Source: Chloroflexi bacterium GWB2_49_20
GTDB taxonomy: Bacteria; Chloroflexota; Anaerolineae; Anaerolineales; Villigracilaceae
Length of the DNA stretch: 64,000 bases
Assembly: GCA_001796335.1 (NCBI GenBank)
Contig: MGMF01000014.1
Span: 71,982 to 135,981, forward strand
Direction: 5' to 3'
A program made the translations under genes and the position numbers. Shown one piece after another: positions 1 to 64,000 of the stretch (position 1 is its first letter; the number at the start of each line of letters is the position of its first letter). Below the pieces are notes generated by a model. That model worked only from the letters and a program-made list of their open reading frames with translations, was not told the DNA's origin and ran no database searches.

Positions 1-66
1 AATAGGGATACATGCTTCATTTACTGAATAATAGAACAGGACGATATACTGTTGGTGTAAATCAAA

Positions 67-1125
67 CTACCCCATGCGCAATTTAAAATCCTGGATGGCC
101 GGGATGGGTGTGGGATCCTCCCCATAGGCCATGGCCAGGTAATAAGCCAGATAATCGCCAAAGTGGAGCGCGCTCCATTGCTGGGCCAACGGGGTATCCC
201 CCGGGGCAGTGTAATCGTTGGTGTTCAAGCCCTCAAGCATGAAAGCTTGCTGGGTCAATTGCGAGCGGAGTTGATTGCGTGGGTAGTCTGACCCGGCCCG
301 CAGGAAGACAGTGGTAATGCGGCTGAGGGCGCCTTCCGGATTGGTCAGACCAGCCAGCGTGTTGTGGTCAGCCTCCGGCAAGCTGTCAAAACCTGCGCCA
401 GCCTTGGCCAGCTCGTTAAATTGACCTTTCCAGCGCCGGGCCACCGGAGCCAGCAGGCCCGACCCCAGCACATTCACCCAGCGTCCCAGCAACTGCCCGG
501 CCAGGCGTTTGGCTGGATTCTGACTGGCCGGGATGTGTGGAACCAGGAATTTCTGCTGTGCCCGCATATCTACCAGCGCTGCGGCAAGATCAGCCGATGG
601 GTCAGATGCCAGCCCCAAGCGGGCAAAGATCGCCAGCAACATGCCAAATGAGAAACCAACTGCCGAACGCGGCTGGCCTTTATGTTCAAACAACCAGGCT
701 GGCGCACCGATCTCTGCAGCCCGGGCGGCCAATTTCCCGCCGGTGGTGATCGCCATCAACTTGCAGAGGTTGTGGATGCCGGTTTCATAGGCGTCCAGGG
801 TCTCTTCGGTATTTCCTGAATGGGATGATGCGATCAACAGGGTTTCAGGACCATAAGCCCAGGCTGGCAATCCATAATCCCGTTGGATACAGATTGGCAC
901 CTTGCAGGTAGGCAGCAGGTAAGTTGCAATTAGATCGGCTGCGATGGCTGAGCCACCCATTCCAGCTATCACCACACGCTGGATGCCCTGCCATATGGGT
1001 AACGGTAGACGTTCACCCAATTGCCAGGCGAATCCCAGTTGATCAGGCAGGCTTTCGATCTCAATCAGCATATTTTGTGGATCAAGTTGTTGGAAGGTTA
1101 AGGGATCATCAAGTTGCATGGACAT
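67..1125 (-). CDS. bifunctional phosphoglucose/phosphomannose isomerase
   Basis: Predicted cytoplasmic SIS-domain sugar-phosphate isomerase that interconverts glucose-6-P or mannose-6-P with fructose-6-P. Seen: the glycine-rich GMGGSAIAADL motif near residue 55, SSHSGNTEETL near residue 100 (phosphate-binding SIS loop), and LPEADHNTLAGL in the C-terminal half, which carries the Glu/His pair of the bifunctional PGI/PMI family. The length (352 aa) fits the family. The frame opens further upstream, but the ATG at 1125 has a GGA about 10 nt before it and the extension looks non-coding. No operon partner is visible; the 79-aa gene upstream is separated by a terminator. It could supply sugar phosphates for glycolysis or for the nucleotide sugars used by the ugd gene at 25.6 kb (inference). 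Confidence 0.88.
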   Translation of the reverse strand: MSMQLDDPLTFQQLDPQNMLIEIESLPDQLGFAWQLGERLPLPIWQGIQRVVIAGMGGSAIAADLIATYLLPTCKVPICIQRDYGLPAWAYGPETLLIASSHSGNTEETLDAYETGIHNLCKLMAITTGGKLAARAAEIGAPAWLFEHKGQPRSAVGFSFGMLLAIFARLGLASDPSADLAAALVDMRAQQKFLVPHIPASQNPAKRLAGQLLGRWVNVLGSGLLAPVARRWKGQFNELAKAGAGFDSLPEADHNTLAGLTNPEGALSRITTVFLRAGSDYPRNQLRSQLTQQAFMLEGLNTNDYTAPGDTPLAQQWSALHFGDYLAYYLAMAYGEDPTPIPAIQDFKLRMG

Positions 1126-1141
1126 TATTATATTCCAAATT

Positions 1142-1177
1142 AAAAAGCAGGGCGGGATCGATCCCGCCAATGCTGCC
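1142..1177 (-). terminator. rho-independent terminator
   Basis: Read on the minus strand, a GC-rich hairpin built on the palindrome GGCGGGATCGATCCCGCC, extended by GCAG/CTGC arms, is followed by TTTTTAA. It lies just downstream of the 79-aa gene and upstream of the isomerase. Confidence 0.8.
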
Positions 1178-1209
1178 TATTAACAAGATGGAGTTATACC
1201 CCCCATGTT

Positions 1210-1449
1210 TTATTCTTCCAGGGGGCGTTTGAACAGGTAATTGCGAAAATAAGCCGGGGATGGCGACTCAACCGTCACCAGTTCCCAACCTTCCTTGCCA
1301 AGTTTGGTCAACAGAGTATTTACCGGCAAAGTGGTTTTGGGCGCGGCGGGGAAACGTCCTTCCGGCCTGGGTGCGCTCAGGTAAACAACCCAACCATACA
1401 GCAGTTTTTGATCATCAAAGATCAACCTGGCATATTCCCATTTTTGCAT
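1210..1449 (-). CDS. small DUF4177-like protein
   Basis: 79 aa. The pattern of an N-terminal KWEYARL strand and a central LGKEGWELVTVE segment is that of the DUF4177 family of small alpha/beta proteins, whose function is unknown. No signal peptide or membrane segment is seen. It is followed by a strong terminator, so it is probably a single-gene transcript. Assignment is from the EGWELV signature only. Confidence 0.6.
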   Translation of the reverse strand: MQKWEYARLIFDDQKLLYGWVVYLSAPRPEGRFPAAPKTTLPVNTLLTKLGKEGWELVTVESPSPAYFRNYLFKRPLEE

Positions 1450-1511
1450 ATTTCAACCTTTCCCAATACTACTTTCTTAAGAAAAAGCATGGCAAAGATT
1501 AATTCTAAGTT

Positions 1512-1712
1512 GAATACATGTATCTACTCACGTCCATAATTGCGATTAATTCCACAGTGGCAGAACGCTGCTGTTCAATGCAAAAAAGCTCTATCTTCTG
1601 TCTTTGCGAGGAGCATCCTCCCAGCGACGTGGCAATCCCCTTGCCGGAGAGGAGACTGCCACGCTGCGCTCGCAGTGACAAAATCTGATATGGTGAGTAG
1701 ATACGAATACAT
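1512..1712. mobile_element. MITE-like element, 185 bp, with 8-bp target duplication
   Basis: Perfect 12-bp terminal inverted repeats GTATCTACTCAC (1520-1531) and GTGAGTAGATAC (1693-1704) bound a 185-bp non-coding element. It is flanked on both sides by the direct repeat GAATACAT (1512-1519 and 1705-1712), which reads as an 8-bp target-site duplication. The interior holds a fragment of the GCGAGGAGC...GCTCGCAGTGACA type that is widespread between genes in many bacteria. No transposase is encoded, so it would have been moved in trans. The remaining bases of the 1450-1825 gap are AT-rich and hold nothing recognisable. Confidence 0.75.
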
Positions 1713-1825
1713 TATAGAACAAATATTTATATGAAGCAACTTTTATTCAACTCAATAGGTATATTACTTAGATTGAAAGAAGGATGCGCCACCAGCTCAA
1801 CTGTTATTTTCCCCCAAAATAAAAA

Positions 1826-2653
1826 TTATTCCCCGCCTTTTTGACGACCTTCCCCTGCCAGGGATGCTGTGCGATCGAAGGGCAGGATCAAGGGGACTTG
1901 TAGGAATGGGTGCGAAACGACCTGTACGGGCAGGTGATATGCCTGCGAGATCCGCTCCGGGGTGAGCACCTGTATGGGGGTGCCGATGGCTTCCAGCCGG
2001 CCTTGCACCAGCAACGCAACCGAATCGGCGTAGCGAGCTGCCAGATTCAGATCATGCAGAGCGATCATCACCGCCAGGTTGTCTTCGTGCGCCAGTTGAC
2101 AGACAGTTTGCATGAGTGCCACCTGATATTGCATATCCAGGTGGGCGGTGGGTTCATCCAGAAGTAATATGGGGGTGGACTGTGCCAGGGCACGTGCCAG
2201 CAGGATGCGCTGCTGCTCTCCCCCGGAAAGCTCGCCCACACGGCGATCGGCAAAATCGAGAGCATCCACGCGCTGCAAGGCGCGCCGCACAATGATGTCA
2301 TCTTTTGCGGATGTCTGGCCGAGAAAATTCAAGTAGGGGGTGCGACCCATCAAGACAGTTTCCCAAACGGTAAAAGCTGGTGGCAGGGCAACCGCCTGGG
2401 GTACCACGGCTATGCAGCGGGCACGCTGCATGGGGGGAAGAGAAGTTAATTCATCTCCATTGGTGCGGATCTTTCCACTTTGCAGGGGAAGAATGCCGCT
2501 GGCAGCCCGGATCAAGGTGGACTTACCCGCTCCGTTCGGACCGATCAGTGCCATGACCTGGCCACGTGGCACTTCCAACGAAATATCCTGCAGGGCCAAC
2601 CTGGCGCCGTAGGAAACGGTTAAACCTTCCACCCTCAACGCTTTGAATCCCAT
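1826..2653 (-). CDS. btuD: cobalamin/iron-siderophore-type ABC transporter ATPase
   Basis: ATPase subunit of a FecCD/BtuCD-type importer, peripheral to the inner face of the membrane. Seen: Walker A GPNGAGKST, Q-loop VVPQAVALP, signature LSGGEQQR and Walker B ILLLDEPT, followed by the H-loop in MIALHDLNLA; 275 aa is a normal length. The open frame begins at a TTG (2665), but the in-frame ATG at 2653 with a TAGG before it is the better start, 5 nt after the permease stop. Third gene of btuF-btuC-btuD. The cobalamin riboswitch upstream of btuF makes B12 or a corrinoid the likely substrate rather than iron chelates. Confidence 0.88.
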   Translation of the reverse strand: MGFKALRVEGLTVSYGARLALQDISLEVPRGQVMALIGPNGAGKSTLIRAASGILPLQSGKIRTNGDELTSLPPMQRARCIAVVPQAVALPPAFTVWETVLMGRTPYLNFLGQTSAKDDIIVRRALQRVDALDFADRRVGELSGGEQQRILLARALAQSTPILLLDEPTAHLDMQYQVALMQTVCQLAHEDNLAVMIALHDLNLAARYADSVALLVQGRLEAIGTPIQVLTPERISQAYHLPVQVVSHPFLQVPLILPFDRTASLAGEGRQKGGE

Positions 2654-2658
2654 GAAAC

Positions 2659-3684
2659 CTACCAATACCCCTGATTTTTAGCCCTGCGCAGAACCCACAG
2701 GAAGAAAGGTGCTCCTGCCAGCGCAGTGACAATGCCAACCGGCAGTTCCTGAGGCCTCATAACGATGCGCGCAAGGATGTCGGCCAGTATGAGGAAGCTG
2801 CCACCTGCCAGCATGCTGAGAGGCAGCAGCCGGCGGTAATCCGCCCCCCACCACAGGCGCATGACATGCGGAACGATCAAACCGATGAAACCAATGATGC
2901 CTGAAAACGAGACCGCGGCCGCAGTAGCCAGAGAAGCCGCCACCAACACTAGTGTTTTGGTGCGCATCACTGGCAAGCCCAACTGCTGTGCCTGGTCATC
3001 CCCAAATTGCAAAAGATTGAGGGCATGCCCATTAAACAGAAGGAAACCCAGCCCAATGACCAGGTAGGGGAGAATTGCCAGTACAGTCAGCCAACTGCTC
3101 TGGCTGCTGCCTCCCATCAGCCAATTCAATGCCCGGCGAACTTCGCCTTCGGAACTGATGATCAGATAGGATGTCAGGGCTGTGGCAAAAGCGCTGAAAG
3201 CCACACCCGCCAGGATCAGGTTGGTGGTTGGTACCGAACGCCCAACACGTGCCAGTGTATAAACCAACAGGACGGTAAGCATGGCAAACAGGAAGGCGCT
3301 CAGAGGAACGGCCATCATGCCCCAAAAAGTGTAAGGCCAGCGAATGCTCATGGCCAGCACTGCCCCCAACCCGCCTCCCGATGCCACTCCGATCAGGTAG
3401 GGGTCAGCCAGAGGGTTACGGAACAGCCCCTGGTAAGCCGTTCCACTACCACCCAGGGCCGCACCTGTCAGCAGTACCAATACAGTGCGCGGCAGGCGAA
3501 TATCGGTAATAATGAACGCAAAAGTTTCCAACCCGGCTGGCATCAGACTGTGTGTCAACCAACTGCGCAAAACCTGCCACAGGTTTTCGGGAGCGATGAA
3601 AACCGAGCCAATTGCCAGGCTGAGGACCATCGCTGCAATCAGCAATCCCAGGTTGGTTAAATAAGGCAGGAAACGACGCGACAT
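2659..3684 (-). CDS. btuC: cobalamin-type ABC transporter permease (FecCD family)
   Basis: 341-aa integral membrane permease of the BtuC/FecCD family with about ten hydrophobic segments. Seen: the family motif GAALGGSGTAYQGLFRNPLA near residues 95-115 and GIIGFIGLIVPHVMRLWWG near residue 265, which is the coupling-helix region that contacts the ATPase. It starts at an ATG at 3684. It lies between the binding protein and the ATPase gene. A strong hairpin separates it from btuF, so it may be expressed at a lower level than the binding protein (inference). Confidence 0.9.
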   Translation of the reverse strand: MSRRFLPYLTNLGLLIAAMVLSLAIGSVFIAPENLWQVLRSWLTHSLMPAGLETFAFIITDIRLPRTVLVLLTGAALGGSGTAYQGLFRNPLADPYLIGVASGGGLGAVLAMSIRWPYTFWGMMAVPLSAFLFAMLTVLLVYTLARVGRSVPTTNLILAGVAFSAFATALTSYLIISSEGEVRRALNWLMGGSSQSSWLTVLAILPYLVIGLGFLLFNGHALNLLQFGDDQAQQLGLPVMRTKTLVLVAASLATAAAVSFSGIIGFIGLIVPHVMRLWWGADYRRLLPLSMLAGGSFLILADILARIVMRPQELPVGIVTALAGAPFFLWVLRRAKNQGYW

Positions 3685-3738
3685 TTAACTCACACTTTTT
3701 GAAATGACATCCATCCGGAAAATCCAGGTTGTAAAAAT

Positions 3739-3796
3739 AACGTCCCGAAGGTTGACATTATTCAAGTCTTCTTTCAAAGTGAACCTTCGGGACGTT
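3739..3796 (-). terminator. intra-operon hairpin between btuF and btuC
   Basis: Perfect 15-bp inverted repeat: AACGTCCCGAAGGTT at 3739-3753 against AACCTTCGGGACGTT at 3782-3796, with a 28-nt loop. In the minus-strand transcript it is followed by ATTTTTAC. Likely a partial terminator or RNA-stability hairpin that sets the ratio of binding protein to permease/ATPase. Confidence 0.65.
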
Positions 3797-3801
3797 GAGC
3801 A

Positions 3802-4779
3802 TTATTTAAATGCCTCCGGATGGATCAGACGTGCCAGGGCTTCCAACCCATCCACCAGGCGTGGACCCGGCCTGGAGACCAGGTTGTCATCAAAGGGGAA
3901 AATTTGTTGATCTTTGACTGCTGTGAGAGCACTCCAACCCGGGCGGGCAGTCACGGTTTCGGGGGCTTCACCGTAGGCCGAGTCACCAAGAATGATGATG
4001 GACGGATCTGCCACCAGCAACTGCTCCAGGCTGATCTGTGCCCAGGCGCTGTCCATACTGGCACCGAAGTTCGTGCCCCCGGCGCGGGCGATCAATAGGT
4101 CCACAAAGGTGCCGGGGCCGGCAGTGTAAGGTGTGGCATCCAACTCGTAATATACAATGGGTTTTTCGGTAACTCCAGCCAGTTTGGCGTCGACAACCTT
4201 TGCCCTGTCATCCAGGTTGGCGATCACATCGGTTGCCCCGCTTTCATTACCCGTCATACTGCCGAGAATCTGAATGTTGGTATAAAGTTCGTCCAGAGTA
4301 GTCGGGTTGGACAGGAAGTAAACTGTCAGACCAAGGCTTTCCAAGTTGGCCACCAATTCAGGCGGATTTATGCCGCCAGCCACAACCAGGTCGGGCTGCA
4401 GGCTGACAATGGCCTCGGTGTTGTATTCACCAAATGAGCCGCCAATGTCGGCTGCATCCAGGGCTTCGGCAGGATAATCGGAGAACATATCACGTCCCAC
4501 CACCTGCGCGCCTGCGCCAACTGCGAACAGGATCTCAGTGGTGGCTGGGGTCAATGAAACAATGCGTAGAGCCGGACCCGGTAATTCAACCGTACGTCCC
4601 AGGCCGTCTGTCAGGGTGATCGGTCCGGCCGGGGCTTCGGTCAGGGTAGGCTCAAGGGTGGCTGCCTGTGTGGCCGGTGCTTCAGTGGCAACAGGGGCGG
4701 ATGTCGGGCTGGCGCTGGGAGCACAAGCCGCCAGCAGCAAGGTCAGACCAACCAGTGCAATCATCAATTTTCGAAACAT
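3802..4779 (-). CDS. btuF: cobalamin-type ABC transporter substrate-binding lipoprotein
   Basis: 325-aa extracytoplasmic binding protein of the BtuF/FhuD class. Seen: a lipoprotein signal peptide (hydrophobic stretch ending LLLAACAPS, with the lipobox Cys near residue 18), a Ser/Thr/Ala/Pro-rich linker, then the two-lobed periplasmic-binding fold with RIVSLTPATTEILFAVGAG and the helix-rich middle typical of the family. The ATG at 4779 has GGAG six bases upstream; the longer frame uses a TTG and is unlikely. First gene of btuFCD, directly after a cobalamin riboswitch, so import of B12 or a precursor is the predicted role. Confidence 0.88.
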   Translation of the reverse strand: MFRKLMIALVGLTLLLAACAPSASPTSAPVATEAPATQAATLEPTLTEAPAGPITLTDGLGRTVELPGPALRIVSLTPATTEILFAVGAGAQVVGRDMFSDYPAEALDAADIGGSFGEYNTEAIVSLQPDLVVAGGINPPELVANLESLGLTVYFLSNPTTLDELYTNIQILGSMTGNESGATDVIANLDDRAKVVDAKLAGVTEKPIVYYELDATPYTAGPGTFVDLLIARAGGTNFGASMDSAWAQISLEQLLVADPSIIILGDSAYGEAPETVTARPGWSALTAVKDQQIFPFDDNLVSRPGPRLVDGLEALARLIHPEAFK

Positions 4780-4803
4780 TTTCTTCTCCAATATGCATTA
4801 TTA

Positions 4804-4852
4804 GGTATCTTCTCAAGAAGCAGGGAGGGGATGCCCCCGGTTTATTGAGGTC
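4804..4852. repeat. short palindromic leader element, copy a
   Basis: TATCTTCTCAA at 4806-4816 faces TTTATTGAGG at 4841-4850 around a G-rich core. It lies between the btu riboswitch terminator and the btuF start codon. It is one of at least six related sequences in the window, near 25.5, 35.4, 40.5, 47.5 and 59.7 kb, each in the leader of a gene. Confidence 0.5.
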
Positions 4853-4863
4853 GTAAGGTTGAA

Positions 4864-4899
4864 GTTATAAATCAAAATCCCCTGTTCAAAGAACAGGGG
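4864..4899 (-). terminator. riboswitch-controlled terminator
   Basis: Perfect 9-bp stem CCCCTGTTC / GAACAGGGG with a 3-nt loop (4879-4899), followed in the minus-strand transcript by ATTTTGATTTAT. It lies about 65 nt downstream of the cobalamin aptamer and before btuF, as expected for its expression platform. Confidence 0.75.
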
Positions 4900-4963
4900 A
4901 GGGGGGAGAGGCATTCCAACAGGGCCGTTCCCACCTCCTTTCCACGAGAGAGTGGCAAACCTG

Positions 4964-5078
4964 GCAGGGCGGGCGTCCTGACTTGCTCTTACGAGCTTAC
5001 AGTTGCGGGACAGTATCGGACTTTACCGAATTCGCCTTTGAGCCTTCCCATCCGGGGGAAGAGGCACCTTGCACAGAT
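4964..5078 (-). promoter_or_regulatory. cobalamin (AdoCbl) riboswitch
   Basis: The minus-strand RNA has the hallmarks of the B12 aptamer in order: AAGGTGCC near 5070, then a GGGAAGGC segment, the core CTGTCCCGCAACTGTAAGC near 4995-5015, and the B12 box AGTCAGGACGCCCGCC near 4970-4985. With the downstream hairpin it would switch btuFCD off when cobalamin is plentiful. This is the main evidence that the transporter carries cobalamin. Confidence 0.92.
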
Positions 5079-5154
5079 ATTTAATTGTGATTTCATTGTA
5101 TGGTAGTTGCTCGATTTAGTCAATAGAGTTGACAATGGAGATGCAAAAATTTAA

Positions 5155-5217
5155 CAAAACGTCCCACCGATTTCCTTAATTCAAATCTTTTTCAGAGAAA
5201 ACCTGCAGGACGTTTTG
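5155..5217 (-). terminator. terminator hairpin after CPBP protease gene
   Basis: CAAAACGTCC (5155-5164) pairs with GGACGTTTTG (5208-5217), with a weakly paired interior. On the minus strand it ends in GTTTTGTTAAATTTTT. It shares its AAACGTCC arm with the hairpin inside the btu operon and with one near 7.98 kb. Confidence 0.6.
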
Positions 5218-5266
5218 CAATTCATTTGCATAAAACATCTTGTTGAGAACTACAAGCATGCTATCT

Positions 5267-5905
5267 TCAGGCAGATAATTCCTCATCCAGCTTTGTTGTC
5301 GGAGCAATCAAGAAGATCAAATTATCCCAAATGATATGGCTCACGATCAGAGCGCCGAGCGGCAGGCCCATGCCATACAGCCCTCCCCAGAACGCACCCG
5401 CTACTGTGGCCGCGCCTACCAATGTAAAGTTACCGCTGGCAATGTGCACGCCGCCATAAGCAGCAATGCCCATCAGTGAGCCCCAGAAACGTCCAAAATG
5501 TGTCATTAGCCCATCCTGCAGAAAGCCGCGCCAGAAAAATTCCTCAGCGGGGCCAATGACCAACCCCAGGCGCAGCATCAGTTCCCGGCGCGGACGGATG
5601 CATTTAAGCTTATAGATCTGCTCGATCTGTTTCCCGCCATTCGGCAGGATGAGGCGCGAGATGCGGTCTCCAAGATGGAAAATGCCATAAAGCCCGGCAG
5701 CAGACCCAATTCCAAGCAAAATGTCTTTCAGCGTGATGCAGGTCTTGCGCAAACTGGGCTGGGTCAACAGTGCCAGAGTGCCAAGCGACAAACCAGTACC
5801 TGTCATGCGATCCCAGAATTTTTTACTTGGGCCGCGGAATGTCAGCATAAATAATCCAGCCGCCAGTGCAGCACCAAAACCAAGCATGGGAAGTGATTTT
5901 TTCAC
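5267..5905 (-). CDS. CPBP family intramembrane metalloprotease
   Basis: 212-aa membrane protein of the CAAX-protease/bacteriocin-processing (CPBP, Abi) family. All three family motifs are visible: E121-E122xxxR126 in GPAEEFFWRGF, His154 in GGVHIASG, and H190 with D194 in SHIIWDN, which together would bind the catalytic metal. Several hydrophobic helices surround them. It starts at GTG, overlapping the stop codon of the upstream fusion gene by 4 nt (GTGA), with GGAGG before it, so the two are translationally coupled. The substrate is unknown; being coupled to a prenyltransferase gene fits the prenyl-protein-protease heritage of the family, but this is only suggestive. Confidence 0.85.
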   Translation of the reverse strand: MKKSLPMLGFGAALAAGLFMLTFRGPSKKFWDRMTGTGLSLGTLALLTQPSLRKTCITLKDILLGIGSAAGLYGIFHLGDRISRLILPNGGKQIEQIYKLKCIRPRRELMLRLGLVIGPAEEFFWRGFLQDGLMTHFGRFWGSLMGIAAYGGVHIASGNFTLVGAATVAGAFWGGLYGMGLPLGALIVSHIIWDNLIFLIAPTTKLDEELSA

Positions 5906-7902
5906 ACTTTGCCTCCCAATGCCAGGCCGATCACCAATAAGATCCCAAAGGCTGCGTGGAGCTGGGCGGTCTCAAGGTCAATTTTGGCAATAGCGCGCTG
6001 CTGACCGTTTATGCCCAGTTCAGACGAGCGGATTGAGCGAACCAAGAAAGGCAATGACAGCAATGCCAGCAAGCTGGTTTCGGGGAGAGCATGCAAGAGC
6101 ACTGCCACCACCACTGCCAGGTATGCGCCTGTCACCAGGGAGATGTAGGCAATATGCGCCCACTTGCGCCCAAGCAGGGCGGATAGTGTGCCGACGCCAT
6201 AGCGGGCATCGTCGCTGATATCACGCCATTCGTTGCCATGCAAGATGGCTGTGACAAGCAGGCCGATGGGCAGGCTGACAATCAACGACGACCAGCTCAA
6301 CTCACCCGTGATGACGTAGTATGCGCCCATCACCATGAGTGGTCCCATTAAAACGAACACCATCGGCAGTCCCAGGGCCTTGTACTTGTACTGGAACGGC
6401 GGTGCGGTGTAACCATAGCCCAGCACCAGCCCGATCAGTCCCAGTAAAGCGACCGGCCAGCCCCGCAATGCGATCAACCCGATGCCTAGCAGGATAGCCA
6501 ACAGGAACGTCCCTCCCGTCAGCTCGAAAGCTTCTCTTTCGGTCAAACGTCCTTTGAGCAAGGCCATACTGGCGCGCGGCGAAGTGATCGAATCCACACC
6601 GTTACGCACATCATAAACTTCATTGATCACATTTGTGCCAACATGCAGCAATACTGAAGCCGCCAGTGCTAGCAAAAAAGTTGTCAGGTTAAATTTGGAT
6701 AGTGCTAAAGCCATCGCTCCAGCCGCCAGAACAGGTATTGAGGAGGCTGTAAAGGAAAATGGTCGTGCAATCTCCACCACGGCACTGAACTTGCGCCAGA
6801 AGCGAGCGGCGAAACCCAGATGATGCTCTGTTTGCAGGCCTCTGGACCCGGATATGGTTACCCTCTCAAAGACGGAAGACAGCTCTTTGGTGGCGTGAGA
6901 TCCGTACAATACGGCAGCTTCGAGCGCCAGTTGGATCTGCTCATCTTCCTGGACAACAGGCTGAATGATGGGTGTGTCCATACCGGCCGAGTTAAAACGT
7001 GCCGCGCCTTCAGCCACTTCTTCAGGTGTCCCGCAAAGCATGAAAGCATCCAGCATATCGTCTGGAATCAGTTCGGCGGCTTTATGAAAATCTTCTGCAC
7101 GCCAGGCAACCATAATTCGGTCACGTAATTCAGGTTCAAAACCGGCCTGTTTCAGGGAGAAATTCGACAACACGCTCATCATGTAGATAACGAATGGTTC
7201 GCGCTTGGCGCGGTTGAGCGCCTCACGGCGGGATTTGTCCACATGGGTGAGCAGGTAACCTGCCACATCCACGGCGCGCTCATCGCGGCCTGCCTCAAGA
7301 GATGCCTTGCGCAGTTTTCCGATCAGCCGCGTCATGTTCGGGATGGACTCAGCCGGACGTGCCAGGTAGCCATCCGCTTTTAGGCCGGCCAGCTGCAGGA
7401 AAGGAGTGCGGTAAGCGGCAATGTAGATAGGAACACGGTGTACCGGCGGAAACATGGGTTGGATAGGTGGCAAGTTTGGGGTTGCTGAAGGGATGCGTTG
7501 ACCGGCCCACAGGAGGCGTAGCATGTCGATGGCCTTGCTGACGCTTTCAACGCCTGCATTTGGAGTATACGGGATGCCCAATTGTGCCAACCGCAAAGGA
7601 ATGGATGTTCCCAGCCCAAGAATGATACGCCCAGGCGCCATTTCGTCCAATGCGGAAACGGTCATCGAGATCAGTGCAGGCGCGCGCGTAAATGTACTCA
7701 AAGCGCCCATCGCAATACGAATATCGGGTACCTGTGCGGCAATTGCTGATGCGTAACTGACAGCATCCCGTTCATAAAGGCTGTCGTGGATCCAAACCGA
7801 ATGCATCCCGCAACGGCGGGCATCTTCCGCCCAGGCAACTACGTCTGAGACTTTGCCGCGCGCGGCAAATCCTATTCCAACAGGACGAGCAAGTTCTGAC
7901 AT
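5902..7902 (-). CDS. fusion: luciferase-like (LLM) oxidoreductase + UbiA/MenA-like prenyltransferase
   Basis: One uninterrupted 666-aa frame with two families. Residues 1 to about 340 form a luciferase-like TIM barrel of the flavin/F420-dependent LLM class (start MSELARPVGIGFAARGK, GRIILGLGTSIP, PIYIAAYRTPFLQLAG). Residues from about 380 form a polytopic UbiA-superfamily prenyltransferase with both Asp-rich motifs of the MenA type: NEVYDVRNGVD and, later, NEWRDISDDARYG. The ATG at 7902 has GGAG eight bases upstream; the longer frame is discarded. MenA attaches the prenyl chain to 1,4-dihydroxy-2-naphthoate in menaquinone synthesis. A second menaquinone gene (ubiE/menG) lies at 29 kb. Whether the LLM half acts on the same quinone precursor or on another prenylated product cannot be told. 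Confidence 0.85.
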   Translation of the reverse strand: MSELARPVGIGFAARGKVSDVVAWAEDARRCGMHSVWIHDSLYERDAVSYASAIAAQVPDIRIAMGALSTFTRAPALISMTVSALDEMAPGRIILGLGTSIPLRLAQLGIPYTPNAGVESVSKAIDMLRLLWAGQRIPSATPNLPPIQPMFPPVHRVPIYIAAYRTPFLQLAGLKADGYLARPAESIPNMTRLIGKLRKASLEAGRDERAVDVAGYLLTHVDKSRREALNRAKREPFVIYMMSVLSNFSLKQAGFEPELRDRIMVAWRAEDFHKAAELIPDDMLDAFMLCGTPEEVAEGAARFNSAGMDTPIIQPVVQEDEQIQLALEAAVLYGSHATKELSSVFERVTISGSRGLQTEHHLGFAARFWRKFSAVVEIARPFSFTASSIPVLAAGAMALALSKFNLTTFLLALAASVLLHVGTNVINEVYDVRNGVDSITSPRASMALLKGRLTEREAFELTGGTFLLAILLGIGLIALRGWPVALLGLIGLVLGYGYTAPPFQYKYKALGLPMVFVLMGPLMVMGAYYVITGELSWSSLIVSLPIGLLVTAILHGNEWRDISDDARYGVGTLSALLGRKWAHIAYISLVTGAYLAVVVAVLLHALPETSLLALLSLPFLVRSIRSSELGINGQQRAIAKIDLETAQLHAAFGILLVIGLALGGKV

Positions 7903-7983
7903 TTTTATCTCCAAATTTTTAAATAATTGTATAATTATACGACAACTATCGTCCGAATTACGACATCTATTTATAGAAATACA

Positions 7984-8005
7984 AAACGTCCCGGTGTACT
8001 TCCGG
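7984..8005 (-). terminator. small hairpin upstream of the LLM-UbiA gene
   Basis: The minus strand carries TCCCGG/CCGGGA arms with a 7-nt loop, followed by CGTTTTGT. It shares the AAACGTCCC end with two other hairpins in the window. Role as terminator or leader structure is uncertain. Confidence 0.4.
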
Positions 8006-8036
8006 GAGAAGGAAATTTGGAAATGTAACAATCAAC

Positions 8037-8076
8037 AAAAAAGGGCTAACCTGGAATTTTCGGTCAGCCCTTTTTT
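8037..8076. terminator. bidirectional terminator downstream of nrfD-like operon
   Basis: AAAAAAGGGCT (8037-8047) and AGCCCTTTTTT (8066-8076) form a hairpin with T-tracts on both strands. It closes the respiratory operon that ends at 8096. Confidence 0.8.
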
Positions 8077-8095
8077 GAATATTTCACGTCAACCA

Positions 8096-9355
8096 TCACA
8101 CTGGTATAGTTTTAGTCAATTCAAGCTCATGGGCGTGCTCTTCTTCAATCTCCTCAGTGTGATCCACCACCTTCAAGTAGCGTACCCCCAAAGAGACGGC
8201 CAGAAATCCATAAGCGACCACGCCGAAACCAGCCAGGAACTCGATCAGCGATGGAACGTACTTGGTGTAGGTGATGACCGGCTGGCCAGGCAGGTAAGAA
8301 AGCACAACCAGGAAGCCGGACAGGTTGGTATCCCAGCGATAAGCCACAACACCGCCCACCACCAGCGCCAGGGCCAGCATGCGCCACACGGGGAGGCTGC
8401 GTGTGCGGTTGTTTAGCAGCAGTATCATTGGGATGACGATCCCCAGCAGCATCTCACCTACCCAGAAGTTGAAAGACAGCGGTCCACTGGTCAACAAGCG
8501 CAGACCTTCAGTTCGGCCGGGTTCATATGTGTAGGTCATGGACAGAGCATCCCAGAAGCGGAAGTACAGGTAACCAACCAGCATCCAACCGATAAAGTAG
8601 GCAACACGCTCGAGCAGAGTGTCATCCACCTTGATCTTTTTGGAAAGGCGGGCCGAAAGCATGGAGACAAATATTGTCACAGACATGCCTGCCGCCACTG
8701 CTGAGTAGATGAACAGCACCGAGATATCCGGTCGGTACCAGAGTGGACGGGCCTTGAGCACACCATACATCGCTCCCAGCGAGGATTGGTGCAGCATGGA
8801 AAGACCGAGCCCCACCACTGCCAGATAAGGTGCGTAGTGATGTGTGCCATTCATGATTTTAGCCAATTTGGGGAAGCGTTTCTTCAGCCATTCCATCTTA
8901 GCAAAGATCGGCATGGTCTCGAACACGAGGACGGTCAAGTACAGGGTGACGCACATGGTCACTTCCCACAACAGCGAATGTTTGTTCCAGTAGACTATTG
9001 CATGCCAGAAACGATCCGGGCGTCCGATATCCATCAACAGGGTCAGCAGTGCCATGCTGTAGCCGATCAGTCCAATAAAGGTGGCTGTGCGTGCTACCGG
9101 TTGGTAGCGTTTAAGGCCGATCAGGTACACACCGGCACACAGAGAGAAGGCTCCCGCACTGATCGCAATAGATGTAAGGTCGATGGCGATCCACAGACCC
9201 CAGGGCACCAGGTCGGTCAGGTTGGTCACTGACAGACCTTTCCAAAAGACGATCAGGCCTGCCACCACGCCTGCCCCGATAACCAGACATAAAAAGACCA
9301 CCCACCCTAGCCAGGGAGTGAATTTTGGAAGTTTGAGGGCAAGTTTCTTCATCAT
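8096..9355 (-). CDS. NrfD/HybB-type membrane quinone-interacting subunit
   Basis: 419-aa integral membrane protein with about ten hydrophobic helices, of the NrfD/PsrC/HybB family that exchanges electrons with the (mena)quinone pool. Seen: LVPWGLWIAIDLTSIAISAG early, then GRPDRFWHAIVYWNKHSLLW, a conserved family segment, and a charged cytoplasmic C-terminus. It lies 3 nt downstream of the Tat-targeted ferredoxin gene and ends the operon. Direction of electron flow is unknown because no molybdopterin, hydrogenase or nitrite reductase catalytic subunit is present here. Confidence 0.88.
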   Translation of the reverse strand: MMKKLALKLPKFTPWLGWVVFLCLVIGAGVVAGLIVFWKGLSVTNLTDLVPWGLWIAIDLTSIAISAGAFSLCAGVYLIGLKRYQPVARTATFIGLIGYSMALLTLLMDIGRPDRFWHAIVYWNKHSLLWEVTMCVTLYLTVLVFETMPIFAKMEWLKKRFPKLAKIMNGTHHYAPYLAVVGLGLSMLHQSSLGAMYGVLKARPLWYRPDISVLFIYSAVAAGMSVTIFVSMLSARLSKKIKVDDTLLERVAYFIGWMLVGYLYFRFWDALSMTYTYEPGRTEGLRLLTSGPLSFNFWVGEMLLGIVIPMILLLNNRTRSLPVWRMLALALVVGGVVAYRWDTNLSGFLVVLSYLPGQPVITYTKYVPSLIEFLAGFGVVAYGFLAVSLGVRYLKVVDHTEEIEEEHAHELELTKTIPV

Positions 9356-9357
9356 TG

Positions 9358-10122
9358 TTAGGCTCCTTGAGGTTCAGATGGCAGATAGTAAACCCGCGGG
9401 GAGGTGCCCAGGTCAATGCGCAACTGATAAGATACACGTTCACGCAGCAATTTACTGACATTTGATTCGGGATCCTTCAAGTCACCAAAGAAGCGTGCAC
9501 CCACCGGGCAGATCACAACACAAGCCGGTGTGGCGCCCTCATCCACACCGGGGGTCAGGCCAAGTTCGAGTCCTCGGTCTATCCGCTGGTAGCAGAAGGA
9601 GCACTTCTCCACCACACCCCGGCCGCGGCGTTCGACTTCGGGTTGGCCCCATTCCGGGACAACCGGATTGGGTTCGGTGAAGGCTTTCCAGTTGAAGGCC
9701 CGGGCATTGTAGGGGCAGGCCGCTTCGCAATAACGGCAGCCGATACAGCGATCATAATCCATCATGACAATTCCATCCGGGCGGTAGTAACTGGCTTTTA
9801 CCGGGCAGACATCCACACATGGAGCCTTGGCGCAATGCATGCAGGGGCGGGGGATGAAGACATCTTTTCCGTCAATATCTTCGACTTGAATGACCTGATT
9901 CCAGGAAATATCCTGAGGAACATCGTTGTGTGCCCTGCAGGCCAGGGTGCAATATCCACAGCCGATGCACTTGGACTGGTCGATGACCATTGCCCACTGG
10001 TGGGCGCCGACCTCACCGCTGGAAGCTTCGGCCCGATCAATCATGCGCAGACCGGTCAGGGCAGTCACACCCACGGCTGTTATCTTCAGAAAATCTCGCC
10101 GGTTGAAATTATTCTCGGTCAT
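9358..10122 (-). CDS. Tat-exported 4Fe-4S ferredoxin-like subunit (NrfC/HybA/DmsB type)
   Basis: 254 aa. Seen: twin-arginine signal NRRDFLKITAVGVTAL at the N-terminus, then clustered Cys motifs for four [4Fe-4S] clusters: CIGCGYCTLAC, CMHCAKAPCVDVCP, CIGCRYCEAACP, and an interrupted fourth set (CSFCYQR and CVVICP). It would pass electrons between the octaheme cytochrome and the NrfD-like subunit on the outer face of the membrane. The ATG at 10122 has AAGGAG nine bases upstream. It overlaps the end of the cytochrome gene by 14 nt. Confidence 0.92.
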   Translation of the reverse strand: MTENNFNRRDFLKITAVGVTALTGLRMIDRAEASSGEVGAHQWAMVIDQSKCIGCGYCTLACRAHNDVPQDISWNQVIQVEDIDGKDVFIPRPCMHCAKAPCVDVCPVKASYYRPDGIVMMDYDRCIGCRYCEAACPYNARAFNWKAFTEPNPVVPEWGQPEVERRGRGVVEKCSFCYQRIDRGLELGLTPGVDEGATPACVVICPVGARFFGDLKDPESNVSKLLRERVSYQLRIDLGTSPRVYYLPSEPQGA

Positions 10123-11092
10123 TTTTAGTCTCCTTGGAATTGTTCGCACGGCGGTACCAGCGTTCCAACCAGGGGGAGAGCACCATGCCGCCTGCCAGAC
10201 CGATCAGTCCAGCCAGACCGGCATATCCCGCCGGGCTAACAGGGGAGGGGGTTTCAGTTTTTGTGCCACTCCCGGATTCTTCCACTACCAGGGGGGTCAC
10301 AGTGGATTCAATGGGAATAACAGTTGTGTCTGCGGGTGCATGCATCTGATCAGCATGGCAGCTTGTGCAGGTGGACAGATTGGCAGTGAAGCTGTGATCT
10401 GGCATGGTATGGATCTCATCAGAGGATGAGTCACCCAGGTGGCGCAGGTGGCAATCCACGCACTTGATGCCTTTCTGGCTGTGAATGGAATAGGGAAATT
10501 CCATTGAATAGTCTTTGTGGCAGTTAAGGCACAGACCGGATGCATCCATGGTCTGTCCATAATCTCCTTCAATGGTCTTCAGCGAAGCAGAGTGTGGATC
10601 ATGGCAGACGGTGCAGGTCATATCGCGCTGGTAATGAGCGCTAACTTTCCACTCTTCCCAACCAAAGCGGGTGTCGCTGTGGCAGCGTCCGCATAGATCA
10701 GCGGTGCGGTAAACAGGCATGGGTTCGTTGGGGTGATCTTCAGGTGCCGGGCCGTGGCAGGCTTCACATGAGACCCCATCCTGTTGCCAGGTGGCTGTAG
10801 CTGGGTCATAACCGGTTACATGGCAGACCAGGCAGGCACCTGGTTTCCCTTGTTCCGCCCAAGATTCAGAAAAAACTGGATCCGAGTTGGCACGACCATG
10901 TGCACCGGTGAACCAGGTATTTTGAAAATCGGAGTGACAGTTGCCACATCTTGACTCAGTTGTCCCCTGTTGGGTCGTCGGTGCAACCGGGGTCTGAGGA
11001 TCGGGTGTTTGGGCATTCGCCACCACCAGGGTTAAACCTGCGACCAACAGGGCGAAAATTAATGAAAGAATAAAGCGTTCCAAACGGGTCAT
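10109..11092 (-). CDS. octaheme c-type cytochrome with C-terminal membrane anchor
   Basis: 327 aa with an N-terminal signal peptide (hydrophobic residues 8-26), eight CxxCH motifs (CGNCH, CLVCH, CEACH, CGRCH, CTVCH, CLNCH, CVDCH, CTSCH), a Thr/Pro/Glu-rich linker, a hydrophobic C-terminal helix and a charged tail. It is probably an anchored extracytoplasmic electron carrier. Its length and heme pattern do not fit NrfA (about 480 aa, CxxCK) or MccA. It heads the ferredoxin/NrfD genes and is likely their electron donor or acceptor. Confidence 0.88.
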   Translation of the reverse strand: MTRLERFILSLIFALLVAGLTLVVANAQTPDPQTPVAPTTQQGTTESRCGNCHSDFQNTWFTGAHGRANSDPVFSESWAEQGKPGACLVCHVTGYDPATATWQQDGVSCEACHGPAPEDHPNEPMPVYRTADLCGRCHSDTRFGWEEWKVSAHYQRDMTCTVCHDPHSASLKTIEGDYGQTMDASGLCLNCHKDYSMEFPYSIHSQKGIKCVDCHLRHLGDSSSDEIHTMPDHSFTANLSTCTSCHADQMHAPADTTVIPIESTVTPLVVEESGSGTKTETPSPVSPAGYAGLAGLIGLAGGMVLSPWLERWYRRANNSKETKNDRE

Positions 11093-11119
11093 TTCAACAT
11101 CTCCTCTAGGTGTAGAAGG

Positions 11120-11458
11120 TTAATCCCCTACCGGCAGGGGTGCTTGCCTGAAGACATCACAACCCAGGCAGGTTTCTTTTAAAATGCCTTGCTCAGTTCG
11201 AAAGAACTGCCAGCAAGGGCTTGCGGTATGTTTTGCTGCAGGACAGGCCTTCATTTGCTCCTGGCTGCAATTTTTTACTTCCCAGCATGGTTTCGAGTAG
11301 GCTGCCACTGGAACCAAAAGGTTCTCTCTGGCTTCAGCTTTCCAACGATTATCCAGCCTGCGCAGGAAGATTATTACGAGGGCTGTTACTGCAATGGGTA
11401 ACCCGATCCGCAAGACCAGACCGATAACTATTGACAGCAACACGTTCCAATTTTCCAT
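11120..11458 (-). CDS. small membrane protein with conserved Cys cluster
   Basis: 112 aa. One hydrophobic segment at residues 8-32 is followed by a cytoplasmic or periplasmic tail with seven cysteines in the pattern PCWEVKNC...CPA...PCW...CLGCDVFR. That pattern recurs in small proteins beside signalling and respiratory genes and may bind metal or a cluster, but its function is not known to me. Its ATG overlaps the stop of the 42-aa gene by one base (TAATG), so the two are coupled. It precedes the octaheme gene in the same operon. Confidence 0.65.
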   Translation of the reverse strand: MENWNVLLSIVIGLVLRIGLPIAVTALVIIFLRRLDNRWKAEARENLLVPVAAYSKPCWEVKNCSQEQMKACPAAKHTASPCWQFFRTEQGILKETCLGCDVFRQAPLPVGD

Positions 11459-11586
11459 TAGGCGCCTCGAAAATTGCCTAAATCCTGATTTCTGCGCCTG
11501 ACGACCTCTCCAAGAGTCAGCAGCACTGCTGCAGGGACCCCTATTCGTAGAACTGTGAGAAGGGCGACTATCAAGGCATTCAACAT
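11458..11586 (-). CDS. 42-aa single-helix membrane protein
   Basis: The short frame starts at an ATG (11586) with GGAGG seven bases before it. It encodes one hydrophobic helix (LIVALLTVLRIGVPAAVLLT) and a basic tail RRRNQDLG. Its sequence resembles the first helix of the next protein (LRIGLPIAV against LRIGVPAAV), so the two may have arisen by duplication. First gene of the respiratory operon. Confidence 0.6.
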   Translation of the reverse strand: MLNALIVALLTVLRIGVPAAVLLTLGEVVRRRNQDLGNFRGA

Positions 11587-11787
11587 GGCGAACCTCCTTT
11601 CAAATTTGGGTGTATCTTCACTCTTAATGTACTCTTTTGAACCTGCGCAGCCTATTCGGCAGGTGACCAATCTTTGTTATGGGAATTTCCACCCATGACT
11701 GAAGTGAAATAATGGGTTAAATATGGTATGCACCCCATAAGTCCCGATCGATATTGGGTGATTGTTGAGCTGCATCGCCCAAAAAAA
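11587..11787. promoter_or_regulatory. upstream region of the respiratory operon
   Basis: About 200 nt between the operon and the response-regulator terminator. It holds inverted half-sites ATGGG-N8-CCCAT near 11677-11694 and GGGT/ACCC arms near 11715-11736. These are candidate operators, possibly for the adjacent NarL-type regulator. No clear -35/-10 pair could be fixed. Confidence 0.3.
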
Positions 11788-11816
11788 CAGCCTGCCGGGA
11801 AAAACCCAGCAGGCTG
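11788..11816 (-). terminator. rho-independent terminator after response regulator
   Basis: CAGCCTGC...GCAGGCTG with CCGGG/CCC inner arms and an A-rich loop, followed by TTTTTTT on the minus strand. Confidence 0.82.
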
Positions 11817-11868
11817 AAATAATCAGTGAATTTTTTTGAAATTAATTTGGGATGGCTCTTATAGCCGG

Positions 11869-12519
11869 TCAGGCCTTAATGATGCCCTTGCGAATGGCAT
11901 AACGTACCAACTCGGCGCGGGAATGCAGGTTTAATTTGTGCATGATGTTTTCACGATGACGGGCTACCGTCTTGGGACTGATGACCAGCACACTGGCAAT
12001 TTCATCATTATTTTCGCCTTCCACCAGATACTTCAAAACTTCCTGTTCCCGGTCTGTCAATCCGTCCAAGCTGGAGGCTCCATCAATGCTGTGTTCCTGG
12101 GCCAGGTAATCTTTTACCAGCAGCTTGGCCATGGAGGGATACAGATAAACTTCGCCTTTTGCAGCCGAACGAATAGCTGTCAGCAATTCTTCTGGTGCGG
12201 CCCGCTTGGGGACATAACCACTGGCACCCGCATCCAACATGCGGAAGAAGTATTCTTCGTCCTCGTGAATTGTAAGAGCCACAACAGCCATATTGGGATA
12301 TGCACTCTTGATCTTCTGTGTAGCTTCGATACCCGACATATCGGGCAGACCAATATCCATCAGAACCACATCCGGATTCACCTTCCCAACCGCTTCCAGG
12401 GCTTCACGGGCGGTTCCAGCTTCACCCACGATCTGCACATCATCCTCATTGGCCAGCAGCATCTTTAATCCGGTCCTGACAACCTGGTGATCATCAACCA
12501 GGAACAGGTGTATCTTCAT
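11869..12519 (-). CDS. NarL/FixJ-family response regulator
   Basis: 216 aa. The receiver domain (residues 1-120) has the acidic pair in LVDDHQ, the phospho-acceptor Asp in DVVLMDIGLPDMSG and the conserved Lys in VPKRAAPEE. The C-terminal LuxR-type helix-turn-helix includes LTDREQEVLKYLVEGENNDEIA and SPKTVARHRENIMHKL. The ATG at 12519 has GGAGG six bases upstream and lies inside the kinase gene (26-nt overlap), so the pair is coupled. It likely controls the adjacent cytochrome/NrfD operon (inference from position). Confidence 0.93.
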   Translation of the reverse strand: MKIHLFLVDDHQVVRTGLKMLLANEDDVQIVGEAGTAREALEAVGKVNPDVVLMDIGLPDMSGIEATQKIKSAYPNMAVVALTIHEDEEYFFRMLDAGASGYVPKRAAPEELLTAIRSAAKGEVYLYPSMAKLLVKDYLAQEHSIDGASSLDGLTDREQEVLKYLVEGENNDEIASVLVISPKTVARHRENIMHKLNLHSRAELVRYAIRKGIIKA

Positions 12520-13990
12520 CCAGCACCTCCGTTTCCATTGCAGCAAAAGGAATAAATGCTTCCACGCTCGTGCCTGCACCAGGGTGCGATTTGATAGTGA
12601 GTTTTCCACCCAACAGGCTGGCACGTTCTTCCATATTTTTTAGTCCCCAGGAAATTCGCTGCCCGGGGAGGTTGAGGCGTGGTTCAAATCCTTGGCCATC
12701 GTCAATGATTTTTACGCTGACTCCATCAGCTTCAAAAGTCAGATAAATTTTGGCGTTTTCAGCGACTGCATGCTTAACCACATTGGTGAGGGCTTCTTGC
12801 ACAATACGGAACAGGGCTGTTTTGGCAGCAGGTGAAACAGTATGTTCCTGTCCCCGGATCTCAACATGAGTTTGCAGCCCAACCCGTTCGTGTATGACAT
12901 TGGCGTACCAGCGCAGAGCAGCCGGCAATCCGAGATCATCCAGATGCGAGGGACGCAAGTCGGCGATCAGGCGCTGCAGCTCTGTCAGGGAATGGGTTGT
13001 CAGGCTTTCCAGGTGGCGCAGGGTTTCCTGTGCCCGTTCGAACACCGCATTTGATTTCAAGGAGGTTGAAAGACCACGCAAGCCCATGCCAATAGCCGTC
13101 AGTGCCTGTCCAGTCTCATCATGAAGTTCCCGGGCAATCCTTTGTCGTTCGGATTCCTGGGCTGCCACCACACGTTTGAATAATTCCCCCCGCTGGGCTT
13201 CACGCTGTTCGGCTTCCTCCACACGCGCATCCTGCAGACTGGCAAGTTTGCGGTCAAACTCCACCTGGAAGGCGCGTAAAAACCTGATCACAAAAATGGA
13301 TGCCAAAATAGCCATCCCTGCCCGGAACAATTGTACCGGAAAGCCAAAGGCGCTGACAAAAAGCTCCTGATTGATGTAGTTGGACGGGAACAATGGTGTG
13401 GCTTGGGTGAATATCTGCCCCACAATTCCATACCAGGCGAAGGCTACTGCCGCCCACAAACTATCCCGGCCGAAAGAGATCAACCCGGATTGACGAAACA
13501 CTCTTTGCTGCGCCACCAGCCCAACAGATGCCAAGGCAGCAGCCGGGATGGCCAGGGAATAACGTGTCCAGACATCGGCCACATCCCAAAGAACTGCGGA
13601 AGCGTACTTGCTGCGCAGGATAAAAATGCCAAAAGCCCAGATGGTTTCCAGCCCGAGCGGGATCAGGAGCATCAGTCTCCAGTCATTCGGCCTGGTTGTG
13701 ATCAGGTAGCTTCCAAATGCCGCCAGTGATAGAAATGAAAAAGTGAGCACTCCCATTTGCAAGGGCTCAATATAGCCGGGAGTTGACTGCCCGAGCAAAT
13801 TGGCAATCCCACCATACATGTCCAGCCACTCGTAGACGGCATGCACCAGGCCAAAAGCCGCCAGAGGGCGCAAAGCACGCCGCAGGCGCAGGTCAGAAGC
13901 GCGGCCCCCCTCGATCATTACAAGCAAGCCCATACTGAAAAAAGCCAACCCGTAAAAGAAGGAAATGACGGTGATGGGAGAAAGTGCCAA
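12494..13990 (-). CDS. membrane sensor histidine kinase (NarX/HisKA_3 type)
   Basis: 498 aa. The N-terminal half is a multi-helix membrane sensor of about seven hydrophobic segments. A short coiled region follows, then the HisKA_3 box QESERQRIARELHDETGQAL with the phospho-acceptor His, and a HATPase domain with the N box ALTNVVKHA and G boxes DDGQGFEP and GLKNMEERASLLGG. The frame starts at a TTG (13990) preceded by GAGGG; an internal ATG start 16 codons later is possible. Ligand unknown. Confidence 0.9.
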   Translation of the reverse strand: MALSPITVISFFYGLAFFSMGLLVMIEGGRASDLRLRRALRPLAAFGLVHAVYEWLDMYGGIANLLGQSTPGYIEPLQMGVLTFSFLSLAAFGSYLITTRPNDWRLMLLIPLGLETIWAFGIFILRSKYASAVLWDVADVWTRYSLAIPAAALASVGLVAQQRVFRQSGLISFGRDSLWAAVAFAWYGIVGQIFTQATPLFPSNYINQELFVSAFGFPVQLFRAGMAILASIFVIRFLRAFQVEFDRKLASLQDARVEEAEQREAQRGELFKRVVAAQESERQRIARELHDETGQALTAIGMGLRGLSTSLKSNAVFERAQETLRHLESLTTHSLTELQRLIADLRPSHLDDLGLPAALRWYANVIHERVGLQTHVEIRGQEHTVSPAAKTALFRIVQEALTNVVKHAVAENAKIYLTFEADGVSVKIIDDGQGFEPRLNLPGQRISWGLKNMEERASLLGGKLTIKSHPGAGTSVEAFIPFAAMETEVLDEDTPVPG

Positions 13991-14030
13991 AGTCAGTTAC
14001 CCTCACTGATCGCAGAAAACGCGGTCAGAA

Positions 14031-14933
14031 TCAGTCTGTGCGGCGCAGGCGTGATCCGCATGTCCGGCAGAATACATCACCTGGTTGGGAGCGTTTGCCG
14101 CACTGGTTGCAATAGGCATCTCCTAGGGCATCCTTATAAATGGTGGCGTGGCGTTTTCTTGAGTCGTTGGAAGATCTCTTTTGTTCTCTTTTCCAATAAA
14201 TCAAGCCTACCACTAATCCACCCACTACCAGAAGCCCACCAAGTCCGCCCAGGATCCAGGGAAGGTACTCGGAAAAGCTGACACGACCTTGAACATTGGC
14301 GTCCAGTGGAGCGCTGGGTTGGACGCTCTGCCCGGAAGTGCTTAACGTATCGGTGGTCTTTTGATATTCTATGTTTAATGTAAAGGTCTGGTTGGCTGGC
14401 AAGGCGCCAATGGTTTTATTGTAATAAGTCAACCCATCTGCCGCGACCACGCCGGTGCCCAATGCAGGTGTCAATTTCAGATTGGTGGCACCCACTGGCT
14501 GCTGGAAGTTGACAGAGAATGCATCCACCGGGTAGTTGCCCGGCCAGACAAAATCATACTGGCGGATATCACCCTGTTGAATATATTGATCATAATATTC
14601 CACCTGGATATTCTGGCTGGTGGATTCAACGGAAAGGATGGCCCAATCTCCGGATACTTTGCGCTGGTAATCAGCGGTTATCAAAGCACCGCTGTCGTCA
14701 CTGACGGCCACTGCATTGACACTGGCTTGAATTGGGACACGCAGTTCCAGGTTGGCTGGCAAGGTTACATCGGCTCCCAGAGTGTAGTGATCAATCACCA
14801 GCACACTGGGCTGGTCATATTCAGGCCAGATATCCACCGCCACTGCGTTAAAACTGATGCTGGTTTGTGCCTGTGCACCCACGGGAAATAGACAAACTAC
14901 CATTAAGGTGATAAACAAGAACCACTTACGCAT
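14031..14933 (-). CDS. exported membrane-anchored protein with C-terminal zinc ribbon
   Basis: 300 aa. It has a signal peptide (residues 1-22), an extracytoplasmic beta-rich region of about 190 aa, a hydrophobic helix near residues 222-246, a basic linker (KREQKRSS), and a cytoplasmic zinc ribbon with CNQCGKRSQPGDVFCRTCG. The fold of the outer part is not recognised. GGAGG precedes the ATG by five bases. It ends 40 nt from the kinase start, so it may share transcription with the two-component genes. Confidence 0.7.
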   Translation of the reverse strand: MRKWFLFITLMVVCLFPVGAQAQTSISFNAVAVDIWPEYDQPSVLVIDHYTLGADVTLPANLELRVPIQASVNAVAVSDDSGALITADYQRKVSGDWAILSVESTSQNIQVEYYDQYIQQGDIRQYDFVWPGNYPVDAFSVNFQQPVGATNLKLTPALGTGVVAADGLTYYNKTIGALPANQTFTLNIEYQKTTDTLSTSGQSVQPSAPLDANVQGRVSFSEYLPWILGGLGGLLVVGGLVVGLIYWKREQKRSSNDSRKRHATIYKDALGDAYCNQCGKRSQPGDVFCRTCGSRLRRTD

Positions 14934-15052
14934 GACTGCCTCCGAACGTATTGTGTAATTAATCCCAATCTTACCATTTTATGGGAAATATTGGAAACCG
15001 GATATCTTCCCAAAAAAAGGATACTTTCCCCCAAATTCTTGAGAATAAAAAT

Positions 15053-15970
15053 TTAGTTATCCGATAAAATGGGGGAAATAGCTTGCACCAGGCGAACCAT
15101 GCAGGCATTAAGCGGGGTGGGAACACCCAGCAATAATCCAAGTTTTACAATGGCCCCACTGATGGAGTCGATCTCGGTTGGGGCGCCGCGTAATACATCC
15201 TGCAGCATGGAAGAGCGATTGCCTGCTGTGCGCAAGGCCACCTCCTGCGCGGCTGCGACCGGGTCTGTATATGGCAGGGGAATACCCCAGGCTGCGGCCA
15301 CGGCAGCGGTTTCACATGCCAATTCAGCCAGCAGGAGCCTGCGGACCGGGTGGTTGAGAAGGTCACCATTGGTCAGGCGCAGCACCGCACTGAGCGGGTT
15401 GATGGCAGAATTTATGACAAGTTTCCCCCAGATCAGGGGGCTGGCCTCCGGAACGATGTTTACCTGAAAACCTGCACCAGAGAGCATGGCTGTAAGAGGC
15501 TCCAATTCTGGATGCGCTTCCAGGGATAATAGCCCATCCCCCCCCAGCCGTACCCGCCCCGGACCCAGCAGCGTTGCGCCCAGTGTGGTCACCCCTTGAG
15601 CCACCCGGCCTGGCCCTAAAGTATGGGACAGACTCTCGCGATTGCCCAGGCCATTTTGCAAGGTCAGAGCCAGACCCTGCCGGTGCAGAAAGGCGGGCAA
15701 TTGTTGGGCCACCCGCTCAGTCTGCCAGGACTTCACCAACACAAGGGCTTGCAGAAATTTTGCAGAATTGTATGAAGACTCCAACACCTGCACAGGATAA
15801 GCCTGCTCATCTCCATCCGGGCTGACCAGAATGGCGCCATGTTGCTCAAGCGCAGACAAGCCTTCCTTCCAGGTGCCAAGCATGCTCACCTGCACACCTG
15901 CCACAGACAAGCGCGCTGCAAACAGGGTTGCCAGGGCACCGCTGCCGACGATCAGAATTTGATCTGGCAT
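15053..15970 (-). CDS. panE: 2-dehydropantoate 2-reductase
   Basis: 305 aa. NADPH-dependent reduction of ketopantoate to pantoate in pantothenate/CoA synthesis. Seen: the N-terminal Rossmann motif ILIVGSGALATLFAARLS, the catalytic Lys in PLIWGKLVINSAINPLSAV, and a Ser/Asp-rich ending around SSMLQDVLRGAPTEIDSISG, which matches the family's SSM.QD...TEID signature. I chose the ATG at 15970, two bases after the panB stop; an ATG at 16000 inside panB is possible. It forms a panB-panE operon. Confidence 0.92.
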   Translation of the reverse strand: MPDQILIVGSGALATLFAARLSVAGVQVSMLGTWKEGLSALEQHGAILVSPDGDEQAYPVQVLESSYNSAKFLQALVLVKSWQTERVAQQLPAFLHRQGLALTLQNGLGNRESLSHTLGPGRVAQGVTTLGATLLGPGRVRLGGDGLLSLEAHPELEPLTAMLSGAGFQVNIVPEASPLIWGKLVINSAINPLSAVLRLTNGDLLNHPVRRLLLAELACETAAVAAAWGIPLPYTDPVAAAQEVALRTAGNRSSMLQDVLRGAPTEIDSISGAIVKLGLLLGVPTPLNACMVRLVQAISPILSDN

Positions 15971-15972
15971 AC

Positions 15973-16851
15973 TCACACCATTTTCAGCAGGGCTTCCCAT
16001 TCCTCGTCGGGCATCTCAATGCTGTGCTCGGCGGCAGGGAATTTCAATTCCTCCACATCTGATATGTATTCACGAAAAGCACGTGACATATCAGCGTGGA
16101 AACTGGCATACTTCTTGACGAATTTGGGGGTAAAGCGATCGAATAACCCCAGCAGATCGTGAGTGACCAATACCTGTCCGTCACAGTGCAAACCAGCTCC
16201 AATCCCAATGATTGGAATGTGAATGCGGCTGCTGATCAACCCGGCCAGGCGGGCAGGAACCGATTCGAGGACAAGACTGAAGCAGCCTGCTTCTTCCAGC
16301 AATTCGGCATCCTCCAGCAGACGCAGGGCAGCCTGGGCAGTGCGCCCTTGCGGGCGGAAACCGCCCAACTGGTTGACAGATTGCGGCGTGAGACCCAGAT
16401 GTCCCTGAACCGGAATGCCGGCGCCGGTGATGGCACGGACGACATCCAGGCGTTCACGACCGCCTTCCAATTTGATGGCATCCATGCCAGCTTCCTGCAG
16501 GAAACGACCAGCGTTGCGCACGGCCTCCTGTACTGAAACCTGGTAAGACATGAAGGGCATATCACCGATCAACAAGGCGAAATGAGCCCCGCGCGCCACA
16601 GCCTTGCAGTGATGCAGCATATCTTCCATCGTGACGGAGAGAGTGTTGGGGTATCCCAGCACCACCATGCCCAGCGAGTCACCGACCAGGATGGAATCCA
16701 CGCCGGCCTGATCCATCGCCAGGGCGGTAGGGTAGTCGTAAGCGGTTAATACCGAAATTGGCTCACAGCGATCTTTCTTTTGTTGCAGCGTGCGAGTGGT
16801 GATCTTCTTGCGGTCAGAGGTTAGAATCGTAACAGGGGAAATAGTGGACAT
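15973..16851 (-). CDS. panB: 3-methyl-2-oxobutanoate hydroxymethyltransferase
   Basis: 292 aa. It transfers a hydroxymethyl group from methylene-THF to ketoisovalerate, giving ketopantoate. Seen: SVLTAYDYPTALAMDQAGVD, DSILVGDSLGMVVLGY with the metal-binding Asp, and the KLEGG and GHLGLTPQ motifs, in family order. The C-terminus is somewhat longer than in the E. coli enzyme (264 aa). It is followed immediately by panE. panC is present at 49.9 kb and panD is not in the window. Confidence 0.95.
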   Translation of the reverse strand: MSTISPVTILTSDRKKITTRTLQQKKDRCEPISVLTAYDYPTALAMDQAGVDSILVGDSLGMVVLGYPNTLSVTMEDMLHHCKAVARGAHFALLIGDMPFMSYQVSVQEAVRNAGRFLQEAGMDAIKLEGGRERLDVVRAITGAGIPVQGHLGLTPQSVNQLGGFRPQGRTAQAALRLLEDAELLEEAGCFSLVLESVPARLAGLISSRIHIPIIGIGAGLHCDGQVLVTHDLLGLFDRFTPKFVKKYASFHADMSRAFREYISDVEELKFPAAEHSIEMPDEEWEALLKMV

Positions 16852-17507
16852 GGTACCCTCCTCCAGGGTAGGGGCCAGGCCGGATTTGGATGATATTACA
16901 TCGGTTTCCAGGCTGCCACACAGAACAAACTATTTATCACAGGCCGTCGAGTTCATTTAGATACACGCGGCAGAACTATTATTCCACAAAATCAATCAGA
17001 ATGCAATCTTTCTTGTAATTTCAAAAAGCCTGATCGTAAGGTTTAGAGGTAATCAATTCCCATCCCAAGTCTTGAAAAAGAAGAATTTGTATCGCATTAA
17101 TAAAACCAGGGTTTTCACCAAGACCACTGGCAAACAAAATTATTGTGTCATTCCCCTGCAGGGACGATGTGTGAACCACCAAAGGCGCTGATTCTTGCAC
17201 CCTATTCGGGTTGGGGCCCACCGGGGCGAGACAGACTGCATGCACACCTGCCCTCCCGGAGGACATCAGCACGACGTGACGGACGGTGCCAGGGAATGGA
17301 AGTGAGCACAATCCCACAGGGTCTGAGCAAACCTCGTTCAACTTTTCATCAATCTTGCAAAACTTCAGGTCGTTATGAAATTTACCAGTTTTTTAATAGA
17401 TGCGTTTTTATTAAAAATATGCCATAATATTGCTTGGGGCTTCCATAATGCTTATGCTCCCAGCCAATAACAATACACAAGTTAATTCCTGAAACAAGGA
17501 CAATATA
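16852..17507. other. 655-nt gap between panB and trmO-like gene
   Basis: Divergent promoter region. A 106-codon open frame (17021-17341, minus) covers the GC-richer middle. Its translation has no recognisable domain and a composition like out-of-frame DNA, so I do not call it. The end near the plus-strand gene (17380-17500) is AT-rich and probably holds its promoter. Confidence 0.4.
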
Positions 17508-17984
17508 ATGATGATCAGCCTCTCACCCATCGGCACAGTAAAAAACAACCTCCAGGTCATTGAAGGTGATAATTGGGACAGCCGGATCTCTGTCATCGAA
17601 CTGCTAGACCCGCTTACGGATGAAGCGCTGCACGGATTGGAGGATTTCTCCCACGCTGAAGTGATCTTCTTCTTTGATCGGGTTGATGAGAACAGCGTTG
17701 AGACTGGCGTACGCCAGCCTCGTAATAATCCGAATTGGCCCCGGGTGGGGATCCTGGCGCAGCGCGGCAAGAATCGTCCCAACCGGCTGGGAGCCACCAT
17801 CGTCCGAATTATCAGGCTTAGTGGCCGAACCCTGACAGTGCAAGGACTGGATGCCCTGGACGGCACCCCCGTGATCGATATAAAACCCGTTATGCGTGAG
17901 TTCCTGCCGCGCGGCGAGATCCGCCAGCCAGCCTGGGCCAGCGAGTTGATGAAAGATTACCGGGTAGACAAGGATATAAAATGA
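17508..17984 (+). CDS. TrmO/TsaA-like SAM-dependent tRNA methyltransferase
   Basis: 158 aa of the YaeB/TsaA/TrmO family, whose E. coli member N6-methylates t6A37 of tRNA. Seen: the N-terminal SPIGTVKN strand, GLEDFSHAEVIFFFDRV, the basic segment RQPRNNPNWPRVGILAQRG with the following KNRPNRLGATIVRII (SAM-binding region), and LDALDGTPVIDIKPV. AAGGA lies before the ATG. It overlaps the next gene by 4 nt. The canonical RPN/GIFA pattern is partly altered, so substrate identity is uncertain. Confidence 0.85.
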   Translation: MMISLSPIGTVKNNLQVIEGDNWDSRISVIELLDPLTDEALHGLEDFSHAEVIFFFDRVDENSVETGVRQPRNNPNWPRVGILAQRGKNRPNRLGATIVRIIRLSGRTLTVQGLDALDGTPVIDIKPVMREFLPRGEIRQPAWASELMKDYRVDKDIK

Positions 17985-18556
17985 GCAGAGATTATCAAAA
18001 AGCAGCTCCAACAGAGCACCAGCGGCTCCCTGATTACAAACGTGAGGTGGCCTGGGTGCGCACATTTTTACACAACGGACAGATCGCCCACGTGGCTCAC
18101 CTGTCTGGTGACCAACCCTTCATCACCCCCACCAATTACTGGTTTGATGAGGAACACCACCAATTAATATTTCATTCCAACCGGGTGGGACGGGTACGCT
18201 CCAATCTGGAACATTCCCCCAAAGTGTGCGTGGAAGTGAGTGAATTTGGGCGGCTGCTACCAGCCAATACCGCCCTGGAGTTTGGCCTGCAGTACCGCTC
18301 GGTACTGGTATTTGGCCGGGTAAGGGTCCTGGATAGTGACGAGGAGTGCCTGCGAGGGTTGTACGGGCTGCTGGCAAAATATTTTCCGGACCTGACGCCC
18401 GGCAAGGAATATCGCCCGATCATGGACCAGGAACTGAGGCGCACCAGCGTCTACGCGCTGGAAATTGAATCATGGAGCGGCAAGGAAAATTGGGCAGACC
18501 AAGCCGATCAGCTTCCCGATTGGCCAGCGTTGCCGGAGGGCTTTTTGAATCATTAA
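17981..18556 (+). CDS. pyridoxamine 5'-phosphate oxidase-like FMN-binding protein
   Basis: 191 aa with a split-barrel flavin-binding fold of the PNPOx/NimA-like type. Seen: an N-terminal VRTFLHNGQIAHVAHLSGDQPFITPTNYWF-like strand set (spread over residues 28-58), HSNRVGRVRSNLEHSPKVCV as the FMN-phosphate loop, and VFGRVRVL. Members act as FMN- or heme-binding reductases of small molecules. Coupled to the TrmO-like gene by an ATGA overlap; a functional link is not evident. Confidence 0.8.
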   Translation: MSRDYQKAAPTEHQRLPDYKREVAWVRTFLHNGQIAHVAHLSGDQPFITPTNYWFDEEHHQLIFHSNRVGRVRSNLEHSPKVCVEVSEFGRLLPANTALEFGLQYRSVLVFGRVRVLDSDEECLRGLYGLLAKYFPDLTPGKEYRPIMDQELRRTSVYALEIESWSGKENWADQADQLPDWPALPEGFLNH

Positions 18557-18577
18557 GCGCCAGGGTGATTTCTAAAA

Positions 18578-18611
18578 AAATCTTCCGAAATCCCATGACT
18601 CCGGAAGATTT
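18578..18611. terminator. bidirectional terminator
   Basis: AAATCTTCCG (18578-18587) and CGGAAGATTT (18602-18611) form a 10-bp stem with A and T tracts outside, between two convergent transcripts. Confidence 0.8.
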
Positions 18612-18653
18612 TAATTTAACTTATTCCTGAATAAATCAAACCTGGGATCAGCT

Positions 18654-19898
18654 TTACCCGCAGCCACCACCTGATGGGCTTCTCTGGAGTTTAAGCTCGA
18701 TCTTGGGCGTATAATCCAGGTTCCATTCGTAGGGCGCCGGAGAGCAAGCTTCATACCTGTCACCCAGGGCGGCACCAAAGGTATAGCGCAACTGGTCATC
18801 GGGCACAGATCCCTCAATGGGGAGGATGCTTGCATCTGTTGCACCAAATATGGATATCCATTGATTGATGCCGCCTTCCAGGATGTAGACATTTGGAACA
18901 GATTCAGCTTGCATAATTTTCCACGCATCGGTGGCGGCACCTTCATCATTGCTCATCAAGACAATGACTTTATTGGCAGAACTCTCCGTAATAAGCACTG
19001 GGATCAGGGTATTGATCTTCTCCAGCGGGACGTTCTGCGCATCCTGAATATGGAACAGGTTGTAATCTGCTTCAGAGCGAACATCCAGCATGACAACGTT
19101 CAATTTCTGGTTGGCCAGGCTGGCAAGCAGTTCTCCTGGATGCACCTGGACGGTACGGTCCGCCAGAGCAGCCGTTTTGACAGTTGAAATGCTGGCCCAC
19201 TTTTCTGTTGCGGTCGGCTGGCCAATCAAGATGATGGCCACAGCCAGAACCACGAGGGTGGCAGCACCGATCAGGCGGAGTTTTGGTTCCCTGCTCATAT
19301 CGCGCTTGCCGATAATCTTCTCCAATTTTTCGGAGCCCCAGAACATGAACAACGCCATGAGAACCACCAGCAGCACCACCCAACCAGTGGACAGGTGGAA
19401 CACATCCATCAGGGTTACGCGGCCATAATAGCCACTCTGGTTCCACCAATTCCAGAAGGGTTGAACCGATTCGCCAAAAGCCCAGACACCCACCGCGGCT
19501 CCCAGGACGAATACGATCCCATCCACTTTCAGAGTTGAGGCGGATACAATGCTTGTTCCCGGGCAGAAGCCACCGACCACAAACCCGACCCCCATGATGA
19601 GGCCGCCAACGATCCCGGGCCAGAGATGGGTTTCAGGAACATAGACCAGGTTGAAATTCAGAATTCCCAGTGCAGAAGAAAGGAAGATCAGCACCATGCC
19701 GGTCACAATGGCAGTGAACATAACCTTGAGGACCGTCAGGTCCTTGAAATAGAACTGTGCTGCCAATTTTTTGGAATTTCCAAAACCTGAAATTTCCAGC
19801 ACAAACCCGAAGGCAAAGCCGATCAGGCCAAAAACAAGGTACGTCCAGGGGTGGTCAGCCAGGGGCTCAAGAAATACTTGCAGAGGAAAGATAGGCAT
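18654..19898 (-). CDS. YeeE/YedE-type sulfur transporter with C-terminal cysteine-less rhodanese domain
   Basis: 414 aa. The N-terminal 210 residues form a YeeE/YedE (DUF395) membrane half with GFVLEISGFGNSKKL and GFVVGGFCPGTS, the conserved Cys motif of thiosulfate transporters such as TsuA. A further helix (about 225-245) leads to a rhodanese-like domain (MLDVRSEADYNLFHI, LEGGINQWIS). At the rhodanese active loop the sequence reads VLMSNDEGAATD, with no catalytic Cys. The protein ends SPSGGGCG, a flexible tail with a cysteine. The ATG at 19898 is preceded by GAGGAG. Last gene of the octaheme/cytochrome b/YedE operon; predicted role is uptake or handling of sulfur oxyanions. Confidence 0.85.
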   Translation of the reverse strand: MPIFPLQVFLEPLADHPWTYLVFGLIGFAFGFVLEISGFGNSKKLAAQFYFKDLTVLKVMFTAIVTGMVLIFLSSALGILNFNLVYVPETHLWPGIVGGLIMGVGFVVGGFCPGTSIVSASTLKVDGIVFVLGAAVGVWAFGESVQPFWNWWNQSGYYGRVTLMDVFHLSTGWVVLLVVLMALFMFWGSEKLEKIIGKRDMSREPKLRLIGAATLVVLAVAIILIGQPTATEKWASISTVKTAALADRTVQVHPGELLASLANQKLNVVMLDVRSEADYNLFHIQDAQNVPLEKINTLIPVLITESSANKVIVLMSNDEGAATDAWKIMQAESVPNVYILEGGINQWISIFGATDASILPIEGSVPDDQLRYTFGAALGDRYEACSPAPYEWNLDYTPKIELKLQRSPSGGGCG

Positions 19899-19909
19899 AG
19901 CAGGCTCCT

Positions 19910-20467
19910 CTAATTCCACAATCTACGGACAAAGTATGCCAGGGCATAGGCACCGGCAAAAATACACATCATCAAGACCCACGAGCCAGCAGATAGCGTG
20001 GCGCCGCCCGAGAGGGCCTGCCCGGAGGTGCAGCCGCGTGCCATGCGGGCACCGTAGGCAAAAAAAACGCCGCCAATAAAAGCCATTATCAATCGGGTGC
20101 GGTTTGATATATTCGGACCTTTAATGATCTCCAACTTGGTACGCCCGCTCAGCAGACCGGAAACCATGCCGCCGAACAGCGCTCCGATGAACACCGGCAC
20201 GCTCCAATCATCGAGAGGATTTAGGCTACCCCCGGCCATTTTGAGCAAATAAGGCGTCCGGTCAATGTGACCAGGCACAACCAGGTCTTCCACGGCTGCG
20301 GTCAGGCGGTTCAGACCGCCGGATGCGCCGAGACCATTACGGGTCAGTAAAAACGCCAGGAACAGTACCAATCCCAGCAATGCACCGCCCAGGTAGGGGT
20401 GAACGTACGGCTTGGGCGTGCGTCCGGGCAACCCTTTACGGGTGGTATTTGGAGCAGCTGTTGTCAT
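19910..20467 (-). CDS. YeeE/YedE family sulfur transport protein
   Basis: 185 aa with about five hydrophobic helices. It holds the second conserved YeeE/YedE motif, GARMARGCTSGQALSGGA. The neighbouring gene encodes the complementary half with GFCPGTS, so the two together probably make one thiosulfate or sulfur-compound channel of the size of a full YeeE. GGAGGAG precedes the ATG, which overlaps the upstream cytochrome stop by 4 nt. Confidence 0.85.
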   Translation of the reverse strand: MTTAAPNTTRKGLPGRTPKPYVHPYLGGALLGLVLFLAFLLTRNGLGASGGLNRLTAAVEDLVVPGHIDRTPYLLKMAGGSLNPLDDWSVPVFIGALFGGMVSGLLSGRTKLEIIKGPNISNRTRLIMAFIGGVFFAYGARMARGCTSGQALSGGATLSAGSWVLMMCIFAGAYALAYFVRRLWN

Positions 20468-23232
20468 TTTTTCTCCTCCATATCTAGTGATTCTATTGGT
20501 TCGTGAACTTCCACGTCCTCCCAACCGGTGACCATGGCTTTAACACTATCGAGAGCATGCGTCCCACCAGTGGTGGTCAAATAAACATGTGCAATGATGA
20601 AGGCTGCAAACAACCAGGCCACCAGGGTATGGAAGGCTGCCAGGCCGGGCAACCCACCCAGGAAATTGCCCACCTGGGGCCAATTCTGTGCGCCCCACAT
20701 CAATATACCTGTGATCCCCTGCAAAGGCAGGAGCACATTCAAAATACCCAAATAGGTAACCTGCTGCAACGGATTCATCTTACGTTCTGGTGTTTTTTCA
20801 AAAGGATGGGGCGCACGTTTGAATATGCCGCGCAGATAATATTTTCCCTGCTCAATGGCATCGTCAAAGAAACCATAAGGGCGCGGAATGAAGCTGCGAA
20901 TCTCTCCGGTTGTCAGATGATAGAAGAGGGAGAGGAATGCATTGATGGCAAGTATGGCTGCTGAAACGTTATGGATGGTGACCATGCCACGGAATGACAG
21001 CCCGCCAAATAAATCCGGCCGGTGAATGATGAGCCCGGTCAACAATAGGATGATGATCAAGGCGGTTTGTAGCCAGTGCCAGAAGCGTTCGTACGATTGG
21101 TACATATATACACGCTTTATCTCATGCTCAGATCTCCTGCTCCGGGCTGTTCTTACTATGCGCATTCCACCGTGAGCCGAAACACCCAGCAGAACAGCCA
21201 GGAAGAACAATCCACCCAGCCAATCCACCCAACCGTATCGGCTGTGACCGAAAATATACAGGTCATCTGCAGCGGGTTCGGGCTGGTACAGCAAAGCCTG
21301 GTCGGATTTTTCCAGGTTTCCACTGGCACTGACATTGGTGCCCACCACAAATTCCGGCATCACATTGCCAGGAATGTAGTCTGCCAACAGCATGGATTGG
21401 GAAAGTCGTGAGTCGGCAGTGTGGCAGGTACGGCAGTCGCTGAGCGCCGCGCTTCCGGTAACCACACCATGATTGATGCTGTAGGGCTGGACCTGAGCGC
21501 TGATGCGGGGATTGTTCAAACCCAAAGCCTGCAAGCGGGTGGATATGAGTATCTGCTTTTCAGCGGTATCAATGCGCAGTTCGGATCCTGCCAGCTCACC
21601 ATTGCCATCATAGTCAAAAGCAGTCATGATCTCTGGAGAGTAGGTATCATTCACGAAATAAACGGACTGCAGATCCACCAGGCGCACCGGGCGGGTGAAT
21701 CCGTTGGCATCGTCATAAACCCAGAACCAGGCTGTGACCAGGTTGTAGGGTGCCACCAGGCTGTCCCCATCCACATTCTGACGCAGTATCAACACCGGTT
21801 TGAAACCAGATACCAGGTCAGTGACTGAGCCACCGTTGTTTTCCACACCACGACAGGTGCTGGCAGCCGTGGAATCCATCGTCAGAACCGTCCAGTCGTA
21901 AGATTGGATGGCAGGTGCGTACATCTGTGGGATATGGCAGGTTTCGCAGGCCACGGTACTTAAATGTTTGGCAGTATAAGGCAACCAGTCTGCATGGATC
22001 GATTCGGCAGCATGGCAGGATTCGCAGCGCCGCATGGTACCCTTGAGTTCCGGGGCAACATTGAACTGCGCACTCTGCCCGCGGGCGATATTATGATCGG
22101 GATATTTCAGATACTCCCCAAAGTCAAGGTGGCGCGGGTCAAAGAGCAGGCTTTCTGGCCGGGTGGCTGAGTTCTCCTGGTATGCGATCGGATTATTTAG
22201 CGAATAGTGGCAATCCACACAGTTCACCTGGCGCTCGGCATGCACATCCCAAGCCTGGGTGAGGGTTTCCTTGTTGGCCAGGTTAACACCCGATTCGGAG
22301 ATCTTGTCGCCAGAGATGACCTGCCCGGTTACAGCGGTTTGTGGGTTGTCCAGGTCGCAGGAGGTCAGGATCAACGGATCGGCACTGGAATGGACCAGGC
22401 CATGACACTGGGCACAATTGTCGTTGGTTGGGCTTTGTATGCTGATATTTTCAGGCAGAAGCTGGCTGTTCTCATCAAATGCGCCTGCGTTCCAGACAAA
22501 GGCTCCCTTTGAGTCTGCACTCACCAGGTCAGACCCCAGCAGCGTGGCCGTATTGGCCCATTTGAAATCACCGTTTTTCAATACTTCGGCACGGGCAGCA
22601 TTATTAGGATTTGGCATATGACACAGGAAACAGTCGATCTCTTCGGTGCCTGAGGTTGACCAGTTCCAAAGCTCAGGCTGGCCTGTCTCGGGATCCAGGT
22701 AACTGGTTTCGGGGTTGTTTTTTTGGGCAGCCTGTTCTGCCAGAGGCTGACCATCGCGACCGGTCGTGGCAGGGCCGCCACCAGTAATCCGGCTGCCATA
22801 CAGCATCAGATATTCGGGAGTACCCAGATCAAGAAGCTGGTCTCCGGATTGGGTAAGGTAACGATAGGTCAGGGGATCCCAGTGTCCAAAGACACCATTG
22901 CTGGAATCCCAAGCCTGCCCGTTCACTTGTGCATTGGTTTGGATATCCGATAGACCCAGGTCAGCATGAAAATTGTGCTGTTCGATATAGTCTGTGTCAT
23001 GACAATCTCCGCAGGTTTTCATTGTGGAAACAGGTTCACCACTTTCAAGCACGTTGACACCATCGGCATCCAAAAATTCAAAGGTGGGATGTAGAGGTGA
23101 AGTTTGGGTTTTTGATTCTTCCAGCCTATCCGCGGATACCAGGTAGACCATAAGACCAAGCGCAATGACAGCCATGAAAATAGCGGCTGCAATTATCCGC
23201 TGATAGCGTTTTAGATTTGTAAAATTATGCAT
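20464..23232 (-). CDS. heptaheme cytochrome c fused to cytochrome b (quinone-linked)
   Basis: 922 aa. An N-terminal membrane anchor or signal helix (residues 12-32) is followed by a large extracytoplasmic domain with seven CxxCH motifs (CGDCH, CFLCH, CAQCH, CVDCH, CESCH, CETCH, CRTCH). The last 270 residues form a membrane cytochrome b of the FdnI/HydC-like kind with histidines in YERFWHWLQTALI, VTIHNVSAA, FYHLTTGEI and AFHTLVAW. Such a fusion could pass electrons between menaquinone and the neighbouring octaheme enzyme without a separate NapC/NrfH-type protein. GGAGG precedes the ATG at 23232. It lies 17 nt after the octaheme gene. Confidence 0.85.
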   Translation of the reverse strand: MHNFTNLKRYQRIIAAAIFMAVIALGLMVYLVSADRLEESKTQTSPLHPTFEFLDADGVNVLESGEPVSTMKTCGDCHDTDYIEQHNFHADLGLSDIQTNAQVNGQAWDSSNGVFGHWDPLTYRYLTQSGDQLLDLGTPEYLMLYGSRITGGGPATTGRDGQPLAEQAAQKNNPETSYLDPETGQPELWNWSTSGTEEIDCFLCHMPNPNNAARAEVLKNGDFKWANTATLLGSDLVSADSKGAFVWNAGAFDENSQLLPENISIQSPTNDNCAQCHGLVHSSADPLILTSCDLDNPQTAVTGQVISGDKISESGVNLANKETLTQAWDVHAERQVNCVDCHYSLNNPIAYQENSATRPESLLFDPRHLDFGEYLKYPDHNIARGQSAQFNVAPELKGTMRRCESCHAAESIHADWLPYTAKHLSTVACETCHIPQMYAPAIQSYDWTVLTMDSTAASTCRGVENNGGSVTDLVSGFKPVLILRQNVDGDSLVAPYNLVTAWFWVYDDANGFTRPVRLVDLQSVYFVNDTYSPEIMTAFDYDGNGELAGSELRIDTAEKQILISTRLQALGLNNPRISAQVQPYSINHGVVTGSAALSDCRTCHTADSRLSQSMLLADYIPGNVMPEFVVGTNVSASGNLEKSDQALLYQPEPAADDLYIFGHSRYGWVDWLGGLFFLAVLLGVSAHGGMRIVRTARSRRSEHEIKRVYMYQSYERFWHWLQTALIIILLLTGLIIHRPDLFGGLSFRGMVTIHNVSAAILAINAFLSLFYHLTTGEIRSFIPRPYGFFDDAIEQGKYYLRGIFKRAPHPFEKTPERKMNPLQQVTYLGILNVLLPLQGITGILMWGAQNWPQVGNFLGGLPGLAAFHTLVAWLFAAFIIAHVYLTTTGGTHALDSVKAMVTGWEDVEVHEPIESLDMEEKK

Positions 23233-23249
23233 AATGTCGTTCCTCCACC

Positions 23250-24692
23250 TTACTTCTTCTGGAAGCGTCCGCCCCACAGGATGGGATCACCCGCATAACC
23301 CAGGGTTTTCCAATCCAGACGCCCGTTGGCACCGTGGCAGTCATTGCATTGGAGTGCATTTGCAGCCGGTTGGACCATGTGCGTGCTGGGCCAGTACATC
23401 GCAGTTTGCGCGAATCCATATTGACCGCTGTACTCCAAACCTGTAACCGGCACAGCCAGTTCGAAAGCGCTATTCCAGTCGAAGGTCGTCCAATAGCCGC
23501 CATCACCGCCTGTTATGGGAGCCAGCAGGTAGTTGTAAACTTTGTCATAAGGCTGAGAGGCAGTATGAAGTTTGAATGGGAAAATTTTGGCAGTCGGGTC
23601 TTTGATATCACCTGCCGGTTGATCCAGGACTGTGACGACATTGGGATCAATTTGATCCCCCAGGATATAACGGTAACTCAGGTTTCCGTTATACCAGAGG
23701 TATTGAGGCATTACATTCTTCTCGTAAACGAATGTACCTTTGATTTTCAGGTAGGTATAGTGGTCTTCCGGAAGGTCCTGCCCGGCAGTGGACCAATCCC
23801 ATGAAACCTTGGTGGGTTCGTCGAGGGCTACTGCAGGAACATGGCAGGTCTGGCAAGCCACGGTTTGAAGGTGTGCATTCAGGCGTTCGTCTGTGTGCGG
23901 GCTGGAGGCATGGCAATCCGTGCAGGCAACCTGCTCATCCGGGTCGATCACATAGTTGTCAGCCACCAGGCGCCCCTTGATGGCATGATTGCTGGTGGTG
24001 TGACAATCGGTGCAAACAAAATCGTTGGCACCCATGTGAACATCAAGATCGGCAGGGGGAAAGTTCAGCCCCTGGTCCAGGTCGCCGTGCTTGACATTGT
24101 CTCCTCCACCGCCGTTGAAGTGACAGGCTCCGCAATTCTCGCGGTTGGGAGCTGCCACCGAGCGGGCCGCCGCCAGCAGATCCACTCCGGGGGCGGGAGC
24201 ACCATAATCGCCCTTGGCATACAGGTTTGTGTCTGCATGGCACACCAGGCAATCCACGTTATCCTGATTGGTGTAATCATACGGTTGTCCTTCCTGCCAG
24301 TTATAACCGGCGTGACAGGAGTTGCACTTTTTCTGGTTGCCTTGGGCACTGATGCAAAAGTTGTTGAGCTGGTTGGCTTTGCCAATCGTAACCGGCACAT
24401 CCCGGCCTGCCACTGTGAAGGGTTTGCTTTCCCAGGTAAAATGCGTGGTGTGCATGACCTGGTCTGCGGCGTCCGGGTGGCATTCATAACAGGCGCGGGT
24501 CACATCCGATCCGGTTTCAAAAGTCCCCTGAACGATATTCGCATGACTGGTGGGGGTTGTGTGGACCGGGACGTAATCCCACGGGTCCTGACTTTTTTGA
24601 GCAGTGCGGGGCCAAAAAAATATGACAGGCACCACCAGGACAATGAGAATCCCGATCGTCCCAACTGCCCAATTTGCTTGTAATTTCCGCAT
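23250..24692 (-). CDS. octaheme tetrathionate-reductase-family cytochrome c
   Basis: 480 aa with an N-terminal hydrophobic segment (residues 9-30) and eight CxxCH motifs: CYECH, CNSCH, CLVCH, CGACH, CTDCH, CTDCH, CQTCH, CNDCH. The opening TRACYECHPDAADQVMHTTH followed by FTWESK, and the overall length, match the OTR family first described in Shewanella, which reduces tetrathionate, nitrite and hydroxylamine in vitro. A physiological role in sulfur-oxyanion metabolism is inferred from the YeeE/YedE genes in the same operon. GGAGAAAGGT lies just before the ATG. First structural gene of the operon. Confidence 0.85.
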   Translation of the reverse strand: MRKLQANWAVGTIGILIVLVVPVIFFWPRTAQKSQDPWDYVPVHTTPTSHANIVQGTFETGSDVTRACYECHPDAADQVMHTTHFTWESKPFTVAGRDVPVTIGKANQLNNFCISAQGNQKKCNSCHAGYNWQEGQPYDYTNQDNVDCLVCHADTNLYAKGDYGAPAPGVDLLAAARSVAAPNRENCGACHFNGGGGDNVKHGDLDQGLNFPPADLDVHMGANDFVCTDCHTTSNHAIKGRLVADNYVIDPDEQVACTDCHASSPHTDERLNAHLQTVACQTCHVPAVALDEPTKVSWDWSTAGQDLPEDHYTYLKIKGTFVYEKNVMPQYLWYNGNLSYRYILGDQIDPNVVTVLDQPAGDIKDPTAKIFPFKLHTASQPYDKVYNYLLAPITGGDGGYWTTFDWNSAFELAVPVTGLEYSGQYGFAQTAMYWPSTHMVQPAANALQCNDCHGANGRLDWKTLGYAGDPILWGGRFQKK

Positions 24693-24926
24693 ACCTTTCT
24701 CCTCTAAAAAATATTTATTTACTGATGTTACACACCGTCCGGCAGGTTTCCTTTAAAAACAGGCCGAAATTGCAGAAACCAGCCGGTCGCTCAATGCAAA
24801 ATGAGTTGTTAATCTATTACTAGCGAACCCAGATAATGCTGGGAATTTCTTGCTGGCAATAAGGCCAAAAAACATCATTCCATTGCACTGCAAGAACCCT
24901 GGTCAGTTCTCACGATAGACCAGTAC
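24693..24926. other. gap between arsR and octaheme gene
   Basis: 234 nt with a CTGGTC/GACCAG inverted repeat (about 24899-24925) just after the arsR stop, and a purine-rich Shine-Dalgarno next to the octaheme ATG. It may hold a weak terminator and a second promoter; no clear promoter was found. Confidence 0.3.
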
Positions 24927-25256
24927 CTATGCAGAAATCAGACTGGCGTGGTGCTCAATCCGATCCCGCAAAATTGAGCGCAAAAGATCCAAAGCTTCAA
25001 TTACACGTCTGTCGGTAAGTGTATATTGGACGTTCGTCCCCTGGCGGGTTGCATTGACCAGGCCGCGCGTGCGTAAGGCCTTAAGATGGCGTGAAATGGT
25101 CGGCTGCGACTGATTTAGTTCCTGGGTCAATTCTGTAACGTTGCGGGGTTGATCTGCCAGCAAATAAAGCAGGATAAGCCGGGTTGGGTCCGCCAGAGCA
25201 GAACAGATATCGGCATGTAATTGAGTTAATTCCTGGGTAAGCGAGCTATTAATCAT
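24927..25256 (-). CDS. ArsR-family transcriptional repressor
   Basis: 109-aa winged helix protein. Seen: ICSALADPTRLILLYLLAD, the recognition helix region LNQSQPTISRHLKALRTRGL and the wing TRQGTNVQYTLTD. It has one cysteine, in the first helix; the two-Cys pair of persulfide sensors such as SqrR and the ELCVCD metal motif are absent, so its signal is unknown. The ATG at 25256 or one two codons earlier starts it. It is transcribed towards the octaheme operon and its own start overlaps a palindrome, suggesting self-repression and control of the sulfur genes. Confidence 0.9.
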   Translation of the reverse strand: MINSSLTQELTQLHADICSALADPTRLILLYLLADQPRNVTELTQELNQSQPTISRHLKALRTRGLVNATRQGTNVQYTLTDRRVIEALDLLRSILRDRIEHHASLISA

Positions 25257-25259
25257 CAA

Positions 25260-25290
25260 CATATAACCTTATATGAATAACCATATATCT
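25260..25290. promoter_or_regulatory. ArsR operator palindromes
   Basis: Perfect palindrome CATATAA-CC-TTATATG at 25260-25275, overlapped by ATATG-N6-CATAT at 25271-25286. They cover the -10 region and start codon of arsR, the usual position for ArsR/SmtB-type repression. Confidence 0.65.
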
Positions 25291-25313
25291 TCCAATGTTT
25301 ATAGTAAACTCAA
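25285..25313 (-). promoter_or_regulatory. arsR promoter
   Basis: TTGAGT (25308-25313) and AGATAT (25285-25290) with a 17-nt spacer on the minus strand; the -10 overlaps the operator palindromes. Confidence 0.5.
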
Positions 25314-25499
25314 TACGATTGTGAAACTAGTTATAAGTGTCACGTCTACGTGTGCATTCTGTCACAAATAATTTGTGGGGGATTAAACCTGACAGGAGAG
25401 TTATTGCGAGGCTGCGGGGGTATCAAGCGCCCAATTTCCACTATCGCCGGGCGACCGTTTTTTCTGGTATATTAAGGTAATTACCTTTAGTGCAAAATT

Positions 25500-25613
25500 A
25501 ATTATCTTCTCAATAAACAAGGGAAAAAGGGGTTGTGTGGGCGGTCGCGAAGCATACCCGAAGGGTGCGAAGCCGCCCATACAACCCCCGCCCCTCTGTT
25601 TATTGAGATAATA
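25500..25613. repeat. 114-nt near-perfect inverted repeat, leader element copy b
   Basis: Arms at 25501-25543 and 25573-25612 pair over about 40 nt: TTATCTTCTCAATAAACA against TGTTTATTGAGATAAT outside, GTTGTGTGGGCGG against CCGCCCATACAAC inside. The 29-nt loop has GCGAAGCATACCCGAAGG. It sits 31 nt before ugd. It is the longest member of the TATCTTCTCAA/TTATTGAGA family in the window. Confidence 0.75.
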
Positions 25614-25643
25614 CATTATTAACGATAAGGGAGACAACTGAAC

Positions 25644-26954
25644 ATGAAACGGATTTGTGTCATTGGGGTCGGTTATGTAGGCCTGGTAACCAGCGCCTGT
25701 TTTGCTGACCTGGGTAACCACATCATTGCTCTGGATATTAATGAAAAGCGGATCGAGGGGCTGAAAAACAACATCATGCCTATTTACGAGCCGGGCCTGG
25801 ACGAACTGGTCCGGCGTAATGTAAAAGCCGGGCGCTTATCTTTTACCACTTCCTTTAAAGAAGCCCTGCAGGGAGCCGAATATGCCTTCATTGCAGTTGG
25901 CACACCTTCAGCAGTAAATGGAGAAGCTGACCTGCAGTATGTGGCCGCCGCCGCCCGCTCGATCGCAGAAAACATGACCGCCCCATTGGTGGTGGTCAAC
26001 AAATCCACCGTTCCGGTCGGCACCGGGGACTGGGTGGCTGATATCATCTCACGCACCCAACCCAAACCGATCCCATTTTCAGTTGTATCCTGCCCCGAGT
26101 TCCTGCGGGAGGGAGCCGCTATCAACGACTTTTTGCAGCCGCACCGCACCGTGCTCGGCTCACTGGATCGCGAAGCAGCCGAAAAGGTGGCCCAATTGCA
26201 CCTGCCACTGCGCGCACCCATCGTCATCACCGATCTGCGCACAGCCGAGATGATCAAGTATGCCTCCAACGCCTTCCTGGCCACCAAGATCTCCTTCATT
26301 AATGAAATTGCCAACATCTGCGAGGCCCTGGGTGCGGATGTGAAGGAAGTGGCAGCCGGCATGGGCTACGATAAACGCATTGGTTCCAGTTTCCTGGATG
26401 CCGGCTTGGGCTGGGGCGGCTCGTGCTTCCCCAAGGATGTCAAAGCGCTGGCATTCATGGCAGCCGAGAAGGGACGCCATCCGCAACTGCTCAATGCCGT
26501 CATGGAGATCAACGCCGACCGCCGCATCCAGGTGGTCAAAAGCATGGAAAAAATGCTGGGTGGTTTAAAAGGCAAAACCATCGGCCTGCTAGGGTTGGCT
26601 TTCAAAGAGAATACGGATGATATGCGGGATGCCCCGTCCATCGATATCGCCCAGGGGTTGGTGGCAGGCGGCGCCAGTGTGCGCGCCTATGACCCGATCT
26701 CCATGGAAGTAGCGCGTGAACTGCTCCCTGAGGTTGAGCTGATGGACAACCCCTACAAAATGGCCGAAGGCTGCGATGCCCTGATGGTGGTCACTCCATG
26801 GAATGAATTCAAAAACCTGGATTTGGAACGCATACGCAGCTTACTAAAACAGCCGGTGCTCCTGGATGGGCGCAACATTTACAACCCGGAGTACATGCTC
26901 AGCCTGGGTTATACCTACCTGGGCATCGGGCGCGGCCACGAGAAGAATGACTAA
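25644..26954 (+). CDS. ugd: UDP-glucose 6-dehydrogenase
   Basis: 436 aa. NAD-dependent oxidation of UDP-glucose to UDP-glucuronate. Seen: the Rossmann motif [29 protein letters not shown], the substrate-loop [16 protein letters not shown], the catalytic Cys in [14 protein letters not shown], and [16 protein letters not shown]. Length is typical. GGGAG lies 12 nt before the ATG. It overlaps the start of a methyltransferase gene by 8 nt, suggesting use in polysaccharide or glycolipid synthesis. Confidence 0.95.
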
Positions 26955-27837
26955 CCCTCCCATTTGTGATTACGAAGGCTCGGATTATCAGGCCTCCTTC
27001 TGGGGCGCCGGGATCCGGGAATACGAAGACCGCACGGAAGCCATCGCCCTGAAGCGTCTGCTTCCTAAAAACGGACGACTTCTGCTGGAGTTGGGGGCTG
27101 GCGCCGGGCGCAATACCCCACGCTATACCGGTTTCGAGCGTGTGGTGTTGCTGGATTACTCGCGCACCCAACTGCAACAGGCCCAGTCCAGCCTGGGGCG
27201 CAGCCCACGTTTTACCTATGTGGCGGCTGATATCTACCACCTGCCCTTCGTGGATGGCCTGTTTGATGCCGCCACCATGATTCGGACCTTGCACCATATG
27301 GCGGATGCACCACAAGCCTTGCGCCAGGTGCGGGAGGTGATGCAACCGGGGGGAGTCTTCATCCTGGAGTACGCCAACAAGCACAACCTGAAAGCCATCC
27401 TGCGCTATGTTCTGAAGCTCCAGGCATGGAGCCCCTTTACGCTGGAACCGGTGGAATTTGAAAAATTGAACTTTGACTTTCACCCGGGCGCTGTGCGCGG
27501 CTGGTTAAAAGACTGTGATTTCAGACTGCAACGACAGTTGACCGTTTCGCATTTCCGTATGGGCGCAATGAAAAAACTTTTCCCACCTGCATTCCTGGCG
27601 GCATTGGACTCACTTGCCAGCCTGAGCGGGGACTGCTGGCAGCTTTCGCCCAGCGTGTTCACCCGCAGCCAGGCCAGTGCAGACGGGCAGCCGCCCGCCG
27701 CCGAGGGTGCTTTCTTCAAGTGCCCAACCTGCGGAGACCCCGGCCTGGTCGAGCAGTCCGATCATCTGGCCTGCCCAGGTTGTGGGTGCAAGTGGGCTGT
27801 GCAGGATGGTATTTACGATTTTAAGGAAGCGATCTAA
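26947..27837 (+). CDS. class I SAM methyltransferase with C-terminal zinc ribbon
   Basis: 296 aa. The Rossmann methyltransferase domain has motif [36 protein letters not shown] and [15 protein letters not shown]. The C-terminal 45 residues form a Trm112/YcaR-like zinc ribbon with CPTCGDPG and CPGCGCKW. I took the ATG at 26947 inside ugd, because the longer frame runs out of frame through ugd. The acceptor is unknown. Confidence 0.82.
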
Positions 27838-28248
27838 CCGCATCCATTCTGTCATCGCGAGCGAGCATATACGCACTGGTTTATCGTGTTTTTCCAGCGA
27901 AAGTCCCCGCTATTTTGGGATGTGGCGGGGGGACTTTCGGCGGGGACATCAGACGATCCTGGCAGGGTACCGGGATATTGTGAGGGCCCTCTTTACCCCG
28001 AAGCATCTCCAAAAACAGGCAGCGAGACCCTTCGGTCGAAAAACGCTCCCTCAGGGTGACAAATAGAAATAAGTTGGTGACATATTATCGACTTTAATAA
28101 CACTATGTTTGCCAGAGTAGACAAAAGGATCAGACCTGCGAGCCGGTGATTCCAGTCTCCAGTAGGGGCAGATCTGGGTGTCTGCCCAGGCGAACACATC
28201 CCCTTACCCCCTGAAAAACATCAGGGGATGAACACTTAGGTACACCCC
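27838..28248. repeat. 410-nt intergenic region made of degenerate repeats
   Basis: Contains TGTCATCGCGAGCGAGC near 27851 and CTCCCTCAGGGTGACA near 28047, the two ends of a widespread bacterial intergenic repeat type. Between them is a GAAAGTCCCCGC/GCGGGGGGACTTTC hairpin (27899-27939). Further on are GGGGCAGA/TCTGCCC arms (28166-28189) and CATCCCC/GGGGATG arms around a CCCCTGAAAAACATCAGGGG hairpin (28211-28230), which may terminate the methyltransferase transcripts. No gene is seen. Confidence 0.55.
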
Positions 28249-28986
28249 CTATTTTGTTTTCTCAACCACCCAAAAATGAGATAGTCCCAAGCCGCGCAGC
28301 GGGGTTTTTTCGAGGGCCTGCAAGAACCAGCGCATGAACTTCCCCAGGAACTTGAAGCGGGCGATGATATTATCATAAGCTCCAAACAGGACAGTCTGCT
28401 CAACCACCCGCAGCGGCAAACCGGCAAACAGGCACCTCAGATCGGCACGCGAGTAGACACGCACGTGCGGCACCAAACGATTCCGCCATCGGTACGGCAG
28501 GTAATTGACCAGGGGGATGTTGCCAAAATGATATTTCCCGCGCCAGTAGATGCCGTGAGTTTCAAACGGATAGCCGCGATTGGGCACGAGCAACACCAAA
28601 CGCCCACCCGCTTTGAGCGTGCGTACAATTTCAAGCAGCGCCTGGCGGTCGTCAGCCACATGCTCGAGCACTTCATGGCTGAGGATCAGGTCAAAGCTGT
28701 CGGCCGGGTAAGGCAGATGTTCTCCCGCTGCACAGGCCAGCAGATCCGAATAGTCATGCGCCAAAAGCAAGCGGTCAAATTCGTATTCCAGCCCAAACAC
28801 TCGGCCGCCAAACGCTTGCAGGTGCTGTACATACATGCCCACTCCGCAGCCGTTATCCAGGACATTACCGCGCATGCGCTCCCCAGCCGCGTGTAAGATC
28901 ATTTCCAGGCGGCGCTGCTGTCCTGCCCGCCAGATGTAGGACGGCTCCCCTCGCAAGGCAGCTTTGTCTGAAACCACCTTATTCAT
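28249..28986 (-). CDS. SAM-dependent methyltransferase
   Basis: 245 aa. Class I methyltransferase core: motif I VLDNGCGVGMYVQHL, FGLEYEF, HLPYPADSFDLILSHEVLEH and LKAGGRLVLLVPNRG. The C-terminal part, with a hydrophobic stretch near 205-225, is not recognised. It overlaps the end of ubiE by 4 nt, so the two form an operon. Substrate unknown. Confidence 0.82.
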   Translation of the reverse strand: MNKVVSDKAALRGEPSYIWRAGQQRRLEMILHAAGERMRGNVLDNGCGVGMYVQHLQAFGGRVFGLEYEFDRLLLAHDYSDLLACAAGEHLPYPADSFDLILSHEVLEHVADDRQALLEIVRTLKAGGRLVLLVPNRGYPFETHGIYWRGKYHFGNIPLVNYLPYRWRNRLVPHVRVYSRADLRCLFAGLPLRVVEQTVLFGAYDNIIARFKFLGKFMRWFLQALEKTPLRGLGLSHFWVVEKTK

Positions 28987-29669
28987 TTCTGTCCCCAGTG
29001 AATGGCAATGGTGCCAAACATGCGGCGTCGGAAAGCCACGTTCTTAAAGCCAACCGCCTGCATGGCGCTGGCAAGTTGCTCGGCATACAAGAATTTCTCG
29101 GTCGACTCTGGCAGGTAAGTATAGGCCTCACGCTGACCGGTGATGAGCGCACCCAGGAAAGGGATGACCAGGTGCAGATGCAGCCATAGGAAGGGGTAGA
29201 GCAGGTTACGGCGTGGGTGCGTGGTATCCAGGATGACGATGCGCCCGCCGCTGTTGAGAACGCGGTATTGTTCCTGCAGGGCCTGGCGCACATCCAAGAC
29301 ATTGCGCATCAGGAAACCCGAAACGACCACATCAAACCCGGCCTCCGGGAACGGCAGGTGCAGGGCATCCGCAGCCGACCAATCCAGGCGGCCGCGCTGG
29401 TTGCCAGCCTGCATCATGCCCAGCGTGAAATCCGCAGCCACCACCTGGCAGCCGGGCTGCTGTCGTAGGGCTGCGCGCGTCAGGTCACCTGTACCAGCCC
29501 CCAGGTCCAAAAGGTGGGATGCGGGCGTTAACCCGGCGCGGCGGATCACCTCCCGCCGCCAACGGGTGTCCTGCCCGACGGTCATCAAGCGGTTCATCAG
29601 GTCGTAGTGCCCGGCGATCTGGCTGAACATGCCCTGGACCTTGTCAGATCGTTTGTCTGGAATTGTCAT
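28983..29669 (-). CDS. ubiE/menG: demethylmenaquinone methyltransferase
   Basis: 228 aa. SAM-dependent C-methylation of demethylmenaquinone, the last step of menaquinone synthesis. Seen: VQGMFSQIAGHYDLMNRLMTVGQDTRWRR spread over residues 11-39 (the family's F..IA..YD..N...S.G....WR pattern), motif I LLDLGAGTGDLT, and GFLMRNVLDVRQAL. The ATG at 29669 is used; a longer frame has no support. It runs divergently from nusA. Confidence 0.92.
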   Translation of the reverse strand: MTIPDKRSDKVQGMFSQIAGHYDLMNRLMTVGQDTRWRREVIRRAGLTPASHLLDLGAGTGDLTRAALRQQPGCQVVAADFTLGMMQAGNQRGRLDWSAADALHLPFPEAGFDVVVSGFLMRNVLDVRQALQEQYRVLNSGGRIVILDTTHPRRNLLYPFLWLHLHLVIPFLGALITGQREAYTYLPESTEKFLYAEQLASAMQAVGFKNVAFRRRMFGTIAIHWGQK

Positions 29670-29706
29670 GAAGTGTATTATACCCGCTGCCAGTCTTCTC
29701 CTACCC

Positions 29707-29735
29707 TTGCACAGCCGCTCCAATTGTGCTAGAAT
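29707..29735 (+). promoter_or_regulatory. nusA operon promoter
   Basis: TTGCAC (29707-29712) and TAGAAT (29730-29735) with a 17-nt spacer, about 94 nt before the nusA ATG. Confidence 0.65.
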
Positions 29736-29828
29736 CTAATCGTAATATCAATATTGCTGACACCGGAAAGTGGGCGCCCCCCACTTTTCTGCGTATAAAG
29801 GACAGTAAACCTTGGGAGCAAGTTAGAT

Positions 29829-31721
29829 ATGAAAAATGAGTTCGCCCTGGCTTTCAACGAAGTTCTGGAAGAGAAGCAGCTGCCGAAAGAGATCATTTTG
29901 TCGGCCATCGAATCGGCCATGGTCTCGGCTTATCGCCGTTCCGTGATTTCCTCGAATGCCCAACATGTAGAAGCAAAAGTTGACCCTGAAACCGGTCAGG
30001 TGAATATCTTCGCCGAGAAGGAAGTGGTGGAAGAAGTTCAAGATGACCGCACCGAGGTGACTTTAGAGGAAGCCCGCAAGGTTAATCCCGAAGCCAGCCT
30101 GGGAGATATGGTGGTGGTTGACAGCACGCCCAAAGACTTTGGACGCGTGGCTGCCCAAACCGCGCGCCAGGTGATTCAGCAGCGCATCCGCGAGGCTGAG
30201 CGCCAGGTGCAATCCGATTACTTTGAGAAACAGGTCGGCGAGATCATCAGCGGTGTCATCCAGGCCATCAACAACCAGGGTATCACCATCGGGCTGGACA
30301 TGAAGGCGGAAGGTATCATGCCTTCCAACCAGAAGATCCCAGGCGAACGTTTTCGAGTGCATGATCGCATCCGCGTTATTGTGCTGGAAGTAAAAGATAA
30401 CCCGCGCGGTCCGCAGATCATTCTTTCGCGCTCGCATCGCAACTTCCTGCGCCGCCTTATGGAAAATGAAGTCCCTGAAATTTATCATGGCATTGTCGAG
30501 ATCCGCGCCATCTCGCGCGAGCCTGGTCAACGCGCCAAGGTGGCGGTATCTGCCACCCAACCCGGCGTGGACCCGGTGGGCGCCTGCGTGGGTCTGCGCG
30601 GTGTACGCATCCAGGCCATTGTCAAAGAGCTGCACGATGAGAAGATCGACATCATTGAGTGGAACAGTGATCCGGTTGTTTATATCTCCAAAGCCATCAG
30701 CCCGGCACGAGTCTCCGGTGTATACCTGACCCAAAAAGAAAAGACCGCCACTGTGGTGGTCCAGGAAGACCAGCTCAGCCTGGCAATTGGCCGGGATGGG
30801 CAAAATGCCCGCCTGGCAGCCAAACTGACTGGCTGGCGTATTGACATCAAGAGTCTTCCCGAAGCCGTTGGGGATGCCATCACCAAATTACAGTCCGACC
30901 CGTCCCTTGCTATAGCTGCACCGACTGCAGCCCAGAGCCTGCCCCAGGTGGTTGATATCCTGGCTAAAAAGAGTGAAGGCCGCCCGATAACTCCTGAAGA
31001 ATACCAGGTACTCGTTCAGTTCGTCGACCGCGTTGAAAAGCGCACTGAGGAACGTAAGCAGGCTGAACAGGCTGTTGAGGACGAGCGTATTTCCCAGGCG
31101 CGTGCTGGAATTCCCGAGATCGCTTTCACGACACCACTCGATGTGCTGGGACTGCCAGACTACGTCTATACTATCCTGACCGAAGCCGAACTGCGCATGG
31201 TCGGTGATCTGATGCTTGTTATGAACCTCGATCCCAAAAAGGTGCGTGCCATATCCGGCATCGGCCCGAAGGCGATCGAGACCATTCAAACTGCAATTGA
31301 GAACATCAGCTTCCCGGAACCCGAGCCAGAACCAGAACCCGAAGCACATCTCGAAGGAGCACAACCCGAAGTTGCTGTTACACCAGGGGTTGAAGAAACC
31401 CCGGTTGGCGAACTGGTTGCAAGTGAAGAACCAATTTCTGTGGAAAGTGCAGAACAAGCAGCAGAGAGCGTGGCTGTTGTGGAAGAACATGAACTCATAT
31501 CTGAAGAATCCGTCGAAGGACGGCCTCTTGAAGAGATCTTCTCACTGCGCCCTGATATGCTGACACCCGCTTCAATCCCTGCGGATGATGACGACGAATC
31601 AGACAAAAAGAAGAAAAAGAAAAAGAAACACGTTCAAATCGAATATGATCCCGATAAAGATATGGTCATTGCCACCAAGAAACACAAGCGTGGCGGTGAT
31701 GATTTCGGAGATTGGGAATAA
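29829..31721 (+). CDS. nusA: transcription termination/antitermination protein NusA
   Basis: 630 aa, longer than the usual 350-500. Order: N-terminal RNA-polymerase-binding domain (1-125), S1 domain (about 130-200), two KH domains (about 200-345, with [19 protein letters not shown] and [19 protein letters not shown]), then a helix-hairpin-helix repeat region ([13 protein letters not shown] near 475-490). After that comes an acidic Glu/Pro tail of about 100 aa and a KKKKKKKK run at the C-terminus. First gene of the translation cluster; rimP, which often precedes nusA, is not here. Confidence 0.95.
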
Positions 31722-31766
31722 TATCCCTTGAGCCGGGCCATCCCCTGGCTCTGATGGAAAACGAAG

Positions 31767-32078
31767 GTGTCTGGAAAACCTGCCAAACGTCCAAAGCATA
31801 CTCCTCAGCGCACTTGCATAGGCTGTCGCAAGGTGCTGCCAAAGCGGGAACTCATCCGCCTGGTCCGCAAGTCTGAAGGTGTAGAGATAGACCCAACCAG
31901 TAAATTGGCCGGACGGGGCGCATATTTACATAATCAACGTTCCTGCTGGGAAAGAGGCCTGAAAGGGACACTCGCCCACGCACTAAAGGTCACCCTGACC
32001 CCTGCCAACCTGGAGCTTCTGCGCGAGTTCACGAAAACTCTGCCGGAAGATGAGCCCGGTTCGGGAGTGGATTTATAA
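31767..32078 (+). CDS. rnpM (ylxR): YlxR/RnpM family RNA-binding protein
   Basis: 103 aa of the DUF448 family; the B. subtilis member modulates RNase P activity. Seen: PQRTCIGCRKVLPKRELIRLVR and LAGRGAYLHNQRSCWERGL. It starts at GTG (31767), since the nearby upstream ATG is out of frame, with GGAA about eight bases before. Its usual place between nusA and infB supports the call. Confidence 0.9.
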   Translation: MSGKPAKRPKHTPQRTCIGCRKVLPKRELIRLVRKSEGVEIDPTSKLAGRGAYLHNQRSCWERGLKGTLAHALKVTLTPANLELLREFTKTLPEDEPGSGVDL

Positions 32079-32265
32079 AACAGGCAAATATGATCCAACG
32101 AGATTGACCCCTCGACTTCTGCTCAGCAGGCACTGCACCGTCTGGTTCAAGATCGCGTCCTCTTTTTAAAAGAACCAGGGCAGGTTCGCCAGGAATCCCA
32201 GCCCGCCAAAATTGGAGGGATTCTAAAAAACCTGAAACCATCGTAATTTGTAAGTGAGGTGCCAT

Positions 32266-34053
32266 ATGAGCAACAATGGGAAAAAGAAAATTGAACTACC
32301 TGCGAGCCTGAGTGTACGTGACCTGGCTCAATTTGTGGAAGCCAGTCCGATCCAGGTCATTAAAAGCCTGATGAACAATGGGGTCATGGCCAGCATCAAT
32401 CAACTGGTCGATTTTGATACCGCCGCAATTGTTGCCGAAGAGTTTGGGTTTGATGCCAACCTGGAAGCCCAGGATGCCTCTCAAGAACTGGAAACCGGAG
32501 AGTTACCTCTCTGGAAAAAGATCATTGCAGGAGAGGAAGAAAAATCCCTGACTGCACGTCCACCTGTCATTACCATCCTTGGTCACGTGGATCATGGCAA
32601 AACCTCCCTGCTGGATGTAATTCGTCATGCCAATGTAGCCGGTGGTGAAGCCGGCGGCATTACCCAGCATATTGGCGCCTACCAGATCGAACACAAAGGA
32701 CGTGCCATCACCTTTTTGGATACCCCCGGTCATGCCGCCTTTACAGCCATGCGCGCCCGCGGTGCCCAGGGAGCAGATATCGTTGTGCTGGTGGTTGCCG
32801 CCGATGATGGTGTCATGCCACAAACCAGGGAAGCCATTGCACATGCCCAGGCTGCCCGCGTTCCGATCATTGTAGCTCTCAATAAAGTAGACAAGCAAAA
32901 TGCCAATCCAGAGCGGGTTAAGACCCAGTTGGGCGATCTCGGTTTGGTACCCGACGAATGGGGTGGGCAAACCATCGTGGTGCCAGTCTCCGCCAAGGAA
33001 AATACGGGTATTGAAGACCTGCTCGAAGCCATTTTGCTGGTCGCCGACAATACAGATATCCGCGCCAATGTACGCGGCAAGGTCATTGGTTCAGTCATCG
33101 AAGCTGAATTGGATAAATCCAAAGGTGTCATCGCTACCCTGTTGGTCCAGAATGGAACCCTGAAAACGGGAGATGTAGTGGTGGCAGGTCTTACGCATGG
33201 AAAACTGCGTGCCGTGTTCGATTTCCGCGGTAAGCCCACCCAGAAAGCCGGACCATCGGTTCCGGTTTCGGTGATGGGATTGAATGATGTGCCCGTGGCT
33301 GGTGATCTGTTCCAGGTGGTTGCTACCGAAAAGGAAGCCCGCCAGATCATCCTGGAGAAAACAGAAGCTGCACGAAAATCAGCTTTAGCCCCCAAGAAAG
33401 CCACCCTGGAGGAATTGTTTGCCAGTTACGAGGCCGGTGAAACCCAATCCCTGAACCTGATCATCAAAGCGGATGTGCAAGGTTCCCTGGAACCGATCAT
33501 CAACGAATTGAATGAGCTCAGCCAGGGTGACATCTCTGTGAATATTCTTCACTCCGGCACGGGTAACATTGGCGAGAACGATATCATGCTGGCTTCTGCA
33601 TCACAAGCCATTGTGATCGGATTCAATGTGCAGGCCGATGTGGCCGCACGTCGCCTGGCTGAAAAAGAAGGCGTCTCGATTCGGCTGTATGAGATCATCT
33701 ATCGATTGACCGAAGATATCGAAAAAGCCCTTAAGGGTATGCTGGCTCCGGAATTTGCAGAAAAGGTGATCGGCAAAGCAGAAGTCCTACAGGTCTTTCC
33801 CATTTCGAAGATCGGTAAGATCGCCGGGTGCCGGGTGCGTGAAGGTGAGATCCGCCGCAACGCCAAGATCCACATCTATCGTGGCAAAGATATCATTTAT
33901 GAGGGTGAGATCGCCTCACTCAAACACGAAAAAGAAGATGTGCGTGAAGTTCGCCAGGGTTTTGAATGTGGTATTAATTTAAAGAATTTCAGTGATATTG
34001 AAGTTGGAGATATCATTGAGTGTTATTCACTAGAGAAAAAAGAAATTGAATAA
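32266..34053 (+). CDS. infB: translation initiation factor IF-2 (short form)
   Basis: 595 aa, with a much shorter N-terminal region than in E. coli (890 aa): only one IF2-N domain (residues 5-60). GTPase motifs: G1 GHVDHGKTS near 106, G3 DTPGHAAF, G4 NKVDK, G5 SAKENTG. Domains II, III and IV follow to the C-terminus (VGDIIECYSLEKKEIE). The ATG at 32266 follows GAGGTG; the frame's upstream GTG is less likely. The 187-nt gap before it holds no gene. Confidence 0.96.
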   Translation: MSNNGKKKIELPASLSVRDLAQFVEASPIQVIKSLMNNGVMASINQLVDFDTAAIVAEEFGFDANLEAQDASQELETGELPLWKKIIAGEEEKSLTARPPVITILGHVDHGKTSLLDVIRHANVAGGEAGGITQHIGAYQIEHKGRAITFLDTPGHAAFTAMRARGAQGADIVVLVVAADDGVMPQTREAIAHAQAARVPIIVALNKVDKQNANPERVKTQLGDLGLVPDEWGGQTIVVPVSAKENTGIEDLLEAILLVADNTDIRANVRGKVIGSVIEAELDKSKGVIATLLVQNGTLKTGDVVVAGLTHGKLRAVFDFRGKPTQKAGPSVPVSVMGLNDVPVAGDLFQVVATEKEARQIILEKTEAARKSALAPKKATLEELFASYEAGETQSLNLIIKADVQGSLEPIINELNELSQGDISVNILHSGTGNIGENDIMLASASQAIVIGFNVQADVAARRLAEKEGVSIRLYEIIYRLTEDIEKALKGMLAPEFAEKVIGKAEVLQVFPISKIGKIAGCRVREGEIRRNAKIHIYRGKDIIYEGEIASLKHEKEDVREVRQGFECGINLKNFSDIEVGDIIECYSLEKKEIE

Positions 34054-34083
34054 TGCCCAACCCCCCATTGTGGAAAGGTAAGC

Positions 34084-34434
34084 ATGCCAAACACAGTTAG
34101 ATTACAACGTATTGCCGACCGCATCCGCGAGGTTCTCTCCGAAATGTTGATCAAGGAGATCAGTGACCCACGCCTTGAACAGGTTACCATCACGGATGTC
34201 ACCGTGGATCGCGAGTTGGCTTATGCAAATATTTTTGTGTCTTGCATTGAAGGTTCCGTGCGCAGCAAGGAGATCCTGGTTGGCTTGAAACATGCCAGCG
34301 GTTTTTTGCGCCGCGAGCTATCCAACCGCATTGATCTGCGCGCTTTTCCACGCCTGCGCTTTCATTGGGACCCAACGCCCGAGAACGCCGATCACATCGA
34401 AAAACTTTTATACTCACTGAAAAAAGATGAATGA
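34084..34434 (+). CDS. rbfA: ribosome-binding factor A
   Basis: 116 aa KH-fold protein needed for 16S rRNA 5'-end maturation. Seen: RIADRIREVLSEMLIKEISDPRL, VTITDVTVDRELAYANIFVS and RFHWDPTPENADHIEKLL. It lies 30 nt after infB and overlaps the next gene by 8 nt. Confidence 0.93.
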   Translation: MPNTVRLQRIADRIREVLSEMLIKEISDPRLEQVTITDVTVDRELAYANIFVSCIEGSVRSKEILVGLKHASGFLRRELSNRIDLRAFPRLRFHWDPTPENADHIEKLLYSLKKDE

Positions 34435-35383
34435 CCTGGACAAATCCATTGCAGGGCGCCTGCAAACTGCCAATAATATCCTGATCGTCTCGCATGTCCG
34501 CCCGGATGGGGATGCCATCGGCTCACTCCTGGGACTCGGGTTGGCGCTTCAAGCTATCGGTAAACAGGTACAGATGGTGCTGTCAGACGGTGTTCCTTCC
34601 AGTTTCAGGCACTTGCCCGGCAGTGACCAGGTTTTACGCGTTCAAAAGACTCCGCCCGATTTGAGTATCGTGGTGGACTGTTCAGATCTTAAACGAGTTG
34701 GCAAAGCCCTGGATAAGTATGGAGCGCCGGACATTGTCGTGGATCATCACTTTACCAACGGAGCATTTGGAACGCTCAACCTGATCGAACCGGAATCCCC
34801 GGCAACTGCCTCGGTCCTGTGTCAGCATATGCCAGCCTGGGGATTAACCATTACATCCGAGGTGGCTGCCAACCTGCTGACCGGACTGATCACCGATACC
34901 CTTGGATTTAGGACTCTCAACACCACGCCACTATCCCTACGCCAGGCTGCTGACCTGATGGAACTGGGTGCAAACCTGAACAGCCTGTACACCCTGGGAT
35001 TGGTACGCCGCACCCTGACCGCAGCACGCTACTGGGGAGCCGGGTTGGGCAACCTGCAATATGAAGGCGGGATTGTCTGGACAGCCCTGACCCTGGCTGA
35101 CCGCGCCAGGAGCGGCTATTCAGGCAACGATGACGCTGACTTGATCAACGTGGTTTCTTCCATTGCTGAAGGTCTGGTAAGCATAATATTTGTTGAACAA
35201 GCGAATGGCACAGTCAAAATCTCCTGGCGTACACAGGACCCCAACCTGGATGTGTCACAAGTTGCAGTCAAGTTTAACGGTGGAGGCCACAAAGCTGCAG
35301 CAGGAGCAGATATACCCGGCAACCTTGCCGAGATCAAGAAACGAGTGCTTGCAGAAACAGGCAAAATCTTGAAAAAGAGTTAG
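34427..35383 (+). CDS. nrnA: DHH-family nanoRNase / pAp phosphatase
   Basis: 318 aa of the DHH-DHHA1 family. Seen: SHVRPDGDAIGSLLGLGLAL (motif I), VVDCSD (II), VVDHHFTN (III, the DHH), SVLCQ and GLITDTLGF (IV), and the C-terminal DHHA1 FNGGGHKAAAGA. It probably degrades oligoribonucleotides and dephosphorylates pAp, like B. subtilis NrnA; DHH proteins of this type can also act on cyclic dinucleotide products such as pApA. The latter is notable given the DarA-like proteins at 51 and 55 kb. Overlaps rbfA. Confidence 0.9.
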   Translation: MNDLDKSIAGRLQTANNILIVSHVRPDGDAIGSLLGLGLALQAIGKQVQMVLSDGVPSSFRHLPGSDQVLRVQKTPPDLSIVVDCSDLKRVGKALDKYGAPDIVVDHHFTNGAFGTLNLIEPESPATASVLCQHMPAWGLTITSEVAANLLTGLITDTLGFRTLNTTPLSLRQAADLMELGANLNSLYTLGLVRRTLTAARYWGAGLGNLQYEGGIVWTALTLADRARSGYSGNDDADLINVVSSIAEGLVSIIFVEQANGTVKISWRTQDPNLDVSQVAVKFNGGGHKAAAGADIPGNLAEIKKRVLAETGKILKKS

Positions 35384-35407
35384 AATTATGTCATTATTAT
35401 TATAGAA

Positions 35408-35478
35408 CCTATCTTCTCAAAAATAAGGGGTGTGGGGAGTTTTTGGATGGCTGAGCCATCCAAAAACTCCCACATACA
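35408..35478. repeat. palindromic leader element, copy c
   Basis: TATCTTCTCAA at 35410-35420, then an inverted repeat of GTGTGGGGAGTTTTTGGATG (35430-35449) with CATCCAAAAACTCCCACATA (35457-35476). Located between nrnA and truB. It could terminate the upstream transcript, but no T-tract follows directly. Confidence 0.6.
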
Positions 35479-35554
35479 TTTCATCACAATGAACGATCAT
35501 GTCGTTCTGGGAGTGGAATAATAAAAAGGGGCAAAATTCAGGAGGTAATTAAAC

Positions 35555-36520
35555 ATGGAAAGTCAAGATATTCGCAATGCCATTTCAGGTATCCTGGTGG
35601 TCGATAAACCCATAGGTCTCACTTCACATGATGTTGTGCAGATCATTCGCACCGGTACAGGCATCCGCCGCGCCGGGCACACCGGCACACTGGACCCGCG
35701 CGCCTCGGGCGTGCTGGTTGTCCTGATCGGCCCGGCTGTGCGCCTGAGCGAGTACGTTTCTGCCACCGATAAACGCTACCAGGCCATCATCCGGCTGGGT
35801 AGCAGCACGGATACCTATGACGCAGAGGGACGTTTCACACAACAGACAACCGAACCGCTGAACATAACCGAAGAGCAGTTTGAAACCACGCTCAAAGGTT
35901 TTATCGGTGAAATTGAACAAACCCCGCCAGCCTACTCGGCCATCAAGGTCAAAGGCAGACATGCGTATGACATGGCCCGCAAAGGTGAAGATGTGGAACT
36001 GGAACCCCGCAAGATCCAGGTATTTCACCTTGAGATCCTTGAGTGGGCTCCCCCCGAAGTGGTTATTGATGCGCACTGCTCATCGGGAACCTACGTCCGC
36101 TCCCTTGCCAATGATGTCGGCAACGCCCTGGGATGCGGCGCTTACTTGGTGGGATTGCGTCGCACCAAGAGCGGACGTTTCAGCCTGCGGGATGCCACAC
36201 CCCTGCGCAAGCTTCAGGAGGCCTTTACAGCCGGCAACTGGTACCAGTACCTGATCCCGGCTGCCGAGGCACTTGGGGATTGGGAAGCTCTCGAACTCAA
36301 CCCGGACCAGGTGGATGATGTGCGCCATGGACATCGCATCCCGGCTGCGGTTGGCACAAAACCCGGCATGGTACGGGGTGTCAGCATGGCAGGTGAACTG
36401 GTGGCATTGCTCGAACTGGTACCCGCTGAAAGCGCTCCAGACGGAGAGATTTCATCCACGGTAGAGCCTGCAACTGAACCTGTAATGGAGTGGCAGCCCA
36501 AAAAGGTTTTCTACTCTTAA
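35555..36520 (+). CDS. truB: tRNA pseudouridine-55 synthase
   Basis: 321 aa. It makes pseudouridine 55 in the tRNA T-loop. Seen: VVDKPIGLTSHDVV, the catalytic Asp in AGHTGTLDPRASGVLVV, YDAEG, PPAYSAIKVKGRHAYDMARKG and CSSGTYVRSLANDVG. AGGAGG lies 8 nt before the ATG. The C-terminal 60 residues extend past the usual domain and are acidic. Confidence 0.95.
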   Translation: MESQDIRNAISGILVVDKPIGLTSHDVVQIIRTGTGIRRAGHTGTLDPRASGVLVVLIGPAVRLSEYVSATDKRYQAIIRLGSSTDTYDAEGRFTQQTTEPLNITEEQFETTLKGFIGEIEQTPPAYSAIKVKGRHAYDMARKGEDVELEPRKIQVFHLEILEWAPPEVVIDAHCSSGTYVRSLANDVGNALGCGAYLVGLRRTKSGRFSLRDATPLRKLQEAFTAGNWYQYLIPAAEALGDWEALELNPDQVDDVRHGHRIPAAVGTKPGMVRGVSMAGELVALLELVPAESAPDGEISSTVEPATEPVMEWQPKKVFYS

Positions 36521-36586
36521 GCTGAGTTTCTGACCCGTCTAGCGTGCAGACTCTCTTCATTGCCTTAGGCATTTAACACACCAACC

Positions 36587-37507
36587 GTGACACAAGTAAA
36601 TTTCCTCAACGATCTCAGCCTTCAGAACACATGGCTGGCCATCGGTGTTTTTGATGGTGTCCATCGCGGTCACCAGCAGATGCTGCACCTGCTTACCACG
36701 GACGCTCATGCCGAATCGGCGCCTGCCGTGGTGCTTACCTTTGAACCACACCCGGCTGTGGTACTGGGGCAACAAACCAATTTCAAGTGGTTATCCCCCC
36801 CTGATGAAAGAACCGCCCTGCTTAAAGCCCAGGGTGTGGATCATATCATCCTGCAGCACTTTGACAGGGATTTTGCCTCGATCAGCGCCCGGGATTTCAT
36901 GGAAAGCCTCTCCCGGCAGTTGGGGATCCGCCACCTGCTGGTGGGATATGATTTTGCGCTGGGACGCGACCGGGAAGGAGATGTCCCCTTTCTGACTGTG
37001 CTGGGTAAACGCCTGGGGTATACACTCCAGCCGGTTACACCTGTGTCAGATCAAAACGGGGTTATTTCCTCCACCCGCATCCGGCAGCACATCCGGTCTG
37101 GCGAGGTGGTTGAAGCATCAGTTGAATTAGGCCGGTTGTACGCTGTCAACGGAGAGGTGGTGCATGGCGATGGACGCGGTCGCACCATCCATATTCCCAC
37201 GGCCAACCTGGACCTACCGGCTGACAAACTGATCCCAACCAATGGCGTATACGCCTGCTGGGCCTGGGTGGCAGGTGTGCGCAGGCCAGCTGTTACCAAC
37301 ATCGGCACACGTCCCACCTTCACAACTGGTGAGCAGGCTCTCCACGTAGAAACACACCTCCTGGATCACCAGGAGGATATTTACGGACAGAAGTTGAGCC
37401 TGGAGTTTGCCGGAAGGCTGCGCGCCGAACAGCGCTTTCCATCCGTGGAGGCCCTGGTCGGGCAGATCCACAAAGACATCAAACAGGCGCGCAAAATACT
37501 GGCTTAA
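36587..37507 (+). CDS. ribF: bifunctional riboflavin kinase / FAD synthetase
   Basis: 306 aa. The N-terminal FAD synthetase (nucleotidyltransferase) domain has GVFDGVHRGHQQML, LLVGYDFALGRDREG and the SSTRIRQHI segment. The C-terminal flavokinase has GDGRGRTIHIPTANLD and NIGTRPTF. It starts at GTG with no clear Shine-Dalgarno. Last gene of the cluster. It supplies FMN and FAD for the several flavoproteins nearby, including ThyX, flavin reductase and PNPOx-like proteins. Confidence 0.93.
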   Translation: MTQVNFLNDLSLQNTWLAIGVFDGVHRGHQQMLHLLTTDAHAESAPAVVLTFEPHPAVVLGQQTNFKWLSPPDERTALLKAQGVDHIILQHFDRDFASISARDFMESLSRQLGIRHLLVGYDFALGRDREGDVPFLTVLGKRLGYTLQPVTPVSDQNGVISSTRIRQHIRSGEVVEASVELGRLYAVNGEVVHGDGRGRTIHIPTANLDLPADKLIPTNGVYACWAWVAGVRRPAVTNIGTRPTFTTGEQALHVETHLLDHQEDIYGQKLSLEFAGRLRAEQRFPSVEALVGQIHKDIKQARKILA

Positions 37508-37630
37508 AAAAGGGGAAAATAGCCTATTTATCCCTCTGCAATATGTCTGGGGATAAAACTCGAAGCCGGGAAAATGCTTGTTTAGCGGACAGAATCCCCA
37601 ATGCCTGCTGCACGCTTTGTCGACACGCTT

Positions 37631-38146
37631 TTAGGATTGAATAAATGCCTGTTCAGTTTGCTTCATCAAACCACGAATATTTCCTAAACAACATGAGCCT
37701 TGCGGGTTTCTCAAATCACAAGCACACTTATTGGCTTGGATACCAGTATTTATGTCATTTACCATCGAAACACGGGCTTCGGGTGAAGCATTGCAGATTT
37801 CTGCTACCGAATGTTTGAAGCAGTAACACACAAATACATCATCTGCGTTTGGCTCTTTTTGATAAACGCGCTCACGCAGTTGTGAGGTTGTAAATGTTGA
37901 TTCGCCATCAGTATTGAAATATACAACGGGGCAAGACTGTGTGCGACAAAAATAATATTCTGTATTCTGAACAGAAAGTAAGGAAACAGATAAAAGAGCC
38001 TTTACAGTTTGTCCTTGAACAAATTTCCCCTTTTTATTACATTTAGGACAAAAAATTTCAGGTTTTGATTTGCGCTGAACTGTTGTTGATGGCAACTCGC
38101 AAACTTCACTTCCTGCTGATGTTTGTGAACAGCAATTGTCATTCAT
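37631..38146 (-). CDS. CopZ-like protein with zinc and BFD-type [2Fe-2S] motifs
   Basis: 171 aa. A central domain has FCPKCNKKGKFVQGQTVKALL and YYFCRTQSCPVVYF, the metal-binding pattern of the N-terminal domain of Archaeoglobus CopZ. It is followed by a BFD-like cluster-binding segment (VCYCFKHSVAEI and later KCACDLRNPQGSCCLG). There is no HMA domain. The N-terminus is Cys-rich (DNCCSQ). AGGAG lies 8 nt before the ATG. Base composition is clearly more AT-rich than the flanks (about 40% GC by eye), which suggests recent transfer. Relatives often sit beside metal-resistance genes; none is present here. Confidence 0.75.
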   Translation of the reverse strand: MNDNCCSQTSAGSEVCELPSTTVQRKSKPEIFCPKCNKKGKFVQGQTVKALLSVSLLSVQNTEYYFCRTQSCPVVYFNTDGESTFTTSQLRERVYQKEPNADDVFVCYCFKHSVAEICNASPEARVSMVNDINTGIQANKCACDLRNPQGSCCLGNIRGLMKQTEQAFIQS

Positions 38147-38374
38147 AAGGAATCTCCTTGTCTTATTTAACTGATAAGACAATTGAAAAAGCGAATTGCT
38201 TATTTGAGCGTTTTTTTTCCTTAATGTGTCTTTGCTTATTATAGACAAGTATACAATAACGTGTACATCAATGACAAGGTTTCTTTTGCGTCATTTTCGA
38301 TTAGTTTGTTTGGCTTAAGTGCGTTGCACCTGGTTATGGCAAAGTCAAAATAAGAATCCCACCCCATTCCCCTG

Positions 38375-38403
38375 TTGACTTGCGCGGGCTTTTCGTCTAT
38401 ATT
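38375..38403 (+). promoter_or_regulatory. thyX promoter
   Basis: TTGACT (38375-38380) and TATATT (38398-38403) with a 17-nt spacer, ending 36 nt before the chosen ATG. Confidence 0.65.
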
Positions 38404-38439
38404 ACCTGCAATTCCCGCCACCCTCAAAGGATGACACCC

Positions 38440-39894
38440 ATGCCCACCCGCCAAATTTACGTGCTTTCGCCCAAAGAACTAAGCCCCGAAACCATTGCTG
38501 TGGCTTTTGCCAAGACCTCGCGTTCTCCCGAATCCTTCCGGGAGATCGCCTCCGAATTAAGTGATGAATCTTCGGCCCGCTTTCACGAAAAGTGGGTGGT
38601 GGGTTACGGCCATGCTTCGGTAGCCGAGCATGCTGTCCTGCACCTGGCCTTTGAAAATGTCTCGCGCCTGGCGGTTGAAAGCATAGAGTCCAATCGGCTG
38701 GCTTCCTATACTGAAAAATCAACCCGTTATCAGAAATGGGGCAGCCAGGATTTCTTCATCCCCCCCGAACTGGAACACCATCCCCTGCGGGAGGAGTACA
38801 TCACAGCCTGCCGTTTTCTGTTTGCTACTTATGCTCAATCCTTAAAGCCTGTCCGCAAGCTGATCGAAGCCCATACACCCATGCGTCCAAATGACACCGA
38901 GGAATCGTATGACCGGCGTATCCGCTCACAATATGTTGATTCCTGCCGCTTTCTGCTGCCGGCAGCCTCGCTGGCCAACCTGGGGATGACCGCCAATGCA
39001 CGCGTACTTGAAAACACAATTCGCAAACTGCTCTCACACCCCCTGGCCGAAGTGCGCCAGGTGGGAGAGGAAATAAAGCAGGTGGCACAGGCCGAAACCC
39101 CCACCCTGGTCAAATATGCAGATCCGCTGCCCCACCTCGCATCCGCTTACCAGGCATTTAATTCCCGCACCTCCTCCACTGGGGTGGATGGGGATTGGTG
39201 CCAGCTGGTGGACTACGACCGGGACGGTGAAACACATTTACTGGCGGCTGTGCTGTATCGCTTTGGAGACATGCCTTACGAGTCAGCGTTGCAGAAAGTG
39301 TGCAGTGCCAGCGAGGCTGAACGCGCCCAACTGGCTGAAGATCTGCTTGGAAAGCTCAGCCGCTACGATATCCCCCTGCGTGAACTTGAATATGCCAGCT
39401 ATACCTTCGATCTGGTCATGGACCAGGGCGCCTACGCTGAATTCAAGCGTCACCGCATGATGACCCAGACGTCCCAGGCATTGACCACCCGGCTGGGATA
39501 TTCCCTGCCAGCCCAGATGAACGCGGCCGGGTTTGATGAACAATATCATCTTGCCATGCAAACTGCCACAAATGTATACGAAAAACTGGCGGAATGGAAT
39601 CCGCACGTGGCCTCTTATGTTGTACCCAATGGCTTTAACCGCCGGGTTTTATGCACATTAAATCTGCGCGAAGCTTATCATTTCTGCCAATTGCGCTCGG
39701 CTGCCAATGCTCATTACTCCATCCGCCGGGTGGCGCTGCGCATGGCCGAGCAGATCCAGATGGTTCACCCCCTGCTGAGTAAATATTTGCACCTGCCCAA
39801 AGATGAAACCTGGCAAAGCATTGAGCGTGAACATTTCACCCCCAGGGAAACAAGTAAACAAACAACAGTTCATCCAAAAAAGAATCGACAATAG
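38440..39894 (+). CDS. thyX: tandem ThyX-type flavin-dependent thymidylate synthase
   Basis: 484 aa, about twice the length of ordinary ThyX. The first unit has GYGHASVAEHAVLHLAFENV (near 50-70) and ESNRLASYTEKSTRYQ, which matches the ThyX RHRxxSxxxxSxRY box with SNR in place of RHR. The second unit has the box as KRHRMMTQTSQALTTRLGYS (near 333-352) but lacks the GHxSxxEH segment. The two halves may thus complement each other in one active site that makes dTMP from dUMP, methylene-THF and FAD. The ATG at 38440 follows AAGGATG; an ATG at 38431 is possible. No thyA is present in the window. Confidence 0.85.
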   Translation: MPTRQIYVLSPKELSPETIAVAFAKTSRSPESFREIASELSDESSARFHEKWVVGYGHASVAEHAVLHLAFENVSRLAVESIESNRLASYTEKSTRYQKWGSQDFFIPPELEHHPLREEYITACRFLFATYAQSLKPVRKLIEAHTPMRPNDTEESYDRRIRSQYVDSCRFLLPAASLANLGMTANARVLENTIRKLLSHPLAEVRQVGEEIKQVAQAETPTLVKYADPLPHLASAYQAFNSRTSSTGVDGDWCQLVDYDRDGETHLLAAVLYRFGDMPYESALQKVCSASEAERAQLAEDLLGKLSRYDIPLRELEYASYTFDLVMDQGAYAEFKRHRMMTQTSQALTTRLGYSLPAQMNAAGFDEQYHLAMQTATNVYEKLAEWNPHVASYVVPNGFNRRVLCTLNLREAYHFCQLRSAANAHYSIRRVALRMAEQIQMVHPLLSKYLHLPKDETWQSIEREHFTPRETSKQTTVHPKKNRQ

Positions 39895-40464
39895 TTATTC
39901 GTGAAACTCTTCCACCTGGTAGATCAACACATCCAGGTGTTTGCGACGCCATAGATCACGCTCCACACCCATCTTGTAGCACAGGTGCTCCAGGAATTCT
40001 TCCTTGGCGCTCACCTTCTCCCAGACCTGCGGCAGAAAGGTGGCACGTTTCCAACCATCCTTCAGGATGACCCCATCCACCCCAGGCTGCAACTTGTTGA
40101 GCAGGTCATCCGGGTTGGAATACTCAAGAGGTTCGGGCTGAGTCAGACGCGAGATCTCGATCTGGATGTCCTGCAATTCAGATTCCTGCACCTGTAGAAA
40201 GCGGTAATCTTCCAGGGCGGCAGCCACGACATGTTCACGCACATCTTCCACCAGGGACTGGTACGGCTCCAGGGCGCCAATACAACCGCGCAGCTTACCG
40301 GCATGGGTGAGGGTCACAAAGCTGGCTCCCTGTGCCTGCAGATTCGGTGTCTGGGCAGCCAAGTGCAGGGGAGGCAAAGCCTGGCCGCGCACAGCCTGTT
40401 CCAATGCCTGGCGCGCCAATTTCAAGAGCATGGTTTTTTCAAGTTGGGTTAATTTTTCGCTCAT
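39895..40464 (-). CDS. AMMECR1-domain protein (AmmeMemoRadiSam system protein A)
   Basis: 189 aa, entirely an AMMECR1 domain: SFVTLTHAGKLRGCIGALEP carries the LRGCIG signature and the rest follows the family (LEYSNPDDLLNKLQPGVDGVI, TFLPQVWEK). In other genomes it accompanies Memo-like and radical SAM genes; neither is seen here. It is convergent with thyX and the two stop codons are adjacent. Confidence 0.88.
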   Translation of the reverse strand: MSEKLTQLEKTMLLKLARQALEQAVRGQALPPLHLAAQTPNLQAQGASFVTLTHAGKLRGCIGALEPYQSLVEDVREHVVAAALEDYRFLQVQESELQDIQIEISRLTQPEPLEYSNPDDLLNKLQPGVDGVILKDGWKRATFLPQVWEKVSAKEEFLEHLCYKMGVERDLWRRKHLDVLIYQVEEFHE

Positions 40465-40504
40465 TCCGACCTCCCCAAAACATGAATTTTATCCACCCGG
40501 AGAT

Positions 40505-40550
40505 ATCACTTCAATAATTCAAGGGTAAGTTACCCCTCTTTTTTGAGAAT
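40505..40550. repeat. palindromic leader element, copy f (minus orientation)
   Basis: Read on the minus strand: ATTCTCAAAAAAGAGGGGTAA, a GGGTAA/TTACCC core, then TTATTGAAGTGATA. It lies 40 nt before the AMMECR1 start. Weaker match to the family than the copies at 25.5 and 47.5 kb. Confidence 0.35.
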
Positions 40551-41036
40551 TTACCCCAGGGTTCGATATTCCCGGTCATAATACAGAAGCGGTTGACCGG
40601 TCTGGGCAGTGCGCATGGCAATCACCTCACCGATGAACAAGGTATGCGTGCCGGAATCATAAGTATGCACAATATGGCAATCCAAATAAGCCAACCCTCC
40701 GATAATGAAGGGGGCGCCACTGGTGAGAGTTTCGATGGCCAGCCCTTCAAACCGGTTCTCATTCATTGTACTGATGCGGCCAGCAAAACGGTCAGAAATG
40801 GCTTCCTGATCTTGCGCCAGGATGGTGATACCAAAATATCCGCTGCGCTGTGCCAGTTCATGGGTTCGGCTGGTTTTTTCGAGAGATACAAGTACCTGGG
40901 GAGGCTGCAATGATATGGATGTGAATGAACTTACCGTCATTCCGTGATGGATACTTTCAGCCGCAGCCGTTACAATAGTAACACCACTGGCCCAGTTTCG
41001 CATCACCTGGCGCAGACCATCATTTTCATTTAGCAT
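40551..41036 (-). CDS. flavin reductase-like FMN-binding protein
   Basis: 161 aa of the flavin reductase family (HpaC/RutF fold). Seen: ASGVTIVTAAAESIHHGMTVSSFTSISLQPP spread over residues 16-46, the family's G.TVSSF.S.S..PP pattern, then LVSLEKTSRTHELA and a C-terminal LLYYDREYRTLG. It reduces FMN/FAD or binds FMN as a diffusible reductant for a partner monooxygenase that is not identified here. GGGAG precedes the ATG at 41036. Confidence 0.88.
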   Translation of the reverse strand: MLNENDGLRQVMRNWASGVTIVTAAAESIHHGMTVSSFTSISLQPPQVLVSLEKTSRTHELAQRSGYFGITILAQDQEAISDRFAGRISTMNENRFEGLAIETLTSGAPFIIGGLAYLDCHIVHTYDSGTHTLFIGEVIAMRTAQTGQPLLYYDREYRTLG

Positions 41037-41097
41037 CCTGGTTCTCCCAATATAATAGAGAAGGGGTTCAATCACCCGGGATTTGGCAAAATGGATG

Positions 41098-41487
41098 TCA
41101 GACCTTGAGCTTAAGAACTTTGGTGATACTATCCAGTAATTCCTGTGGGCTGAAAGGTTTGCCAATATAATCATCCACCTTGGCAATTTCCAGGCCAAGC
41201 ACTTTGTCTATTAGCTGGGATTTGGCAGTAACCACAATTGTGGGAATATTCCGGGTGGCCTCATCATCCTTCATTTGCTGGTACACCTGCCATCCATCCA
41301 TGACGGGCATCATGATATCCAGAATAACAAGATCTGGTTTTTCACGACGAATAACGTCCAACCCTTCCTGCCCCTTGGTAACTCCCCTAACAATGTAACC
41401 ATGCCTGGTTAGTAGGACGCGGAAGAGGTCGAGCATATCGACATCATCTTCGATGCATAATATCCGTTTCGCTTGTACATCTTCCAT
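41098..41487 (-). CDS. single-domain response regulator (CheY-like)
   Basis: 129 aa, receiver domain only. The acidic pair is in CIEDDVDMLD, the phospho-Asp in LVILDIMMPVMDGW, Thr in VVTAKS and Lys in YIGKPFSPQELL. No output domain, so it probably works by protein contact or in a phosphorelay. Partner kinase not visible. It lies 61 nt upstream of the flavin reductase gene on the same strand. Confidence 0.9.
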   Translation of the reverse strand: MEDVQAKRILCIEDDVDMLDLFRVLLTRHGYIVRGVTKGQEGLDVIRREKPDLVILDIMMPVMDGWQVYQQMKDDEATRNIPTIVVTAKSQLIDKVLGLEIAKVDDYIGKPFSPQELLDSITKVLKLKV

Positions 41488-41774
41488 GGACAGCCTCCAG
41501 CGAGTGATGAATTTCCTGTGCTTAGATAATTGTACCATGATGAAATGGTATATTAAACCCTATCCGCAGCTAACGACTGCGTAAAAAGTCTATTTCATGA
41601 AAGCCCTAATTCCCGAAAACCTATTTTGACATTTAAAGGTTTTTAGTCTATGCCCCAAAAGGCGTCTCATCCAGGGTGTGCAGGCAGTATTGCGATGAGA
41701 TAAAGAAAAATCGAATCGTCCAACTTGAAAAGTGGATGTAAAATAGAGCTACACTAATTTTGGAGGCTTCAAAC

Positions 41775-42083
41775 ATGTCTCGTTCAAATTATGATGGAGT
41801 TATCGAAGCAGTTCGTTACTCACCCAACGGTCAAATCGATATGGTGCGGGTATATGAGCGACGCTGGTTGGTTTATTCCGACCACATTCTGCTGGACCGT
41901 GCCACCTTGTTGGAGCGATTATCGCAGGGGAAGAGTTTTGTCACCGGCCAGAGAAAAGCATATGTGGCCAATGTATTTGAAACAGGCAAAAGTGTGCATC
42001 TTTCAGGAATATCAAACCCGATCATTACCACCAAAGACCAGGCAGGCAGCCAGGATTTTCTGGCAAATGTACCCGTTTTTTAG
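41775..42083 (+). CDS. conserved-looking hypothetical protein, 102 aa
   Basis: Not recognised. A good Shine-Dalgarno (TGGAGG) precedes the ATG. The sequence starts MSRSNYDGVIEAVRYSP and has a beta-strand-like pattern with KSFVTGQRKAYVANVFETG; no membrane segment or Cys. It lies 51 nt before the NERD-like gene in the same direction, so an operon is likely. The 235 nt upstream (41539-41774) contain nothing else that I can identify. Confidence 0.6.
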   Translation: MSRSNYDGVIEAVRYSPNGQIDMVRVYERRWLVYSDHILLDRATLLERLSQGKSFVTGQRKAYVANVFETGKSVHLSGISNPIITTKDQAGSQDFLANVPVF

Positions 42084-42134
42084 CCTTATGTTTAATCATG
42101 CCTACCGGATTTTATACCCAAGGAGTGCAGGTAA

Positions 42135-43070
42135 ATGAAATTAATCGATCACACTCCCTACCTCACTGCAAATGGCGAGGTCTCATTCACCAACCAGATC
42201 CTGGCTGCGATGAAATACGGTTACTCATGGTACCCGGAGATCAAAGCACAGCAAGTCGTCATTGACAACCTGAACAGTAACCTGACCAAGGGATATACTC
42301 TCCTGCGGAACATCACACTACCAGGCAGCAATGCCACCATCCCGTTGATCCTGGTGGGACCGGCAGGCATATTCGTCATCGTCGTTACGCATCTGAAGGG
42401 GACCTACCAGGCTAAAGGCGATAACTGGGAGGTGCTAGAAGGTGGAAAAAACAGGCAAACCCGATCCAATCTCCTGGTAATTACATCCAGAATGGCACGC
42501 GCCATCCAACGTTATCTTAATAAACAAGGCCTTGAACTTGCCAGCGTGGATGGAATTCTCATTTCCACTGATCCGGGCATGCACATCGAGAGTGTCCGCC
42601 CGATCGTACGGGTGGTAATGAGGGACGCAATTGAGCATTTTGTTGTCTCCATTAATCACTCTGGTACAACCCTCACCACAAACAAGTCACAAACCATTGT
42701 TAGCATGCTCACCGAACCCGAATCTCACCTTCCCTCTGAGTCTGTTAATACCCAACAACCTCTCTCTAAAATACCCGAGGCTCAACCTGAGAATGGCTCA
42801 GCACCTGTCCCCAAACTAAGTGAGGTTTTGCCCTGGTCTGGAGAAGATCTTGGTTTTGAATTTAAAGAAGATCCCACACAGGAGCTTGATCGACCCTTCA
42901 GCTATGAACCGGAGCCTTATACAGATTTAGTGCCAGTTCCACAACAGCGCCAATCGGATTCCAAACAGTTTTATTTCGATAAGAAACAGTGGATCCTGCT
43001 GATCTGCTTCGGTGTAGTGGAGATCATCATCCTGCTGGTATTCTTCTGGCTGGTTTATAGCAATAGTTGA
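42135..43070 (+). CDS. NERD-like domain protein with C-terminal membrane anchor
   Basis: 311 aa. Residues 25-160 resemble the nuclease-related (NERD) domain: LVGPAGIFVIVVTHLKGTYQ parallels its GVFVIEVK.WKG core, although the usual Lys is replaced by His here. A Ser/Pro/Glu-rich linker (200-280) leads to a hydrophobic helix at the C-terminus (about 287-308). Catalytic activity is doubtful. Function unknown. Confidence 0.6.
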   Translation: MKLIDHTPYLTANGEVSFTNQILAAMKYGYSWYPEIKAQQVVIDNLNSNLTKGYTLLRNITLPGSNATIPLILVGPAGIFVIVVTHLKGTYQAKGDNWEVLEGGKNRQTRSNLLVITSRMARAIQRYLNKQGLELASVDGILISTDPGMHIESVRPIVRVVMRDAIEHFVVSINHSGTTLTTNKSQTIVSMLTEPESHLPSESVNTQQPLSKIPEAQPENGSAPVPKLSEVLPWSGEDLGFEFKEDPTQELDRPFSYEPEPYTDLVPVPQQRQSDSKQFYFDKKQWILLICFGVVEIIILLVFFWLVYSNS

Positions 43071-43080
43071 GTCTCTCTTC

Positions 43081-43809
43081 TTGACGCATCCATTTCTTTC
43101 AATCATAATCCCGGCTCACAATGAAGAAGTCCGCCTGCCCCACTCTCTGGAGCAGGTATATGCGTTCCTTAACGAACAGCCATACACGTCTGAAGTTGTG
43201 GTGGTTGAAAATGGCAGCCATGACCAGACCTTTTTGGTTGGACAGGAATTTGCCAGGCATGTTGACAACTTGCGTATCATTCACCTGGATGAAAGCGGCA
43301 AAGGTTTGGCAATACGAAATGGAATATTCGCAAGCAGCGGCCAATACCGCTTTATAGCGGATGCTGATTTTTCCATGCCTGTGGAGGAGATTAACCTTTT
43401 TTTGCCACCTGCCTGCGACTACGATATCGCCATTGCATCACGCGAAGCCCCGGGCGCCATCCGCTATAACGAACCATCTTTTCGTCACTTTATTGGGCGG
43501 GTTTTTAATTTACTGATACGTTTGCTCGTAATCCCCGGCCTGCACGATACCCAGTGTGGTTTTAAATGCTTCCGGGGGGATGTAGCTGAAGATATCTTCA
43601 GTTACCAAAGCCTCAACGGTTGGTCATTCGATGTGGAAGTATTGCATGTGGCACGTATGCATGGCTGGCAGATCACAGAAATTCCCATCCACTGGTATTA
43701 TTTTCCCGGCAGCAAGGTCAACATTCTTCGCGATTCGGTACGAATGTTCGTTGAATTATTGACCATACACCGTAACGCCCGCCGAGGCGATTATGATCGC
43801 AAGAGTTGA
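43081..43809 (+). CDS. family 2 glycosyltransferase (dolichyl-phosphate-mannose-synthase-like)
   Basis: 242 aa GT-A enzyme. Seen: LSIIIPAHNEEVRLPHSLEQ, VVVVENGSHDQT, the DXD-like FIADADFSMP and TQCGFKCFRGD, of the DPM1/polyprenyl-phosphate glycosyltransferase subgroup. It starts at TTG (43081), with no clear Shine-Dalgarno, 10 nt after the NERD-like gene. It probably makes a polyprenyl-phosphate sugar for cell-surface glycans. Confidence 0.85.
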   Translation: MTHPFLSIIIPAHNEEVRLPHSLEQVYAFLNEQPYTSEVVVVENGSHDQTFLVGQEFARHVDNLRIIHLDESGKGLAIRNGIFASSGQYRFIADADFSMPVEEINLFLPPACDYDIAIASREAPGAIRYNEPSFRHFIGRVFNLLIRLLVIPGLHDTQCGFKCFRGDVAEDIFSYQSLNGWSFDVEVLHVARMHGWQITEIPIHWYYFPGSKVNILRDSVRMFVELLTIHRNARRGDYDRKS

Positions 43810-44434
43810 CCCGGCCAGCCTCCCCAAATTCCCTGACTTCTCAATTGAACAGACTCTTTGGAAGATCGGATTAACCAGGCTGGGGGGTATTGACGAGGCC
43901 GGGCGAGGTGCCTGGGCTGGACCGGTCTCGGCAGGGGTGGTGATCCTGCCCCCGAAATTATCCGTTCTGAAAACGCTGCACGGAGTACGTGATTCCAAGC
44001 AGATGACCGTACAGCAGCGCGAAAGCTGGGTGCCGCTCATCCAGCAGACCTGCCTGGCCTGGGGGGTGGGTTTTGCCTCTGCCGGGGAGATCGATGCGAT
44101 CGGCATCCTGCCAGCCACGCGCCTGGCAGCCCTGCGTGCGCTGCAAAACCTGTCCTTAACTCCCGAACACTTGATCACCGATTACTTGAATTTGCCGGAA
44201 ATTTCCATTCCACAAACCCCGCTCATCAAGGGCGACCGGCGCAGCCTGTCTGTGGCCGCTGCCTCCGTGCTGGCCAAAACCAGTCGGGATGCACTCATGC
44301 GCCAGCTTGAGAATGATTTTCCAGCTTATGGTTTTGCGTGCCATAAAGGCTATGGCACACGCCGGCACCAGGAAGCCATCCGCACGCATGGCTTATGCAT
44401 CATCCACCGCAAATCCTTCGATATCCAAAAATAA
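43793..44434 (+). CDS. rnhB: ribonuclease HII
   Basis: 213 aa. It cleaves RNA of RNA:DNA hybrids at single ribonucleotides. Seen: GIDEAGRGAWAGPV with the catalytic Asp/Glu, the motif DSKQMT, LITDYLNLP with the third Asp, and ASVLAKTSRDALM with HKGYGTRRHQEAI. Overlaps the glycosyltransferase end by 17 nt. Confidence 0.94.
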   Translation: MIARVDPASLPKFPDFSIEQTLWKIGLTRLGGIDEAGRGAWAGPVSAGVVILPPKLSVLKTLHGVRDSKQMTVQQRESWVPLIQQTCLAWGVGFASAGEIDAIGILPATRLAALRALQNLSLTPEHLITDYLNLPEISIPQTPLIKGDRRSLSVAAASVLAKTSRDALMRQLENDFPAYGFACHKGYGTRRHQEAIRTHGLCIIHRKSFDIQK

Positions 44435-44436
44435 AA

Positions 44437-44491
44437 AAGTCCCGCAGGCAACGTGAAAGGAATGACACTTTCCGTACAGCCTGCGGGACTT
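44437..44491. terminator. bidirectional terminator between rnhB and P-type ATPase
   Basis: Perfect 13-bp stem AAGTCCCGCAGGC (44437-44449) / GCCTGCGGGACTT (44479-44491), with A-rich and T-containing flanks, between convergent genes. Confidence 0.8.
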
Positions 44492-44519
44492 AAATTCGCA
44501 CTCTTGAAGAATTTATTTT

Positions 44520-47456
44520 TTAATTTTGCGCAATTTCCCGACGACCCTGCAGACGCATATACAACTTGGTGAGCTCTTCCGCAACAGCCGGGATGAGTGC
44601 CAATCCAAATACAATGCCCCATTCACGCAGGCTGAGGGAATGGGTATTAAAAATTGGCTGCAGGAAAGGAACGTTCACTACTAAAAAGACCAGTAATAAG
44701 GATGCCCCGACCGCGTACTGCATCCATTTGTTCGAGAATATCCCGATCCGGAACAAGGAGGTTCTCTCCGAGCGAACTGTATATGCTCGGAAAAGCTCAC
44801 ACAATGACAGCGTAATGAACGCCATTGTTTCTGCAGTCTGCACATCCACACCACGCCAGTCGTATTGGATCAAGTAAAGGAACGGGTTTGCACCCTGAGG
44901 CAGTACATCTCCGGCTTTCAAATGCCATACCAAACCAAGTCCAAAAGCCAATAACACGGCACTTGTCTGGGCGATGGTCTGGACGACCAGCCCCATGCCC
45001 ATCGCACGGTTGATGATCGGCTCTTTTTTGGCACGTGGTTTTTGTTCCATGATATCCGGGTCGCCTTTTTCCATCGCCAGGGCCAGGGCAGGTGCGCCAT
45101 CCGTGACCAGGTTAAGCCAGAGCAATTGGATGGCGGTGAGCGGTGCCGGTAAGCCTGCCAGGGTAGCCAGAAAGATGATCATGATCTCAGCCACATTACT
45201 GGAAAGCAGGTAATACACAAACTTGCGGATGTTGCTGTAGATCACGCGACCCTGTTCGACTGCAGACACAATACTGGCGTAGTTATCATCCGTCAGCACC
45301 ATGTCGGCTGTCTGTTTGGCCACATCTGTGCCGGTAATGCCCATAGCTACACCGATATCCGAGCGTTTGATGGCCGGGGCATCGTTAACCCCATCACCGG
45401 TCATAGCCACCACTTCGCCGTTGGCCTGCAATGCATCCACAATACGCATTTTGTGTTCGGGGGAAACACGGGCGAACACATCAGTATGCACCACTTCCTT
45501 TTGGAGCAGGTCATCACTCAGCCTGTCCAGGTCTGCGCCGGTCAACACCTTGTGCTGTGGACGTAATAAACCGATGGCCTCGGCAATTGCACGCGCCGTA
45601 TTGGGATAATCACCTGTGATCATGATTGTGCGAATACCAGCGCGACTGGCTTTCTCCAGCGCTGGTTTCACCTCCGTGCGTGCCGGGTCGATCATACCGA
45701 TCAGACCAACGAAAACCAGGTCTTCTTCCCATTCATCCGCCACATCCTGGGCCTCAGGTACTTCCCGAAAAGCCACTCCCAAAACACGCAAGGCAGCCTC
45801 GGTCATGTTGTCGTTGGCTTGCAAAATATTCCTGCGCATTTCATCGTCAAGCGGTTTGGGCTTATCTGACATGTCCTGATATTTTGAGCACAAGTCAAGC
45901 ACCACATCCGGGGCGCCTTTGACCGCCACCACATCCCAACCCTGTTTGTTATCATTGTAAAAAGGTGAGATATCCTCCGGTCGGGGTTCGTAAACATCAT
46001 GGATGGTGATCATGCGCTTGCGCTCGGAATCGAATGGCACCTCATCCAAACGCGGGTAGGCTGCTCCCAGGTCCACGTAGATTGCGCCTGCCTTGGCCGC
46101 TGCGATCAAAATGGAACCTTCAGTCGGGTCACCGATGATGCGATAGCTGAGTTCATTTCCTTCCACCGGCTCGAGCTGGGCATCATTATTGAGCGCACCC
46201 ACCCACAAAGCCGTTAAAACTGCCGGGTAATCTTTCAGATCGCTGGTTTTTCCATCCACCACGAATTCGCCACTGCGGGAGTACCCCGACCCGGTCACAT
46301 CCACAAACTTGCCATCCACCCACAAACGGGTGACAGTCATCTCGTTTTGTGTCAGGGTACCGGTCTTATCCGAGCAGATCACAGTTGCCGAACCGAGGGT
46401 TTCGACCGAAGACAACCTGCGGATGAGGGCGTGGCGGCGGATCATCTCACGCATCCCCAGCGCCAGGCTGATGGTCACCACTGCCGGAAGACCTTCCGGC
46501 ACGGCGGCAATTGCAAGGCTGACTGCCACCATAAATGTCTCAACCAGTTGTTCTTTGGCCACGGACAGATATGCCAGGATCCCTCCCCCGGCAGCCGTCA
46601 GCAGCCCCAGGTCTGTATTCTGGAAGATCGCCATCACAAATACCAGGGCACATACCAGCAGGGCTCCCACCCCCAGGGTCTTGCCCAGTTGTTCCAGACG
46701 GCGCTGCAATGGAGTTTCTTCATCTTCCACCTGCTGCAACATTTCTGCTATCAAGCCAAGTTGAGTGCTCATGCCTGTGCTGGTGACCACACCACGCCCG
46801 CGCCCATAACTGACCGTGGTACCCATGAAAGCGGTGTTCTTTCGATCTCCCAGCGGGATGTGCTCTTCAAGCTGCAGGGCTGCGTTCTTTTGAACTGCCA
46901 GAGATTCTCCGGTCAGGGCAGCTTCTTCGACCTTCAGGTTGAAGGCTTCGAGCAGACGCACATCTGCCGGCACAAAGTTTCCAGCTTCAAGAAAGACAAT
47001 ATCCCCGGGCACCAGCTCGCGTGAAGGCACCGTCATACGGTGCCCATCCCGCATCACCTGGGCTTCGGGAGCAGCCATTTTTTTCAATGCTGCAAATTCT
47101 TCTGCCGCGCGCCTCTCCTGAACGATCCCCAGGATGGCATTCAGCAATACGATCGCCATGATGGCGGAGGCATCAACCCACTCCCCCAGTAAAGCTGAAA
47201 TAATGGAGGCTAAGATCAACAGAATGACAATAAAACTATTAAATTGAGCCCAGAGCATTTCCAGGAATGTGACACGCCGTCCTTCCACCAACTGATTTGG
47301 TCCATAATGCTGCAACCGGTCAGCAACTTCTGCACCTGTCAACCCGTTTTCCTGGACTTTCAGATGCTCCAGGACTTCCTGCGATGTAAGGGCATGCCAG
47401 ACCATTTTTTCTTTTTTTGATTGCGGTTCACTTTCAAACGGATCACTGCTTGTCAT
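44520..47456 (-). CDS. PMR1/SERCA-type cation P-ATPase (predicted Mn2+/Ca2+ exporter)
   Basis: 978 aa P2-type ATPase. An N-terminal cation_ATPase_N region ([19 protein letters not shown]) is followed by TGES in the actuator, the phosphorylation motif [10 protein letters not shown] with Asp363, [10 protein letters not shown] in the P domain, and ten membrane helices. M4 has [12 protein letters not shown] and M6 [14 protein letters not shown], the ion-site motifs of SERCA/PMR1 pumps that move Ca2+ and Mn2+. The upstream yybP-ykoY riboswitch points to Mn2+ export, as for L. lactis YoaB. No start ambiguity. Confidence 0.92.
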
Positions 47457-47477
47457 TCTTCATCTCCACATCGAAAT

Positions 47478-47530
47478 TCTGTATCTTCTCAATAACGCGG
47501 GGCATCATCCTTCAATATAAAAAAGATAGG
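47478..47530. repeat. palindromic leader element, copy d
   Basis: TATCTTCTCAATAA at 47482-47495 and, opposite, AAAAAAGATAGG at 47520-47531, with a CGGGGCAT core between. Read in the direction of the ATPase gene, it ends TTATTGAGAAGATAC about 24 nt before the start codon. Confidence 0.45.
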
Positions 47531-47552
47531 TTATTCTCGCTTAATTTAAATT

Positions 47553-47585
47553 AAAAAGCAAGACCCCTCGATGGCGGTCTCGCTT
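47553..47585 (-). terminator. riboswitch-controlled terminator
   Basis: Minus strand: a 10-bp stem AAGCGAGACC / GGTCTTGCTT followed by TTTTT. Its 5' arm contains AGCGAGACC, which is also the 3' part of the Mn2+ aptamer, so the two structures exclude each other. Confidence 0.8.
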
Positions 47586-47674
47586 GCGCTTTTATGCGTT
47601 CAGGTTACCGGGAGGAATCCTCCGTGCTGACGATAACCCGTCCTGCCTGGGGGCAGGTGCTACTCCCCGACAAC
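47568..47674 (-). promoter_or_regulatory. yybP-ykoY (manganese) riboswitch
   Basis: The minus-strand RNA shows the aptamer's conserved loops: GGGGAGTAGC (47668-47659), then a hairpin with ACCTGCC/GGCAGG arms, ATCGTCA in the second loop (about 47634-47628), and AGCGAGACC before the closing helix, corresponding to AGCAAGACC in the L. lactis yoaB aptamer. The terminator overlaps its 3' part, so Mn2+ binding would favour read-through into the P-ATPase gene. Confidence 0.8.
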
Positions 47675-47684
47675 TAAATTATTA

Positions 47685-47713
47685 AATCTATTTTCCATTC
47701 CAAGCCCACTCAA
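47685..47713 (-). promoter_or_regulatory. possible promoter for riboswitch and ATPase
   Basis: TTGAGT (47708-47713) and TAGATT (47685-47690) with a 17-nt spacer on the minus strand, just upstream of the riboswitch and after tRNA-Leu. Confidence 0.4.
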
Positions 47714-47725
47714 GGGCTGTTATAA

Positions 47726-47807
47726 TGCCGAAGGTGGGAATCGAACCCACAATCCCAAGGGAACACGAGTTTGAGTCGTGCGCGTATGCCAGTTCCGCCA
47801 CTCCGGC
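47726..47807 (-). tRNA. tRNA-Leu (anticodon CAA)
   Basis: 82 nt. The acceptor stem GCCGGAG pairs with CTTCGGC, the discriminator is A, the anticodon loop CTCAAAC gives anticodon CAA (reads UUG), the variable arm is long as expected for Leu, and the T-arm has GGTTCGAATCC. CCA is not encoded. The ychF-like gene's upstream open frame overlaps it and is discarded. Confidence 0.95.
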
Positions 47808-47817
47808 GAGCGCTCAA

Positions 47818-47846
47818 AGTATACACACTCACGGTTATAAGGTCAA
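47818..47846 (-). promoter_or_regulatory. tRNA-Leu promoter
   Basis: TTGACC (47841-47846) and TATACT (47818-47823), 17-nt spacer, minus strand, about 11 nt before the tRNA 5' end. The -35 box lies within the Shine-Dalgarno region of the divergent ychF-like gene. Confidence 0.75.
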
Positions 47847-47847
47847 G

Positions 47848-48912
47848 ATGAAACTAGGAATAATAGGTTTACCTCAATCTGGAAAGACTACCATTTTCAA
47901 TGCGCTCACTGGCACAAATACACCACCCACTGCCAGTGCCGGTCGCATTGAAGTCCATACGGCAGTGGTGGATGTACCCGACCCGCGCATAGATACGCTC
48001 TCGGCCATGTTCAAACCCAGGAAAACCATGTACGCCAAAGTAACTTATGCAGATATCGCCGGGTTGGAAAGCGGGGCTGCAAAAAGCGGCATCTCGGGAA
48101 CTCTCCTGAACCAGTTAACCCAGATGGACGGCTTTCTGCACGTTTTACGCTGTTTCGATGACGAAAACATCCCGCATCCATCTGGAAACGTGGACCCGGA
48201 ACGCGACCTGAACGCCATGGAAAGCGAATTGCTCTTGAACGACATGATCGCGGTCGAGCGCAAGCTGGAGCGGCTGAAAGATGAACGCAAAAAAGGTGGC
48301 ACAGATAAGGTGCTGAATGAACGCCAGACCACCCTGTTTGAGCGTTTATTTGATATCCTGTCTCAAGAGACCCCGTTGAGAGATGCTGAAATATCAACGG
48401 AAGATGAAAAACAGCTGTCCGGGTTTGGCTTGCTGACACGCAAACCGATGTTGATCCTGCTCAACCTGGGTGAAGGACAAACTGCACCGCTTATTCAGCC
48501 TGCCCACCCTTGCAGCCAGGTCTCCCTGCAGGGCAAGCTGGAGATGGAGATCGCCCAACTGCCCCCTGAAGATGCCAGCGTATTCATGGCGGAATATAAT
48601 ATCGAAGAGCCCAGCCTGAACCGCATGATCCGACTATCTTACGATTTACTCAACCAACAATCTTTCTTCACAGTTGGCGAAGATGAAGTACGCGCCTGGA
48701 CGGTGAGGTGCGGCGCAACTGCCCACCAGGCAGCCGGAGAAATCCATTCCGACCTGCAGAAGGGATTCATCCGGGCAGAAGTGGTGACTTACAACGACCT
48801 TGTCAGCCTGGGCGGGATGGCTGAAGCCCGCGCAAAGGGCAAGCTGCGCCTGGAGGGCAAGGATTATATTGTTCAGGACGGTGAGATTATGCACGTCAGG
48901 TTTAATGTCTGA
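47848..48912 (+). CDS. YchF/Obg-family GTPase-like protein
   Basis: 354 aa. G1 GLPQSGKTTIFNAL, then DIAGLESGAAKSG in the G3 position, and LLNLGE, where YchF has its N(x)xE motif that allows ATP binding. A coiled-coil segment lies near 135-180, and the C-terminal 85 residues form the TGS/DUF933-like domain with VRAWTVRCGATAHQAAGEIHSD and GKLRLEGKDYIVQDGEIM. It is divergent from typical YchF, which has GLPNVGKST. The ATG at 47848 with AAGG ahead is used, as the longer frame runs through the tRNA. Confidence 0.85.
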   Translation: MKLGIIGLPQSGKTTIFNALTGTNTPPTASAGRIEVHTAVVDVPDPRIDTLSAMFKPRKTMYAKVTYADIAGLESGAAKSGISGTLLNQLTQMDGFLHVLRCFDDENIPHPSGNVDPERDLNAMESELLLNDMIAVERKLERLKDERKKGGTDKVLNERQTTLFERLFDILSQETPLRDAEISTEDEKQLSGFGLLTRKPMLILLNLGEGQTAPLIQPAHPCSQVSLQGKLEMEIAQLPPEDASVFMAEYNIEEPSLNRMIRLSYDLLNQQSFFTVGEDEVRAWTVRCGATAHQAAGEIHSDLQKGFIRAEVVTYNDLVSLGGMAEARAKGKLRLEGKDYIVQDGEIMHVRFNV

Positions 48913-48926
48913 CGTGCATTATTCAA

Positions 48927-49307
48927 TCAGGTTTCATACCCGGCTGGGGTTTCTTCAATGGAAAACCCTGTGTCTTCCTCAGGTTTTCGATCCAACATTT
49001 GCATGGACTGGGCAACCACCTTGGTGAAATATTTGGTTTCACCCTTATCATCATATTTATCTGTCTTCAGGCGGCCTTCCAGGAAGACAAGGCTGCCTTT
49101 GTGCAGAAATTGCTGGCAAACCTCGCCCAATCTTTCCCAGACTTCGATATTGAACCAATCGGTGGATTCTTTGAACTCACCGCCAGATTTCCAGCGGTTG
49201 CTGACAGCCAGGCTGAATGAAACCACCTGTTTGCCTGTAGGAGTAAAACGCGCTTCGGGGTCTTTTCCAAGACGGCCAATAAGTTGGACGCGGTTCAAAG
49301 CAGGCAT
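48927..49307 (-). CDS. ssb: single-stranded DNA-binding protein
   Basis: 126 aa OB-fold protein. Seen: ALNRVQLIGRLGKDPEARFT, VVSFSLAVSNRW, and FNIEVWERLGEVCQQFLHKG with FLEGRLKTDKY. The tail is short and ends EETPAGYET, without the DDDIPF-type acidic tip that recruits partners in most bacterial SSBs. GGAG lies before the ATG. It lies 14 nt after the 65-aa gene. Confidence 0.92.
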   Translation of the reverse strand: MPALNRVQLIGRLGKDPEARFTPTGKQVVSFSLAVSNRWKSGGEFKESTDWFNIEVWERLGEVCQQFLHKGSLVFLEGRLKTDKYDDKGETKYFTKVVAQSMQMLDRKPEEDTGFSIEETPAGYET

Positions 49308-49321
49308 CGGGAGTCTCCAGC

Positions 49322-49519
49322 TTACTTGTTCTTAAGAACCGGCAAACCGGATTTCATTTCAATAACTAACTTCCCAGCAGGTACTGCATCCAACGCCAGG
49401 GCGGGTTTAAGCTCGCCGGAGAAGTAATAGAGAATTGTATCTTTACCGCTGGAGCGCGTAATTTTCTTGCTGTGGAGATAATACTTCTTGCCTTTTGAAT
49501 TGGTGAACATGTAAGCCAT
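49322..49519 (-). CDS. 65-aa conserved hypothetical protein
   Basis: Basic small protein: KGKKYYLHSKKITRSSGK, YYFSGELKPALALDAVPAGK. It resembles a family of short proteins with the KYYLHSK...ALDAVPAGY pattern found in archaea and several bacteria, function unknown. AGGAGG precedes the ATG. Cotranscribed with ssb. Confidence 0.7.
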   Translation of the reverse strand: MAYMFTNSKGKKYYLHSKKITRSSGKDTILYYFSGELKPALALDAVPAGKLVIEMKSGLPVLKNK

Positions 49520-49558
49520 TAAAACCTCCTTCTTTCATAAAAAGAACACGTTATTAGT

Positions 49559-49586
49559 AGTGTATCAAGTATTCTGGATTTGTCAA
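49559..49586 (-). promoter_or_regulatory. promoter of 65-aa gene and ssb
   Basis: TTGACA (49581-49586) and TACACT (49559-49564) with a 16-nt spacer on the minus strand, about 40 nt before the ATG. The rest of the 49520-49873 gap is AT-rich and includes TATAAT near 49740 that may serve panC. Confidence 0.6.
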
Positions 49587-49873
49587 TCATGAGCCAAACA
49601 CATTTTTTGAAGTTAATTTTCAATTTTTGAAACTTAAACACAACCAAGTGGTTGAATTATTCACACCTTATTGCCATGCATGTTTTTTAACCATATACTG
49701 AGAACGAGTTCGGCATTTAATACACGCTTTACTGCTTGTTGTATAATTCTCTGGACTTTCTTTTAAAGAATTATTTTCATAATATTCTGTCTATGCTTAG
49801 CGGGCATCGCAGCCATTATAATTATGGTCAGAGCTAGAGACTTTTATAATTGAACCATATGGAGTTTTTCGTA

Positions 49874-50722
49874 ATGAAATCCCCAAAAATAATTACCGTC
49901 ACCAGCCTGTCAGAATTACGCAATGCCCGGGCAACGTTGCCCGAACCTATCGGGCTGGTGCCTACCATGGGTTTCCTGCACGCAGGTCACCTATCACTTG
50001 TCCGACAGGCTCGCCAGGATTGTGCCAGCGTGGTGGTCAGCATTTTCGTCAACCCAGTCCAGTTCGGTCCAGCAGAGGACCTCTCGAAATACCCGCGTGA
50101 CCTGCAGAGGGATCTGCAGTTACTTACCTCTGCGGGAGTGGACCTGGTATGGACCCCTACTCCTCGGGAGATGTACCCGGACGGCTACCAAACCTGGATC
50201 TCACTGGATGAGCTGGTCAAACCGCTCGAAGGCGCCATGCGCCCCGGGCATTTCAGAGGCGTGGCAACCGTAGTCGGCAAGTTATTCAATTGTGTTCAAC
50301 CTCAAAAGGCGTATTTTGGTCAAAAGGATGCCCAACAGGCAGCTGTCATCCGGCGTATGACTAACGATTTGAATTTCCCCGTTGAGATAATCATCTGCCC
50401 CATTGTGCGCGCAGATGACGGCCTGGCAATGTCCAGCCGCAATGTCTACCTGAATGCCGAGGAGAGGCAGGCAGCCACGGTGCTTTATCGCTCACTGAAT
50501 GCTGCCCGGGCAGCTTTTGATAAGGGGGAACGGGATGCCAACACTCTACGCCGGATAATGACAGACACTATCAACTCCGAGCCTTTGGCCAGTCTGCAAT
50601 ATGTTTCCTGTGCGAATTATGATACGCTTATTGAACTGGAAGCTATAACCGGCAAGTCACTGCTTTCCATGGCAGTGTTCCTGGGGAAAACCAGGTTGAT
50701 CGACAATATGGTGTTGGGATAA
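49874..50722 (+). CDS. panC: pantothenate synthetase
   Basis: 282 aa. It joins pantoate and beta-alanine with ATP hydrolysis. Seen: LVPTMGFLHAGHLSLVR, VVVSIFVNPVQFGPAEDLSKYPR with the HIGH-like and FVNP motifs, QKDAQQAAVIRRM and MSSRNVYL. GGAG lies 9 nt before the ATG at 49874; upstream in-frame starts are less likely. It is separate from panBE at 15-17 kb. Confidence 0.95.
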   Translation: MKSPKIITVTSLSELRNARATLPEPIGLVPTMGFLHAGHLSLVRQARQDCASVVVSIFVNPVQFGPAEDLSKYPRDLQRDLQLLTSAGVDLVWTPTPREMYPDGYQTWISLDELVKPLEGAMRPGHFRGVATVVGKLFNCVQPQKAYFGQKDAQQAAVIRRMTNDLNFPVEIIICPIVRADDGLAMSSRNVYLNAEERQAATVLYRSLNAARAAFDKGERDANTLRRIMTDTINSEPLASLQYVSCANYDTLIELEAITGKSLLSMAVFLGKTRLIDNMVLG

Positions 50723-50731
50723 ACACTCCGG

Positions 50732-50995
50732 TTAGATCTGGGTATAGTTTTCCACCGGCACCACAAACACAGTGGTCTGCGTCTCATCGCTATCAGACGG
50801 TGCAGTCTTTGCGCGCATCACCTGAATGGCAACCTCAACGCGGTCATCTTCCACACCCACCAATAATGTAACCACACCGCGACGCAGCCAGCCGCCGGTG
50901 GAAGCGATCCGTGTAACCCGAAAATTATCAACGGTCAGAGCCTGAGTTACGTTGTCCGCATCTGAATCCCGCAAAATGGCAATGATCATTTTCAT
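50732..50995 (-). CDS. short DarA/PstA-like (PII-like) signal protein
   Basis: 87 aa of the cyclic-di-AMP receptor DarA (DUF970) type. Seen: NFRVTRIASTGGWLRRG (residues 24-40) and TLLVGVED, the nucleotide-binding segments of DarA, and a C-terminal TTVFVVPVENYTQI strand. It lacks the long B-loop and the GGAT strand of B. subtilis DarA. GAGGAG precedes the ATG. It starts 1 nt after the stop of the long-form gene, so they form a pair. Ligand binding is inferred from family resemblance only. Confidence 0.8.
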   Translation of the reverse strand: MKMIIAILRDSDADNVTQALTVDNFRVTRIASTGGWLRRGVVTLLVGVEDDRVEVAIQVMRAKTAPSDSDETQTTVFVVPVENYTQI

Positions 50996-50996
50996 C

Positions 50997-51335
50997 TTAA
51001 AACTCCTCAAATCGATCCACCGGTAAGGTGAAGATCGTTGCCCCACCCACGGTGATGGGTATGGGGGAAGGTAGCGGCAGGGGAGAGCCTTCCAAAGGTA
51101 TGGCAAGATATTCCACACGTTGATGACAGGATTTGCTCAGGGCTTTGATGACGGTCTCTTCCTGGTCATCGGGCAATCCGACTACCAGCGTGGCATTACG
51201 TCTTCCCAGGAAACCCCCACTGCTGACCATGTGTATGGCTGGGACATCCATCTCTTTAAGAGTATGCAAGGCCAGATCCAGGTCTTGGTCCTGAACCACA
51301 GCCATCATCAGTCGGCGAATATTGGCATATTTCAT
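50997..51335 (-). CDS. long DarA/PstA-like (PII-like) signal protein
   Basis: 112 aa. It has a ferredoxin-like fold with VSSGGFLGRRNATLVVGLPD (residues 38-57) and a C-terminal PIPITVGGATIFTLPVDRFE, which closely matches the end of B. subtilis DarA. The nearest relative in the window is the C-terminal domain of the antiporter at 55.2 kb, which is clearly homologous along its whole length. ATG at 51335, with GGAG upstream; a GTG two codons earlier is possible. Paired with the short form. Confidence 0.8.
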   Translation of the reverse strand: MKYANIRRLMMAVVQDQDLDLALHTLKEMDVPAIHMVSSGGFLGRRNATLVVGLPDDQEETVIKALSKSCHQRVEYLAIPLEGSPLPLPSPIPITVGGATIFTLPVDRFEEF

Positions 51336-51393
51336 AGTCACAACTCCGTTGTTGTGGAGACAAGGGGGATGGTCACTTATGGAACTATCCGGC

Positions 51394-51423
51394 TTTATTG
51401 TACCATCTCATAATTATTCAAAT
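51394..51423. repeat. 30-nt sequence shared with the end of the second DarA module
   Basis: TTTATTGTACCATCT followed by nearly identical bases is repeated at 54872-54901, where it includes the stop codon of the short DarA-like gene; 26 or 27 of 30 bases agree. Here it lies just upstream of the long DarA-like gene and may be the remnant of a lost gene copy. Confidence 0.6.
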
Positions 51424-51457
51424 CAATCAATATCACACTCATCGATTTCTTTGCGAA

Positions 51458-52564
51458 TTATTCCAATGAGCCTTCGTTTACATAACGAGTTAATTCGCAT
51501 ACGCTCAAAGCGCTGATGCCCAGCTTGTCCACCGTCCGGCCGCGTTTCCAGTAATCGGTGCGATGGACGATGCAGGCCAGGCGGATGATACTATCCATGC
51601 CTCGAACCGAGACTCCAAAACGTTCCCCCAGCGATGCAATGGGGACCATACTCATCGGCACATCCTCGAAAATATACCGGTGGCTGAGAGTGGCAGGAGC
51701 TTTGATGCCATAATAACCTGGCTGGTTGTGAATGGCCTCATGCAAATCTTCTCCAGTTGTATCATAAGCCATTTTGAGCCATTCCAAACCGGTTCGGGCG
51801 CGAATCCCAAGAGATGACGCCACAGTCACACGTTCGCGGTCCAACACTTCCAAAACACGCGCAACAGAAGGGGTTACTCCATCAATATAAAATTGATAAT
51901 CGCCATGCGTGGCTTCGATCCATCCGGCATTCAGGAGGGTTAAGGCTGGATGAAAGATCGCACCCATATTATTCATCCCGGTGTTCAGTACATTTACACC
52001 ATCTATGTATTGTGGGTAGATCGGATTTATGGCATCCAATACCCGCTCGTTGCGAATAGCAGGGAGGGCAGCCAGTGGAACCGCTTCTTTGATCCGGAAG
52101 ATGCGCGCCTGGGCCGGGCCGTCCGAGCGGCTGGCATAAATAAAGGTTTCTGCTTCTGCAATGGTGACATCCGCCGTACAGCCCTCAGCTCGAAGTACTT
52201 TGGCAAATTCCAGCGCGCCACCTGTTCGCCCCGGATGCAGAATGATGATCTGTCCATTCCTGAGATGCCTGGTTGCAGTTTTTGCAATATCAGCATGCGC
52301 TGAGGATGGCACAACAACCATGATCACCTGGGCTTTCTTTAGCGCCTCGCCCATATCCGATGTCACATTGGCAAGCTTGCCAAATCCATGTGGGCCATCT
52401 TCAGCGCTTTCCAACTCTATACCGCCGCGCTTTTTTATCACGCTGATATGGTCGAAGGTGCGGTTATAAAGCGTGACCTTAAGACCCATAAGTGCGAGGT
52501 GAGCTGCCATAGCCTTACCGCCATGACCGGCGCCAATGACCGTATATTTCTCGGGAGTATTCAT
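51458..52564 (-). CDS. NAD/NADP octopine/nopaline dehydrogenase-family protein
   Basis: 368 aa. The N-terminal Rossmann domain has VIGAGHGGKAMAAHLALMG and PSSAHADIAK. The C-terminal helical domain includes NTGMNNMGAIFHPALTLLNAG, which matches the opine dehydrogenase catalytic region (N...H), and EDVPMSMVPIASLGE. Family members reductively couple an amino acid with a 2-oxo acid or reduce related keto/imino compounds. The ATG overlaps the stop of the B12-binding gene by 4 nt, so the two probably act in one pathway. Substrate unknown. Confidence 0.85.
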   Translation of the reverse strand: MNTPEKYTVIGAGHGGKAMAAHLALMGLKVTLYNRTFDHISVIKKRGGIELESAEDGPHGFGKLANVTSDMGEALKKAQVIMVVVPSSAHADIAKTATRHLRNGQIIILHPGRTGGALEFAKVLRAEGCTADVTIAEAETFIYASRSDGPAQARIFRIKEAVPLAALPAIRNERVLDAINPIYPQYIDGVNVLNTGMNNMGAIFHPALTLLNAGWIEATHGDYQFYIDGVTPSVARVLEVLDRERVTVASSLGIRARTGLEWLKMAYDTTGEDLHEAIHNQPGYYGIKAPATLSHRYIFEDVPMSMVPIASLGERFGVSVRGMDSIIRLACIVHRTDYWKRGRTVDKLGISALSVCELTRYVNEGSLE

Positions 52565-54198
52565 TCAAACTCCTTTCTGATTATCGCCAAGCGATCTTTT
52601 TCGGATAACGGGCGACCTGTAGGATCAACTGCAAGACACATCCCATTGATAACCTGGGTACGGATGGCGCCGCACCCAAAGCGATTATTCTTTAATTGGG
52701 GCGCATCCAGGATTCCAGTTTTGACAGCTGCCGCAAGGGTGGCGGCGTCAGTCCAGGGATCGTCAACCTCCGGTGCAGCTAGTAAACGAATGGCTTCCAG
52801 CGTGATGCGAGCCTCAGCCACCAGTTCGTCCCTGCGGGCCTGCAGGCGCGGGTCAGTTCCCGGGTCCGGGGCACCGCGCACCGAGTTCTCAATCACCCGG
52901 CGGGTTATTTTACTGGCTATGATCACATCATCTGCAGCGGCAGCATGGTCGGCTTCTGTATGCCCGACGATATGAATAATATCCGGTTTAAGCCCCATCT
53001 GCAAATAAACGCTGGCAGCCAGGTGACCACGTGCCGCTTCAGGATCCAACGGGTAACTGAGCAAGCCGGTACGGGTCTGTTTCCAAATATTATATGCCAG
53101 CCCAGACAAGGGTGTAACCAGTTCCAGGATAGCCAGCATTTTAGCCAAATCCATCGAATCCGATAAACCCGACGGACTGTTGAACATCATCTGGGCGATG
53201 TAATCCCGCACACCGAATTTCCTGGCATTGTAAGCCGAAAGGAATGCTGACACGATGAAAACAACATCCGGGGCGTCACGCATGCCCCAGTGATGGGGCT
53301 CATTAAGCTCGACAGGGATGTTGCGTTCTCCATACCAGGCCATCACCTTTTGATGCTCGCGGATTGAGCCTTCCAGGTCCCAGGGGCCGCGCCCATCCAT
53401 CTGGTTGAACCAGAAAAGCGGGATCGCGCACCAGGCATTGTGGATGGTTTCGGTTAGAACTTGCGCATATTGGATGAAGTCATCCGTACCGGAATATGAG
53501 CGCATAAGTGGATAGTTCCCGCGACGGCTGGCTAAGAAAAGTTTTCTGAAATCTTCCTGTGTCCTGACCGGGACACCCCCCGCCCCTTTGCGACGCGGGT
53601 CTTGCCTTTCGGGGTGGAAGAAGTTCTCCTGTGCATCCTGGTCAGTCCCCAACGAGATCAGGTCGAGAGCCTGAGAGTCAGCAATTTTGGCGATTCCATC
53701 CAATGTAGCTTCCATCGTCGGCAAACCAAAGTGGTGGCGCAATATGGGGTAAGGGCGCTTCCACTGGATGCGCTCGATGGTCGTCTGTGGGAAGCTGGTC
53801 CCGGTCAGATCTTCTGCAGGTTGACCCTTGAGCCAGGCCAGCACCTGCTCAGTGGACTCGTTGCCATCAAAGATCCGCTCGAAAAAGCCCAGGGATTTCA
53901 CTCGTTCGGCAACCGGTGGAGTACCGCCAAAGGCGAAGCGCACCCCGGCAACATGCAAGTCCGCAGCCTCCTCGGCGAACTGACCAAGCAACCGTTCTCC
54001 ATTCTCAGGCGTCAGGCGATAAGAGACGCCAACAAGATCTGCCTTCTCCTGCCGGGCAACTTCCAGCACCTGCCTGATCGGTACTGCCGGACCGATGAAT
54101 ACTGTCCGCCAACCAGCAGCCTCGGCCAACTGAAGGAAATTGGATATACCTGCCACATGGACACATTCACCCAGAGCGGCAGCCACGACTGTTTTCAT
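52561..54198 (-). CDS. cobalamin-binding protein with mutase-like TIM barrel
   Basis: 545 aa. Residues 1-125 form a B12-binding Rossmann-like domain: CVHVAGISNFLQLAEAAG has the His14 and Gly17 of the DxHxxG motif with Cys in place of Asp, followed by KADLVGVSYRLTPENG. The remainder (about 150-500) resembles the TIM barrel of AdoCbl-dependent glutamate-mutase-type or aminomutase enzymes, e.g. VELNEPHHWGMRDAPDVVF and MMFNSPSGLSDSMD. It begins at the ATG 54198, after AAGGAAGGA. The reaction is unknown; the coupled opine dehydrogenase-like gene suggests an amino acid or keto acid substrate. Confidence 0.75.
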   Translation of the reverse strand: MKTVVAAALGECVHVAGISNFLQLAEAAGWRTVFIGPAVPIRQVLEVARQEKADLVGVSYRLTPENGERLLGQFAEEAADLHVAGVRFAFGGTPPVAERVKSLGFFERIFDGNESTEQVLAWLKGQPAEDLTGTSFPQTTIERIQWKRPYPILRHHFGLPTMEATLDGIAKIADSQALDLISLGTDQDAQENFFHPERQDPRRKGAGGVPVRTQEDFRKLFLASRRGNYPLMRSYSGTDDFIQYAQVLTETIHNAWCAIPLFWFNQMDGRGPWDLEGSIREHQKVMAWYGERNIPVELNEPHHWGMRDAPDVVFIVSAFLSAYNARKFGVRDYIAQMMFNSPSGLSDSMDLAKMLAILELVTPLSGLAYNIWKQTRTGLLSYPLDPEAARGHLAASVYLQMGLKPDIIHIVGHTEADHAAAADDVIIASKITRRVIENSVRGAPDPGTDPRLQARRDELVAEARITLEAIRLLAAPEVDDPWTDAATLAAAVKTGILDAPQLKNNRFGCGAIRTQVINGMCLAVDPTGRPLSEKDRLAIIRKEFE

Positions 54199-54328
54199 AT
54201 TTATCAATCCTTCCTTCTGTTCCTCTGGCGAAATCCATTCTGCTCAACAAAATTATCCTTTTCCCCTCAACCCCAGGTATTGGATCAGATTACGAGGCTT
54301 CGAATGGGGGAACACACTCCTTCACTGG

Positions 54329-54817
54329 TCAAGCGGGATTCCTCACGGTGTAGAACGCGTGCGGATGGCTGTCTTGCAGCCGCTTGATCACATCATTTAA
54401 TTCCTTGCGGTTGATGACTGTGTAAATTACCTTTACTAAACCAGTGGCCCCGTGTGCATCGAAATGTGTGACCCCGTAACTGGCATCTTTGAGCGACTGG
54501 ATGAGAATATCCGTTTCTCCGACAACGATGGCCCGAACGATGAGATTTCCAATTGCCAGCCTGCTTTCGATGACCATGCCGACATAATTTCCGGCTGCGA
54601 AACCGGCTGCATAAGCCAGGAAACCTGCCAGGCTTGACACACTGCGCACCAACTGGCTGACAACCACGATCCAGATAAAGACTTCGACGAAACCCAGGAG
54701 TGGGGCCAGCATGCGCTTCCCTTTGTTAATGTATATGATACACAAGGTTCCCAGGGACACATCCACAATTCGGGCAAAGAAAACCAGAATGGGCAGGTAC
54801 CAGTTGATCTCATTCAT
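54329..54817 (-). CDS. UPF0316 (DUF5698/DUF2179) membrane protein
   Basis: 162 aa. Three hydrophobic segments in the first 90 residues (ILVFFARIVDVSLGTLCIIY, FIWIVVVSQLV) lead to a DUF2179 domain of ferredoxin-like type (IIV, SYGVTHFDAHGATG, VIYTVINRKELNDVI). It fits the UPF0316/YebE family, whose function is not established. It follows the second DarA-like pair by 68 nt on the same strand, and DUF2179 has a PII-like fold, so a signalling link is possible. Confidence 0.8.
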   Translation of the reverse strand: MNEINWYLPILVFFARIVDVSLGTLCIIYINKGKRMLAPLLGFVEVFIWIVVVSQLVRSVSSLAGFLAYAAGFAAGNYVGMVIESRLAIGNLIVRAIVVGETDILIQSLKDASYGVTHFDAHGATGLVKVIYTVINRKELNDVIKRLQDSHPHAFYTVRNPA

Positions 54818-54871
54818 AACTTTCTCCTCAATTTCAAATCGAAGCCCCCAGCATCCCTGTTTCTTTCAATT

Positions 54872-54901
54872 TTTATTGTACCATCTTACAATTGTTCAAA
54901 T
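54872..54901. repeat. 30-nt sequence shared with 51394-51423
   Basis: Includes the 3' end of the short DarA-like gene and 14 nt after its stop. The match at 51394 lies upstream of the other DarA-like pair. Confidence 0.6.
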
Positions 54902-55152
54902 TTATCCACTTTGAGTACAAAGATGGTAACTTTCTTAAGGCTCGGGTCAATGGAAGGAGCACAATGCTCACGCACCATTTGCATGGCCCTCTCCACTTTT
55001 CCTGCTTCAACACCCATCAAAAGAGTGGAACTGCCCCGGCGCAAAAAGCCACCTGTGGAGGCAATACGTGTGACGCGAAAACCTTCATTCAATAGTGCCT
55101 TTATCAGGGAGTCGCTTTCTGTATCGATCACTACAATAATGATCAACTTCAT
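54886..55152 (-). CDS. short DarA/PstA-like (PII-like) signal protein, second copy
   Basis: 88 aa, close relative of the 50.7-kb short form: GFRVTRIASTGGFLRRG at residues 24-40, STLLMGVEAG and a TIFVLKVDKFEQL end. It starts 4 nt after the antiporter stop. It probably works with the antiporter's C-terminal domain, either as a hetero-oligomer or by sharing a ligand. Ligand inferred, not shown. Confidence 0.8.
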   Translation of the reverse strand: MKLIIIVVIDTESDSLIKALLNEGFRVTRIASTGGFLRRGSSTLLMGVEAGKVERAMQMVREHCAPSIDPSLKKVTIFVLKVDKFEQL

Positions 55153-55156
55153 GCTA

Positions 55157-57163
55157 TCAGAATTCGTCATAAGATTCAACCTCAAACGTAAAGATGGTTG
55201 CTCCTCCAATTGTGATCGGGATGGGTGCCGAAAGAGGCAGTGGCAAATTTTTCATGGGTTGGGAAAGATACTCCAACCTTTTCTTACAACTATTTTGCAG
55301 GACGCGTACAGCGGCTGCTTCTCTGCCTTCCTGGATACCTATCAATAAGGTCACATTGCGGCGGCTGAGAAAGCCTCCTGTGCTGGGCAGGCGGGCAACC
55401 GAAAAACCCAGATTGCTCAACCCACTGGCTGCGTTCTCAAAATCCTGCTCCTGAATGACAACAGCCATTAAACGCTGCACTCTCAAAGTTGAAATACCAC
55501 CACGTAAAAGTTCAGGCCAGTTCAAATGTTGTTCGGTTAGAGCAGTGTCGATTTCATTAACCAGGTACGTATAAGTCTCATCCGAGATAACACCATCCCG
55601 CTGTAGTCCGCTTAATGCGCTGCGCTGTGCCCGTAAAGTCTCACGCCGGGCAGTATCCAATTCCTCCGCTTCCACAGTCGGGTCGGATGCGATCACTTCA
55701 CGGACTGCATCCACCAACATGCTGTTTTGCCTCTCCAGCACTTTGGATAATATCTGCCAGGTATGTTCAGAGATGATCCCCTGACGGCTCATGCGTTGGA
55801 GATAATCATACGCTGCCCGTCCAGCCACAAAACGGGCATGACGGCGTTCATATTCATCCTGCATGGGTGTTTTCTGGATCAATTTTAGACGTTTAACCAG
55901 GCCATCCATTGAAAAACCTTGCACCAGCAGTGTGAATAATACGACCCCAAACGCCATGGATTGAAGCAGAAAACGCTGCTCCCCCACCGCGCTGACGCTC
56001 GGAATACTCAAGGCCAGGGCCAGGGTGATGGCGCCCCGCAAACCACCCCAGAACATCACATGCTTCCATTTGGTGGGAATGCCGCGTCCAAAAATTGAAA
56101 AACCGTAGATGCTGACTGCCCGGGCTAATAAAACAGCCAGGATGGAGATGGCAATGGCCTGCCAGTTGCTGAACAATAAATGCAGATCAATGGTCATCCC
56201 GATCAACAAAAAAATGATCGAGTTGGCCACAAAGGCCAGGTATTCCCAGAAATTAAAGACCACCAAACGCGTGGTGGGCGACATGCCTTTCGGACCGACA
56301 TTCCCATTCACGATCCCGGCAGCCACCACAGCCAGAACACCGCTGAAGTGTAATTGTTCCGCCACAAGGTACGAGCCAAACGCCAATACAGTCGTGAGCG
56401 TGGTCTCAACCAAAGGATCATCAATCCGGCTGATCAATTGGGATACAATAATTCCCAGCACAACTCCTACAATTGCGCCGCCACCTGCCACCCGGATGAA
56501 ATTGGCGATTCCGGTCAACAGGTTGACTTGCTCACCTTCAAAACCATGCAAGCCAGTGACACCGGCAAAAGCCAGCATAATATAAAACATAACGATGGCG
56601 GTACCATCGTTAAACAAGCTCTCGCCTTCCAGCAAAACTTGCAATCGTTTGGGAGCCCCCAGGCTGCGAAAGAGAGCCACCACCGACACCGGATCGGTGG
56701 CAGACACCAGCGCACCAAATACCATCGCCACAGGAAGTTGGATGATGGCAACCGTTGGGATGATCACTGAACCCCAGGATACCATGACACCTACCAGAAC
56801 AGTGGTAATAACCACACCTGGTATGGCGAATAAAGTGATCAACCAGAAATCCCGTTGGAGGTCATCACGCTTAATATGAAAAGCTGCTTCGAAAACCAGA
56901 GGAGGCACCAGTAAACCCAGTATGATCTCAGGCAGTATAGGATTTTTGGAAATATCCAGCAGTTGCTTTAGATATATAGTCGTATCACCTGTAAAGAGCA
57001 CCGGAGCAAAAAAGGCCATTACCAACCCGATCAACACCAGTCCGACGGTGTAAGGCAGGCGAAGGTGTCTGGCTGCCACTGCCACGCCTGAAGAAATAAT
57101 CAGCAAAACCAATACAGAAGTTATTAAAAGTGTAATCACCGGTAAGTTTTCAACAAGATTCAT
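55157..57163 (-). CDS. CPA1-family Na+/H+ antiporter fused to a DarA-like (c-di-AMP receptor-like) domain
   Basis: 668 aa. Residues 1-410 form a CPA1 (NhaP/NHE-like) antiporter with about 12 helices and the motifs SATDPVSVVALF and LLEGESLFNDGTAIV, containing the ion-binding Asp pair. Residues 415-555 are a cytoplasmic, charged, mainly helical region. Residues 560-668 form a DarA-like domain (RLPSTGGFLSRRNVTLLIG and PIPITIGGATIFTFEVESYD), homologous to the free-standing 112-aa protein at 51 kb. The simplest reading is a cation/proton exchanger gated by a nucleotide such as c-di-AMP, followed by a short DarA-like partner gene. Confidence 0.85.
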   Translation of the reverse strand: MNLVENLPVITLLITSVLVLLIISSGVAVAARHLRLPYTVGLVLIGLVMAFFAPVLFTGDTTIYLKQLLDISKNPILPEIILGLLVPPLVFEAAFHIKRDDLQRDFWLITLFAIPGVVITTVLVGVMVSWGSVIIPTVAIIQLPVAMVFGALVSATDPVSVVALFRSLGAPKRLQVLLEGESLFNDGTAIVMFYIMLAFAGVTGLHGFEGEQVNLLTGIANFIRVAGGGAIVGVVLGIIVSQLISRIDDPLVETTLTTVLAFGSYLVAEQLHFSGVLAVVAAGIVNGNVGPKGMSPTTRLVVFNFWEYLAFVANSIIFLLIGMTIDLHLLFSNWQAIAISILAVLLARAVSIYGFSIFGRGIPTKWKHVMFWGGLRGAITLALALSIPSVSAVGEQRFLLQSMAFGVVLFTLLVQGFSMDGLVKRLKLIQKTPMQDEYERRHARFVAGRAAYDYLQRMSRQGIISEHTWQILSKVLERQNSMLVDAVREVIASDPTVEAEELDTARRETLRAQRSALSGLQRDGVISDETYTYLVNEIDTALTEQHLNWPELLRGGISTLRVQRLMAVVIQEQDFENAASGLSNLGFSVARLPSTGGFLSRRNVTLLIGIQEGREAAAVRVLQNSCKKRLEYLSQPMKNLPLPLSAPIPITIGGATIFTFEVESYDEF

Positions 57164-57251
57164 AAAACCTATTTTATCCTATTCTGAGCTTGCACCAAAA
57201 TATTCAAATTCCGATAGATACATCTCCTGCCAGCCTTAATAAACATCTTAA

Positions 57252-59627
57252 CTATGAATTGGATACCAGGCAGGCAGCCGGGTCGGTCACCTGGACGCTT
57301 TGTCCATCCGGGAAGGTGACATCGGTGATCCCGGCCTGGCGTATCACAATTAAACCTCTAAATTTTATGGTTACCGGCCAGGGAAATGGATTGGTACCCT
57401 CCAGGCGGACACAGCGGGGAGAAATGATCTGCACACCCAAGGTTTTCAGGAACAATCCCAGGGGAGCCAATCCGCGCAAACTATTACGCTCACCCTGCCC
57501 TGTTCCGCTTTTCGCAAGGTAGCTGTTAAAGAATACGCCCTGTTGCTTGAGGCTGCGAATGGCAGTTTCCATCAAGCGACCCACCAGCTGGCTCGCTTCA
57601 GAACGCCGGCCATATTCCAGCAGCCCTTCACCAATTAGTTGGTTCCAGGGAAACTGTACTTCAAGGTTTTCCTCCTTCATCTCCTGGTTGGCAGTAAGGC
57701 TTCTTGTTGAGAAACCAGCTGCATGCCAGAAGCTGTGCGGTTCGAATAATTTTTGCTGGATCAGTGCAGTTGCTTTTCCTTCATCCGTTATGCCAGCCCA
57801 CAGGGGCAGGAAACCAGTCTGGTCCTCCTGTGTATAATCCAGGCTACGAACAACCAGATTGTCAATTCGTTGCAGTCCGGTCACTTCGATCTCTTCCAAG
57901 GATGAATATAACTGGCGGCTGGTGGCAGTGGCAACTTCAGCATTCCAACGAAAATCCTTGCGCTCCAAACGTTCAATCACAGAGCCTGTTGAAGATTGTC
58001 CATGGATGCGCACGTCCATTCCACGGGTTGTTTGGCTGGCTGCCCAAACCCGGATCAGGAGACGCACGGGTTGTTTAAATACACTCTTCAACTTAAATAT
58101 GCCCGGGCCTGAGTGGGTCAGCACCGGCCTTCCGTTCACGCTTAAATGAGTGTCCCGGTCCCGATATTGGTAAAACGCTGATTTCTTATTCCAACATGCA
58201 TCCACTGCAGACCACAAAACCTGAGCTTGTGCATTCAATGCATCCGCATCCCCGGGAAGATCCAGTTCATGAGCCATGGAACCCAGGCTGCGATACTCCT
58301 GCCACAGGCAGGCAGCCAGCGCCGGGCTCTCGAAATAGCGGATATCGGCGCCCTGATCCCCCCTTTGCATACTATTGAAGGCAGGGTTTTCCTCAAAACC
58401 GGTTTGCAGCGGGTGATCCCACTCTGGGAAACCATCTCCGTCCCGGTCATGGGATGGGTCGGACCATGATTTAATGAAAGCCAGCAGACCGGGAAACACT
58501 TCCTGTAGAAATTCTTTGTCCCCAGTCTGCCGGTAGGTGTTCCAGGCCAGATCCGCCAAGTGAGGGGCTGCCAGCCAGCAACCGCGTTGACCAGCCAATC
58601 CGGGGCGGCTATCGACAAAACCTTTCTCATCCTGTGTTGAAAGAAAATTGCGCACCAGACCTGCTGCCAGACCCGGGGCACCCGGTAGCATACTGGCCAG
58701 GTAAATTGCATCCAGGGCTGTTTGCCCACTCCACAGGGAAGCATGGTCACGACCATCCCCACGTAATGAATACCCGTGGTCTGGCTGGCGCGCCAGCACG
58801 AAAGAAGGCTGCGGCAGGTGTTCACTGCTTTTGAAGAATAAGCGCAAGGCGGTGGTCTGGCTGAATGCCAGGACTGCATCCCAATCCGGATCACCTGTTT
58901 CAACATCCACAGTTTGGGATGCATTGACCAGCATGAGTCGGGCATGTTCTGCATCCCAGGGACGCGCAGCCGTGCGGCGGGCCAGGTCAAAGGACGCCTG
59001 CACCTCAGGCAGTGCTGCCTGCACCCAGGTGAATTTCCGGGAAGCCAAGGGCGCCAGTTTGATGTCCAGTAACAGGGAAGAATAGGGTCCAGGTCCGTGC
59101 ACCGGGCCGCCTGTCAAAAACACAACCGGCTCCAGGTCAGAAGTCTTCCCTGCCAACACATTAACCGATTGGATCTTGGTTGGTGCCAGGCTTTGCCCAT
59201 CCATTGGCGTCAGGAATCCGCACACCTCCATTTGTAAATTTAAAGTGTCTGTGGTCTGGTTGCGAAAGGTCAGGCGGCTGGCAAGAGTCTGGGACGAGGG
59301 CAGCCAATACTCCGCCCGGGCGTCCAGCCCCTGGAAGGGTGAAAAAGCAAATTCCAAAAAGTTGGGGTAAAAATGTTGCAAACGCGGGGGAGAAAAAAAT
59401 TTGTCGGGGTTGGTGACCTTTTTTCCATCCAAAGTAAAACTTATAAAGATTCGCATGGTGCGCGCCCGCAGGCCGTATGTGGTGCGCACACCCATTACGG
59501 CAGTATCACCAATGCCAGGTTCCATTTCCCAGGTATGGTCATTGATATAATCAGGTTCGCAAAAGCGAAAATCAGCGGATAAAACCAGCGTGCATGGGTC
59601 GCCCGCCTTGAGAGACCAGGTTCGCAT
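57252..59627 (-). CDS. (alpha/alpha)6-barrel glycoside hydrolase, MGH1/GH63-like
   Basis: 791 aa, no signal peptide seen. The N-terminal third is beta-rich (a supersandwich-like domain). From about residue 270 come helical-barrel repeats: LWSGQTALDAIYLASMLPGA, WNTYRQTGDKEFLQEVFPGL, HDRDGDGFPEWDHPLQTGF, WQEYRSLG. The DRDGDGFPEWDHP segment is typical of GH63/MGH1-like and amylo-alpha-1,6-glucosidase-like enzymes. It probably cleaves an intracellular alpha-linked saccharide such as mannosylglycerate or glucosylglycerate. Substrate uncertain. Confidence 0.7.
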   Translation of the reverse strand: MRTWSLKAGDPCTLVLSADFRFCEPDYINDHTWEMEPGIGDTAVMGVRTTYGLRARTMRIFISFTLDGKKVTNPDKFFSPPRLQHFYPNFLEFAFSPFQGLDARAEYWLPSSQTLASRLTFRNQTTDTLNLQMEVCGFLTPMDGQSLAPTKIQSVNVLAGKTSDLEPVVFLTGGPVHGPGPYSSLLLDIKLAPLASRKFTWVQAALPEVQASFDLARRTAARPWDAEHARLMLVNASQTVDVETGDPDWDAVLAFSQTTALRLFFKSSEHLPQPSFVLARQPDHGYSLRGDGRDHASLWSGQTALDAIYLASMLPGAPGLAAGLVRNFLSTQDEKGFVDSRPGLAGQRGCWLAAPHLADLAWNTYRQTGDKEFLQEVFPGLLAFIKSWSDPSHDRDGDGFPEWDHPLQTGFEENPAFNSMQRGDQGADIRYFESPALAACLWQEYRSLGSMAHELDLPGDADALNAQAQVLWSAVDACWNKKSAFYQYRDRDTHLSVNGRPVLTHSGPGIFKLKSVFKQPVRLLIRVWAASQTTRGMDVRIHGQSSTGSVIERLERKDFRWNAEVATATSRQLYSSLEEIEVTGLQRIDNLVVRSLDYTQEDQTGFLPLWAGITDEGKATALIQQKLFEPHSFWHAAGFSTRSLTANQEMKEENLEVQFPWNQLIGEGLLEYGRRSEASQLVGRLMETAIRSLKQQGVFFNSYLAKSGTGQGERNSLRGLAPLGLFLKTLGVQIISPRCVRLEGTNPFPWPVTIKFRGLIVIRQAGITDVTFPDGQSVQVTDPAACLVSNS

Positions 59628-59664
59628 ACCTTTATTTTACGGTCAGATTACCAGTTGGTCAAAG

Positions 59665-59722
59665 GGTATCTTCTAAAATATCCGAGGTGCGGGGTGTATT
59701 TATTGAGAGGATATATCAAAGG
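59665..59722. repeat. palindromic leader element, copy e
   Basis: GGTATCTTCTAAAATA at 59665-59680 and TTTATTGAGAGGATATATC at 59699-59717 around a GCGGGGTG core, between divergent genes and about 55 nt before the MaoC-like ATG. Confidence 0.45.
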
Positions 59723-59773
59723 TTTTATGCTAAAATTCAATTATCTATTTGTACGATCACCTAAAGGAGCGTT

Positions 59774-60241
59774 ATGTCCCTGATTCCTGCTCGACGCGGA
59801 ATGTATTTTGAAGAATTTGAACCCGGCCAGCACGTCACCACACCCGGGCGTACGATCACAGAAAGCGATATTGTGACCTTTGCCGGGTTCTCAGGCGATT
59901 ACAATTTGATCCATACAGATGCCGAGTACAGCCGGAATTCACCTTTTGGTCAACGCGTGGCGCATGGCTTGCTGTGCCTTTCCATTGCATCCGGGCTGGC
60001 CACACGCAGTGGTATCATGGAAGGTACTGTCATGGCTTTCCGCGAGATCAACAATTGGAAGTTTGTAAAACCGGTCTTTATTGGTGATACCATTCATGTT
60101 GAAATGGATGTGACCGAAACAAAGGCCTTTCCCCGCCTGGGTGGAGGCGCCGTGTTCATCAACATCCAAGTCAACAACCAATCCAACGAGGTTGTGATGA
60201 AGGGAACCTGGACGGCTTTGATCATGTCGAAACCAACCTGA
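59774..60241 (+). CDS. MaoC-like (R)-specific enoyl-acyl hydratase family protein
   Basis: 155 aa single hot-dog-fold domain. The catalytic pair is visible in FSGDYNLIHTDAEYSRNSPFG (Asp and His of hydratase 2 motif). RVAHGLLCLSIASG and REINNWKFVKPVFIGDTI follow the family. Members hydrate trans-2-enoyl-CoA or mesaconyl-type thioesters. AAAGGAG lies before the ATG. It precedes the penicillin-binding protein by 28 nt but no functional link is evident. Confidence 0.9.
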   Translation: MSLIPARRGMYFEEFEPGQHVTTPGRTITESDIVTFAGFSGDYNLIHTDAEYSRNSPFGQRVAHGLLCLSIASGLATRSGIMEGTVMAFREINNWKFVKPVFIGDTIHVEMDVTETKAFPRLGGGAVFINIQVNNQSNEVVMKGTWTALIMSKPT

Positions 60242-60269
60242 TAGCAGGAAAACCTGCAGTAAGGAATCC

Positions 60270-63200
60270 ATGGAAAAACAAGAACCAGAAGACCCGCTTG
60301 AACGCTTCAACCGTTTGATCAAATCGGAAGCTGAAACCCAGATGGATGTACCGGTTGAGAAACCGGTCACATCCACATCAACCACGCTTACACCTTCCCG
60401 GCCAGTGCTGGATGAAAACAATATACCACTTCCAAGCCGGGTTGATGAGATCGATCTGAACGCCACGCGAGTCAGCCCGGTTGCTTTCGATTCACCTCCA
60501 AATACAATCATCACCCGCCCGTCAACACCCAAAAATGGTGGAGGCAAAAAGCCAAAGAAAAACTGGAAAAATAGTATCGGTTGCTTTTTACGCGCCATAA
60601 TCCTCATGCTCTTTTTCTTTGTGGCTATTGGGCTGACCCTTTCTGCCCTGGCCATTTATGAGTATTACACAGTGGCTGCTACCCTGCCAAGCGTGGATGA
60701 CTTGCGAACTCACGCTTCCCAATTTGAAACCACACGCATCCTCGATCGTAATGGCAATTTGCTTTATGAGATCCTGGATCCAAACGCTGGCAGGCGCACT
60801 TACATCCCCCTGGACAAAATATCACCCTATGTGGTGGCGGCCACCATCGCTACCGAGGATAAGGGTTTCTACTCGCATCCTGGATTTGACCTGTTCGCCA
60901 TCATACGCGCCTTCTGGCAGAATGCCACCAGCGGTGTAACGATCTCCGGCGCATCCACCATCACCCAGCAGGTGGCACGCGCCCTGCTGCTGACCGCCGA
61001 GGAACGCAACCAGCAGAACTACTCACGCAAGATGCGCGAGGCCATTCTGGCAGCCGAGATCACGCGACGCTATTCCAAGAATGATATTCTGGAACTGTAT
61101 TTAAATGAATTCAATTACGCCAACATGGCCTATGGAATAGAAGCCGCAGCAGAGACTTATTTCAACAAATCCGCCCGAGATCTAACCCTGGCTGAAGCCT
61201 CTTTCCTGGCCGGCCTGCCACAGGCGCCTTCGGTTTACGACATTTTTAGTAATCGGGAAGCCACCCTGCAGAGACACCAGCAAGTCTTGATCCTGATGTA
61301 CCAGCTCAGCCAGGAAACCAATTGCATCTATGTCAGCAACAGCCCGGAAAAGGTATGCGTGGGCGTTATTGAAGCGGCCATGGCAGCCTCAGAAATCGGA
61401 CAATACCAGTTCCAACCCCCTTACGCAAAAATGCGCTACCCGCATTGGGTGCAGTACGTGCGCAGCCAACTTGAACTGCAATATGACGCGCAACTCATCT
61501 ACCGTTCCGGGTTCACAGTCACCACCACGCTTGACCCTGGTCTGCAGGATCAAGCCCAGAATATGGTCAGCAACCAGGTCGCCAGCCTGGTTGACCAGCA
61601 TGTCACCAATGGAGCCCTGGTCAGCATCCGTCCTGCCACGGGAGAAATATTGGCCATGGTCGGATCGGCGGATTTTTACAATGCAGACATTTCCGGCCAG
61701 GTTAACATGGCCACCAGCCAGACCCGCCAACCCGGATCCTCCATCAAACCCATCACCTATGCGGCAGCTTTTGAAAAAGGCTGGACACCCGCCACTTTAA
61801 TATGGGATGTACCTTCGGAATTTCCTCCTTCCGGGGATCCCAACGACACGCGGGAACCCTACAGGCCGGTCAATTACGATGGCAAGTTTCACGGCCCGGT
61901 TACTGTACGTACCGCCCTGTCCAACTCCTTTAATATGCCTGCGGTTAAAACGCTTCAATTTATTGGCATTTATGACAACCCGGATACCACCGAGTCGGAA
62001 GGCATGATCGGAATGGCGCGCCGGTTGGGATTGACTTCACTTACCCGCGACGATTACGGACTTGCATTGACTTTGGGAGGCGGTGAAGTCAGCCTGCTGG
62101 AAATGACCGGTGCATTTTCTGTCTTTGCCAATGGAGGTAAACGGGTCCCGCCGGTGGCTATCCTTAAGATTACTGACTTCATTGGAAATGTGATCTACGA
62201 ATACCAGCCTCCGTCCGGCGAGCAGGTCATACGCGCTGAACATGCTTATTTGATATCGTCCATTCTTTCGGATAATGAAGCCCGCGCACCCATGTTTGGT
62301 CGAAACTCAGCCCTGGCACTACCTTTTCCTGTGGCTGCAAAAACCGGAACCACCAACGACTTCAGGGATAACTGGACTCTCGGTTATACCCCGGATATTG
62401 CCGTGGGAGTTTGGGTGGGTAATGCAGACTATACACCCATGCAGAACACCACCGGTCTGACGGGTGCAGCTCCCATCTGGTCACAATTCATCCAGGCTGC
62501 CATTCAACAAATCACCGGAGGTAACCCAACTCCATTTTACCGGCCCGCCGGAATTGTGGATAAGGTCATCTGCACCATTTCGGGAACAGAACCGTCCCCG
62601 TTCTGCCCCAACCAGCGCAACGAAGTGTTTGCCAGTGACCAGCCGCCTTTGCCCGCCAATCAAGACCTGTGGCAGAATCTTGAAAGTGATACCTGGACCG
62701 GGTTGCGGGCCTCAGATGATTGTAAAGAATCCGTAACTACGCTTCTTTCATTGAATGTTCCGGAGGACTGGGCCAGGAATTGGATCCTGGGCAATTCACA
62801 GGGACAGGACTGGGCCAGGGAAATGGGTTTTACAGATAAAGTTGTTTTTTCACCCAATCGTGCCTGTAAGGCGGATGACCCGCATGTCCAAATGGAATTT
62901 GTAAGCCCTAAGGAAAACGACACCATCACGATCAATCCGCTGGAAATGTTCATAACCGCCAATGCAACCTCCGGTTTTGGATCTTTCCGGTTGGAATATG
63001 GCAAAAGCCGCGACCCGTCAGATTGGTTCAACCTGGTACCTGATACCAATGTTCCATCCAGCCCAGAAAACAGCATTTACACCTGGGATTTGGCAGATAT
63101 ACAGGCGGAATGGGTCACTATACGCCTGTATCTGACCAGCACTGACGGGCATTACGCTGAAAAACTTCTGCGTCTTCATTTGAATTTACCAACACCCACC

Positions 63201-63389
63201 CCCACTGCCACGCGTACACCCACTCCCACCGCCACGCGTACACCCACCTCTACCAGCACACGTACGCCCACCTCAACCAGTACGGCGACACCGACAAACA
63301 CAGCAACAGAAACCAACACACCCTCTCAAACGCCGAGCCAAACCTCTTCATCCACGCCTACTTATACACCCACTACACCCATACCCTGA
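60270..63389 (+). CDS. class A penicillin-binding protein (PBP1a-like)
   Basis: 1039 aa bifunctional peptidoglycan synthase. A cytoplasmic N-terminus of about 110 aa, a membrane helix (about 111-135), then a GT51 glycosyltransferase (ATEDKGFYSHPGFD, SGASTITQQVARALL, EILELYLNE-like segment) and a transpeptidase with S490-x-x-K493 in PGSSIKP, SNS in ALSNSFNMPA and KTGTTNDF. After it come an Ig-like/FN3-like domain (about 870-970) and a Thr/Pro-rich low-complexity tail of about 60 residues with TPTPTATR repeats. Sequence coding for the tail is a DNA repeat of about 24 nt. Confidence 0.93.
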   Translation: MEKQEPEDPLERFNRLIKSEAETQMDVPVEKPVTSTSTTLTPSRPVLDENNIPLPSRVDEIDLNATRVSPVAFDSPPNTIITRPSTPKNGGGKKPKKNWKNSIGCFLRAIILMLFFFVAIGLTLSALAIYEYYTVAATLPSVDDLRTHASQFETTRILDRNGNLLYEILDPNAGRRTYIPLDKISPYVVAATIATEDKGFYSHPGFDLFAIIRAFWQNATSGVTISGASTITQQVARALLLTAEERNQQNYSRKMREAILAAEITRRYSKNDILELYLNEFNYANMAYGIEAAAETYFNKSARDLTLAEASFLAGLPQAPSVYDIFSNREATLQRHQQVLILMYQLSQETNCIYVSNSPEKVCVGVIEAAMAASEIGQYQFQPPYAKMRYPHWVQYVRSQLELQYDAQLIYRSGFTVTTTLDPGLQDQAQNMVSNQVASLVDQHVTNGALVSIRPATGEILAMVGSADFYNADISGQVNMATSQTRQPGSSIKPITYAAAFEKGWTPATLIWDVPSEFPPSGDPNDTREPYRPVNYDGKFHGPVTVRTALSNSFNMPAVKTLQFIGIYDNPDTTESEGMIGMARRLGLTSLTRDDYGLALTLGGGEVSLLEMTGAFSVFANGGKRVPPVAILKITDFIGNVIYEYQPPSGEQVIRAEHAYLISSILSDNEARAPMFGRNSALALPFPVAAKTGTTNDFRDNWTLGYTPDIAVGVWVGNADYTPMQNTTGLTGAAPIWSQFIQAAIQQITGGNPTPFYRPAGIVDKVICTISGTEPSPFCPNQRNEVFASDQPPLPANQDLWQNLESDTWTGLRASDDCKESVTTLLSLNVPEDWARNWILGNSQGQDWAREMGFTDKVVFSPNRACKADDPHVQMEFVSPKENDTITINPLEMFITANATSGFGSFRLEYGKSRDPSDWFNLVPDTNVPSSPENSIYTWDLADIQAEWVTIRLYLTSTDGHYAEKLLRLHLNLPTPTPTATRTPTPTATRTPTSTSTRTPTSTSTATPTNTATETNTPSQTPSQTSSSTPTYTPTTPIP
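63190..63385 (+). repeat. Thr/Pro-coding tandem repeat at the end of the PBP gene
   Basis: Imperfect repeats such as CCCACTGCCACGCGTACACC and CCCACCGCCACGCGTACACC code TPTATR-type units, degenerating toward the stop codon. Likely variable in length between strains. Confidence 0.7.
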
Positions 63390-63448
63390 TGAGTTTGGTG
63401 GTTCATCTCAACAATTAGGGGAAGGTTGAAGATTTTCCGTTAACAATA

Positions 63449-63480
63449 GACCTGACAGGTTTCACAAAACCCGTCAGGTC
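63449..63480. terminator. bidirectional terminator between PBP and PD40 genes
   Basis: GACCTGACAGGTTT (63449-63462) and AAACCCGTCAGGTC (63467-63480) form a 14-bp stem with one mismatch and a 4-nt loop, followed by TTTTA, between convergent genes. Confidence 0.8.
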
Positions 63481-63499
63481 TTTTAGCATGCAGGGGAAT

Positions 63500-64000
63500 T
63501 TATGGCAGGGGTAGCGGACGCCAGGCTGGGTCAAAATCCATACCCAGGTCACTGATGATTTGCTGGCGCAGACCACTGTCTGTAGCAAGCATGAATATAT
63601 CTTCATTGATGCCATCGTTGTTTTCAAAAACAAGCCAGAACCCATCGGCAGAGTAGTCAGCATCGCCGGCATAGCTGCCATTTTTTACAGAAGCAGCCCA
63701 ACCAGATTTAATCTCACTGTAAGGGAATGACATCAGCCAGTTGGTTGTAGCCAATTTTTTGGACTGGGTGAACAAGACTGTGGCACCATCTGTTGACCAG
63801 GTCGGCAGAGTATCCCAATTATCCGGGCTGCTGAGTACCAGGCGCATGGCACCCGTACCGACATCCGTCATCGCCCAGATCTCCCAGGCCTCATACTTCT
63901 TCTGAGAATATGCAATCTCAGAGGCAAGCGGATTCCAGGCAGGCTGCCGGGCAGGTCTGGTGGCATCCATTTGAGTCAGGCGGACGACTGATTCATCGGT
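63500..64000 (-). CDS. PD40/TolB-like beta-propeller protein, C-terminal part
   Basis: The frame stays open through the right edge of the window, so the N-terminus lies outside (at least 166 aa seen). PD40-type repeats are visible: ARQPAWNPLASEIAYSQKK, DTLPTWSTDGATVLFTQ, GDADYSADGFWLVFEN, DFDPAWRPLP, the usual P.WSPDG.IAF pattern. Such propellers occur in TolB-like and eukaryotic-type serine/threonine kinase extracellular domains; which applies is unknown. Confidence 0.75.
   Translation of the reverse strand, partial: TDESVVRLTQMDATRPARQPAWNPLASEIAYSQKKYEAWEIWAMTDVGTGAMRLVLSSPDNWDTLPTWSTDGATVLFTQSKKLATTNWLMSFPYSEIKSGWAASVKNGSYAGDADYSADGFWLVFENNDGINEDIFMLATDSGLRQQIISDLGMDFDPAWRPLPLP

Follow-up and report, generated by a model that had tools for sequence, protein, structure and literature searches.

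The window, a 64,000-nucleotide stretch from the 3.37-Mb genome of Chloroflexi bacterium GWB2_49_20, carries four proteins with a CdAMP_rec domain (PF06153), and these are the only matches to this domain in the genome. They are arranged as two pairs of a long (L) and a short (S) member. In one pair the long member is the C-terminal domain of a CPA1 antiporter, and in the other, about 3.5 kb from the S gene of the antiporter, both members are free proteins (Table 1). All four score above the curated cut-off of PF06153 (27 bits) and below the 140-bit cut-off of the DarA equivalog model NF058593 (71.4, 74.8, 80.8 and 76.4 bits). The free S also has a weak match to the P-II profile PF00543 (18.9 bits, under the cut-off of 25). 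An earlier note on this DNA had described an antiporter ending in a DarA-like domain, with an 88-residue DarA-like gene following. Both descriptions hold by Pfam, with a gap of 4 nt between the stop codon of the antiporter and the ATG of S confirmed in the sequence, and the signatures that the note had quoted (TGGFLSRRN, IGGATIFTF and RIASTGGFLRRG) are all present.

Table 1. Features of the window at and around the two CdAMP_rec pairs.
Feature	Coordinates	Strand	Details
NrnA-like DHH-DHHA1 phosphoesterase	34427..35383	+	DHHA1 match; NF053633 NrnA 98 bits, cut-off 350
Free short CdAMP_rec protein (S)	50732..50995	-	87 aa; PF06153 E 3e-21, 76.1 bits (scored with one extra N-terminal residue)
Free long CdAMP_rec protein (L)	50997..51341	-	114 aa from GTG, start uncertain; PF06153 E 2.9e-19, 69.7 bits
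Short CdAMP_rec protein (S)	54886..55152	-	88 aa, ATG at 55152; PF06153 E 3.1e-22, 79.3 bits
CPA1 antiporter gene with CdAMP_rec tail	55157-57163	-	668 aa
Fused long CdAMP_rec domain (L)	55166..55471	-	residues 565-666; PF06153 E 2.6e-17, 63.4 bits
Helical linker	55484..55894	-	residues about 424-560; AlphaFold2
Na_H_Exchanger (CPA1) membrane domain	55895..57100	-	residues 22-423; PF00999 E 8.9e-68
MGH1-like glycoside hydrolase, upstream of antiporter	57252..59627	-	PF22422 E 2.1e-20

The membrane domain of the antiporter contains the motifs TDP (residues 156-158), NDG (185-187) and GGLRG (373-377), and the protein belongs to CPA1 according to TIGR00831 (a_cpa1, 308.4 bits against a cut-off of 279.6). 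N185, D186, D157, P158 and R376 are invariant across 50 aligned antiporters, six of them unfused; we take N185-D186 to be the conserved ND pair and R376 to be the arginine of the transport core in CPA1. It is the one PF00999 gene in the genome. PF00999 and PF06153 are the only Pfam domains above cut-off in the protein, with no TrkA_C/RCK_C domain, and the four TrkA_C matches in the genome all lie elsewhere. CPA1-family exchangers are dimers; the AlphaFold2 models considered here are of single chains. In the model of the antiporter, the linker consists of helices at residues 433-460, 466-493, 495-522, 528-543 and 549-557, and its sequence is kept across 15 fused sequences. The tail has a ferredoxin-like arrangement (block pLDDT 71-92) and matches Listeria monocytogenes PstA (4rww) with E 9.1e-15 in phmmer. 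Compared as a whole, the model chiefly matches structures of SLC9C1 exchangers, SOS1, NHE and PaNhaP. Thus, the membrane part resembles an ordinary CPA1 exchanger, and it is the tail that is new.

The S protein downstream of the antiporter aligns to PF06153 over profile positions 1-65 only, and matches DarA (4rle) with E 8.4e-16. Its AlphaFold2 model is a beta-alpha-beta-beta-alpha-beta, ferredoxin-like fold (mean pLDDT 89), and in a fold search its first 16 ranks among PDB entries are taken by PstA, DarA and a Pediococcus relative. By sequence, the closest PDB entries are therefore DarA/PstA proteins, as they are by fold for S, bearing out the DarA-like fold that had been proposed from the sequence.

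Distribution of the fusion and of long-short pairs

A pattern scan of genome contigs from 84,980 species returned 72 loci. In 43 of these, from other genomes, antiporter and CdAMP_rec lie in one ORF (L083 holds two such ORFs), and all 43 are in records titled Chloroflexota, Anaerolineae or members thereof. The count of 43 leaves out L064 (split over two frames), L092 (a 212-aa ORF only) and L091 (only the final 269 residues, next to the end of a contig); L064 and L091 carried the fused label in the L tree, and L064 is also among the 31 fused pairs considered below. As the same single ORF recurs in so many genomes, a frameshift or misassembly, which the earlier note had named as a possible pitfall, is ruled out, and the search for both domains in one chain maps the fusion to Chloroflexota.

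At least 16 of 80 genomes of the window's family have the fusion. Among the matches listed, CdAMP_rec is found in 77 of the 80, with exactly two matches in 62, and a full-length match to the linker plus domain is found in six of 400 genomes of the phylum, all in the window's family. In the L-domain tree, a quick tree made from few columns, five changes between fused and free are needed, and starred branches force three of these. The clade in which the fused L of genome G148 nests otherwise has 26 free L (99*). Thus, the fusion appears to have been gained more than once or to have been undone.

In the window's family, CdAMP_rec proteins come as L-S pairs. A second set of loci comprises 39 L that are each followed immediately by an S on the same strand; for the free L of L168 and L170, no S was found within the stretch fetched. 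An L-S pair is also present in 10 of 10 loci examined from the same order outside the family, and outside the order a single CdAMP_rec protein is seen in 10 of 10 loci examined. The association is not exact, in that S is adjacent to L in 29 of the 43 fused loci and missing from that position in the other 14. A search of 12 of these 14 genomes (all except those of L081 and L089) found S elsewhere in every one. In five of these 12 genomes (G723-G727, completeness not given), the only CdAMP_rec proteins are a single S and a single fused L carrying Val28. Two CdAMP_rec domains are found in one chain of 199-266 aa in three Chloroflexota contigs (L107, L108 and L110, the last chain running to the end of its locus), and these are a natural tandem.

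N-terminal extensions before CdAMP_rec are seen in ORFs of 312-361 aa in L118, L120 and L121. No Pfam domain was found ahead of CdAMP_rec in the two that were checked (L118 and L121), and the extensions may be read-through of upstream DNA in stop-to-stop frames.

Complementary half-sites in the long and short proteins

In Staphylococcus aureus PstA, c-di-AMP sits between two monomers, one of which contributes Arg26, Thr28, Gly47 and Gln108 (here called face A) and the other Phe36, Leu37, Asn41 and Phe99 (face B), according to excerpts of PMC4316997. The same excerpts report that binding by the T28A and GGFL-AAAA variants was too weak for a Kd, that N41A gave 9.6 uM versus 0.37 uM, and that binding in lysates was unaffected by removal of the B-loop (residues 71-87). 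In L. monocytogenes PstA, Gly94 of the B-loop is a further ligand contact, and Arg26 can be dispensed with (PMC4475381). Domains were aligned and numbered by an unpaired Chloroflexota relative, and a site was counted as complete with Thr28 on face A and Gly34, Gly35, Phe36 and Asn41 on face B.

No chain of the window has by itself the two-faced DarA/PstA site of Thr28, GGFL and Asn41. The fused L keeps face B (GGFL, Asn41 and the B-loop Gly94) and has lost face A (Ser26, Ala28 and Glu108 in PstA numbering), while its S keeps face A (Arg26, Thr28 and Gln at 108), has Ser in place of Asn41 and has the B-loop deleted. The free L likewise keeps face B and has lost face A (Pro26, Ile28, Glu108), and the free S keeps Arg26, Thr28 and Gln108, with Asn41 replaced by Val, Phe36 by Trp, and the B-loop deleted. 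In both pairs the site is complete only when mixed, with face A from S and face B from L. The earlier suggestion that DarA is built into the transporter therefore stands as far as the fusion, its conservation and its fold are concerned, but on its own the fused domain falls short of a full DarA, given the lost face A residues and the absence of a measurable Kd for T28A in PstA (PMC4316997, in part). The half-site that it lacks is present in the short partner, suggesting that the functional unit is the pair.

Among 61 adjacent pairs, which are non-independent and include some near-copies, the site is complete for S face A with L face B in 51, for L alone (L-L) in 18, for S-S in 18 and for L face A with S face B in 3. 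The same four combinations are complete in 39, 14, 2 and 0 of the second set of 39 pairs from the family, which repeats first-set genomes in four pairs (L162, L196 and both L199 pairs). The pattern weakens outside the family, with figures of 5, 1, 2 and 0 for 10 pairs of the same order that belong to other families. The mixed site is thus incomplete by this criterion in 10 of the 61 pairs and 5 of the 10. Counted by aligned rows, and leaving out two L106 proteins (with a short B-loop but a GGAT motif), 68 of 69 S but 36 of 79 L have Thr28, and 71 of 79 L but 24 of 69 S have Asn41. It is therefore untrue that L always lacks Thr28. Fused L without an adjacent S have Thr28 in 7 of 14 cases and Val in the other 7, and both Thr28 and Asn41 are kept in 18 of 18 full-length relatives without an adjacent S. 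The trees require a minimum of 6 changes for Thr28 in L and 10 for Asn41 in S, the latter counted with the two L106 proteins included, which amounts neither to one inherited event nor to 61 independent ones. At position 108, all 15 fused L of the first set have Glu, and 13 of their 14 S partners have Gln. Most L have Glu108 and most S have Lys for Gly94, both unlike PstA, and a Glu in this position is odd for a phosphate site.

We favor a reading in which the pair would be a heteromeric sensor of c-di-AMP or a related nucleotide that gates antiporters, one of which it is covalently attached to in the window (probability roughly 0.55). In an unlikely but serious alternative, a homotrimer of S would be the only nucleotide sensor, and the fused L, without binding any ligand, would merely be a dock for loaded S, as AmtB is for GlnK. 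Consistent with this, Thr28 is kept in the S of 60 of the 61 pairs, and S alone has Thr28, GGF and Asn41 in 15 of 31 fused pairs, where S homotrimers could suffice. Nor would S necessarily be disabled by lacking a B-loop, to judge by the harmless deletion in PstA lysates (PMC4316997, in part). However, Asn41 is gone from the S of both window pairs and is kept in only about a third of S overall, and L retains face B residues, Asn41 above all, that would be needless for a mere dock.

Cyclase and neighboring genes

A single diadenylate cyclase (DAC), of the CdaA type (TIGR00159, 216.7 bits against a cut-off of 188.8; G000:C25:43270-43632), is encoded in the window's genome, so the enzyme on which a c-di-AMP link had been said to depend is present. 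Across the family, 77 of 80 genomes encode a DAC. The NrnA-like DHH protein of the window, about 16 kb from the free L-S pair, is a candidate for c-di-AMP/pApA turnover. The c-di-AMP riboswitch RF00379 has no matches genome-wide, with positive results for the Bacillus subtilis and Corynebacterium glutamicum controls; the riboswitch is not required for the pair to be read as a c-di-AMP sensor.

PII-like folds bind several nucleotides, and the ligand could accordingly be ATP, ADP, AMP or another cyclic dinucleotide instead of c-di-AMP. The weak P-II match of the free S would fit this, as would the Lys at position 94 of most S and the Glu108 of most L. However, the PstA GGFL T-loop, Gly47, Thr28 and Asn41 are mostly kept across the mixed site, and with DAC so widespread in the family, a different nucleotide seems quite unlikely.

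The neighbors of CdAMP_rec were surveyed at 60 loci from 60 genomes of the window's family, taken from the CdAMP_rec list, of which two are fused (G302 and G315) and 58 unfused; the antiporter sequence beside CdAMP_rec in G179 and the fusion in G302 were known before the survey. Genes were recognized by similarity to ten seeds, those unlike the seeds staying unnamed. In 20 of the 58 unfused loci L is preceded, on its own strand and at a distance of at most 400 nt, by a transporter gene, the nearest recognized upstream gene being PF00999 in 13 (2 CPA2-seeded, 9 other PF00999 and 2 CPA1), NhaA in 2 and CitMHS in 5 (including L185, entered by hand, whose frames overlap by 250 nt). Judged against the single PF00999 gene in the 3.37 Mb of the window's genome, this is far from chance. 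A PF00999-like antiporter is also upstream of L in L232, from another family of the order. The transporter and L are separated by a small P-II-like gene in nine of the surveyed loci (seen by eye; two profile-checked). No recognized neighbor is found within 700 nt in 7 of the 58 unfused loci, 3 of which have the MGH1-like glycoside hydrolase farther up. L176, L209 and L212 have the order hydrolase, antiporter, L, S on one strand, not always adjacent, and the window has hydrolase, antiporter-L, S. These shared orders suggest one cluster position that is filled by transporters of different families, the CPA1 version having been joined to L in the window's lineage.

The commonest upstream neighbor is the hydrolase itself, which is found upstream of L in 31 of the 58 unfused loci as well as upstream of the window's fused antiporter. 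That about half of the unfused pairs thus adjoin a hydrolase instead of a transporter speaks against the favored reading. MGH1-like hydrolases take their name from mannosylglycerate hydrolase, and our guess is that they act in compatible-solute breakdown, which would fit osmoregulation. The L-S pair might then serve the hydrolase, with the antiporter just sharing the operon. This is improbable, however, as the covalent fusion is to the antiporter in 43 of 72 loci, no ORF joining CdAMP_rec to the hydrolase was found in the neighbor survey, and transporters of several families stand between the hydrolase and L. The loss of face A from the window's L might suggest that the fused domain has degenerated and now has only a structural role, in oligomerization. 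This is scarcely credible, since a remnant would erode evenly, whereas the T-loop and Asn41 are conserved over very divergent L, and all 12 searched genomes with a fused L but no adjacent S have an S elsewhere.

Proposed mechanism and related systems

If the pair is a heteromeric sensor, the L domain of the antiporter and S would assemble into a PII-like ring, with a ligand pocket between one S and one L. S would supply Arg26, Thr28, Gly47 and Gln108, and L the GGFL loop, Asn41, the B-loop with its Gly94, and Phe99. c-di-AMP from CdaA would bind in this mixed pocket and order the T- and B-loops, and the ligand-bound ring would then alter the load on the helical linker of the antiporter, such that Na+(K+)/H+ exchange, whatever the sign of the gating, may track the level of the messenger. 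With two L contributed by an antiporter dimer and a single S, such a ring would match the trimer of PII-like proteins. Unfused L-S pairs would have the same role for separate antiporters encoded next door. With somewhat less than even confidence, we extend this to a split-site heteromeric c-di-AMP receptor that would serve as a plug-in regulator of CPA1, CPA2, NhaA and CitMHS type antiporters, and that was joined into the CPA1 chain, probably more than once.

The components are already known individually: CdAMP_rec, CPA1 antiporters, and the control of antiporters by c-di-AMP. GlnK is a PII trimer that acts on the membrane transporter AmtB, and GlnB/GlnK heterotrimers are known, so that GlnK-AmtB and other PII-transporter pairs have both a PII-like trimer acting on a transporter and mixed trimers of paralogues, as proposed here. 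The window differs from these in its covalent attachment and complementary half-sites, and in that the partners are cation antiporters of several families. The sperm Na+/H+ exchanger SLC9C1, which is eukaryotic and has a CNBD fold and a voltage sensor, combines an exchanger with a C-terminal cyclic-nucleotide receptor, as in the model for the window. The best structural matches of the antiporter model are mostly SLC9C1, several with cAMP or cGMP, and this likeness does not imply a common origin of the receptor domains. The receptor part of CpaA is an RCK_C domain, unlike that of the window antiporter. CpaA of S. aureus is likewise a putative cation/proton antiporter and c-di-AMP receptor (PMC4686210, in part).

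DarA/PstA of Bacillota (PF06153, NF058593) shares with the window proteins its fold, the GGFL T-loop and the residues of the inter-subunit site, here divided between two proteins. It differs in that the window has two diverged paralogues, one without a B-loop and one fused to a transporter, and PstA is a homotrimer, unlike the proposed mixed L-S ring. PstA was reported as a c-di-AMP binder in 2013 (as cited in an excerpt of PMC4475381), and an excerpt of PMC7857571 gives no known function for B. subtilis DarA in 2021. In the same excerpt, a mutation in the B. subtilis cation/proton antiporter NhaK is a suppressor of c-di-AMP loss, showing that antiport and c-di-AMP act on the same problem.

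In the open-access papers searched, no PII-like receptor inside an antiporter was found, though InterPro architectures may list the fusion without comment, and neither a split receptor of this kind nor a DarA-like module tied to several antiporter families was found there. If the proposal is true, it would give the DarA family its first known class of targets, and it would provide a bacterial counterpart of cAMP-regulated SLC9C1 and a clear case of half-site specialization in a PII-like ring. The three forms found in one lineage (antiporter-fused, antiporter operon and two-chain receptor) suggest what the role of DarA-type proteins may be. Elsewhere in the class, a full-length CdAMP_rec gene lies beside thymidylate kinase (L009), which is the arrangement seen in Bacillota.

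Double, tandem and divergent CdAMP_rec proteins

Two CdAMP_rec domains are found in one chain at three loci from other genomes (L107, L108 and L110), and each half of these chains keeps Thr28 and Asn41 (PstA numbering). The antiporter fused to the long CdAMP_rec protein (L) appears twice in tandem at L083, with its own short CdAMP_rec (S) gene after each copy. The L-S pair at L033 is strongly divergent, the end branch of its L being 2.59 in the L-domain tree, and the same genome (G335) also carries a fused pair.

Features of the window and of loci from other genomes (the latter prefixed by locus)
Feature	Position	Strand	Remark
Double CdAMP_rec chain	L107:2205-3002		other Chloroflexota; single protein
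Double CdAMP_rec chain	L108:4001-4597		other Chloroflexota; single protein
Double CdAMP_rec chain	L110:3932-4708		other Chloroflexota; single protein
Tandem antiporter-L fusions	L083:496-4932
Divergent L-S pair	L033:1172-1821
DUF5698 + DUF2179 protein	54329-54817	-	immediately 3' of S gene; Pfam
548-aa protein, N-terminal B12-binding domain	52561-54207	-	between the window's two CdAMP_rec pairs; Pfam
412-aa protein	L005:124-1362	-	right after cdaA

Neighboring genes

The DUF5698/DUF2179 protein looks membrane-bound. In the 548-aa protein, the Pfam search gave no match beyond the B12-binding domain. The position of the 412-aa protein suggests that it may be the CdaR/YbbR regulator.

A third small gene

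By eye, an extra small gene separates the PF00999 antiporter from L at nine loci (L203, L221, L189, L213, L215, L173, L167, L183 and L184); its product, about 115-120 aa long, is dissimilar to CdAMP_rec. Of two copies tested, both match P-II (PF00543) weakly, that of L183 above the cut-off of 25 bits (27.1) and that of L203 under it (21.2). Together with L and S, this would bring the PII-like genes of the operons at these loci to three.
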